Source: Alphaproteobacteria bacterium (GTDB lineage: Bacteria; Pseudomonadota; Alphaproteobacteria; UBA828). From it: DNA of 32,880 nt. The stretch lies in NCBI GenBank assembly GCA_022826665.1, contig JAJDUK010000097.1, forward strand, positions 1 to 32,880, read 5' to 3'. The position numbers and the translations under genes were made by a program. Each line of letters begins with the position of its first letter. The stretch's first letter is position 1. Below, piece after piece: positions 1 through 32,880 of this stretch. Under the pieces are notes generated by a model. That model worked only from the letters and a program-made list of their open reading frames with translations. It was not told where the DNA came from and did no database searches.

Positions 1-274
1 TACCGCCTCAAGCAGAGCAGGTCCCGACGCCGGCACCCGTCCGAGTAACTCCCCCGCTTGACCCCGTGGGCCCACAGGCCCCTCCCACGCGCGGGCCGCC
101 GCCAGCCGCGCGGAGGGCGCGTCGCCCCGCGCGCGGGGCCCACCCGTGGACTACGGGGACAAGCTACCGCCGAGACCGTGGTACAATTTTACTCCGCCGC
201 TCTGGCGCATATTCCCGCCGCCGTTGACACTAGTCAGGATGCGCGCAGTGTTCCAGACCAAAAGGCTGACATTT

Positions 275-631
275 ATGACAAGACATAGCTTGAGACAGGA
301 CCCTGTCGCGCTTACAGCTGTCCGTCATATTCAGGACTTCGGCTTTATTGGCTGGCACCTGAGGAAGCGGAAGCGCGAAAGTGTGTCGGGCGACACGATT
401 GTGGATGGCAAGGTGCTCCTGGAGCGCCAAGTGGTTGAAGCCGGTCTACTGGCCGTCGAAGAATTCCCCGAGCGTGATGACAGTACAGTTTTTCTGATGA
501 TGGGTCCCCCGAGGCCCGAAGCCGGGGACGGACTGGTTGCTCTGACGCGCTATTGGCTCGTTGACGAGGTTGCAACGCTGCACCCGGGAAGTCAGGAAGC
601 AATCTACGCCGTACTCTGCGTCTCGCACTGA
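275..631 (+). CDS. hypothetical protein, weakly supported
   Basis: An open frame of about 118 residues from the ATG at 275; the frame stays open upstream to an ATG at 146 and another at 239. I recognise no family. The middle part (KVLLERQVVEAGLLAVEEF and then a VFLMMGPP stretch) reads like ordinary soluble protein with mixed charged and hydrophobic residues, but no motif stands out. There is no convincing ribosome binding site before any of the three ATGs. The upstream 1-150 region is extremely GC-rich and low in information. It could equally be a chance ORF in an accessory region. Confidence 0.3.
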   Translation: MTRHSLRQDPVALTAVRHIQDFGFIGWHLRKRKRESVSGDTIVDGKVLLERQVVEAGLLAVEEFPERDDSTVFLMMGPPRPEAGDGLVALTRYWLVDEVATLHPGSQEAIYAVLCVSH

Positions 632-663
632 TCCGAATCAGATAGACTTGGGAGGAGCTTCGG

Positions 664-759
664 ACTGTTGTTCGGCACCATCGTTTGACCCCTCGGAATC
701 AAAGAAAATCAACACGTTGTCACGCCGATCGGCATCCAATCTGCGTGCCGAACAACAGT
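664..759. repeat. 15-bp perfect inverted repeat, 66-nt spacer
   Basis: The sequence ACTGTTGTTCGGCAC at 664-678 is exactly reversed and complemented at 745-759. The arms enclose 66 nt. The pair lies in the gap between the hypothetical ORF ending at 631 and the cupin-like gene whose stop is at 918. It could be a paired operator, a structured RNA stem or the ends of a very small non-autonomous insertion. No target duplication is obvious around it. Confidence 0.55.
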
Positions 760-917
760 TTAGCCTTACAAAGACGAACAGGGTCGCCTCTCCTCGCGCA
801 ACGTTTGTTCGTTCTGCGCAAGCACTTCCTTCACGCATTCGGCTCCTTGCCACACCTCCGCATCGCAGAAATGAACATGACGCAAGCCGCCAGTTCCGCG
901 CAGCCGCTCCATTCAAT

Positions 918-1616
918 TCATACGGGGTGCAACTCGGTCACGAACCAGATGCTCTCGGTAACCGTGTAGTAGCGGTGCCAGGCGTAGGTAAACTCGTTCT
1001 CTCCGGCCACCGTGCAGAACGGTTCATGGGTGAAGCCCGGCGCCATGATCACATCCTCGTACAGCGTGGACGCATCCGGTTCGCGGAACTTCTGTAGCCG
1101 CCCCGTTCCGTGCACCTGGGTGTGCAATTCGAGGAACGAATGCTCGTTATGTATGAGGCAGTCCGTTTCATTGGGTGACCACCAACACTTGACCACGATG
1201 TCGAAGGGCTGGAGCTGCTCGCGACTCTCACGCTCCATCGTGAATGCCAACGGATCCTCTTCGGTGCGGCCGACATTGTCGACTGGCGCCAGGTACAAGG
1301 GCGTTTGTCTGGGAAATCCGTCGAACACATCGCCAAACCAGTCCCATCCGCGGAACATGACACCGCCGAGATTCTCGAGGTCCGTGATGCGCAAGACCGC
1401 AATCCGTTCGGCCTCGACAACCCGGTTTCCATGAATGATCGTCGACCGCCATGGCTGAATGGCCGTTCGGACGTCTCCCTCCACATGGATTGCTCGTGGG
1501 GACAAATTGACGACGATGCCGTCCACCTCCAGGAGCTCCACATCGGTGAACAGCTTCGCATAGAGATGATTGTCGGCGAACGCCAGGTCACGCGACACAT
1601 TCCGGTTGGAGGGCAT
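918..1616 (-). CDS. cupin-like protein of unknown function
   Basis: A 232-residue protein. I start it at the ATG at 1616 because GGGGAGG sits five bases upstream on the minus strand; the frame extends to 1700 without a better signal. The C-terminal half has a cupin-like pattern: HNEHSFLELHTQ, then a G-T-G, a tyrosine/glutamate pair and finally APGFTHEPF, which resembles the two metal-binding histidine motifs of a beta-barrel cupin. Strong aromatic content (WW, HRYY, ESIW) suggests a sugar or small-acid binding pocket. There is no signal peptide or membrane segment. The neighbours give no functional clue. Cupin fold is an inference from spacing, not a firm family match, and no substrate can be named. 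Confidence 0.7.
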   Translation of the reverse strand: MPSNRNVSRDLAFADNHLYAKLFTDVELLEVDGIVVNLSPRAIHVEGDVRTAIQPWRSTIIHGNRVVEAERIAVLRITDLENLGGVMFRGWDWFGDVFDGFPRQTPLYLAPVDNVGRTEEDPLAFTMERESREQLQPFDIVVKCWWSPNETDCLIHNEHSFLELHTQVHGTGRLQKFREPDASTLYEDVIMAPGFTHEPFCTVAGENEFTYAWHRYYTVTESIWFVTELHPV

Positions 1617-2309
1617 TCGAACCTCCCCTGTTGAAGAGGCCTTGTCGAGACCTCGCTGGTGGACTCTCGCGACCGTCCTCGCACTTAACGGCGTAGCCAC
1701 GTCCCTCGTTTAGCATCTCGACACACACATCGCCAAGTTGAGGCATGTGCGCTGCGGGGTTATCGAGCGTGCAACATTGATCTGAAGCGTTCAGATACCT
1801 TCGCGTTGAAGACACCCGGAGGTGGGGGCTACGGGCCATGTTGAAATGCCGTGTGGCGCGTCCCGAGAGCTTCCGACGCGGCGCGCAGCGCCGGAGGCAC
1901 TCGTCCGTAAACTCCGCCACCCATGCTGAGAAATCGAAGAATAAGGGGTCAAGCGAATCATCGCTTCTTCTGTGACCGGTTCCAAGAACCAGTTTGTGAG
2001 CCCGGTTCAAGCGCCATTATCGGTCGCGCCGACGCGTTCGCGGTTTTCGCCGCCCCCTGCGGCGCGCTTCAAGCGACCCTGTCTCCGCATCGTTAGCGAG
2101 TCGGAGCAGCAACCTCTTCATCCACAAATCACAATCTAGACATGATTTCGTGAGTATAACGTGTCTTGTTGAAAACAATCTGTGCTTTTACCGTGCCTCC
2201 GCTGCTAGAGAGCGTTACTCTAATTACCCTGCGCGCCCGGCTTCGGCCGGCGCTCCTGCACCGTCGCCCATGCGCGCCGGCGTCTGTCCCATTCCGCACG
2301 GATACGCCA
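1617..2309. other. gene-poor stretch
   Basis: About 690 bases separate the cupin-like gene from the kinase. Short ORFs exist on both strands, the longest a 140-residue minus-strand frame ending at 1588 that overlaps the cupin start. None has a recognisable product or good start signal. Base composition drops around 2130-2180, consistent with a promoter zone for the kinase gene, but I could not fix -35 and -10 boxes. Confidence 0.5.
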
Positions 2310-4664
2310 ATGAACGGTCCCGAAGAGAGAGACCGTGAACTCCAAGCGCTCAGGGATCGCATCTCTGCGCTCAGCGCGGCCACCCTGCGGATCAGCGCGA
2401 GCCTCGACCTCGCCACAGTACTGCAAGAGGTCGTCGACAGTGCGCGCGCGCTCACTGGTGCGCGCTACGGCGTCATCGCGACCGTCGACGACACGGGTGA
2501 GGTGCAAGATTTCGTCTCTTCCGGCTTCTCACCGGAGGAGCACGACCAACTCGCCGAGTGGGCCGACGGACCACGCCTCTTCGAGCACTTGCGGAACCTA
2601 CCCGGACCGTTGCAAGTCGGAGACCTGCACGACTACGTGCGCTCCCTCGGTTTTTCCCCGGACCTGATGGTCTCGAGCACCTTGCAGGGCGTGCCGATGC
2701 GCCACCGCGGTGTGCAGGTCGGCAACTTCTTCCTTGCCGGGAAGGGGGGCGGCGTAGAGTTCACCAGTGAGGACGAGGAGGTCGTGGTCCTGTTCGCTTC
2801 GCAGGCGGCGACTGCCATCGCGAACGCTCGTGCCCACCGCAAAGAGCAACGCGCCCGGGCCGACCTGGAGGCCCTCATCGACACCTCGCCGGTGGGTGTC
2901 GTGGTCTTCGACGCCCAAACCGGAAAGCCAGTGTCCTCCAATCGGGAGGCCAATCGAATCATCGACCCCCTTCGCATCCCGGGCCGTCCCGTAGAAGAGC
3001 TGCTCGAGGTGCTGAGCTTCCGGTTTGCCCACGGGCGCGAGGTCGCGCTTGACCGCTTCTCGCTTGCGCAGGAGCTGAAGAACTCGGGGGTGGTGCGCGC
3101 GGAGGAAGTCGTGGTCTCGGTGCCCGACGGGCGGAGCGTATCGATGCTGGTCAACGGAACGCCGATTCATGCCGATGATGGAACGGTGACGTCGGTGGTC
3201 GTCACCATGCAGGACCTTGCGCCGCTCAACGAGCTTGAGCGACTGCGCGCGGAGTTCCTGGGCATGGTAAGCCACGAACTGCGCGCGCCGCTCACCTCCA
3301 TCAAGGGCTCGACGGCCGCGGTGCTGGGCGCGGCGCCCGCTCTGCCGCGCGCCGAGCTAATGCAGTTCTTCCGCATCATCGACGGTCAGGCCGACCACAT
3401 GCAGGGCCTCATCGGCAACCTACTCGATGCGGGGCGCATCGAGGCGGGGACGCTGTCCGTGGATCCGGAGCCCTCCGATATTGCCGCGCTTGTGGACCGG
3501 GCGAGGAACACTTTTCGGAGCGGCGGCGGCAGACACACGGTCATGATTGACCTGCCGCCCGACCTTCCGCGGGTGATGGCGGATCGCGAGCGCGTCGTGC
3601 AGGTGCTGAACAACTTGCTTTCCAACGCGGCCCGTCACTCTCTAGAAACCTCTCCGATCCGCGTGGAGGCGGCGCGCGAAGGGGTGCACGTGGCGGTCGC
3701 GGTCTCGGACCAGGGCCAGGGAGTGCCTCCTGAAATGCTGGCGAATCTCTTTCACAAGCATGTGGCGCTTGCCGGCGGCGACGGAGAGGGCGGAATCGGG
3801 GCGACAGGGCTAGGGCTTGCAATCTGCAAGGGGCTGGTGGAAGCGCACGGGGGCCGCATCCGCGCCGAGAGCGCAGGCCTGGGCCAGGGCACAAGGTTTA
3901 CCTTCACGCTTCCGCTCTGCGACGACGGCGTTGGCGAGGCCCGATCCGGTCAAGCTCGCGCGCGCACCGCTGGCGTCTTTGGGCAGAAGCCGCGCATCCT
4001 CGTCGTCGACGACGACCCGAAGACCCTGCGCTACGTGCGCGACGCGCTTTCCCGGGCGGGCTACGCCACGCTGGTCACGGGAGAGCCGGGGGAGCTGGCG
4101 AGCCTGATTCGCACGGAGAGGCCCAGGCTCGTACTCCTGGATCTCCTGTTGCCGGGCACCGACGGCATCGAACTGATGGCGCAGGTCCCGGAGCTCTCCG
4201 ACCTGCCGGTGATCTTCATCTCGGGTTACGGCCGCGACGAGACGATCGCGCGGGCCTTTGAAAGCGGTGCCGCCGACTACATTGTCAAACCCTTCTCGCC
4301 GACGGAGCTGGTGGCGCGGGTCGGGGCAGCACTGCGAAGCCGTGCCGGCGCCGACCCCTTCGTTCTGGGAGCACTCGCCATCGACTACGAGCGGCGCAGA
4401 GTGACGGTGGAGGGGCGCGTGGTGGCGCTTACCGCCACCGAATACGAGCTGTTGCGCATCCTCTCGGTCAACGCCGGACAGGTGGTGACCTCCGACTCGC
4501 TGCTTCGCCAGGTGTGGGGCGCGCGCGCGCCCGGAGACACCGAGCCCGTGCGCGCCTTTGTCAAGAAGCTCAGGGCGAAGCTCGGCGACAGCGCGGCGAG
4601 TCCCACGTACATCTTCAACGAGCGGGGCGTCGGCTACCGCATGCCGAAACCCGGAGAGGACTGA
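2310..4664 (+). CDS. GAF-PAS histidine kinase fused to receiver and OmpR-type DNA-binding domain
   Basis: A 784-residue signalling protein that appears to hold a whole two-component pathway in one chain. From the ATG at 2310 the order is: short coiled coil, GAF domain (about 30-180), PAS domain (about 190-310), dimerisation/phosphoacceptor domain with the H-box SHELRAPLTS (His322), ATPase domain with N-box NNLLSNAARH and G-box GATGLGLAICKG, receiver starting at RILVVDDD (562) with phospho-acceptor Asp611 (LLDLLLPG) and conserved lysine in YIVKPF, and a C-terminal winged helix ending in GVGYRMPK. The winged helix has the OmpR/PhoB signature LTATEYELLRIL. There are no membrane segments, so it should be cytoplasmic and sense a soluble ligand through GAF or PAS. 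The frame opens earlier (ATG at 2166), but the residues encoded before 2310 look non-coding. Its target genes are unknown; the convergent LysR gene follows. Confidence 0.9.
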   Translation: MNGPEERDRELQALRDRISALSAATLRISASLDLATVLQEVVDSARALTGARYGVIATVDDTGEVQDFVSSGFSPEEHDQLAEWADGPRLFEHLRNLPGPLQVGDLHDYVRSLGFSPDLMVSSTLQGVPMRHRGVQVGNFFLAGKGGGVEFTSEDEEVVVLFASQAATAIANARAHRKEQRARADLEALIDTSPVGVVVFDAQTGKPVSSNREANRIIDPLRIPGRPVEELLEVLSFRFAHGREVALDRFSLAQELKNSGVVRAEEVVVSVPDGRSVSMLVNGTPIHADDGTVTSVVVTMQDLAPLNELERLRAEFLGMVSHELRAPLTSIKGSTAAVLGAAPALPRAELMQFFRIIDGQADHMQGLIGNLLDAGRIEAGTLSVDPEPSDIAALVDRARNTFRSGGGRHTVMIDLPPDLPRVMADRERVVQVLNNLLSNAARHSLETSPIRVEAAREGVHVAVAVSDQGQGVPPEMLANLFHKHVALAGGDGEGGIGATGLGLAICKGLVEAHGGRIRAESAGLGQGTRFTFTLPLCDDGVGEARSGQARARTAGVFGQKPRILVVDDDPKTLRYVRDALSRAGYATLVTGEPGELASLIRTERPRLVLLDLLLPGTDGIELMAQVPELSDLPVIFISGYGRDETIARAFESGAADYIVKPFSPTELVARVGAALRSRAGADPFVLGALAIDYERRRVTVEGRVVALTATEYELLRILSVNAGQVVTSDSLLRQVWGARAPGDTEPVRAFVKKLRAKLGDSAASPTYIFNERGVGYRMPKPGED

Positions 4665-4761
4665 GTACCTTCCCCTAGCGCCCGATCCCGCGACGGGGGG
4701 CCGACTTGGAGCACGCAAGGACGGAGGAGAAGCGATTCGGTCTTGAGGCCGACTCGCGCCA

Positions 4762-4778
4762 CGCGCCGGTCCGGCGCG
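4762..4778. terminator. GC hairpin between convergent genes
   Basis: CGCGCCGG, one base, then CCGGCGCG forms a compact perfect palindrome just beyond the stop of the LysR gene (stop codon at 4780-4782 on the minus strand) and about 100 bases after the kinase stop. It lies where a shared terminator would be expected. No T-run follows on either strand, so intrinsic termination is doubtful. Confidence 0.3.
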
Positions 4779-4779
4779 C

Positions 4780-5712
4780 TCACGCGCGCGGGGCCTCATT
4801 CGTCAGGGTGCCGAGGGCGTCGAGACACCGGCGGGCGGCCCGCCGTTGGCGTCCACGTCGGGTGAGCCGGGCGAAGCAGCTCCGGTTGGGTTCGACGAAG
4901 TCGTCCACGACCGTGACCAGCGTCCCTGCGTTGAGGTAGCGATCGATGAAGTGACGCCAGCCGAGCGCCAGGCCCTGCCCGGCGACGGCCGCTTCGAGCA
5001 GGTAGATGTAGTCGTCGATGCCGATGTACCGGGGCAGCGGCGCCGGATATCCGGCCGCTTCGAACCAGTCATGCCAAGTCGCCCAGCCTCGCGGGGACCG
5101 GGCGAGCCTAAGAAACGGCAGCGAGCTCCACTCCGCGACGGGTCGGGCCAAGACGTGCGCGTGGGTTGCGGCGAAGCCGGGCGAGCAAACTGGCGTGACG
5201 GCCTCCTCGAAAACCGTCACCCAATCCGCGGGCGCGCGGTCAGTTTCATCGAAGGCGATCACCAGATCGGCCTCGTCGTCGCCCAGCCGGTCGAGCATGT
5301 CGGGGTCGACCGTGAGGACGCGCAGGCAGGCGTCCTCGTCGATCGCCTGGCGCAGGTCTTGGAAGCGCGGCATCACAAACTGGTACGAGGTTCCAGGGCC
5401 GCAGGCGACGACCACCCGCTTGTCCTCCGAGACGCTCGAAGCCGTACGCGCACCCGCGGCGATGCGTTCTAAGCCGACGGCGACGGCGCGATGAAAGACT
5501 TCTCCCGCCGGAGTGAGGCTTACGGCGCGGTGGCTGCGCTCGAACAGCCGGACGCCGATCTCGTGCTCCAGCTCCGCGATGTAGCGGCTGACGGAGGGCT
5601 GGTGGGTCCCCAGTTCCTCGGCGGCACGGTTGAAGCTCGAATGGCGCGCGGCGGCGTCGAACGCACGCAGGGCGTGCATCCGCGGAAGCGGCCCATCGGG
5701 ATTTTTTAGCAT
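4780..5712 (-). CDS. LysR-family transcriptional regulator, GcvA type
   Basis: A 310-residue LysR-type regulator of normal family length. The N-terminal winged helix-turn-helix covers about residues 11-70: HALRAFDAAARHSSF, then RAAEELGTHQPSVSRYI for the recognition region, followed by the wing LFERSHRAVSLTPAGE. The remainder is the periplasmic-binding-protein-like effector domain. The opening pattern PLPRMHALRAFDAAARH resembles the GcvA subgroup. The start at 5712 gives the usual length, though no Shine-Dalgarno sequence precedes it. A transposon is inserted 32 bp upstream of the start codon (see 5745-8307), separating this gene from whatever promoter or divergently transcribed target it once had. 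Its effector and regulon cannot be told from the sequence. Confidence 0.9.
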   Translation of the reverse strand: MLKNPDGPLPRMHALRAFDAAARHSSFNRAAEELGTHQPSVSRYIAELEHEIGVRLFERSHRAVSLTPAGEVFHRAVAVGLERIAAGARTASSVSEDKRVVVACGPGTSYQFVMPRFQDLRQAIDEDACLRVLTVDPDMLDRLGDDEADLVIAFDETDRAPADWVTVFEEAVTPVCSPGFAATHAHVLARPVAEWSSLPFLRLARSPRGWATWHDWFEAAGYPAPLPRYIGIDDYIYLLEAAVAGQGLALGWRHFIDRYLNAGTLVTVVDDFVEPNRSCFARLTRRGRQRRAARRCLDALGTLTNEAPRA

Positions 5713-5736
5713 AACAAAATTGGTATTGATTCACCG

Positions 5737-5744
5737 AAAACTTT
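5737..5744. repeat. target-site duplication, left copy
   Basis: AAAACTTT at 5737-5744 directly abuts the left terminal repeat; the identical octamer is at 8308-8315 next to the right terminal repeat. An 8-bp duplication fits IS1595-family transposition. Confidence 0.93.
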
Positions 5745-5768
5745 GGGGATTATATACGTAAGTGACCA
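5745..5768. repeat. left terminal inverted repeat of IS1595-type element
   Basis: The 24 bases at 5745-5768 are the exact reverse complement of 8284-8307. The outer edge is GGGG and the inner edge is GTGACCA. It holds a perfect -10-like hexamer TATAAT on the minus strand (5749-5754), facing the LysR gene. Confidence 0.95.
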
Positions 5769-5775
5769 GTCCGAT

Positions 5776-6582
5776 TTATTCGCGCAGGGCACCGAAAACA
5801 CCACGCATGTCGTTCCGCTCGAAAAACCCAGCTACGCCTTGATGATCGAGTCCGTAAAACCCGCCTGAAAGCGTCGCGTCGCCAAACCAGCCAGTGCTGC
5901 GTTCGAGCGGCAGGTTCGTCCAGTCCATGTCGGGCCAGGTGTGCGGCCCAGACGCCAGCGCGGAGAACTCGACATCGACGGTGCGGCCGGAGAAATCAGC
6001 CTCGATGCGGGAGTCTCCTTGGATCGGGTGGCCAGTGATCGAGTTGACCCGGCCCGCCTCGGCATCGTAGCCGAAATGCTCCGAGCTCACGTGGATCGCG
6101 CGGACCTCGCCGATCCACACCGCGGAACCGTAGAGGGGCACGCTGGGCGACGGAAACCCGCCATAGGTGTAGCTGATCGTGTCCTCGATCTCGCCGGTGA
6201 GCAGGTGATGGCGCCGCTCGCCGCTCAGATACGCCTCGAACAACCCATATCCGCCGTCTGTAGCCGAGAGACCCCAGTTCCCATAGACGTCGGCCATGCT
6301 GTCGATATTGCCCTTGTCGTTAACCGTGCGGTCAACAGTCAGGGTTCCATAATCATCAAGACGCAGCCCACCCGCCGGGCCTGCGTCCTCCTCGGGTGTG
6401 GGCTTGGACCCTCCTGCATCGAGTTCATCCAGGCGCTCTTGCCACAGATCGGTCAGTTCCTGGACGCTCTCCAGCGTCTGCTTGAGTGCCGCCTTGGTCT
6501 CGGAGTCGACGCCGGTGACACAGGCGGAAAGGGATAGCAGCGCTGCCGCGGCCAGGGCCGCGCCAATCGTTCTCGATTTCAT
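5776..6582 (-). CDS. TbpB-like beta-barrel surface lipoprotein, transposon cargo
   Basis: A 268-residue predicted lipoprotein. The start at 6582 gives a classic signal peptide MKSRTIGAALAAAALLSLSA with lipobox LSAC (Cys21 lipidated). A charged helical linker follows (about 30-75), then a domain rich in alternating strands. The end of the protein, GGFYGLDHQGVAGFFERND and then GVFGALR, is the hallmark closing motif of transferrin-binding-protein-B-like beta-barrels, where the pattern is G-x-F-Y-G plus E-x-x-G-x-F plus G-x-F-G-A. In pathogens that fold binds host iron proteins; in free-living bacteria its ligand is usually unknown. The stop codon lies only 8 bp inside the left terminal repeat, so the gene is certainly part of the transposon. 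Neither iron uptake nor a SLAM exporter partner is visible nearby. Confidence 0.82.
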   Translation of the reverse strand: MKSRTIGAALAAAALLSLSACVTGVDSETKAALKQTLESVQELTDLWQERLDELDAGGSKPTPEEDAGPAGGLRLDDYGTLTVDRTVNDKGNIDSMADVYGNWGLSATDGGYGLFEAYLSGERRHHLLTGEIEDTISYTYGGFPSPSVPLYGSAVWIGEVRAIHVSSEHFGYDAEAGRVNSITGHPIQGDSRIEADFSGRTVDVEFSALASGPHTWPDMDWTNLPLERSTGWFGDATLSGGFYGLDHQGVAGFFERNDMRGVFGALRE

Positions 6583-6829
6583 GGCCGTGCGCCTTCTGCG
6601 GTGCTGGCGCCGGCTGGTGCCGGGCCGTGCAAACATCCCAGACAGACGTAGGGAGTCCCGCCTATTCGCCAAGTGCAGGGAGCTACCCCGCACCGGGTCT
6701 CAGGCTATGGTATTCAGCGGGCGACCCGACTTGCGGGTCTGCCTGGGTGTTTGCAGGCGGGAGTGTAGCACATGCGCTTTACGCTCAATGTGCACATTTG
6801 GTAGGATGGCGGATCACGAAGGAATACCG

Positions 6830-7018
6830 ATGACCAAGACCACGACACGCGGTCGAGGCCGCCCGGTCGAAAAGCCGATGCCCGACCCGATACCCGATAC
6901 CCCGGAGAACGTGGCGCGCGCTCTCCTGACTACCCCGCCCAAGGGCGAGGACGAATGGGATTACCTCAAGGAGCGGGAGATTCCGGCTCCGCCGGGAGGC
7001 GATTCTTCAGCTTCCTGA
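6830..7018 (+). CDS. small protein of IS1595-type element, GRP motif
   Basis: A 62-residue protein starting at the ATG at 6830, six bases after an AAGGA ribosome binding site. It is basic at the N terminus (TTTRGRGRPVEKP), then proline-rich and acidic with the pattern DTPENVARALL, PPKGEDEWDYLKE. Small proteins with a GRP start and a PPK-x-W-x-YL-like end are, from memory, seen in many environmental genomes and next to transposases, with no known activity. Its last 53 bases overlap the end of the opposing small gene (6966-7121). It lies wholly inside the transposon and could modulate transposition or be an antitoxin-like DNA binder; both are speculation. Confidence 0.7.
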   Translation: MTKTTTRGRGRPVEKPMPDPIPDTPENVARALLTTPPKGEDEWDYLKEREIPAPPGGDSSAS

Positions 7019-7121
7019 GCTGCGCGCTGTGGTCCGCGTCCATGTCCTCGACGCGGCTATCTAGGGATTTGAACAGCTCGTAAAGCTGCGCGTTCGTGGG
7101 CGCAGGTGTGTCGGCAGGCAT
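6966..7121 (-). CDS. 51-residue coiled-coil protein, transposon cargo
   Basis: A very short gene supported by an excellent ribosome binding site: AAGGAGG lies eight bases before the ATG at 7121. The product begins MPADTPAPTNAQLYELFKSL, continues DSRVEDMDADHSAQLRKLKNRL and ends in PAEPESPAP. The middle is a heptad-like amphipathic helix, so a short coiled coil is likely. It is encoded on the strand opposite to the gene at 6830-7018, and the two genes share 53 bp at their 3' ends. It sits upstream of the lipoprotein gene on the same strand. No function is known to me. Confidence 0.65.
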   Translation of the reverse strand: MPADTPAPTNAQLYELFKSLDSRVEDMDADHSAQLRKLKNRLPAEPESPAP

Positions 7122-7230
7122 GTTTCATGCCTCCTTCGCGGGCGCGAAGGACTTGCCAATCCGCACGGACTGCCATAGACAAAGGGCTTCCGCGTCGCGT
7201 GTCGGCTTGGCAAAGACCTACGCGACTTTA

Positions 7231-7259
7231 GAACGCCACCCGCCTATCGGGTGGCGTTC
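7231..7259. terminator. strong hairpin, likely terminator inside the transposon
   Basis: GAACGCCACCCG (7231-7242) pairs perfectly with CGGGTGGCGTTC (7248-7259) across a five-base loop. On the plus strand it is followed by GCCTTTCT, a modest T-run. It lies 21 bases beyond the transposase stop on the minus strand, and downstream of the plus-strand small gene. It probably insulates the cargo from the transposase transcript. Confidence 0.7.
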
Positions 7260-7280
7260 GCCTTTCTACCGCGGGCTCTT

Positions 7281-8219
7281 TCAGGCGATCAAGTCTTTGT
7301 AGCGCAAGCGCTTCCCGACCATGCCCTGCGCCATGTGCGCCATCTGGTCGATGGTGTCGGCCTCGCGGTCGTTGTGCCGGCCTGCGAACTCGCTGACGTA
7401 GCGGTCCAGGTGCTTCGGGCTCATGTGGTGATAGGTGCCGTGGTAGCCGCGCTTCAACATGGACCAGAACGACTCCATGCCGTTCGTGTGCGCCTGATCC
7501 CGGACGTACTCACCGATGCTGTGCTTGACGGCCTCATGGTCGAAGGCCATTCCCTGATATGCCCTGGCTTCATCGGTGTAGACCGTGGCGCCCGGCGCGG
7601 CGTGATCCGCGACGAAGCCCTGTAGGGAGGCGCTGGTCGTGTCCGGGACGGATCGGGCGCTGACCGCGTTCGTGGCGCGATCCTTCGCACCGGCCACGGC
7701 GGTCTTGCCCACGCTCCCGCGTCCTGCCCGCAGCTTCAGCTTGGCGTGCTTGTTCTTCTCTTTGCCACCGATGTAGGTCTCGTCGACCTCGACCGGCCCG
7801 GCCATGCCGCCTGCCTTCTTCGTCCAGGTCTCCCGGATGCGGTGCGCCAGATGCCAAGCCGATTTCTGAGTGATGCCCAGGTCTCGATGCAGCTTCATGC
7901 TGGCCTGGCCCTTCAAGCCCGTGGTCAGCAGGTAGCTCGCCACCGCCCACACCTGCAAACCCAGCTTGCTCGACTGCATCACCGTGCCCGTCTTGACCGA
8001 GAACCACTTGCGGCAGTCCCGGCAGCGATAAGGCATGGTCTTATGCTTCGTGCCGTCCTGGATATTCACCGACCCGCAATGCGGACAGTGAATATTCCCG
8101 CCCGGCCAGCGTATCTCCGTAAACCACCGCTCCGCAGATGCGTCATCGGGAAAACGCCTGAATAAATCAGCCAGCGTCATCCCCTCCCGATAATGCTTGC
8201 CCGGTGCTGCCTGTCCCAT
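7281..8219 (-). CDS. IS1595-family (ISXO2-like) transposase
   Basis: A full-length 312-residue DDE transposase. The N terminus carries a zinc ribbon: CPHC at 45-48 and CRDC at 66-69. The catalytic core follows with VEVDETYIGGK (Asp146), VYTDEARAY (Asp216) and an NGMESFWSMLKRGYHGTYHHMS block (around Glu249), the signature order of the ISXO2/IS1595 family. A GGGAGGG ribosome binding site precedes the ATG at 8219. The reading frame is uninterrupted and the element's ends are perfect, so the enzyme is probably active. It catalyses cut-and-paste or copy-type movement of the 5745-8307 element. Confidence 0.95.
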   Translation of the reverse strand: MGQAAPGKHYREGMTLADLFRRFPDDASAERWFTEIRWPGGNIHCPHCGSVNIQDGTKHKTMPYRCRDCRKWFSVKTGTVMQSSKLGLQVWAVASYLLTTGLKGQASMKLHRDLGITQKSAWHLAHRIRETWTKKAGGMAGPVEVDETYIGGKEKNKHAKLKLRAGRGSVGKTAVAGAKDRATNAVSARSVPDTTSASLQGFVADHAAPGATVYTDEARAYQGMAFDHEAVKHSIGEYVRDQAHTNGMESFWSMLKRGYHGTYHHMSPKHLDRYVSEFAGRHNDREADTIDQMAHMAQGMVGKRLRYKDLIA

Positions 8220-8283
8220 GGTCTCTCACCCTCCCTGAATATTGGAAATATGGTGACCATGCGGGCAGGCTTCAACCGAAAAA

Positions 8284-8307
8284 TGGTCACTTACGTATAT
8301 AATCCCC
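8284..8307. repeat. right terminal inverted repeat of IS1595-type element
   Basis: Exact reverse complement of 5745-5768. Contains an outward-facing TATAAT at 8298-8303 on the plus strand, pointing toward the ROK regulator. Confidence 0.95.
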
Positions 8308-8315
8308 AAAACTTT
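8308..8315. repeat. target-site duplication, right copy
   Basis: AAAACTTT, identical to 5737-5744. Removing the transposon and one copy rejoins the LysR upstream region to the sequence at 8316, which lacks an obvious divergent gene. Confidence 0.93.
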
Positions 8316-8572
8316 GTATTTCACAAAGGCGGTGCGTTTCCGTCTACTCGCACACATCTCGGTTAGGATCAAGGGGTTGGCGGAGCGCCGGAGCTAATGG
8401 AGCATCGGAAACGGCACCCGCTGGCGCGGCGCAACCGACACAGTTTCGTGGGTCACTAATGGCCGGTGGGAGATCACTGTCGCCTTTGGCAAACCTGAAC
8501 GAACCCGCGCCGCAGCGAGGTGCAAGCTGATGGACTGCGCCTGCGCCGTCACGAGCCGCGGATGAGCCAAGC

Positions 8573-9814
8573 ATGACTCGCGGCCACCCGATTATCCGGG
8601 GACGAGAAGAAGACGGTCGCGTCAGCGAAAAGGGCCGCCGGAACCGTCAGTCGGTTCTCGAGCAAATCCTGCTGTTCGGACCCATATCCAGAACCGCAAT
8701 TGCGGATAGAGTTGGCCTGACCGCGGGGGCAGTCTCGCGCATCGCACGTCCACTAATCGATGAAGGCCTGGTGCGGGAATTGCCCGAGAAGCTCCGCGAT
8801 GGTCCGGTCAAACCGGGTCGCCGCACCATGCGCTTGGATATTGACCCCCAAGGAGGCCAAGTGCTGGGAATCGGCATTGACCCGACCTTCCTGACAATCA
8901 CGTTGGCCGATATCAAGAACAATACCGTTGCGACCAGCAGTGTTGAGCTCGATACCATTGAGGAGCCCGATTTGGTCATCCGGCGCGTAGCACAAGAGAG
9001 TCGACGCCTGATCGGGGCGCATCTCGATGACCGAAGGTGCCTGATCGGCGGTGTTCTTACGATTGCGGGCGCGGTGGATCCGGTACGAGGAGACCTTCTG
9101 GTTTCGCCTCATCTTGGATGGGGTCGCTTCCCGGTACGCGCCAGGCTTGCAGACGTCCTCGACCTGCCGGTGAGAGTCCGATCAATGGCGGCCGCCATCG
9201 CGCAGGCAGAGACGCTCTTTGGCGCGGCACGCGGTTTCAACAACGTGCTGACGCTGGTCTGCGGGCTGGGGATCGACGCGGTCGTAATTTTGGGAGGCCG
9301 ACTGGTTGATCGAGGTGGATTCCCGGGCGGGGGCATCGGCGGAATGGAAGTGACCGGAGAGGACGGCACTGTCTCGACGCTTGACCAGCTGGGGGGCGGA
9401 CTCGGCATACTGCGGAGCCTGCGCGGTGAAGACTTGACGCCCTCACGATGGCCGCTCTCTTCGGCAGCGCGAGCCCTTCGCGAAGCCGTAGAGCGCGACC
9501 AAGCCGACGATCCGATAGTTAGAGCGTTGATGGCACGAGCGGGTCGCGAGTTCGGTCGCGTCGTTGTTCAGCTCGCCCGTCTGGTCGTGCCTGAGGTCAT
9601 ATTGCTTGCCGGCCCGTTGTCGGAAGTGCCCGGCTACGTCGATGCAGCCCGGCAAGTCGTTGCCGGGGGGATAGCGCCGCGTCGTGCCGAGGTCATTACC
9701 GGCATCCTCGCAGGCCCCTCTTCTGAGAGGTCGGTGAGTTGCGCGATGGCCATCCACGAATATCTGCTTGGAGGCGCCCTCAATCTGGACCGTCCGCACC
9801 TCCGACTCGGATAA
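8573..9814 (+). CDS. ROK-family transcriptional regulator (NagC/XylR type)
   Basis: A 413-residue protein with the architecture of ROK repressors. A winged helix-turn-helix occupies about residues 23-85 (SVLEQILLFGPISRTAIADR, LTAGAVSRIARPLIDEGLV). It is followed by a sugar-kinase-like ROK fold with conserved glycine-rich strands (QVLGIGIDPTF; TLVCGLGIDAVVILGGRLV; FPGGGIGGMEVTGEDG). In NagC and Mlc the corresponding region binds a sugar and sets DNA affinity. The usual ROK zinc cluster (C-x-C-G-x-x-G-C) is not visible, so metal binding may be lost. The ATG at 8573 has no strong Shine-Dalgarno sequence. No sugar transport or kinase genes are nearby, so it looks like an orphan stranded between two insertion elements. 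Confidence 0.88.
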   Translation: MTRGHPIIRGREEDGRVSEKGRRNRQSVLEQILLFGPISRTAIADRVGLTAGAVSRIARPLIDEGLVRELPEKLRDGPVKPGRRTMRLDIDPQGGQVLGIGIDPTFLTITLADIKNNTVATSSVELDTIEEPDLVIRRVAQESRRLIGAHLDDRRCLIGGVLTIAGAVDPVRGDLLVSPHLGWGRFPVRARLADVLDLPVRVRSMAAAIAQAETLFGAARGFNNVLTLVCGLGIDAVVILGGRLVDRGGFPGGGIGGMEVTGEDGTVSTLDQLGGGLGILRSLRGEDLTPSRWPLSSAARALREAVERDQADDPIVRALMARAGREFGRVVVQLARLVVPEVILLAGPLSEVPGYVDAARQVVAGGIAPRRAEVITGILAGPSSERSVSCAMAIHEYLLGGALNLDRPHLRLG

Positions 9815-10009
9815 CGACAGCGCTCTCATTTAAAGACTCTCGACGCGGCCTCGGACTCCGGGACGAGGGATGCGGTGAGCCATTCCATCGCCTTTTATTG
9901 TCTATGCAGCTCGCGGAGGGGGCAGTCGCGCGCCAACGCACAAAGGACAAGCGACACCTCCCACGCCTCAGCGACTGTGGCTGTGAACGGCACCGGGTCT
10001 GACTGAAAG

Positions 10010-10246
10010 CAGCGATCAAGTATCCAGCATGTGAAGCGGTTCAAGGAGGAGAAGCGCGAACGCTTCCTCTCGGACGAGGAGCATCGGCACCTGAGCGTGG
10101 CGCTGAAGGAGATCGAGCAGGAGGGCTCGGAGACGGCCTACGCCATTGTGGCGATCCGTCTGCTCATGCTGACCGGATGCCGGCTGTCGGAGATCCAGAA
10201 ACTTCGGTGGGAGCATGTAGATCTGGACGCTAGCGAGCTGCGCCTA
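10010..10246 (+). pseudogene. tyrosine recombinase fragment, interrupted by IS1182-type element
   Basis: About 78 codons matching the start of an integrase catalytic domain: HVKRFKEEKRERFLSDEEH, then LLMLTGCRLSEIQKLRWEHVDL, including the first catalytic arginine (TGCR). The N-terminal arm and core-binding domains are missing; the frame is closed upstream by a stop at 10004. The rest of the catalytic domain is cut away by the transposon starting at 10245. It resembles but does not duplicate the two intact integrases at 27984-30272. It cannot be functional. Confidence 0.8.
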
Positions 10247-11651
10247 GCAGTCTGTCGGACTTTGGGGTCGGATTTCGATTATGAACGATTTGGCTGTGGT
10301 CTGGCGGCGGCACGATCGAGTTTGGATGAGATGGCGAGGATGAGGTTGAGGCGATCGCTGGAACGTCGATTTCCGGCACTGGCGGGCTGTGTCGCCGCAT
10401 CCGCATCGAGACGTCGGGTCAGGAACGCCGTCATGACGCCATGGACAGCGTCAGCTTGTGCAGGCGCTTGCAGTTGTAGGCCAGCGCCACCAGGTTCCAC
10501 TCGCCGGCCACCTTGTCGAGGCCGCGCAGCGAGAAGCGGGTGAAGCCGAGGACCGCCTTGATAATGCCGAACACCGGCTCGACGGTTTGCCGACGCAGCC
10601 TGTACAGCGCCCGGCCCTCTTCGCTGTAACCGTCTCGGGCCGGCCCACCTCGGCCGCGATCGCCGCGATGTCCGCCACCAACTCGTTGCGGTCGCTGGCG
10701 CAGGGGCTGACCCGCGCCCCCACGATCAGCTGAGAGCCCCGGCATCCACCACGGCTTGCGCATTGTAGGCCTGGCGGTACTCGTGCCTCTTGCTCTTGCG
10801 CATCAGCCGGCTGTCCGGATCGCTCAGGTTGCTCTGCTCGTCGCCGCGCGGCGTCCCCTCGGGCGGCTTCGGCCGCTTGCCCTTGGCCCGGCCCCTGCGC
10901 CCGGCGCGCGCCGCTACCTTGGCCTCGTAGGCCGCTCGCTCCGCCTCGGCACGCGCCTTGGCCTGGGCCTCAAGACGCCGACGCGCCGCGTCCGGGCGCG
11001 CGCACAAAGCCTCACGGCGCGCAATCTCCTCAGGCAGCGCCTGCATCTCCTCGCCGGCGCCGGCGTCCGCCGCCTCGGCACGCTCCATCAGATCGGCGAT
11101 CTCCAGGCGTAACTGGTCAATCAGCTCCCCCGCCCGGTCAAACCTGACCGAGCGATGCTTGCTCGCAGCGGCCTCGAACTTGCTGCCGTCGACGCTGACC
11201 ACGCCCAGCGTCACCAGCTTCAACTCCTTGGCCAACAGCAGAACCTGAAGAGAGCTCTCAGCGATCGCCCCACGGTTCTCGCGCCGGAAGGTCGCGATCG
11301 TGTCATGGTCCGGATGGCTGTTGGCGGCAACGAAGCGCACCCCGAGGTCGCGACAGGTCGCGCGCTCGATCCGACGACTCGAGAAAGTCCCGTTGGCATA
11401 GCAGTAGATCAGAAGCGCCAGCATCATCCGGGGGTGATACTGCGCCGAGCCGCTGCCGCGACGGTTCACCTTGAAGGCGCCCATGTCGACGCGCTCAACC
11501 GCCTCGATCACGAAGTGCGCCAGATCATCCTCCGGGATCCAATCCCGAAGATCGGGCGGAAGCAAGAAAGCCTGGTCCCGACCACAATCCACGAATCTGC
11601 TCATAGACGAATTCCAGCTGAACAACACCTCCAAAGTCCGACAGACTGCTA
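10245..11651. mobile_element. decayed IS1182-type insertion sequence
   Basis: An element of about 1.4 kb with 21-bp perfect inverted repeats at its ends (10245-10265 and 11631-11651, beginning TAGCAGTCTGTCGG). CTA occurs at both edges and may be part of a CTAG-like target or a 3-bp duplication. It carries one IS1182-family transposase gene that is frameshifted and internally deleted, so the copy is not autonomous. It lies inside an integrase remnant, but the integrase reading frame does not resume on the right side, which implies a deletion next to the element after insertion. Confidence 0.85.
10431..11604 (-). pseudogene. IS1182-family transposase, frameshifted and internally deleted
   Basis: The N-terminal part reads MSRFVDCGRDQAFLLPPDLR, WIPEDDLAHFV and the DDE region VVSVDGSKFEA, with a long charged helical insert rich in Ala, Arg and Glu and then RLMRKSKRHEYRQAYNAQAV. 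The frame breaks at the C4 run near 10737-10740, where one base is missing. A second frame continues (GARVSPCASDRNELVADIAA) until about 10625-10635, where it jumps to a third frame (YSEEGRALYRLRRQTVEPVF, then the C-terminal AYNCKRLHKL). At that junction a block of several tens of residues normally found in IS1182 proteins is absent. A start at 11634 is also possible. Confidence 0.85.
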
Positions 11652-12114
11652 ACCTGAATTTCTCACGAGCGTGCTGGGATGAGTTGTTGGATTGGCTGCG
11701 GCGGTTTTCTGGTTGGCATGGTTGCGCCTTCTGGGCGATAGCGCATGCGTAGCGGTGTCGCCGGAGGCGCAGTGGAAGCTGGAGCGGGTTCTTGCTTGTT
11801 GGCTGCTACTAGCGGCAGACTGCGGAGCGGTTTGCGACCGGGCTCTGCCCTACTTACGGCAAGACCCCGCTCGAGCCCGAGCGCCGGCCGTATTTTGAAT
11901 GTGCCGAGAAGAAGCGCGTGGGCGATCGCCGCCTCGCGTAGGCCAACACATTGCGCCTTCCGTCGGCGAGTCCGCGGGTCAGTCGTTTACACACCAAGCA
12001 ACGAGGTATGCTGTCCCAACGGCGTGGTCAAAATGACCGGCATGGCCGACTGCACGCACACGTTGCTCCATTTGGGGCAGGCGGGGAACAGCGGCGCGAG
12101 ACCTTCAGTTCGCC
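11652..12114. other. gene-free stretch to the right of the IS1182-type element
   Basis: About 460 bases without a recognisable gene. A short plus-strand frame around 11811-11945 ends in a basic tail (AEKKRVGDRRLA) but has no start codon and no family match. The base composition and broken frames look like decayed mobile DNA. Confidence 0.5.
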
Positions 12115-12780
12115 TCAACCCTTTCTCGGCCCCCGGTGCCGGTGGGCTCTGGGATCGAAGTTGTGGGCGTGCGCCCACATGCCGCGCTTCGCTTCACGCG
12201 CTTCTCGCTCGACGTGTGTGTAGCGGTCACTGTAGGCGGCGATCGCGTGTCCCTCCCGCACCAGCCATTCCCCGATGTCTCTGCCTTCGTAAGTTACGCT
12301 GCCGAGCAGGCGCCCAAACTTGTCCGTACCCTCCACAGAGACGCAGACGTTTTTGCCTCCAATTTCCTGGATCAGCGCGCTTTTCACGCGCTTGCCGTGG
12401 CTGAACCAGTAGCCGTCCTGATGTTTGGCCTTCTGATCCCATTCGGGCGCGTCGAGCCCGGCAATCCGTACTTCCTGTCTGGCCACCCGTATCCCGTCGC
12501 CGTCGGTCACCCATGCCTTGCCCGTGATCGTGCGGGTGGGGCTCGCAACCCGGTGAGCGGGGTGGAGCTGCTCGACATTTGACCTTCGGGAGGCCGCGCG
12601 GCCCCGCTCTCGTTTCGCTCCTCTCGAATGTCGCTCTCGCTGATATCGGCGAGAACGCCTTCTGAAGGCGACTTGGCGCAGGATGGCAATAGCGACAACC
12701 AGCGCGATCAACCACCACCAATCCGCGAGAAATTCCGGGACCGCCCCCAACAGCATGTCCTCGAAGTCAACTCTATCCAA
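12115..12780 (-). CDS. membrane-anchored thermonuclease (SNase) family protein
   Basis: A 221-residue protein. The best start is a TTG at 12780, nine bases after GGGGAG; an ATG eight codons later is an alternative. Residues 17-39 (FLADWWWLIALVVAIAILRQ) form a single membrane segment, followed by a very basic linker (about 40-65). The staphylococcal-nuclease fold follows with the usual catalytic pattern: WVTDGDGIRV (Asp93/Asp95), VRIAGLDAPE (Arg105 and Glu113) and DKFGRLLGSV (Arg157). All key residues are present, so calcium-dependent phosphodiesterase activity is likely. The basic linker suggests the catalytic part is on the cytoplasmic face with the N terminus outside, though I cannot fix the topology. 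Possible role: DNA or RNA turnover near the membrane. Confidence 0.88.
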   Translation of the reverse strand: MDRVDFEDMLLGAVPEFLADWWWLIALVVAIAILRQVAFRRRSRRYQRERHSRGAKRERGRAASRRSNVEQLHPAHRVASPTRTITGKAWVTDGDGIRVARQEVRIAGLDAPEWDQKAKHQDGYWFSHGKRVKSALIQEIGGKNVCVSVEGTDKFGRLLGSVTYEGRDIGEWLVREGHAIAAYSDRYTHVEREAREAKRGMWAHAHNFDPRAHRHRGPRKG

Positions 12781-12862
12781 TCGTGGTTTCTCCCCAGTTA
12801 CTATGAACCTGCTTGCCGCGTGGTCACTTTATGGAGGCGGCGAGCACCCTGATCGAAACGAA

Positions 12863-13062
12863 CTACGACTCGGAACCGAGCACATAGTTTCCGATCTTGC
12901 CTTCGTGCCCGGCTCTGCGCTCCAGAAGCTGGCGGTTTTCCAGATCGCGGCAGACTCGCTTGACGTGCCGGGTCGGCGTCAATCCGGACAGTCGGGACAG
13001 TTCCTCATCGTCCAATCCGGGGAAGCGCTGCAGCAGAAAAAAATCAGGTTATCGTTCTCCAT
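12863..13062 (-). CDS. small HTH protein with frameshift at a T7 run
   Basis: The ATG at 13062 follows a GGGAG ribosome binding site by about eight bases and encodes MENDNLIFF, but the frame then runs into a stop. In the +1-corrected frame (one extra T in the T7 run at 13037-13043) the protein continues LLQRFPGLDDEELSRLSGLT, then PTRHVKRVCRDLENRQLLER, and ends RAGHEGKIGNYVLGSES at the stop 12863-12865. The corrected product is about 66 residues and has the clear shape of a winged helix: D-D-E-E-L-x-x-L-x-G, R-x-x-V-x-x-x-C-R-x-L-E, then a GKI-x-N-Y wing. Options are a real slippage-controlled gene, a recent frameshift mutation or a sequencing error in the homopolymer. Confidence 0.65.
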
Positions 13063-13343
13063 TGAATACTCCCGAGACGGAACGCTCTTGCTTTACCTGA
13101 GAGCGGTTGCGCCGGTGACTATGAAGGGCTGATGCCGGTACGGCCCATTTCCCGCCTGATGTTCAGCCCGGTTGTTGTGCGCCTGTCGGCAAGACAAATT
13201 CTTGAACCTTCCTACTACTGCTGGGTCTAGATTGCGCGCCCAACACCAACAATAGCTGATTGGTCCGGGCGCCCGAACGCGCTGCGCGATGCCCCACGGA
13301 GGCCGGTCATAGGTATTCCAGGAAAGCGGGATTTCGGAGCACG

Positions 13344-15032
13344 TCAGTGAGTTCGCCGGACGACCCGCAGCTGGTTCGCAATGCTCTCGAACGCGGTCTG
13401 AAGGCTCTCCGAGGTCGCATTGTTGAGAAACGCGTAAGTTTCGTCCGAGTCGTCGGATTCGCTGGAGCATTCGGTCAGCGATGTCCCGAAATCGGTCGAG
13501 ACGTAGTCCGGGTGCATGGCCGCCACGACAAAGATCTCGATCCCCGCGTTCTTCGCCAGCGTGCACGCGTCGGTGCGCGATATGCCGATCGCGCTGTCGG
13601 TGCAGGCGACATTATCGTCACCGCAGATGGAGTCATAGCCGTCAGTGAGGAGAACGATGACCTTGCGGACGCCCTTCCCGTCGGCGGAGGCGGGGTCCAC
13701 GGGATGAACGGTCCCTCCCCACACGCTCCGCCACGACGACAGAAGCATGCGTTGGCCCCACAGCACGCCGAGCGCGGAATAAGTCTTCGAGCCGTCGGCG
13801 GAGAGACCGTCTATGGCACCGATGATGGTGGTGCGGTCGGTGCTCAAGGGAAGGATGGTCGGATCCGTGTCTTCGCAACCGTACTGTGGTCGATAATCGC
13901 CAGAACGCCAGTCATTGGGATCGTAGGGATTGTAGCAGCTCATGTCCCAAAAATCGGAAGGGTAGTCTTCAATGTCGTCCCAGGGAGAACACTCATACTG
14001 GAACCCGTAGAGGGAGGGATAGTATGCCTGAGAGAATGCATTAGCCGACGGCGTGGTGAAGAGATCCGCCACTGCGGGGTTTGCTGCACTGGTTCCGCTG
14101 CCTCCCATTCGGTGGCCGTCGAGGCATCCGTCCCAATCTTCCGGCGCAGACGACGGGAGTTCTGCCTTGATGGCGTCCGGCTTGCAGGTGTTCAACGAAG
14201 GGGTGCATTCGTAGGGCACGCCGTAGGTTCGCTCTGTCGGATAGCGCGCCCAGCGCTTGGTACTCCAATCCGTGGCCGTCGCGTCCGCAAGGCGCACGGT
14301 GAAGTGCCACGGCACGACGCCGATCGCGACGCGGTTGTGCTCGTTGGGCCGGAGGATGTTGACGAGCGCCTTGGCCGCGTCCTTGACGATGTCCATGCGG
14401 CTCTTCTCATTCATATCTTTGTCCGGAAATCCTCCGTCCAGCATGCTTAGCATGGATATGCTTATGTCGATGGCGAGCACGGCCTCGACGGGCGTCACCC
14501 TGGTTTCGACGCCGGCACGGATGCCGACCTTTGCGGGCCCTTTGTAGTTGCTGAGGATCGGCAGATGCCGGGAGAACAGCGTGCCGCCGAGGTCCGCCGT
14601 CGTCGCCACATCCACCGTGCCCAGGTTACGATCGGGCGTGACGGCCACCGTGAGCGTCTCTTCGGCTCGGGTGAGACGGTCAGTCGGCAGATAGGCGAGA
14701 TTCAGCTTGATGTAGTTTTCCGCCACGGGGGCAATGGCAGTCTTCAGATCGTCCTCGCTCATGTCCGGAGTGGGGATAAGCCGGCGATTCATCTCCTGCG
14801 TGGCGGCGATCGCAGCTGCATCGGCGGCGTTCTTGAGCACGTCGCGCTGATCGATCAGCCAGATGTGGTCGGTGACAAACGCAAAGCCTGCGACCGACAT
14901 CACCGCGACCGCTGCCGTAACGATGGATGTGGCCCCCGCGCGGGTGCCGACGAAGAAACGGCCCGCGGCTCGACCCACCCGGGTGCCTACGGGACCGAAG
15001 GCGATATCGCGGTACCTGGAAGGAATCAGCAA
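13344..15032 (-). CDS. TadG-like protein with von Willebrand A domain
   Basis: A 562-residue protein of the TadG/pilus-assembly type. The TTG at 15032 is the first start of the frame. An N-terminal membrane helix at about 33-53 (GATSIVTAAVAVMSVAGFAF) is followed by the TadE/G-like stretch DVLKNAADAAAIAATQEM. A von Willebrand A domain follows, with the metal-binding motif D-I-S-I-S at 189-193 and a late strand KVIVLLTDGYDS. Between these lies a long insert, about 245-400, rich in Cys, Tyr, Asp and Pro, which is larger than in typical TadG. Such proteins are exported and help adhesion or flp-pilus function. No other tad genes are near, so it is an orphan copy. The C terminus (LQTAFESIANQLRVVRRTH) is complete. 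Confidence 0.88.
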   Translation of the reverse strand: MLIPSRYRDIAFGPVGTRVGRAAGRFFVGTRAGATSIVTAAVAVMSVAGFAFVTDHIWLIDQRDVLKNAADAAAIAATQEMNRRLIPTPDMSEDDLKTAIAPVAENYIKLNLAYLPTDRLTRAEETLTVAVTPDRNLGTVDVATTADLGGTLFSRHLPILSNYKGPAKVGIRAGVETRVTPVEAVLAIDISISMLSMLDGGFPDKDMNEKSRMDIVKDAAKALVNILRPNEHNRVAIGVVPWHFTVRLADATATDWSTKRWARYPTERTYGVPYECTPSLNTCKPDAIKAELPSSAPEDWDGCLDGHRMGGSGTSAANPAVADLFTTPSANAFSQAYYPSLYGFQYECSPWDDIEDYPSDFWDMSCYNPYDPNDWRSGDYRPQYGCEDTDPTILPLSTDRTTIIGAIDGLSADGSKTYSALGVLWGQRMLLSSWRSVWGGTVHPVDPASADGKGVRKVIVLLTDGYDSICGDDNVACTDSAIGISRTDACTLAKNAGIEIFVVAAMHPDYVSTDFGTSLTECSSESDDSDETYAFLNNATSESLQTAFESIANQLRVVRRTH

Positions 15033-15451
15033 CTACCCTGCGCCCGCCCCAGCCGAAATCACGCCACCCAGAAGAATCCGTGCGGTCGCCGGCAGCGGAA
15101 TGGATGCAAGCTCTGTGAGGTGCCTAAGCCGCTCGAACATCGAGGCGTCGGATTGCATACGTGCAGTGGGCAATTGGTGCACGATCGGATGGCAACAGGA
15201 CAAGCGATTTTATAAGAAGTTCAATTCCGAATTATTCAACAATAGAGCAATTGTTCACCGTCGTTTCCAATATATCAACAACCAGGAATGGACCCGACGC
15301 TAACTGAGATAGCCTCGCCTTTTCGGACAGCCTGACGGCTCGGCTAAGGTGTATTCGGGTTGATGTTCAGGCAGCCAGTATCCTCTTCAATCGATCTTCC
15401 TGTTGCTGTTGCGCCTGTAGGGATGGGGGCAAGGTGCGCAGGCGCCGCCCT
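15033..15451. other. intergenic region with AT-rich core
   Basis: About 420 bases without a credible complete gene. The stretch 15205-15290 is clearly AT-richer than its surroundings and may hold the promoter of the tadG-like gene. At about 15367-15440 on the minus strand there is a short C-terminus-like frame ending QAQQQQEDRLKRILAA with no start, possibly a remnant. Confidence 0.45.
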
Positions 15452-15850
15452 CTATTTCTTCAGGAACGCCGCGTCGACGTCGACGGCGTAGCCGTTGGCG
15501 AGCGCGTTGGTCTCGTTCGCCATGCCCACCACCGCCATCAGCTCGGCCAGCATGGCGTCGGTCATCCCCTGCCGCCGCGCGCCGGCGGTGTGGGAGCGGA
15601 TGCAGTACTCGCAGCCGTTGGTGGCGCTGACCGCGACGTAGATCAGCTCCTTGGTGAGAGGGTCGAGGGCGCCGGGCGCCATCACCTCCTTGATGCTGTT
15701 CCAGGTGCGCGCGAGTGTCGGCGGATCGTTGGCCAGCACCTTCCAGAAGTTGTTGATCCAGTCGGTCTTGCGGGTCTCCATGATGTCGTCGTAGACCGCG
15801 CGGACCTCCGGCGGAGCGTCGTCGTAGTCGACCATCGGCAGAGTTGCCAT
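15452..15850 (-). CDS. carboxymuconolactone decarboxylase / AhpD-like protein
   Basis: A 132-residue member of the AhpD-like fold. It contains the redox motif C-E-Y-C-I-R-S-H (Cys80, Cys83, His87), characteristic of the alkylhydroperoxidase-type branch, where the cysteines relay electrons or reduce peroxide. A GGGAGGA ribosome binding site precedes the ATG at 15850. It is the last gene of the five-gene minus-strand operon, 73 bases after the GMC oxidoreductase stop. Its likely task there is either to deal with peroxide formed by the flavoprotein or to act on a lactone product; sequence alone does not decide. Confidence 0.88.
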   Translation of the reverse strand: MATLPMVDYDDAPPEVRAVYDDIMETRKTDWINNFWKVLANDPPTLARTWNSIKEVMAPGALDPLTKELIYVAVSATNGCEYCIRSHTAGARRQGMTDAMLAELMAVVGMANETNALANGYAVDVDAAFLKK

Positions 15851-15923
15851 GTCTTCCTCCCGTGATTCGCGTGGATCGGGTGCCGGGATCGCTCGATAGG
15901 CGAAACCGGACCGGGGCGGCAGG

Positions 15924-17528
15924 TTAGAGCTCGCCGCGGCTCATCTGTCGGGCGATGTAGCCCGCCTGGCGGATTGCCAGGGTGACGATGGTGAGCGTGG
16001 GATTGCCCGCCAGCGACGAGGTGAACTGGCTGCCGTCGGAGATAAAAAGGTTGGGGATCTCGTGGCTCCGGCCCCAGCGGTCGACCACGCCAGCGTCGGG
16101 ATCCTCGCTCATGCGGCAAGTGCCGAGATTGTGCGAGACCGGCAGCGGCGGCGAGCAGAAGACGCGGAGCGCGCCGGCCGCCTCCAACATGGCGATCCCG
16201 TTGCGGTAGGCGTGGCGCTTCATCGCCAGATCGTTGGGATGATCGTCGAGGTTGAGACGGGGGATCGGCAGCCCGTGCTGGTCCTTCTCACTGGGATGGA
16301 GCGTCACCCGGTTGGTGGCGATGGGCATGTCCTCGCCGTTCACGAACAGGCCCGCGACGCGCTCATAGGCCTCGATCCAGCTTGCGTAGTCGGCGCCCCA
16401 GCGCCCCGGACTCAGGAACGCCGCGTAGAACGGCAGGCCGAGGCCGATGGAGCCATAGTAGTAGCCGCCGGCAAAGCCGCGGGTGATATCGAGCCGGGCT
16501 TCGTCGCGAATGACGCCCGCGGCGACCAGGCCGCGGTACATGCGCACGGGTCTCGGAAATTCCCCGTACATGTAGGCGGTCACGTGTCGCATGTAGTGCT
16601 TGCCGAGCATGCCCGAGCCGTTGGCGAGCCCATCGGGCCACGCGCTTGACTCGGAGTTGAGCAGCAGCCGCGTGGTCTCGATCGAATTTGCAGCGACGCA
16701 GACCAGCCGCGCCTTCTGAAAATGGTGGTCTCCGAACGCGTCGGCGTAGAGGACGCCGCTGATGCGGCCGCGCTCGTCATGCTCGATGCGGAGCACCATG
16801 CAGCGGGTGCGAATCTCGCAACGCCCCGTGGCTTCGGCGCGCGGCAGCTCGGAGACGAAGGTGGACCACTTGCCGCCGGAGCGGCAGCCCTGAATGCAGA
16901 AGCCGATCTGGTCGCAAGCATTGCGGCCGTCGCGGGGCAGCGGGTTGACCGCCAGGTTATTGGGGCCGAAGTCTCGGTAGCCCATGCGCTTCGCGCCGAG
17001 GGACATGACCCGAACTGCGTTGGAGGACCGGTGAAACGGGATCCCGTTCCGCCCGGTGACGCCCATCTTGATCTCGGCCTCGCGGTAGAAGGGCTCCATC
17101 TCCTCATTGTCGAGTGGCCAGTCCTCCAAGGCGGCACCGTCCATGTCGCTGTACGTCGTGCGCACCTTGAACTCGTAGTCCTCGGGACGCGGACACATGG
17201 AAGTCCAGTGGAGAGTGGTGCCGCCCAGGGCCTTGCAGGTCCAGGTGGGTGCCGTCGGATAGTCACGGGCGACGGGCGCGCCGCCGGTGCAGTCGCGCTT
17301 GTCCTTCCAGGTGAGAAGGTCATTCATCGCCCACTCGTCGTTGACGAAGTCGCTCGTCTTGAAGCGCGGGCCGGCCTCCAGCAGAACCACGTCGATGCCG
17401 CGCCGGGTCAGCTCGTCGGCCATGGTGCCGCCGCCGGCGCCGGAGCCGATGATCACGACGACGCTGTCGTCGTCCAGGTCGTAAGTGACGGCAGGGATAT
17501 CGTCGTCGTCGCGGTGAGGCGCAATCAT
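15924..17528 (-). CDS. GMC-family FAD-dependent oxidoreductase
   Basis: A 534-residue flavoprotein of the glucose-methanol-choline type, in the branch of gluconate/sorbitol dehydrogenase large subunits. The FAD-binding Rossmann motif GSGAGGG is at 28-34 and LLEAGPRF follows. A cysteine-bearing block CDQIGFCIQGCRSGGKWS lies mid-protein. The C-terminal catalytic region has SHNLGTCRMSEDP and DGSQFTSSLAGNPTLTI, with the conserved His of HNLGTCRM and the Asn of NPTLT. I start it at the ATG at 17528, which overlaps the stop of the preceding gene as ATGA, rather than at 17636. No Tat signal is present, so it appears cytoplasmic. It should oxidise an alcohol or amino-alcohol; the partner subunit is encoded just upstream. 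Confidence 0.93.
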   Translation of the reverse strand: MIAPHRDDDDIPAVTYDLDDDSVVVIIGSGAGGGTMADELTRRGIDVVLLEAGPRFKTSDFVNDEWAMNDLLTWKDKRDCTGGAPVARDYPTAPTWTCKALGGTTLHWTSMCPRPEDYEFKVRTTYSDMDGAALEDWPLDNEEMEPFYREAEIKMGVTGRNGIPFHRSSNAVRVMSLGAKRMGYRDFGPNNLAVNPLPRDGRNACDQIGFCIQGCRSGGKWSTFVSELPRAEATGRCEIRTRCMVLRIEHDERGRISGVLYADAFGDHHFQKARLVCVAANSIETTRLLLNSESSAWPDGLANGSGMLGKHYMRHVTAYMYGEFPRPVRMYRGLVAAGVIRDEARLDITRGFAGGYYYGSIGLGLPFYAAFLSPGRWGADYASWIEAYERVAGLFVNGEDMPIATNRVTLHPSEKDQHGLPIPRLNLDDHPNDLAMKRHAYRNGIAMLEAAGALRVFCSPPLPVSHNLGTCRMSEDPDAGVVDRWGRSHEIPNLFISDGSQFTSSLAGNPTLTIVTLAIRQAGYIARQMSRGEL

Positions 17529-17956
17529 TCGTCCACCCTCACGTCCTCTTCGGAAATCCAGTCGATATCGTCGAAGCCGCGATCGATGTAGCCGCCGCGA
17601 TGGTGGGACGGCCCCTCGTAGCCGAAGTGGTGCCATACTGCCGGATTGGAATAGAGGTGGCGCGCCGTGGCCGCGCGCATGGTCTCGAAAAAGGGCGTGC
17701 GCTCGATCGCCTGGACCGCCGCGAGCCTCTCTCCCCCCGCGAGCGCGAGGAACGGACGGTCCGAGGCTCCATCCAGCGCCGCGACGCCCTCCGCCAGCAG
17801 CGTGCGTTGCGTGGAGTCCGACTCCCCGGCCACGATGTCGACCACCTGGCGATAGGGCGAGTCGTCCAGGAAGTCGTGGGGATAGAGCACGCGCGCCATC
17901 GCGGTCAGCGTCTCGGTCGCATGCGCATCGAGCGCGCGGTCAGGCGTCGATGCCAT
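17525..17956 (-). CDS. gluconate 2-dehydrogenase subunit 3-like protein
   Basis: A 143-residue protein beginning MASTPDRALDAHATETLTAM. The pattern TETLTAMARVLYPHDFLDDS followed by helical segments and the C-terminal WHHFGYEGPSHHRGGYIDRG matches the small subunit that accompanies GMC-type dehydrogenases. Unlike the periplasmic enzymes, it has no Tat or Sec signal. The gene overlaps the upstream Fe-S protein gene by 17 bp and the downstream GMC gene by 4 bp, strong evidence that they are made together. In known complexes this subunit stabilises or helps export the flavoprotein. Confidence 0.8.
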   Translation of the reverse strand: MASTPDRALDAHATETLTAMARVLYPHDFLDDSPYRQVVDIVAGESDSTQRTLLAEGVAALDGASDRPFLALAGGERLAAVQAIERTPFFETMRAATARHLYSNPAVWHHFGYEGPSHHRGGYIDRGFDDIDWISEEDVRVDE

Positions 17957-19289
17957 AGCTCTTGGCCAGCAATTCGATCGGGTGGTGGGCGCGCTTCGCG
18001 CGGGCGCGGCCCGCATCCAGGCGCTCCATCCCCTGCACGATGTGGTCGCCGGCAAGCGGACACTCGGAGGCGAGGTAAGCGCGGCCGCTTTCGGCCGCCT
18101 GCTGGATGACCGGCTCGCCGACCTTCATGCCGATCTCGAAGTTCCGCTTCATGACGCCCCAGGTGCCGCCGTGTCCGGCGCAACGCTGCATCATCAGCAC
18201 ATTGCTCTTCGGGATCATGCGCAGCATGACCGCGGCCTTGGCGCCGATATCTTGGGCCCTGGCGTGACAGGCCTGGTGGAGGGCGACATCGCCGTCGAGC
18301 GGTGCCAGCCCGTCGGCGAGCCCCTCGCTGCGAGCGATGCCCACGACGTACTCGGAGATATCGCTCGTGTGCTCCGCGAGGCGCGCCACCGCCGGATCGT
18401 CTGGCAGGCACTGGGGCCACGTCGTTTTCATCATCAGCGCGCAGGAGGGAACCGGCGCGATCACATCCCAGCCTCGGTCGATCCAAGGGATGAGCGCCTT
18501 GGCGACTCGCCGGGCGCGGCGGCAAACCTCCGCGATATCGCCGCGCTCCAATTGCGGCATCCCGCAGCATGTGTCGTAGACGATCTCGGTCTCGACGCCG
18601 TTCTTCGCGAGCACGCCCTGGGCTGCTCGGCCGATTCCCGGATTGTTGTACTCGACGAAACAGGTGGCGTAGAGCACGGCCTTGCGCCCGGCGGCCGGCG
18701 CGTTCGCGGCGACGGCTGGTGGGCGGGCGACGGCCTGCCGGCTGAAGCTCCGGGCATGGAAGCGTGGAAGTGCCGCATCGCGGTGAATGCCGGCGAACGC
18801 TTCCATGAGCGAGCGGGTCAGCCGGTTGCCCCGGCGCGCCGCCCAGTTGGCGAGCGGGGCGATGGCGCCGAACAGCCGGCCATTGCGGTCGGTCGAGCCC
18901 AACGCGCGCTCGAAGAGGCCCACCTTACCCTTGGAATGCGCCCGCTGGCGGATCATCAGCGCCGGGAAATCCACCGCGTGCACGTGCGGCGGCGCATAGG
19001 GGCAGACCGGATAGCACATGTCGCAGAGCGTGCAGGCCGCGCCCACGCTCTCGAAGTCGGCGCTCTTGACCGCCTCGACGCTGCCCGCGCTGTCGATCAG
19101 ATCGAAGAGTCGCGGAAAACTCTCGCAGAGATCCTCGCAGCGGCGGCATGTGTGACAGACGCTCGCGACGCGGCGCAGCTCGTCGTCGAGCGCGCCGGCG
19201 TCCAGGAATTCGGGCGCCTCCCAGTCTATGGGTGGCCGTGGCGCCGGACGATCCTCCCCCAGCGCGGCCTGCGTGCCGCTCTCAGCCAA
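17940..19289 (-). CDS. GlpC-like (Fe-S)-binding oxidoreductase subunit
   Basis: A 449-residue protein with two N-terminal [4Fe-4S] motifs, C-H-T-C-x-x-C-x-x-x-C (Cys45, 48, 51, 55) and C-T-L-C-x-x-C-x-x-x-C (Cys86, 89, 92, 96), and two C-terminal cysteine-rich CCG-type repeats. The first repeat ends YDTCCGMPQLERGD; the second has LHQACHARAQ and QRCAGHGGTWGV, where the usual Cys-Cys pair is reduced to one Cys, as I recall for the GlpC branch. Such proteins pass electrons from a flavoprotein to quinone. I place the start at the TTG at 19289, overlapping the aminotransferase stop by 8 bp; the open frame runs up to 19367 but that would overlap much more. It links the aminotransferase to the GMC dehydrogenase in one operon. 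Confidence 0.87.
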   Translation of the reverse strand: MAESGTQAALGEDRPAPRPPIDWEAPEFLDAGALDDELRRVASVCHTCRRCEDLCESFPRLFDLIDSAGSVEAVKSADFESVGAACTLCDMCYPVCPYAPPHVHAVDFPALMIRQRAHSKGKVGLFERALGSTDRNGRLFGAIAPLANWAARRGNRLTRSLMEAFAGIHRDAALPRFHARSFSRQAVARPPAVAANAPAAGRKAVLYATCFVEYNNPGIGRAAQGVLAKNGVETEIVYDTCCGMPQLERGDIAEVCRRARRVAKALIPWIDRGWDVIAPVPSCALMMKTTWPQCLPDDPAVARLAEHTSDISEYVVGIARSEGLADGLAPLDGDVALHQACHARAQDIGAKAAVMLRMIPKSNVLMMQRCAGHGGTWGVMKRNFEIGMKVGEPVIQQAAESGRAYLASECPLAGDHIVQGMERLDAGRARAKRAHHPIELLAKSYGIDA

Positions 19290-20628
19290 GGACCGCCCGC
19301 GTCGACTCGGCGGTGATCTCGACCATCTGATCGATGGTCTCGTCGTCGATGATGATCGGCGGCGCAACCATGAAAACGTCCGGCCGGGAGCGGCTGAAGA
19401 GCCCGCGCGCCACCGCCTCGGCGTTGATCTTGGCGGCGATGCCGTCGGCGGGATCGAAGCTCTCCTTGGTCGCCCGATCCTTCACGTACTCCACGGCGCA
19501 CATGAGCCCGAGTCCCCGGATGTCGCCGACGTTGGGATGATCGGCGAGCGCGTCCTTCAGGCCGACCAGCAGGCGCTTGCCCTTCGCCGCGGCCTGGCCC
19601 GGGAAATCCTCCCGCTCGATCAGGTCCATCATGGCGCAGCCGATGGCACATCCGGTGGGATGTGCGCTGTAGGTGTAAGCGTGCATCCAGGGCTTGCCGC
19701 TCTCGTGCATCGTGTTGGCGATCTCGTCGCTGATCCCGATGCCGCCGAGGGAGAAGTAGCCTGAGGTAATGGCCTTGGCGTACTGGATCATGTCGGGCTC
19801 GACGTCCCAGTGCTGCAGGCCGAACATCTTGCCGGTGCGGCCGAACCCGGTAATCACCTCGTCCGAGACCATCAGCACGTCGTACTTGGTGCAAATCTCG
19901 CGGATGCGCGGGAAGTAGTCGGGCTGGGGCGGGATCACGCCGCCGCCGCCCTGCACCGGCTCGGCAATGAACATCGCCACCGTCTCCGGCCCTTCGGCGA
20001 GGATGGCCTTCTCCAGTTCGTCCGCTGCGGCGATGCCCTGGCTCTCCGCGCCCTCCGGCGCCTCGTAGCGATAGGGATAGGGACTCGGGATATGGACGAA
20101 GCCCGGCATGCGCGGCTCGAACATCGGCCAGTAGATGCTCATGCCCGTCGCGCACATGGCCGCGAGCGTAACGCCGTGGTAGCCCCAGATGCGGGAGATG
20201 ACCTTGGTCTTCTCCGGCTGGCCCTTCAGCTTCCAGTAGTAACGGGCCATCTTGATGTTGCTATCGGTCGCCTCACCGCCGCCCGACGTGAAGAAGAAGT
20301 GGTTGATATTCGGGTAGGTGATCCGGGCGAGCTTTTCGGCGAGCTCGATGGCGCGCGGGTTGGTGCTGCCGGAATAGCCGGACGCATAGGCCATCTCGGC
20401 GAGCTGCTTGCTTCCAGCCTCGACCAGCTCGCGGCAGCCGTTGCCGGCGGTGTTGTTCCAGAGGCCGGAGAGACCGTCGATGTAACGATCCCCGTTCGCA
20501 TCGACGAGGAAGGCCCCTTCCCCGCCGACCCAGACCTTGCCGGTGGCATGGACGGCATGGCTGTGCAGCGGATGGAGCAGGTGCGCGTTGTCTCGATCGA
20601 GCAGCGCAGCTTCGGCATCGTTGGACAT
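19282..20628 (-). CDS. class III pyridoxal-phosphate aminotransferase
   Basis: A 448-residue class III (omega) aminotransferase. It has the phosphate-binding SGGGEATDS (115-123), the cofactor-ring aspartate in SDEVITGFG (Asp256), and the Schiff-base lysine in YAKAITSGY (Lys285). The N-terminal LHPLHSHAV and GLSGLWNNTAG are typical of the putrescine, beta-alanine:pyruvate or taurine:pyruvate aminotransferase group. An AGGGAGGAAC ribosome binding site precedes the ATG at 20628. It is the first gene of the five-gene operon and would remove or add an amino group on a terminal amine, giving an aldehyde or ketone. The exact substrate is unknown; the nearby amidase of the carbamoylputrescine type hints at diamines. 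Confidence 0.93.
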   Translation of the reverse strand: MSNDAEAALLDRDNAHLLHPLHSHAVHATGKVWVGGEGAFLVDANGDRYIDGLSGLWNNTAGNGCRELVEAGSKQLAEMAYASGYSGSTNPRAIELAEKLARITYPNINHFFFTSGGGEATDSNIKMARYYWKLKGQPEKTKVISRIWGYHGVTLAAMCATGMSIYWPMFEPRMPGFVHIPSPYPYRYEAPEGAESQGIAAADELEKAILAEGPETVAMFIAEPVQGGGGVIPPQPDYFPRIREICTKYDVLMVSDEVITGFGRTGKMFGLQHWDVEPDMIQYAKAITSGYFSLGGIGISDEIANTMHESGKPWMHAYTYSAHPTGCAIGCAMMDLIEREDFPGQAAAKGKRLLVGLKDALADHPNVGDIRGLGLMCAVEYVKDRATKESFDPADGIAAKINAEAVARGLFSRSRPDVFMVAPPIIIDDETIDQMVEITAESTRAVLG

Positions 20629-20849
20629 CTCGGTCGTTCCTCCCTGTTGCGACCGCGCGTGCGCCCGCCCGGCCAGTCCTCCGTTGCCAGTGTGGCCGGC
20701 AGGGCGGGTTCGATCAAGTGACGCCAGACTGGGAGCAGCGGCGTTCGCGCCGGCGCAAAGCAGTTAACATGTCCTCCCGAATAGGCGAAAAGGGTGCGCA
20801 TTATGAGGGCCGATACGTGGCCCTGCGGGCACCGCGACACGTTTGGCCG

Positions 20850-21296
20850 ATGAACGAATCCGTGAGCGACGGCGCACTCGAACTCTCGCTGGTCAACGAC
20901 CTGCGGGAAATCGGTGCCGCGGCCGAGAAGATCGACGCGTTCTGCGAGGCGCGGAGTCTGTCGCCGCAGATTGCCTATGCGGTCAATCTCTCGATCGACG
21001 AGATCCTGACCAACACCATCAGCTACGGCTACGACGACGAGGAAGAGCACCGCATCGACCTCACACTGCGCCAGGAAGGCGACACGCTGGTCGTGGTGAT
21101 CGTCGACGATGGCAGGGCCTTCGACTCATCGCTGGAGCGCGAACCCAACGTCGACGCGACGCTCGAAGAGCGCGCTCTCGGCGGGCTCGGCCTCTTTCTC
21201 GTGCAGCAGATGATGGACGACGTGGACTACCAGCGCCGGGATACGCTCAACGTCATCACGTTGAGGAAGAGCACGTCCGGGCAGGACGAGGAATAG
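20850..21296 (+). CDS. RsbW-like anti-sigma regulatory kinase
   Basis: A 148-residue ATP-binding protein of the serine-kinase anti-sigma family. Conserved boxes are AVNLSIDEILTNTISYGY (N-box with the magnesium-binding Asn), VIVDDGRAFD (G1) and ALGGLGLFLVQQMMDDVDY (G2). The frame is open from 20718, with ATGs at 20769 and 20850; the family usually begins just before the ELSLVNDLREI strand, favouring 20850. It is transcribed divergently from the aminotransferase operon. Proteins of this type bind sigma factors or phosphorylate anti-anti-sigma proteins, but no sigma factor, STAS protein or phosphatase is encoded nearby, so its partners lie elsewhere. Confidence 0.85.
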   Translation: MNESVSDGALELSLVNDLREIGAAAEKIDAFCEARSLSPQIAYAVNLSIDEILTNTISYGYDDEEEHRIDLTLRQEGDTLVVVIVDDGRAFDSSLEREPNVDATLEERALGGLGLFLVQQMMDDVDYQRRDTLNVITLRKSTSGQDEE

Positions 21297-21358
21297 TCGA
21301 ATCGATCAGGTTGGCCGCTCGGGTGTCCCGGCTTACCGGGAGCGCACCGAGACGGGTC

Positions 21359-23173
21359 TCACGGTGCCGGCTTGGCGCGGGCCGTGCGTTCGCGTGCAGT
21401 AGCGGCAGCGTCGAGCGCGAGCCTTTCGGTGAGCACCACACCGTAGTCGCGCCGCGCGGCCTCGTTGCCGATGTGACCGTCGACAACGTCCGCCGCCACC
21501 TGCTCGGCCAGCCTCAGCAGCGGATCGCCGTAGCCGCCGCCGCAACCCGAAGTGACGATCACCCGGTCGCCGGCTGCCGCCTTCATGTGCGCGAGCTTGG
21601 AGGGCAGCGCCTGCTCTGAGCCGTCGGCGCGAACGAGGGTGATGCTGTTTGCTCGGCCTTCGGCACCGCCGTCATGTCCCCAGGGCGGGAAGCGCTGGCC
21701 TTCGCCCTCGATCGAGAAACCTGCATCGTCGAGCAATTCGGTCTCGCGGATCGGCCCGATCCCGCCGCGCCACCGCCCCGCCGCGCAGCCTTCGTCGCGC
21801 AGCTCGTAGCGGTGGATACGCAGCGGGAAGTGGGACTCGACGTCCTCGATGGGGTTGTTCCGCGTGTTGGTGAAGAGGATGTCCACCGCGTCCATGCCAT
21901 CCTTGCCCGCGCGCCCGCCGTAGGCGCCCTCGTAGATCTCCATGTGGACCCAGTGGCTCTCCCCGCGCAGCCCGCTGTAGGCGACGACGTTGAGGTTGCC
22001 GACACCGGCCGAGACCTGGCCTGGCACGGCCTGGGCGAGCGCCTTCATGATCGTGTCGGCACATTGAATTCCAGGGCAGGCGCGTGAGATCGTGGGCGCC
22101 GGGAAGATGGGGTTCACCAGGGTCCCCCTGGGCGCGACGATGCGGATCGGCCGGGTCAACCCGGCGTTGAGCGGCACGCGGCCGTGCACGGCGGAGTCCA
22201 GCAGGATGGAGCGGAGCGTCATCCAGACTGCGCAATCGACCGTCCCGTGGAGCGGCATGTTGATGGGTCGGTCGTCCACCTGCTTGGACGTGCCGGTGAA
22301 GTCGACGGTGATGTCGCTGCCTGCGACGGTGACGGTGACCGCGATGGGGAGCTCGCGGCGCGCCGGGTCGTCGTCGTCCAGGAAGCCATCGATGGCGCCT
22401 TGCGCCTGGTAGCGGCCGTCCGGGAGCGCCGCGATGGCTTGCCGCATCATGCGCTCGGAATAGTCCATGAGCGCGTCGCAGGCCGCCTGCACCGTCTCCA
22501 GACCGTGGCGCTCGATCAGGCCGAGAAACGCCTCGGCGCCGATCCGGGCGGCGGCGATCTGCGCCTCCATGTCGCCCAGCACCAGGTGGGAGGCGCGGAT
22601 ATTGTCGCCCAGCACCGCCCAGAGCGTCGTGTTCCGGACCCCCTTGTCGTATATCTTGAGGCCCTTGAGCTGAATGCCCTCGGCGTAGGCGTCGACCGCA
22701 TCGACAATGCCAGCGCTGCCCGGTGTGTGGGCGCCGATATCGACGTGGTGGGCGGCGGTCCCGGTGAAGCCCACCAGCACGCCCTCGTGGAACACGGGAA
22801 CGCAGAACGCTACGTCGGGCACATGGCTGGCACCGCCGTAGGCGTCGTTGTGGATGTAGACATCGCCCGGCTCGATGGCCTCGCCGCGCCGTTCCAGCGC
22901 CGCACGGATGCCCCGCACGTAGCCCGGCAACGGACCCGACTGGAGCGGCGTGCTCTGCGGCGTCTCGGCGATCTGGTTGCCGGCCGCGTCCAGCACGGCG
23001 GCGCCGAAATCCTCGGACTCCCGGATCAGGCTCGAATGCGACATGCGCATCAGCTTGAAGCCCATCTCGACGGCGATGGTCTCCAACGCGCCGTAGATCA
23101 CATTCGCGGTGACCGGATCGATGCTGGTTGCGGCCCGACTCACGCTCTCTCCCTGCCGTTTGGGCTTGGCCAT
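21359..23173 (-). CDS. hydantoinase B / oxoprolinase family protein
   Basis: A 604-residue protein with the usual length and pattern of the HyuB half of ATP-dependent hydantoinases and N-methylhydantoinases. It opens DPVTANVIYGALETIAVEMG and SHSSLIRESEDFGAAVLDA, continues with VYIHNDAYGGASHVPDV and AAHHVDIGAHTPGS, and ends near GGGYGDPLLR. These are family hallmarks that shape the metal site. The HyuA partner is normally next door; it is absent here. Nitrogen-ring opening of hydantoin-like or 5-oxoproline-like compounds is likely if a distant A subunit exists. It faces the nitrilase gene divergently, suggesting joint control from the 85-bp gap. Confidence 0.9.
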   Translation of the reverse strand: MAKPKRQGESVSRAATSIDPVTANVIYGALETIAVEMGFKLMRMSHSSLIRESEDFGAAVLDAAGNQIAETPQSTPLQSGPLPGYVRGIRAALERRGEAIEPGDVYIHNDAYGGASHVPDVAFCVPVFHEGVLVGFTGTAAHHVDIGAHTPGSAGIVDAVDAYAEGIQLKGLKIYDKGVRNTTLWAVLGDNIRASHLVLGDMEAQIAAARIGAEAFLGLIERHGLETVQAACDALMDYSERMMRQAIAALPDGRYQAQGAIDGFLDDDDPARRELPIAVTVTVAGSDITVDFTGTSKQVDDRPINMPLHGTVDCAVWMTLRSILLDSAVHGRVPLNAGLTRPIRIVAPRGTLVNPIFPAPTISRACPGIQCADTIMKALAQAVPGQVSAGVGNLNVVAYSGLRGESHWVHMEIYEGAYGGRAGKDGMDAVDILFTNTRNNPIEDVESHFPLRIHRYELRDEGCAAGRWRGGIGPIRETELLDDAGFSIEGEGQRFPPWGHDGGAEGRANSITLVRADGSEQALPSKLAHMKAAAGDRVIVTSGCGGGYGDPLLRLAEQVAADVVDGHIGNEAARRDYGVVLTERLALDAAATARERTARAKPAP

Positions 23174-23258
23174 GCTCTGCCACGCGCATCATAGCCGCTG
23201 ACCGCGCCGGGCCTAACTGCTAGCCTCCGATGAAACACTCCGGCGGGAGAAGTGGCCC

Positions 23259-24101
23259 ATGAGCCTCGGCGATCAGATCACGCTCAGCCTGGTGCAGATG
23301 AACAGCGGGCCGGATCGCGACGCGAACATCGCGCGGGCCGCCGCCCATATCGACCGCGCGGTCGAAACCGAGCAGCCCGACCTGGTGGTGATCCCAGAGT
23401 TCTTCAATCACCCCTACGTCTTCAACGAGCGCGACCACGAACACTTGAAACGGGCGGAGCCCGAGACGGGGCCGAGCATCACCGCGATGCGGGCGAAGGC
23501 GGCCGAGCACAAGGTCCACCTGATTGCGACGCTCTACGAGGAGGAGGCCGCGGGCCTTTATTACGACACGGCCTTCGTCATCGACCCCGCAGGCGACATC
23601 GTCGGCAAGTACCGCAAGGTGATGCCGGGGCTCTATCTCAGCCTCGAGCGCATGTACTTCCGCTTTGGCTCGCGTTTCTCGGTCTTCAAAGTCGGCGCGT
23701 GGAAGATCGGCATCATCATCTGCTACGACACGTTCTTTCCCGAACACGCGCGCTGCTCGGCGGTCAACGGTGCCGAGCTGATCGTGGTGCCCTTCGCCGC
23801 CCCGCGCGTCGGTCCCTGGCGTGAGATGATGATTACGAGGGCCTGGGAGAACGCGGTCTACTTCGCGCCCTGCAACAAGGTCGGGCCCGAGAGCGGCTGG
23901 CAATTCGGCGGCGAAAGCATGGTGGTCGATCCCGAGGGTCAGGTGCTGGCCTGCGCCGGCAACGAGGGCGACGAGATCATCACGGCAACGCTCGACCGCC
24001 GCCGCGTCTTCGAGGTGCGCCAGAAGAAGCCCTTCTTTAGGGACCGCCGGCCGGACCTCTACGGCGCCCTCTGCGCGCAAACCGAGGACATCCACGGCTG
24101 A
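23259..24101 (+). CDS. carbon-nitrogen hydrolase, N-carbamoylputrescine amidase-like
   Basis: A 280-residue nitrilase-superfamily enzyme. The catalytic triad is visible: Glu47 in VIPEFFN, Lys120 in GKYRKVM, and Cys155 in IIICYDTFFPEH. The FFNHPYVF segment after the glutamate fits the N-carbamoylputrescine/N-carbamyl-amino-acid amidase branch better than true nitrilases. The product would be an amine plus CO2 and ammonia. The start at 23259 follows a GCGGGAG stretch. It is divergent from the HyuB gene, and hydantoinase followed by carbamoylase is a classical sequence of steps, so the two may act in one pathway. The precise substrate is inferred, not proven. Confidence 0.9.
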   Translation: MSLGDQITLSLVQMNSGPDRDANIARAAAHIDRAVETEQPDLVVIPEFFNHPYVFNERDHEHLKRAEPETGPSITAMRAKAAEHKVHLIATLYEEEAAGLYYDTAFVIDPAGDIVGKYRKVMPGLYLSLERMYFRFGSRFSVFKVGAWKIGIIICYDTFFPEHARCSAVNGAELIVVPFAAPRVGPWREMMITRAWENAVYFAPCNKVGPESGWQFGGESMVVDPEGQVLACAGNEGDEIITATLDRRRVFEVRQKKPFFRDRRPDLYGALCAQTEDIHG

Positions 24102-24257
24102 CCCGCGCGGCCGGCCCGCCAAATCCATGTCGAAATCGTCTTGCGGGCGTAATACCGTTATAACCCGAGCGTGCAGGACGAGCCCGGAGAGGCCGCCTGC
24201 GGCGCAAGAGGGAGCGTCCCCGTAATCGAGCAGGGATGGTCCTCGACGGGGAGGGAG

Positions 24258-25790
24258 ATGAGCGCGCGGGTATTCGAAGAGGTTGAACGCGAGCGGGTAC
24301 GGGAGCTTTCCAAGGCCGCGTTCGAAGAACAGGCGACGGCACTCAGGGTCTCGCTGGTGGAGTCCCAGCGCGCGCTGGCCAAGGCGGACTTTCCCGTCGT
24401 CGTGCTGTTCGCCGGCGTGGACGGCGGGGGCAAGGGGGAGACGGTCAACCTTCTCACCGAGTGGCTCGACCCGCGCCGGATCGTTACCCACGCCTACGAC
24501 AGACTCACGGAGGAAGAAGGCCAGCGCCCCGAGTTCTGGCGTTACTGGCGCGACCTGCCGGCACGCGGCAGGCTCGGGCTCTTCCTCAGCTCCTGGTACT
24601 CGGCACCCTTGCTGGACCGCGCCTACGGGCGCATCGGGCCGAGCGCCCTCGACCGGAAGCTCGCACGCATCGCCGCGTTCGAGCGGACGCTCGCCGACGA
24701 TGGGGCGCTGATCCTCAAGTTCTGGATGCACCTCGACAAGAAGGCGCAGCAGCAGCGCCTGGAGGCCCTGCAGAAGCACCCGCGCGACCACTGGCGGATC
24801 TCTCAGTGGGACTGGCGCAACTGGCACCGCTACGATCATTTCAACGAGGCCGCCGAGCACATCATCACCCGCACCAGCACCGCCGAGGCGCCGTGGCTCG
24901 TGGTCGATGGCCGTCACGCGCGGCACCGCTCGCTCCGGGTGCTGGGTATGGTCAACCGGGCGCTCGAAGCGCGTCTGGCCGGCCTGCCGCCGCCGGATGC
25001 CGGCTTCCGCGCCCGTGCGCCTGTCGTGAGCCCGGCGGTGGTCGGCGCGGCGGTGCGGGAGGTCAAGCCGCTCGCGACGATCGATCAGACGAGGACCGTA
25101 GACCGCAAGGCCTACGACAAGTCGATGGCCCGCATGAGGGCCGATCTCTACTGGCTTGCCGCGCAGAACCTGCTGCATGGGCTCTCGGTCGTGCTCGTAT
25201 TCGAAGGCTGGGACGCCGGCGGCAAGGGCGGCGCCATCCGGCGCATGGTCTCGGCGCTGGATGCCCGCAGCTACCGCGTGCATCAGGTGAGCGCGCCGAG
25301 CGACGAGGAGCGCGCCCATCACTACCTCTGGCGCTTCTGGCGGCGTCTGCCCGAGGCCGGGCAGGTCGCGGTGTTCGACCGCAGCTGGTACGGGCGGCTG
25401 CTGGTCGAGCGCGTCGAGTCTTTCGCGACCGAGGCGGAATGGCGGCGCGCCTACGCCGAGATCCGCGACTTCGAGGAGCAGATCATCGGCCACGGCACGC
25501 TGCTCATGAAGTTCTGGCTCCACATCGACAAGGACGAGCAGGAGCGGCGCTTCCTCGCGCGCAAGGAAAACCCCTACAAGAGCTGGAAGCTGACCGAGGA
25601 GGACTGGCGCAACCGCGCGAAGTGGGAGGCCTACGAGGATGCCGCCAACGACATGATCGCCGGCACCAGCACCCGAGAGGCGCCGTGGACTCTGGTCCCC
25701 GGCAACAACAAGAGGCACGCCCGCCTCGAAGTCCTGCGAACGCTCTGCGCCGCGCTGCAATCGCGCCTCAGCGAGCGGGCGGCGGAGTAA
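24258..25790 (+). CDS. pap: polyphosphate:AMP phosphotransferase (two PPK2 domains)
   Basis: A 510-residue protein made of two fused PPK2 kinase domains, the arrangement of polyphosphate:AMP phosphotransferases. The first Walker A, AGVDGGGKG, is at 52-60; the second, EGWDAGGKGG, at 316-325. Each is followed by the lid arginine region (DPR/DAR), a paired FW-R-YW / FW-R-F-W motif and a buried SWY (SSWYSAPLL; DRSWYGRLLVER). In such proteins only the C-terminal domain normally keeps the full DRSWYGR active site; here the N-terminal copy reads LSSWYSA and is probably structural. It makes ADP from AMP using polyphosphate. A GGGAGGGAG ribosome binding site supports the ATG at 24258. It may be co-transcribed with the amidase gene 156 bases upstream. 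Confidence 0.93.
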   Translation: MSARVFEEVERERVRELSKAAFEEQATALRVSLVESQRALAKADFPVVVLFAGVDGGGKGETVNLLTEWLDPRRIVTHAYDRLTEEEGQRPEFWRYWRDLPARGRLGLFLSSWYSAPLLDRAYGRIGPSALDRKLARIAAFERTLADDGALILKFWMHLDKKAQQQRLEALQKHPRDHWRISQWDWRNWHRYDHFNEAAEHIITRTSTAEAPWLVVDGRHARHRSLRVLGMVNRALEARLAGLPPPDAGFRARAPVVSPAVVGAAVREVKPLATIDQTRTVDRKAYDKSMARMRADLYWLAAQNLLHGLSVVLVFEGWDAGGKGGAIRRMVSALDARSYRVHQVSAPSDEERAHHYLWRFWRRLPEAGQVAVFDRSWYGRLLVERVESFATEAEWRRAYAEIRDFEEQIIGHGTLLMKFWLHIDKDEQERRFLARKENPYKSWKLTEEDWRNRAKWEAYEDAANDMIAGTSTREAPWTLVPGNNKRHARLEVLRTLCAALQSRLSERAAE

Positions 25791-25856
25791 CGCGGCGGTC
25801 GCGCCGACAGGCGCGCGAAACTGTAGAAGTGCCGACTGCCGCGAGCGACGCCTAAC

Positions 25857-27869
25857 CTACAGCGCGCGGCCGAGCTCCTCGCCCTCGTACATGAGCTGGA
25901 CCGGACGGCGCGGCGCGACCACGTCGCCGACCCGGTGCAGAGCGGCGACGCGACCCTCAAGCGCCCGATAGAGCGCGTCGTTGGGCGAACGCAGCATCGA
26001 GACGACGACGGTATCCACCCCCTCGATCACACGCGGCTGCCCGCCCCAGACCGAGCGCACGTGCACCGTATCGCCCTCGATCTTGTCGACGTTGGTGTGG
26101 GCGCTGCAAACCACGCCGGCTTGCTCCAGGCGCGGCATCACGAACGGGAGATCGAGGGTGCGCATGACGTCTTCGCCCACCATGGCGCGCGGCGTGACGA
26201 CCTCCACATGGGCACCGCCCGTCGCCAGAATCTCGGCGAGCCCGAGCGGCAGGTAGAAGCCGGTCTCCTCCAGAATCACGACCCTCTGCCCAAGCGCGCT
26301 TGCGTTTGCCAGCGCTCGTTCGGTCGCCGTGCCGACGTCGATGACGTTCTCCTGCTCCGTCCCGGCGAGACGCGCCTGGCCCGGCCGAAACTGGCTGCGG
26401 CCGTCGCGGTCCCACGTCGCGCCGGTGGCGACGACCACGGCGTCGGGTTGCTCGCGCTCGATCACCTCGAGAGTCGCCTCCAGGCCGAGCCTCACCTCGA
26501 CACCAGCCACCTCCATCGCGCGCACCAGGTTGTCGATGGCAATGTCCCACTCCTTGCGCGTCGGCAAGCTAAGCAGCAGGTTCAGGTGGCCGCCGAGGCA
26601 CTCCTCGCGCTCCAGCAGTGTCACCCGATGGCCGCGGCTCGCCGCGACAGCCGCCGTCTTCATCCCGGCGATGCCGCCACCCGCGACGAGGATGCTCTTT
26701 GCCTCTTCAGGTGCCACAGGCTGCAGCGTGCCGCTGCCCCACCGCGCCTCGCGGCCGACGCTCGGGTTAACCGCGCAGGTGACCGGGCGGTTGTCGAAAA
26801 GGCGGGCGACGCACTCGTTGGCACCCATGCAACGCCGAATCTCCTTCTGGCGGCCCTCGCGTGTCTTTTTCACCAGGTGCGGCTCGGCCATCTGCGCGCG
26901 GGTCATCGCCACCATGTCGGTGGTGCCCTCGGCGATTGCCTGCTCCGCCTGGTGCAGGTCGATGATTCGGCCGACGGTAAAGACCCTGGCCCGATTGCCC
27001 ACCACCGCCTTGGCGCGCTTCGCGAAGGGGAGCATGAATCCGTTCTTCACATCCATCGGCGCGACGGCATGGTGCAGCGTGTAGTAGCCGCCGCCGGAGA
27101 TGTTGAAGAAGTCGAAGAGGCCGCTGGTCGAGAGAATCTCCAGCTGCTCCTCGGCCTGGTCCGGTGTGATCCCGGCCTCGCCCAGGAACTCGTCGAACGA
27201 GAGCCGGACGCCGACCGTGAAGCCGTCGCCGACCTGCGCGCGCACCGACTCGCCGATCTCAAGCAAGACCTGGCAGCGCTTGCGTACCGAGCCGCCGTAG
27301 CGGTCCGTTCGGTCGTTGTAGACCGGGCTCAGGAACTGGCCGAGCAGGTAGCTGTGCGCGGCGTGCAGTTCCACCCCATCGCAGCCCGCGACCTTGACGT
27401 TGAGCGCCGCTTCGCCGAACTCCCTGACGATGTCGTCGATGTGCTCCTGCCCCATGACCATGGGTATTTCGTGATGCACGATCGAAGGCAGCTTGGAGAC
27501 ACCCCAGAGCGGGTGCCACTCGTCCATGATCGTCGTGCCCTTGTCGTGCACGCCGCAGCCGAAGAGCTGGATGAACTGCCGCGCGCCATGCTCGTGCACC
27601 GCGTCGGCGAGCTTGGCGTATTGAGGGATGGCGCGTTTCTCCCAGGCGGTGCAACCATTTACGAACGACCCCTTGGCGGTCCGATGGCCGGCCTGCTGCT
27701 CGGTGATGAAGAGCGCCGCGCCACCCTTCGCGCGCTCCCGGAAGAACTCGATGTGCCGGTCGCTGAGGATGTTGTCCTTGCCGTAGAGCGTGGTTTGGGC
27801 GGTCATCATGATCCGGTTCTTCACGCGCGTGGAGCCGATCTCCAGCGGCTCCCACACCCGACGGCGCAC
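25857..27869 (-). CDS. Old Yellow Enzyme-type FMN/Fe-S/FAD oxidoreductase
   Basis: A 670-residue protein of the 2,4-dienoyl-CoA reductase / trimethylamine-dehydrogenase family. Residues 1-340 form the FMN barrel (EPLEIGSTRVKNRIMM, GVELHAAHSYLLGQFLSP, RTDRYGGS). The Fe-S segment has cysteines at 347, 353 and 365 (C-M-G-A-N-E-C and C-A-V-N-P); the position of the usual second cluster cysteine is Ala350. An FAD domain with AGGGIAGMKTA follows, then an NAD-type domain (VILEETGFYLPLGLAE). The frame opens with a GTG at 27869 directly after a stop codon, and a second GTG lies four codons on; neither has a good ribosome binding site. It may demethylate or reduce a small organic nitrogen compound, in keeping with its neighbours. 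Confidence 0.9.
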   Translation of the reverse strand: MRRRVWEPLEIGSTRVKNRIMMTAQTTLYGKDNILSDRHIEFFRERAKGGAALFITEQQAGHRTAKGSFVNGCTAWEKRAIPQYAKLADAVHEHGARQFIQLFGCGVHDKGTTIMDEWHPLWGVSKLPSIVHHEIPMVMGQEHIDDIVREFGEAALNVKVAGCDGVELHAAHSYLLGQFLSPVYNDRTDRYGGSVRKRCQVLLEIGESVRAQVGDGFTVGVRLSFDEFLGEAGITPDQAEEQLEILSTSGLFDFFNISGGGYYTLHHAVAPMDVKNGFMLPFAKRAKAVVGNRARVFTVGRIIDLHQAEQAIAEGTTDMVAMTRAQMAEPHLVKKTREGRQKEIRRCMGANECVARLFDNRPVTCAVNPSVGREARWGSGTLQPVAPEEAKSILVAGGGIAGMKTAAVAASRGHRVTLLEREECLGGHLNLLLSLPTRKEWDIAIDNLVRAMEVAGVEVRLGLEATLEVIEREQPDAVVVATGATWDRDGRSQFRPGQARLAGTEQENVIDVGTATERALANASALGQRVVILEETGFYLPLGLAEILATGGAHVEVVTPRAMVGEDVMRTLDLPFVMPRLEQAGVVCSAHTNVDKIEGDTVHVRSVWGGQPRVIEGVDTVVVSMLRSPNDALYRALEGRVAALHRVGDVVAPRRPVQLMYEGEELGRAL

Positions 27870-27917
27870 CTACGGTGCTAGTGTACTGACATAGCGTTGC
27901 TTTTTTCCTCCTGATTT

Positions 27918-27958
27918 AGCCGGAGGACACGAAATCGGTCCCCGATTTCGCCCCGGCT
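27918..27958. promoter_or_regulatory. nested hairpin upstream of the integrase pair
   Basis: AGCCGG (27918-27923) pairs with CCGGCT (27953-27958) and, inside it, CGAAATCGG (27930-27938) pairs perfectly with CCGATTTCG (27942-27950) across three bases. It ends 25 bases before the integrase start at 27984. It could be an operator, an RNA hairpin that limits integrase translation, or an integrase-bound site. Confidence 0.6.
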
Positions 27959-27983
27959 GCAACGGAACGCAGGAGGAATGTCA

Positions 27984-29108
27984 ATGGCGACGGTTCGCCT
28001 CAGCGAGCGCCGGATCGATGCGCTCAAGCCCCGCAAGTCCGCCTACGACGTGCGCGACCGGGAACTCAAGGGTTTCGGCGTCAGGGTCCTGACCTCGGGC
28101 GCCAGACGCTACTTCATCCACAGCCAGCACAACGGGCGGCGGTTCTGGAAGATCGTCGGCCAGGCCGGGGACATCGGCCTGGACGAAGCACGCAGCCGGG
28201 CCAAGAACCTGCTGGCCGCGATCCGCAACGGCGGCGACGAGACCACGGCACTGCCAGATATCGCCTTCGAGACAGTCGCCGATGAAGTGTTCCACCGCTA
28301 CGCCCGAAACTGGAAGCCGTCCACGCTTGAGGTCAACCGAGGCTACTACAAGAACCAGATCCTGCCCTGGTTCGAGGGGCGTCCCATCGCAGACATCGCC
28401 GCGAGCGACGTCCGGCAATGGTTCGCCTCCCTTCACGGGACCCCGGTGGCCGCCGACCGCTCGGCTCCGGTGCTCTCGGTCATCATGAGCCAGGCCGAGG
28501 TCTACGGCTACCGGCCCGAGGGCACCAACCCCTGCGCCGGCATCAAGCGCTACCGCCGCCAGGGCCGGGAGCGCTTTCTGTCGGCGGCGGAGATGCGCCG
28601 GCTGGGCGAAGTGCTGACGCGCCATGAAGCCGACAATCCGCAGGCCGTGGCGATCGTACGGCTGCTGCTGCTCACCGGATGCCGCAAGGGCGAGATCGTC
28701 TCGCTCAAGTGGCGCGACTACCGCGAGGGCAGTCTGTTCCTGCGCGATAGCAAGGTCGGGCCGCGCACGGTCTGGCTCTCGTCCCCCGCGCGCGCGGTCC
28801 TCGACGGACTGCCTCGCACGGCAACCTGGATATTCCCCTCGCCGCGGACCGACGGCTTCGTGCACGCGGTGACGCTCGGCAAATTCTGGCGCCGCGTCAG
28901 AGCGGAGGCCGATCTGTCCGACGTCCGCCTTCACGATTGCCGGCACACGTACGCCAGCATGGCGCTGGCGCAGGGCGAGACGGTGCTGACCATCGGCCGC
29001 CTGCTCGGGCACCGCAATCCAACGACGACGCTGAAATACACACATCTGTCCGACGCGATGGTGCGCGAGGCGGCCGACATCGTCGGCGCCGCATTGGTGG
29101 AGGGTTGA
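27984..29108 (+). CDS. tyrosine recombinase / integrase (first of a pair)
   Basis: A 374-residue site-specific recombinase. The N terminus is an Arm DNA-binding domain (LSERRIDALKPRKSAYDVRD, GFGVRVLTSGARRYF) of the P4-type integrase family. A core-binding SAM-like domain comes next, then the catalytic domain with Arg234 (TGCRKGEI), a Lys in RDSKVGPR, His317/Arg320 (HDCRHTYAS), His343 (LLGHRNPTTT) and nucleophile Tyr352 (LKYTHL). All catalytic residues are present. Two ATGs occur; the one at 27984 is preferred as it stands seven bases after AGGAGG, whereas 27978 is too close. The next integrase begins three bases after its stop. No tRNA target gene is near. Confidence 0.95.
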   Translation: MATVRLSERRIDALKPRKSAYDVRDRELKGFGVRVLTSGARRYFIHSQHNGRRFWKIVGQAGDIGLDEARSRAKNLLAAIRNGGDETTALPDIAFETVADEVFHRYARNWKPSTLEVNRGYYKNQILPWFEGRPIADIAASDVRQWFASLHGTPVAADRSAPVLSVIMSQAEVYGYRPEGTNPCAGIKRYRRQGRERFLSAAEMRRLGEVLTRHEADNPQAVAIVRLLLLTGCRKGEIVSLKWRDYREGSLFLRDSKVGPRTVWLSSPARAVLDGLPRTATWIFPSPRTDGFVHAVTLGKFWRRVRAEADLSDVRLHDCRHTYASMALAQGETVLTIGRLLGHRNPTTTLKYTHLSDAMVREAADIVGAALVEG

Positions 29109-29111
29109 GGC

Positions 29112-30272
29112 ATGGCCGCGAAGAGGCGGCGTCTGACCGACGCCAACGTGGCGAAGCTTGCGCCGGCGGCGCGCGAGTATACGGTCTGGGACGCGCGCCT
29201 CGCGGGTCTCGGCGTCCGCGTCCGCCCGTCGGGACACCGCAGCTTCGTGTATTGCTGCAAGGGCGAGGGCGGCGCGCGCAGGATCACCCTCGGACCTGCT
29301 GCGCTCATGGGCGTCGGGGAAGCCCGCGCCAAATGCCTCGAAATCGAAACCGCGCCGCACGGCGGCAGGCCGGAACGCGGACCGGTCCCGACTTTTGCGG
29401 ACTTCGTCGCCGGTCCGGCGCAGGCGCGGCTCAACACATGCAAGCCGTCGACGCAAAAGGGCGTGCGCCTGGTCCTGAGCGGGCTCCTGCTTCCGGCCTT
29501 CGGCCCGATGCCGCTGGACCGGATCGGCCGGATCGCCGTGACCCGCTGGTTCGACGAGTACAGCAGGACCGCGCCCGGCGGGGCCAATCGTGCGTTGAAC
29601 GTGCTCCGCCAGATCCTCAACCATGCGATCGACTGCGGCCACCTCGACACCAACCCCACGCACGGCATCAAGCGCAACCCCCGACCCAGGCTCACCCGCT
29701 TCCTCTCGTGCGATGAAGTCCATCGCCTTCACCGCGTGCTGGACCGCTACGCCGGCGCGCGGCCCTCGCGCGCGCAGCAGGCCGACATCGTCCGCCTTCT
29801 GCTGCTGACCGGATGCCGCAAAAGCGAGATCGTAACCATGCGCTGGCAGGACGTGGACGCAGACACCCTCAACCTCGTCGACGCCAAGACCGGGCCGAGA
29901 CAGGTGTTCCTGAATGCGCCGGCCCGCGCCGTCCTGGAGCGCCAGCCGCGATCGGGCAGCGCCTTCGTCTTTCCCTCGCCGTTCGATCCGGCGCGGCCGC
30001 AGTGCTCCGACCTCCCGCTCTGGTACGCGGTGCGCAGGGAGGCCGGGATCGAGGACGTGCGCCTCCATGACCTTCGTCATACGTTCGCCAGCCACGCCGT
30101 GCTTCAGGGCATTCCCTTGCCAGTGGTGTCCCGCCTGCTCGGCCACAAGAATCCGGGCATGACGCTGCGCTACGCCCATGTCGGCGACCGCGAGACCGAG
30201 GCGGCGGCGGAGCGCATCGGCACCGCAATCGCGCATGCGCTGGGCAGTCGGACGAGTATCTCGTCGAGCTGA
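29112..30272 (+). CDS. tyrosine recombinase / integrase (second of a pair)
   Basis: A 386-residue recombinase with the same domain order as the preceding one: Arm domain (RLTDANVAKLAPAAREYTVW), core-binding domain and catalytic domain with Arg236 (TGCRKSEIV), Lys in DAKTGPR, His319/Arg322 (HDLRHTFAS), His345 (LLGHKNPGMT) and Tyr354 (LRYAHV). The two proteins share only scattered identity, mostly around the active site, so this is an old pair rather than a recent duplication. A GGAGGG inside the end of the first gene serves as ribosome binding site, and only three bases separate the genes. Both look functional, which suggests they act together or have different recombination directions. Confidence 0.95.
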   Translation: MAAKRRRLTDANVAKLAPAAREYTVWDARLAGLGVRVRPSGHRSFVYCCKGEGGARRITLGPAALMGVGEARAKCLEIETAPHGGRPERGPVPTFADFVAGPAQARLNTCKPSTQKGVRLVLSGLLLPAFGPMPLDRIGRIAVTRWFDEYSRTAPGGANRALNVLRQILNHAIDCGHLDTNPTHGIKRNPRPRLTRFLSCDEVHRLHRVLDRYAGARPSRAQQADIVRLLLLTGCRKSEIVTMRWQDVDADTLNLVDAKTGPRQVFLNAPARAVLERQPRSGSAFVFPSPFDPARPQCSDLPLWYAVRREAGIEDVRLHDLRHTFASHAVLQGIPLPVVSRLLGHKNPGMTLRYAHVGDRETEAAAERIGTAIAHALGSRTSISSS

Positions 30273-30375
30273 CACGGCGGGGCGGTCGTAAGCCGGCATC
30301 GCCATGGCGCATGGCGGGACGGTGCCGGCCATGGGCAGGTCTATGGAAACAGTGCGTTCCGGAGGCGGAAACTGA

Positions 30376-30519
30376 GGTGGTTTCCACTCAATGCAAGGCA
30401 ACTGCGACTTTGCCAACCTGCGGTCCGTCATCGCTACCGCCCGAAAGCAGGACTGGAATGTTCCCGAATCCCTAGCGCTCACCGATCCTCTGAAGCTGAT
30501 CCCGCTACTGCGCTGCTGA
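30376..30519 (+). pseudogene. transposase C-terminal remnant, IS66-like
   Basis: A short open frame reading GGFHSMQGNCDFANLRSVIA, then TARKQDWNVPESLALTDP and ending KLIPLLRC. The pattern GGF-x-S, R-S-V-I-x-T-A-R-K-Q-x-W-N and the closing L-I-x-x-L-R resemble, from memory, the extreme C terminus of IS66-type transposases. A stop codon sits just before the frame, so the rest of the gene is lost. No terminal repeat was found next to it. The remaining bases of the 30273-30643 gap hold nothing else I recognise. Confidence 0.45.
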
Positions 30520-30643
30520 AATCCTGCGCTGCGGCCGGACAGCGCCACTTGGCCTCTGGCCAAAATCATCAATCCATCACGTCCGAGTGCTCGCCGGAAG
30601 CAGACCTGGGCAGTTACGAAATGCCGATAAAGCCCGTGCTCCG

Positions 30644-31984
30644 TCAATCAACGCGTTTGCAGTCATCTCGGTGACATTCATAATGCCAAGACTCGATTCT
30701 ACCATTTTTATAGTGATTCTCGTAGGTATAACGGCCCTGCCTCATGCCATCCACATAGTTGCCCTCTCCAAAAGTGGGGGCAACATGGTTTCCTTCCCAG
30801 ATTTCCCTATAGACCCAATGGCCCTGCCTCACGCTATCCACATAGGAACCCTCCTCATGTTCATCGTAGGCGCCGCCGTCTTGGACCGAGTTATAGATAT
30901 CGACCCAATGGCCCTGCATTTTTCCCTCAATGAGCGTCCCAATAGACTTATCGCGGTCGCCCGTGTCTATCGTGCCTTGTCCGTGCCCTACATTGTTGTG
31001 GCAACTGCCCGACCAAGTGAATCCTAAAAGGCTGAAAACATTCATCCACCCCGACAGAAAAATATCGCAATCCTGTTGGTTGGAAGGCTCATGCCAGCAT
31101 CCGAGATTGACTGGAGGGCGGGGGCTGCTGCCCTCCCTCCAGCTAGCATACAAGTCTCTACATCGCGGGACCCGGAGTACTTGGTTTTGGGAATCGGACA
31201 GCTTCGACTCGCTTTCCTCGCTTTCCTCGTGCGCTTGTTGGCCAAGTGGCTCACTCCCGGAACCAGGTTTCGTAAATAAAACTTCGGCCTCTTGGCTTAT
31301 TGCTCCGAGCGCTTCGCCTTGTTCCGCCGAGAGATAGCCCGTCGCCTCCAGCCCTTTCGCTTCCTGCCAATCCCATATGGCCGCCCGCGTCTTAGGGCCG
31401 AATAGACCGTCGGCAGGGCCGGTGTCGAAGCCGAGCGTGGCAAGGCCTCTTTGCACCTGTACGCGCTGCTCGCGGGTGAGTGACTCGGTCGGTGTCCGCA
31501 CGGCTTCCGCCGGTACTTCCGCTCGCCGCTCGTCGGCGTCCGTTTCCGGGGCCGCCAGAACGTGTTCGCTGCCCGACCATGTGCCGGCCTCTCCGCCAGG
31601 GCTGGCGCACTGCGAGCCCACCACGGCGCAGCCCGATCCTCCGCTGGCCTCGCACGTTTGTACGGCACGGGCTTCCGCCTGATCCCGCGTCATCGCGGCT
31701 TTTGCTCCGCCGTTGCCGTATTGACCTACTGCGAGGGCACCGCAGCCGTTTTGGAACGAAGCGCGCTCGGCACAGTCCGCGCTCCCGCCGGCACGACAAG
31801 CGTTCAGCGCAGCACCCCTAGCATCGTCTTTGGTGGCGTAGTTCCACGCGAAGCCGTATGCAACCGCCTCGCCGTAGGCCGTGTTGCCGACGGCGATGGA
31901 GCCATGCGCATTCTGAGCCTCTACTGGACCGGCCGCCATCACTAGGCCGCCGACCGTAACCGCGATAGCAGCGATCATCTTCAT
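30644..31984 (-). CDS. secreted DUF4189 / peptidoglycan-binding / MORN-like protein
   Basis: A 446-residue exported protein. The ATG at 31984, after a GGGGAGGGTGGG stretch, gives a signal peptide (MKMIAAIAVTVGGLVMAAGP, cleavage near VEA-Q). Residues about 28-130 form a DUF4189 domain (GSIAVGNTAYGEAVAYGFAW, then paired cysteines). A peptidoglycan-binding domain follows at about 160-220 (VQRGLATLGFDTGPADGLFG, KTRAAIWDWQ). After a Ser/Glu-rich linker, the C-terminal 100 residues hold MORN-like repeats: G-K-M-Q-G-H-W-V, V-R-Q-G-H-W-V-Y and M-R-Q-G-R-Y-T-Y. The linker and repeats are AT-richer than the N-terminal half. It probably attaches to the cell wall; the function of the repeats is unknown. 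Confidence 0.82.
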   Translation of the reverse strand: MKMIAAIAVTVGGLVMAAGPVEAQNAHGSIAVGNTAYGEAVAYGFAWNYATKDDARGAALNACRAGGSADCAERASFQNGCGALAVGQYGNGGAKAAMTRDQAEARAVQTCEASGGSGCAVVGSQCASPGGEAGTWSGSEHVLAAPETDADERRAEVPAEAVRTPTESLTREQRVQVQRGLATLGFDTGPADGLFGPKTRAAIWDWQEAKGLEATGYLSAEQGEALGAISQEAEVLFTKPGSGSEPLGQQAHEESEESESKLSDSQNQVLRVPRCRDLYASWREGSSPRPPVNLGCWHEPSNQQDCDIFLSGWMNVFSLLGFTWSGSCHNNVGHGQGTIDTGDRDKSIGTLIEGKMQGHWVDIYNSVQDGGAYDEHEEGSYVDSVRQGHWVYREIWEGNHVAPTFGEGNYVDGMRQGRYTYENHYKNGRIESWHYECHRDDCKRVD

Positions 31985-32186
31985 GACCCACCCTCCCCGT
32001 GAGCCATCGTGAGGCTGACACGACGATAACCGAACTGTCAATCGAACTCGCGCAGCATCGAACTCGCGCGGTGGTCTTCCCCATTTGTTTCCCACTTCCG
32101 CGCAGGGTTGGCGCCCGCATTGCCCTTTTTGAGGCCTCCTCAACCGGCTCGCATGCCCGCTGAGCCGCCCGACGCGACCCTTCTTG

Positions 32187-32507
32187 TCAGAGTGCATCAA
32201 TGCATGTCTTTGCTGCCTCAATGAACCGTGACTTCCGGCAAGCATCCATAAGCCCGATCATGCCTTCCTGCGTTGGACCATCCAACATGTTCACCCTTAA
32301 CGTCATCGTATGCCCCTGCACCGAAGGACCCCTTCCCATATGTATCTTGGCGCCCTCAAGAGCCGCCTTCATCCCCTCACCATGAGGATTCGAGCTACGC
32401 AAACCGATTGGCAGGAGGGGTCGTGGACAAGAATAGTACGCCGTCTGGCAAGCAGTTTCCGAACGGTAAGGATGCACTAGTGTCCCGTTCGCGTAATTCG
32501 TAGGCAA
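32187..32507 (-). CDS. hypothetical protein, possibly C-terminal part of a larger gene
   Basis: A 106-residue frame; an internal ATG at 32372 would give a 61-residue protein starting MKAALEGAKIHMGRGPSVQG and ending DACRKSRFIEAAKTCIDAL. The second half has natural protein texture with helices and two cysteines. The first 40 residues (before about 32390) look non-coding and run into the transposase remnant at 32500, so the true gene may have been truncated by that insertion. I do not recognise a family. Confidence 0.4.
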   Translation of the reverse strand: MPTNYANGTLVHPYRSETACQTAYYSCPRPLLPIGLRSSNPHGEGMKAALEGAKIHMGRGPSVQGHTMTLRVNMLDGPTQEGMIGLMDACRKSRFIEAAKTCIDAL

Positions 32508-32757
32508 GTGCTACCGCCGCCATCGGAGCCGGGAGTTCCGCAAGTTCCTCGACCACGTCGAGGCCAACGTGCCCGAGGACCTCGACATCCACATCGTCAT
32601 GGATAACTACGCGACCCACAAGACGAAGGAAGTCCGCGACTGGTTCGCCAGGAGGCCGCGCTGGCATGTGCACTTCACGCCGACGTCCGCCTCATGGCTC
32701 AACCAAGTGGAGAGGTTCTTCGCCGATCTGACGGAGAAACGTATCCATCCGGCGTAG
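32500..32757 (+). pseudogene. IS630-family transposase fragment
   Basis: An internal piece of about 85 codons: GKCYRRHRSREFRKFLDHVE, then DLDIHIVMDNYATHKTKEVR, and HVHFTPTSASWLNQVERFFA. It includes the catalytic Asp of MDNYATHK and the Glu of NQVERFFADL from the DDE domain of IS630/Tc1-type transposases. The N terminus is missing upstream of a stop at 32494-32496 and the C terminus is cut after EKRIHPA. It is non-functional. Confidence 0.85.
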
Positions 32758-32820
32758 GCCGCCTGTCCTGTTGGCGGGGTCTTTGTCAGGCTGAGCGTCC
32801 GTGTAGTGGACGCTTCGTAG

Positions 32821-32846
32821 GTGTCCACTTATTGCTAAGTGGGCAC
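32821..32846. repeat. near-perfect palindrome at the right edge
   Basis: GTGTCCACTTA (32821-32831), TTGC, then TAAGTGGGCAC (32836-32846) form arms of 11 bp with one T/C difference. The arrangement looks like two transposon ends tip to tip or a strong hairpin. It follows the IS630 remnant. A possible ATG (32854) opens a frame MSISEENPG that leaves the window. Confidence 0.5.
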
Positions 32847-32880
32847 TTAGCCAATGTCGATTTCCGAGGAGAACCCGGGC

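What the first reader, a model, noticed from the sequence alone, without database searches (positions are those of the whole stretch)
5745..8307. IS1595-type transposon carrying a TbpB-like lipoprotein and two tiny genes
Perfect 24-bp ends and an 8-bp duplication (AAAACTTT) define the element exactly. About 1.5 kb is not transposase: a TbpB-like surface lipoprotein whose stop is 8 bp from the left end, and two small ORFs with strong ribosome binding sites. IS1595-family elements with passenger genes are known, but a surface lipoprotein of this fold as cargo would be an unusual way to spread a cell-surface trait.
Basis: partly seen in the sequence, partly recalled or inferred. Interest (0 to 1): 0.75.

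Follow-up and report, generated by a model that had tools for sequence, protein, structure and literature searches.

The report
Transposon carrying RNA-led surface-protein cassette
A small jumping gene in a bacterium whose close relatives live in sponges carries a surface lipoprotein gene headed by a previously unannotated folded RNA, and the same RNA heads dozens of other, mostly exported, protein genes in bacteria of about eleven phyla, often inside transposons, so it looks like a portable control element for shared surface genes.

Summary
The element is real: 24-bp perfect ends, 8-bp duplication, an IS1595 transposase and a TbpB-like lipoprotein. Between the lipoprotein start and small ORF 1 lies a ~150-nt structured RNA on the lipoprotein strand (window 6610-6757). 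Using it as a probe I found 116 copies, many in MAGs named after sponge projects, in about 11 phyla; 7 of 8 same-genus genomes have it, but only 2 of 397 others in a phylum sample. It has a locus-specific outer helix (61/65 and, outside the search set, 36/41 above the 99th percentile of mismatched partners), a crossing second helix (102/116 fully paired), an invariant internal loop, and a -10 box just before its 5' end (66/115 versus 6-11 in other windows). It usually ends 75-95 nt before a start codon; 70% of those genes have a signal-peptide-like start versus 9% of neighbours. TbpB-like lipoproteins are the largest of 66 cargo families. About 20 copies lie in complete IS1595- or IS1-type transposons with different ends and duplications. 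It is a distant relative of Rfam sRNA-Xcc1 (below its cut-off). Best reading: a mobile cis-acting leader RNA for exported-protein genes; its effect on expression is inferred.

The parts
5737..5744 (.). left copy of the 8-bp target duplication AAAACTTT
5745..5768 (+). left terminal inverted repeat, 24 bp perfect
5776..6582 (-). cargo gene: 268-aa TbpB-like lipoprotein (lipobox LSAC, C-terminal barrel motif GGFYGLDHQGVAGFFERNDMRGVFGALRE)
   Evidence: Pfam TbpB_B_D 20.3 bits, below the cut-off of 26, for this protein alone; family profile to PDB TbpB 1.9e-5; 8 of 15 relatives match TbpB_B_D
6610..6757 (-). structured leader RNA, 5' end at 6757
   Evidence: model R1 101.1 bits over 6617-6731 (this sequence was in the training set); z = -4.7; strand from G-U bias
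6762..6767 (-). -10-like box TACACT just before the RNA 5' end
   Evidence: sequence; enriched at this place in 66 of 115 copies
6737..6757 (-). 5' arm of outer helix A
6628..6647 (-). 3' arm of outer helix A (A*)
6723..6730 (-). 5' strand of crossing helix B, GTCGGGTC
6619..6626 (-). 3' strand of helix B (B*), GGCCCGGC
6657..6721 (-). core stem with invariant internal loop TGAATACNAYA / GAATAG
6610..6623 (-). alternative 3' hairpin CCGGC-ACCA-GCCGG using part of B*
   Evidence: B*:B' run of 5 or more in 83% against 49% shuffled
6830..7018 (+). small ORF 1, 62 aa; relatives in L013, L025, L026, L052, L169
6966..7121 (-). small ORF 2, 51 aa, no relative found
7281..8219 (-). IS1595-family transposase, 312 aa
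8284..8307 (-). right terminal inverted repeat
8308..8315 (.). right copy of the 8-bp target duplication AAAACTTT

Best explanation
The 2,563-bp element is an IS1595-family transposon. Its passenger is a self-contained expression cassette: a promoter, a structured 5' leader RNA and one gene for an exported surface lipoprotein. Transcription starts at the 5' end of the RNA's outer helix and runs into the gene, so the RNA is the 5' untranslated region of the mRNA. The RNA forms a conserved core stem with an invariant internal loop, closed by a long locus-specific helix A, plus a second helix B that crosses A as a pseudoknot. The 3' strand of B can instead pair with a hairpin just downstream. I infer that switching between these two states, or recognition of the invariant loop by a widely conserved host factor, sets how strongly the exported protein is made in whatever host the transposon lands in. 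Shown by sequence comparison: the element, the conserved RNA and its strand, the promoter-like box, its position before genes with signal-peptide-like starts, and its recurrence in IS1595- and IS1-type transposons and in about 11 phyla. Inferred: transcription itself, the switch, its ligand or partner, and the benefit to the host.
For: Locus-specific helix A: 61 of 65 copies above the 99th percentile of mismatched partners, 36 of 41 in copies found only by the model. Helix B fully paired in 102 of 116, 45 of 51 out of sample. Core covariation 43 double-change cells against 10.7 shuffled, 0 of 500. G-U 86 against A-C 34 in helix A fixes the strand. -10 box at one place in 66 of 115 against 6-11 in other windows. 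Signal-peptide-like start in 38 of 54 downstream genes against 37 of 408 neighbours; lipobox 17 of 54 against 1 of 408. Cargo families: TbpB-like, opacity/OMP barrels, serralysins, LRR, Flp pilin, GT25. Complete transposons with different ends and duplications around the same unit.
Against: No expression data of any kind. About four fifths of the RNA copies have no recognisable transposon around them. Some downstream genes are not exported (L073, L175). Many loci are MAG contigs, where mobile DNA can be mis-binned. The alternative 3' hairpin is only moderately above its control, so the switch is weakly supported. The signal-peptide test used a simple hydrophobicity rule.
Confidence: 0.75

Rival explanations
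1. The RNA is a free-standing trans-acting small RNA, like sRNA-Xcc1 of Xanthomonas, that lies upstream of the cargo gene and is released from it by termination or processing.
For: Shared internal loop and helix B with RF02221; sRNA-Xcc1 was seen as a ~100-nt band on Northern blots (PMC2996969); a short copy in L044 ends in a T-run beside the transposon end.
Against: The spacing to a ribosome binding site and start codon is nearly constant across unrelated genes; no T-run follows the hairpin in the long copies; RF02221 hits themselves mostly sit just before ORFs.
Confidence: 0.15
2. The structure acts as DNA: a folded recombination site, like integron attC, at which cargo genes are exchanged.
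For: Cargo differs behind near-identical RNA blocks: L029 and L074, and the tandem units of L057; sRNA-Xcc1 occurs in integron cassettes (PMC12444791).
Against: Strand-specific G-U pairs and a promoter box at a fixed place are expected of RNA, not DNA; element ends are explained by transposase repeats.
Confidence: 0.07
3. An ordinary IS1595 passenger element: a resident lipoprotein gene was captured together with its own upstream region, and the RNA has no role in mobility or spread.
For: TbpB-like lipoprotein paralogues, several without the RNA nearby, are common in the same genus; passenger genes in IS1595 elements are known.
Against: The RNA is nearly absent outside carrier genomes (2 of 397 others in the phylum sample), heads unrelated genes in many phyla and recurs in two transposon families.
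Confidence: 0.15

Closest known systems
IS1595 family insertion sequences with passenger genes
   Same: DDE_Tnp_IS1595 domain, zinc ribbon, GGG-starting terminal repeats, 8-bp duplication, passenger genes
   Different: The passenger is headed by a conserved structured RNA that also occurs in IS1-type elements
sRNA-Xcc1 (Rfam RF02221), mobile in Xanthomonas integron cassettes and found upstream of symE (PMC2996969, PMC12444791)
   Same: Helix B/B*, the internal loop AAUACAAUA / GAAUA, association with mobile DNA
   Different: Far below the Rfam cut-off; adds a long locus-specific helix A that crosses B; heads mostly exported-protein genes
Transferrin-binding protein B-like lipoproteins (TbpB_B_D, NHBA, hemophilin)
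   Same: C-terminal barrel motif and lipobox
   Different: A single short barrel of 268 aa; the Pfam cut-off is not reached by the window protein alone; ligand unknown
Riboswitches and other cis-acting leader RNAs
   Same: 5' leader position, conserved loop, possible mutually exclusive pairings
   Different: Downstream genes share no metabolic pathway; no ligand known; no terminator or masked ribosome binding site evident

Membership tests
IS1595 family transposon | IS1595-type transposase above the curated cut-off | tested here: met
   PF12762 141 bits (cut-off 27), NF033547 186 bits (cut-off 75)
IS1595 family transposon | terminal inverted repeats and 8-bp target duplication | tested here: met
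IS1595 family transposon | ISfinder subgroup | not testable with these tools
   ISfinder is not available here
sRNA-Xcc1 (RF02221) | score at or above the gathering threshold of 53 bits | tested here: not met
   26.6 bits for the window; no hit at the threshold in 18 carrier loci
sRNA-Xcc1 (RF02221) | helix B/B* and conserved internal loop | tested here: met
   weak hits fall exactly on the RNA in the window, L015 and L019; G334 is hit by both models
TbpB-like lipoprotein | Pfam TbpB_B_D gathering score by the window protein alone | tested here: not met
   20.3 bits against 26
TbpB-like lipoprotein | family profile matches solved TbpB structures | tested here: met
   4o3w 1.9e-5, NHBA 1.6e-4
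TbpB-like lipoprotein | binding of transferrin or another host protein | not testable with these tools
   needs the protein
Cis-regulatory leader RNA | lies in the 5' leader of downstream genes on the same strand, with a promoter before it | tested here: met
   (by sequence only)
Cis-regulatory leader RNA | controls expression, with or without a ligand | not testable with these tools
   needs an experiment
Cis-regulatory leader RNA | mutually exclusive structures | tested here: inconclusive
   alternative hairpin in 83% against 49% shuffled
Integron gene cassette | attC site and integron integrase | not tested
   no dedicated search; L042 has tandem phage-type tyrosine integrases upstream

The most novel reading that the evidence does not exclude
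An unrecognised class of pseudoknotted leader RNA is the common unit of a mobile surface-gene exchange system: different transposons, and perhaps integrase elements, capture genes for exported proteins behind this RNA and trade them between phyla in sponge microbiomes, the RNA providing host-independent, switchable expression.
Probability: 0.5. Interest if true: 0.9.

Novelty: new variant of a known kind. Interest (0 to 1): 0.77.

Why it matters
It would extend one orphan Xanthomonas small RNA to a widespread leader-RNA superfamily and give it a testable role. It would also suggest how symbionts of different phyla in one sponge could share cell-surface traits: small transposons that carry their own expression control. 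The conserved loop gives a concrete target for finding the protein or ligand it senses.

Tried and rejected
Integron attC-type site as first choice: outweighed by strand-specific G-U pairs and the fixed -10 box. Pattern hits L022, L059 and L082-L084 were rejected by eye as unrelated (flanks lack the helices); L077 is at most a weak, degraded copy. Blast of the whole element against plasmids gave one 10% match. A search for an empty site with joined flanks found only short diverged matches. My first out-of-sample test of helix A used a region that included the common core stem and gave an inflated threshold (21 of 42); the trimmed test gave 36 of 41. The main sRNA-Xcc1 paper, PMC3256417, is not held.

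Full report
OBSERVATION. The transposase is a clear IS1595 member. The genome holds one full copy.

WHAT WAS MISSED. The blast against the host genome gave two extra short matches to the non-coding stretch between the lipoprotein and small ORF 1. One lies in a second complete IS1595 transposon of the same genome (L013, 2505 bp, duplication AAGCACTT) with a different secreted protein. The other lies upstream of a rhodanese-like lipoprotein. Aligning the three showed a shared fold with compensatory changes. Rfam gave only a weak sRNA-Xcc1 match.

DISTRIBUTION. An exact pattern of the core found 61 stretches in the collection of 84,980 species genomes; two were unrelated. By record title they come from Alpha- and Gammaproteobacteria, Gemmatimonadota, Acidobacteria, Chloroflexi, Latescibacterota, Poribacteria, Nitrospirales, Nitrospinae, Binatota, Rhodothermales and Opitutia, some on long contigs (2.9 Mb Latescibacterota L062, 267 kb Nitrospinae L070, 152 kb Nitrospirales L041). 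Many isolate names (RHO, IRC, COS, CAR) fit the demosponge species of PMC8163846; that link is my inference from the names. One of them, RHO3_bin_58 (L045), appears to be the same genome as G765 of the window's genus, since the RNA coordinates agree. A covariance model found 1-11 copies per carrier genome but hits in only 2 of 397 other genomes of a phylum sample. In the window's own genus 7 of 8 genomes carry it, counting its own; none of 6 sampled genomes from other genera of the family do.

STRUCTURE AND STRAND. Core helices: 95.9% of cells paired, 43 double-change cells against 10.7 by shuffling, 0 of 500. The outer helix A differs between loci yet is complementary within each (mean score 30.0 against 14.8; out of sample: 26.4 against 13.1). 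Helix B crosses A. G-U pairs outnumber A-C departures 86 to 34, so the RNA is read toward the lipoprotein. A -10 box stands at one place, just before the A arm, in 66 of 115 copies against 6-11 in other windows. The window RNA folds with z = -4.7.

WHAT IT HEADS. The core motif usually ends about 75-95 nt before a start codon. With start codons chosen without regard to signal peptides, 38 of 54 genes have a signal-peptide-like start against 37 of 408 neighbouring ORFs; the predictor is a simple hydrophobicity rule, not SignalP. Several exceptions belong to families that are exported by other routes (serralysins, Flp pilin) or act on the surface (GT25). The 94 cargo proteins fall into 66 families; the largest, 14 proteins by single linkage, is TbpB-like lipoproteins including the window's. 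Single linkage may chain a few of them through low-complexity segments.

TRANSPOSONS. About 20 copies lie inside complete elements with terminal repeats and 8-bp duplications: IS1595-type (window, L013, L025, L044, L052, L055, L065, L070, L144, L145, L158, L168, L227, L229, L234; weaker ends at L040 and L078; L166 with a distant transposase) and a second type with ends GGTA(G/C)TG... (L031, L034, L072, L226, L233). The transposase of L072 is IS1-like (below the NCBIfam cut-off). A shuffle control gave no such ends.

RELATION TO sRNA-Xcc1. Sub-threshold RF02221 hits fall exactly on the RNA in L015 and L019. One genome, G334, is hit by both models. RF02221 itself matches 46 of 376 genomes of the class, mostly just upstream of ORF starts. 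So sRNA-Xcc1 and this RNA look like two branches of one leader-RNA superfamily; this branch adds helix A.

CARGO PROTEIN. The window lipoprotein alone is below Pfam's cut-off, but its family profile matches TbpB and NHBA structures, and 8 of 15 members match TbpB_B_D. Relatives in the genus occur with and without the RNA nearby: RNA near L181, L187, L188 and L189.

LIMITS. There are no expression data; many records are MAGs; about four fifths of copies have no recognisable transposon; no empty site was found for the window element.

Noticed in passing
L013:3825-3903; L044:842-917 and 3107-3179; L072:366-441, 2754-2829, 2843-2917; L158:4775-4850; L168:4234-4305: tRNA or tRNA-like genes, some with odd anticodon loops, lie inside five of the complete transposons.
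   Followed up: partly
L044:675-757 (-): A second, short RNA of the sRNA-Xcc1 kind, without helix A and with a T-run after it, stands next to the right end of the same transposon.
   Followed up: partly
L118-L137: Rfam sRNA-Xcc1 hits in many genomes lie just before small ORFs (some look like KilA-N- or Rha-type genes by eye), and a 6-nt stretch before B* often pairs with a stretch after it.
   Followed up: no
L029 and L074: The RNA, leader and start of the signal peptide are 90% identical and the next gene is 91% identical, but the cargo gene between them differs, as if swapped.
   Followed up: partly
L057: Two tandem RNA-plus-cargo units with 87% identical leaders and different genes.
   Followed up: no
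window 27978-30272: Two adjacent tyrosine-integrase-like genes; L042 has a similar tandem pair just upstream of its RNA and lipoprotein.
   Followed up: no
window 10726-11634 (-): An ORF that looks like an IS1182-type transposase fragment, judged by eye from the translation.
   Followed up: no
L013 1987-2772 and 5223-5735: The second IS1595 element appears to interrupt a gene: similar reading frames continue on both sides of it.
   Followed up: no
RNA core, alignment A2 columns 50-61: The terminal loop is often a short palindrome (GUAGCUAC, GUCAUGAC), which could allow loop-loop dimers.
   Followed up: no
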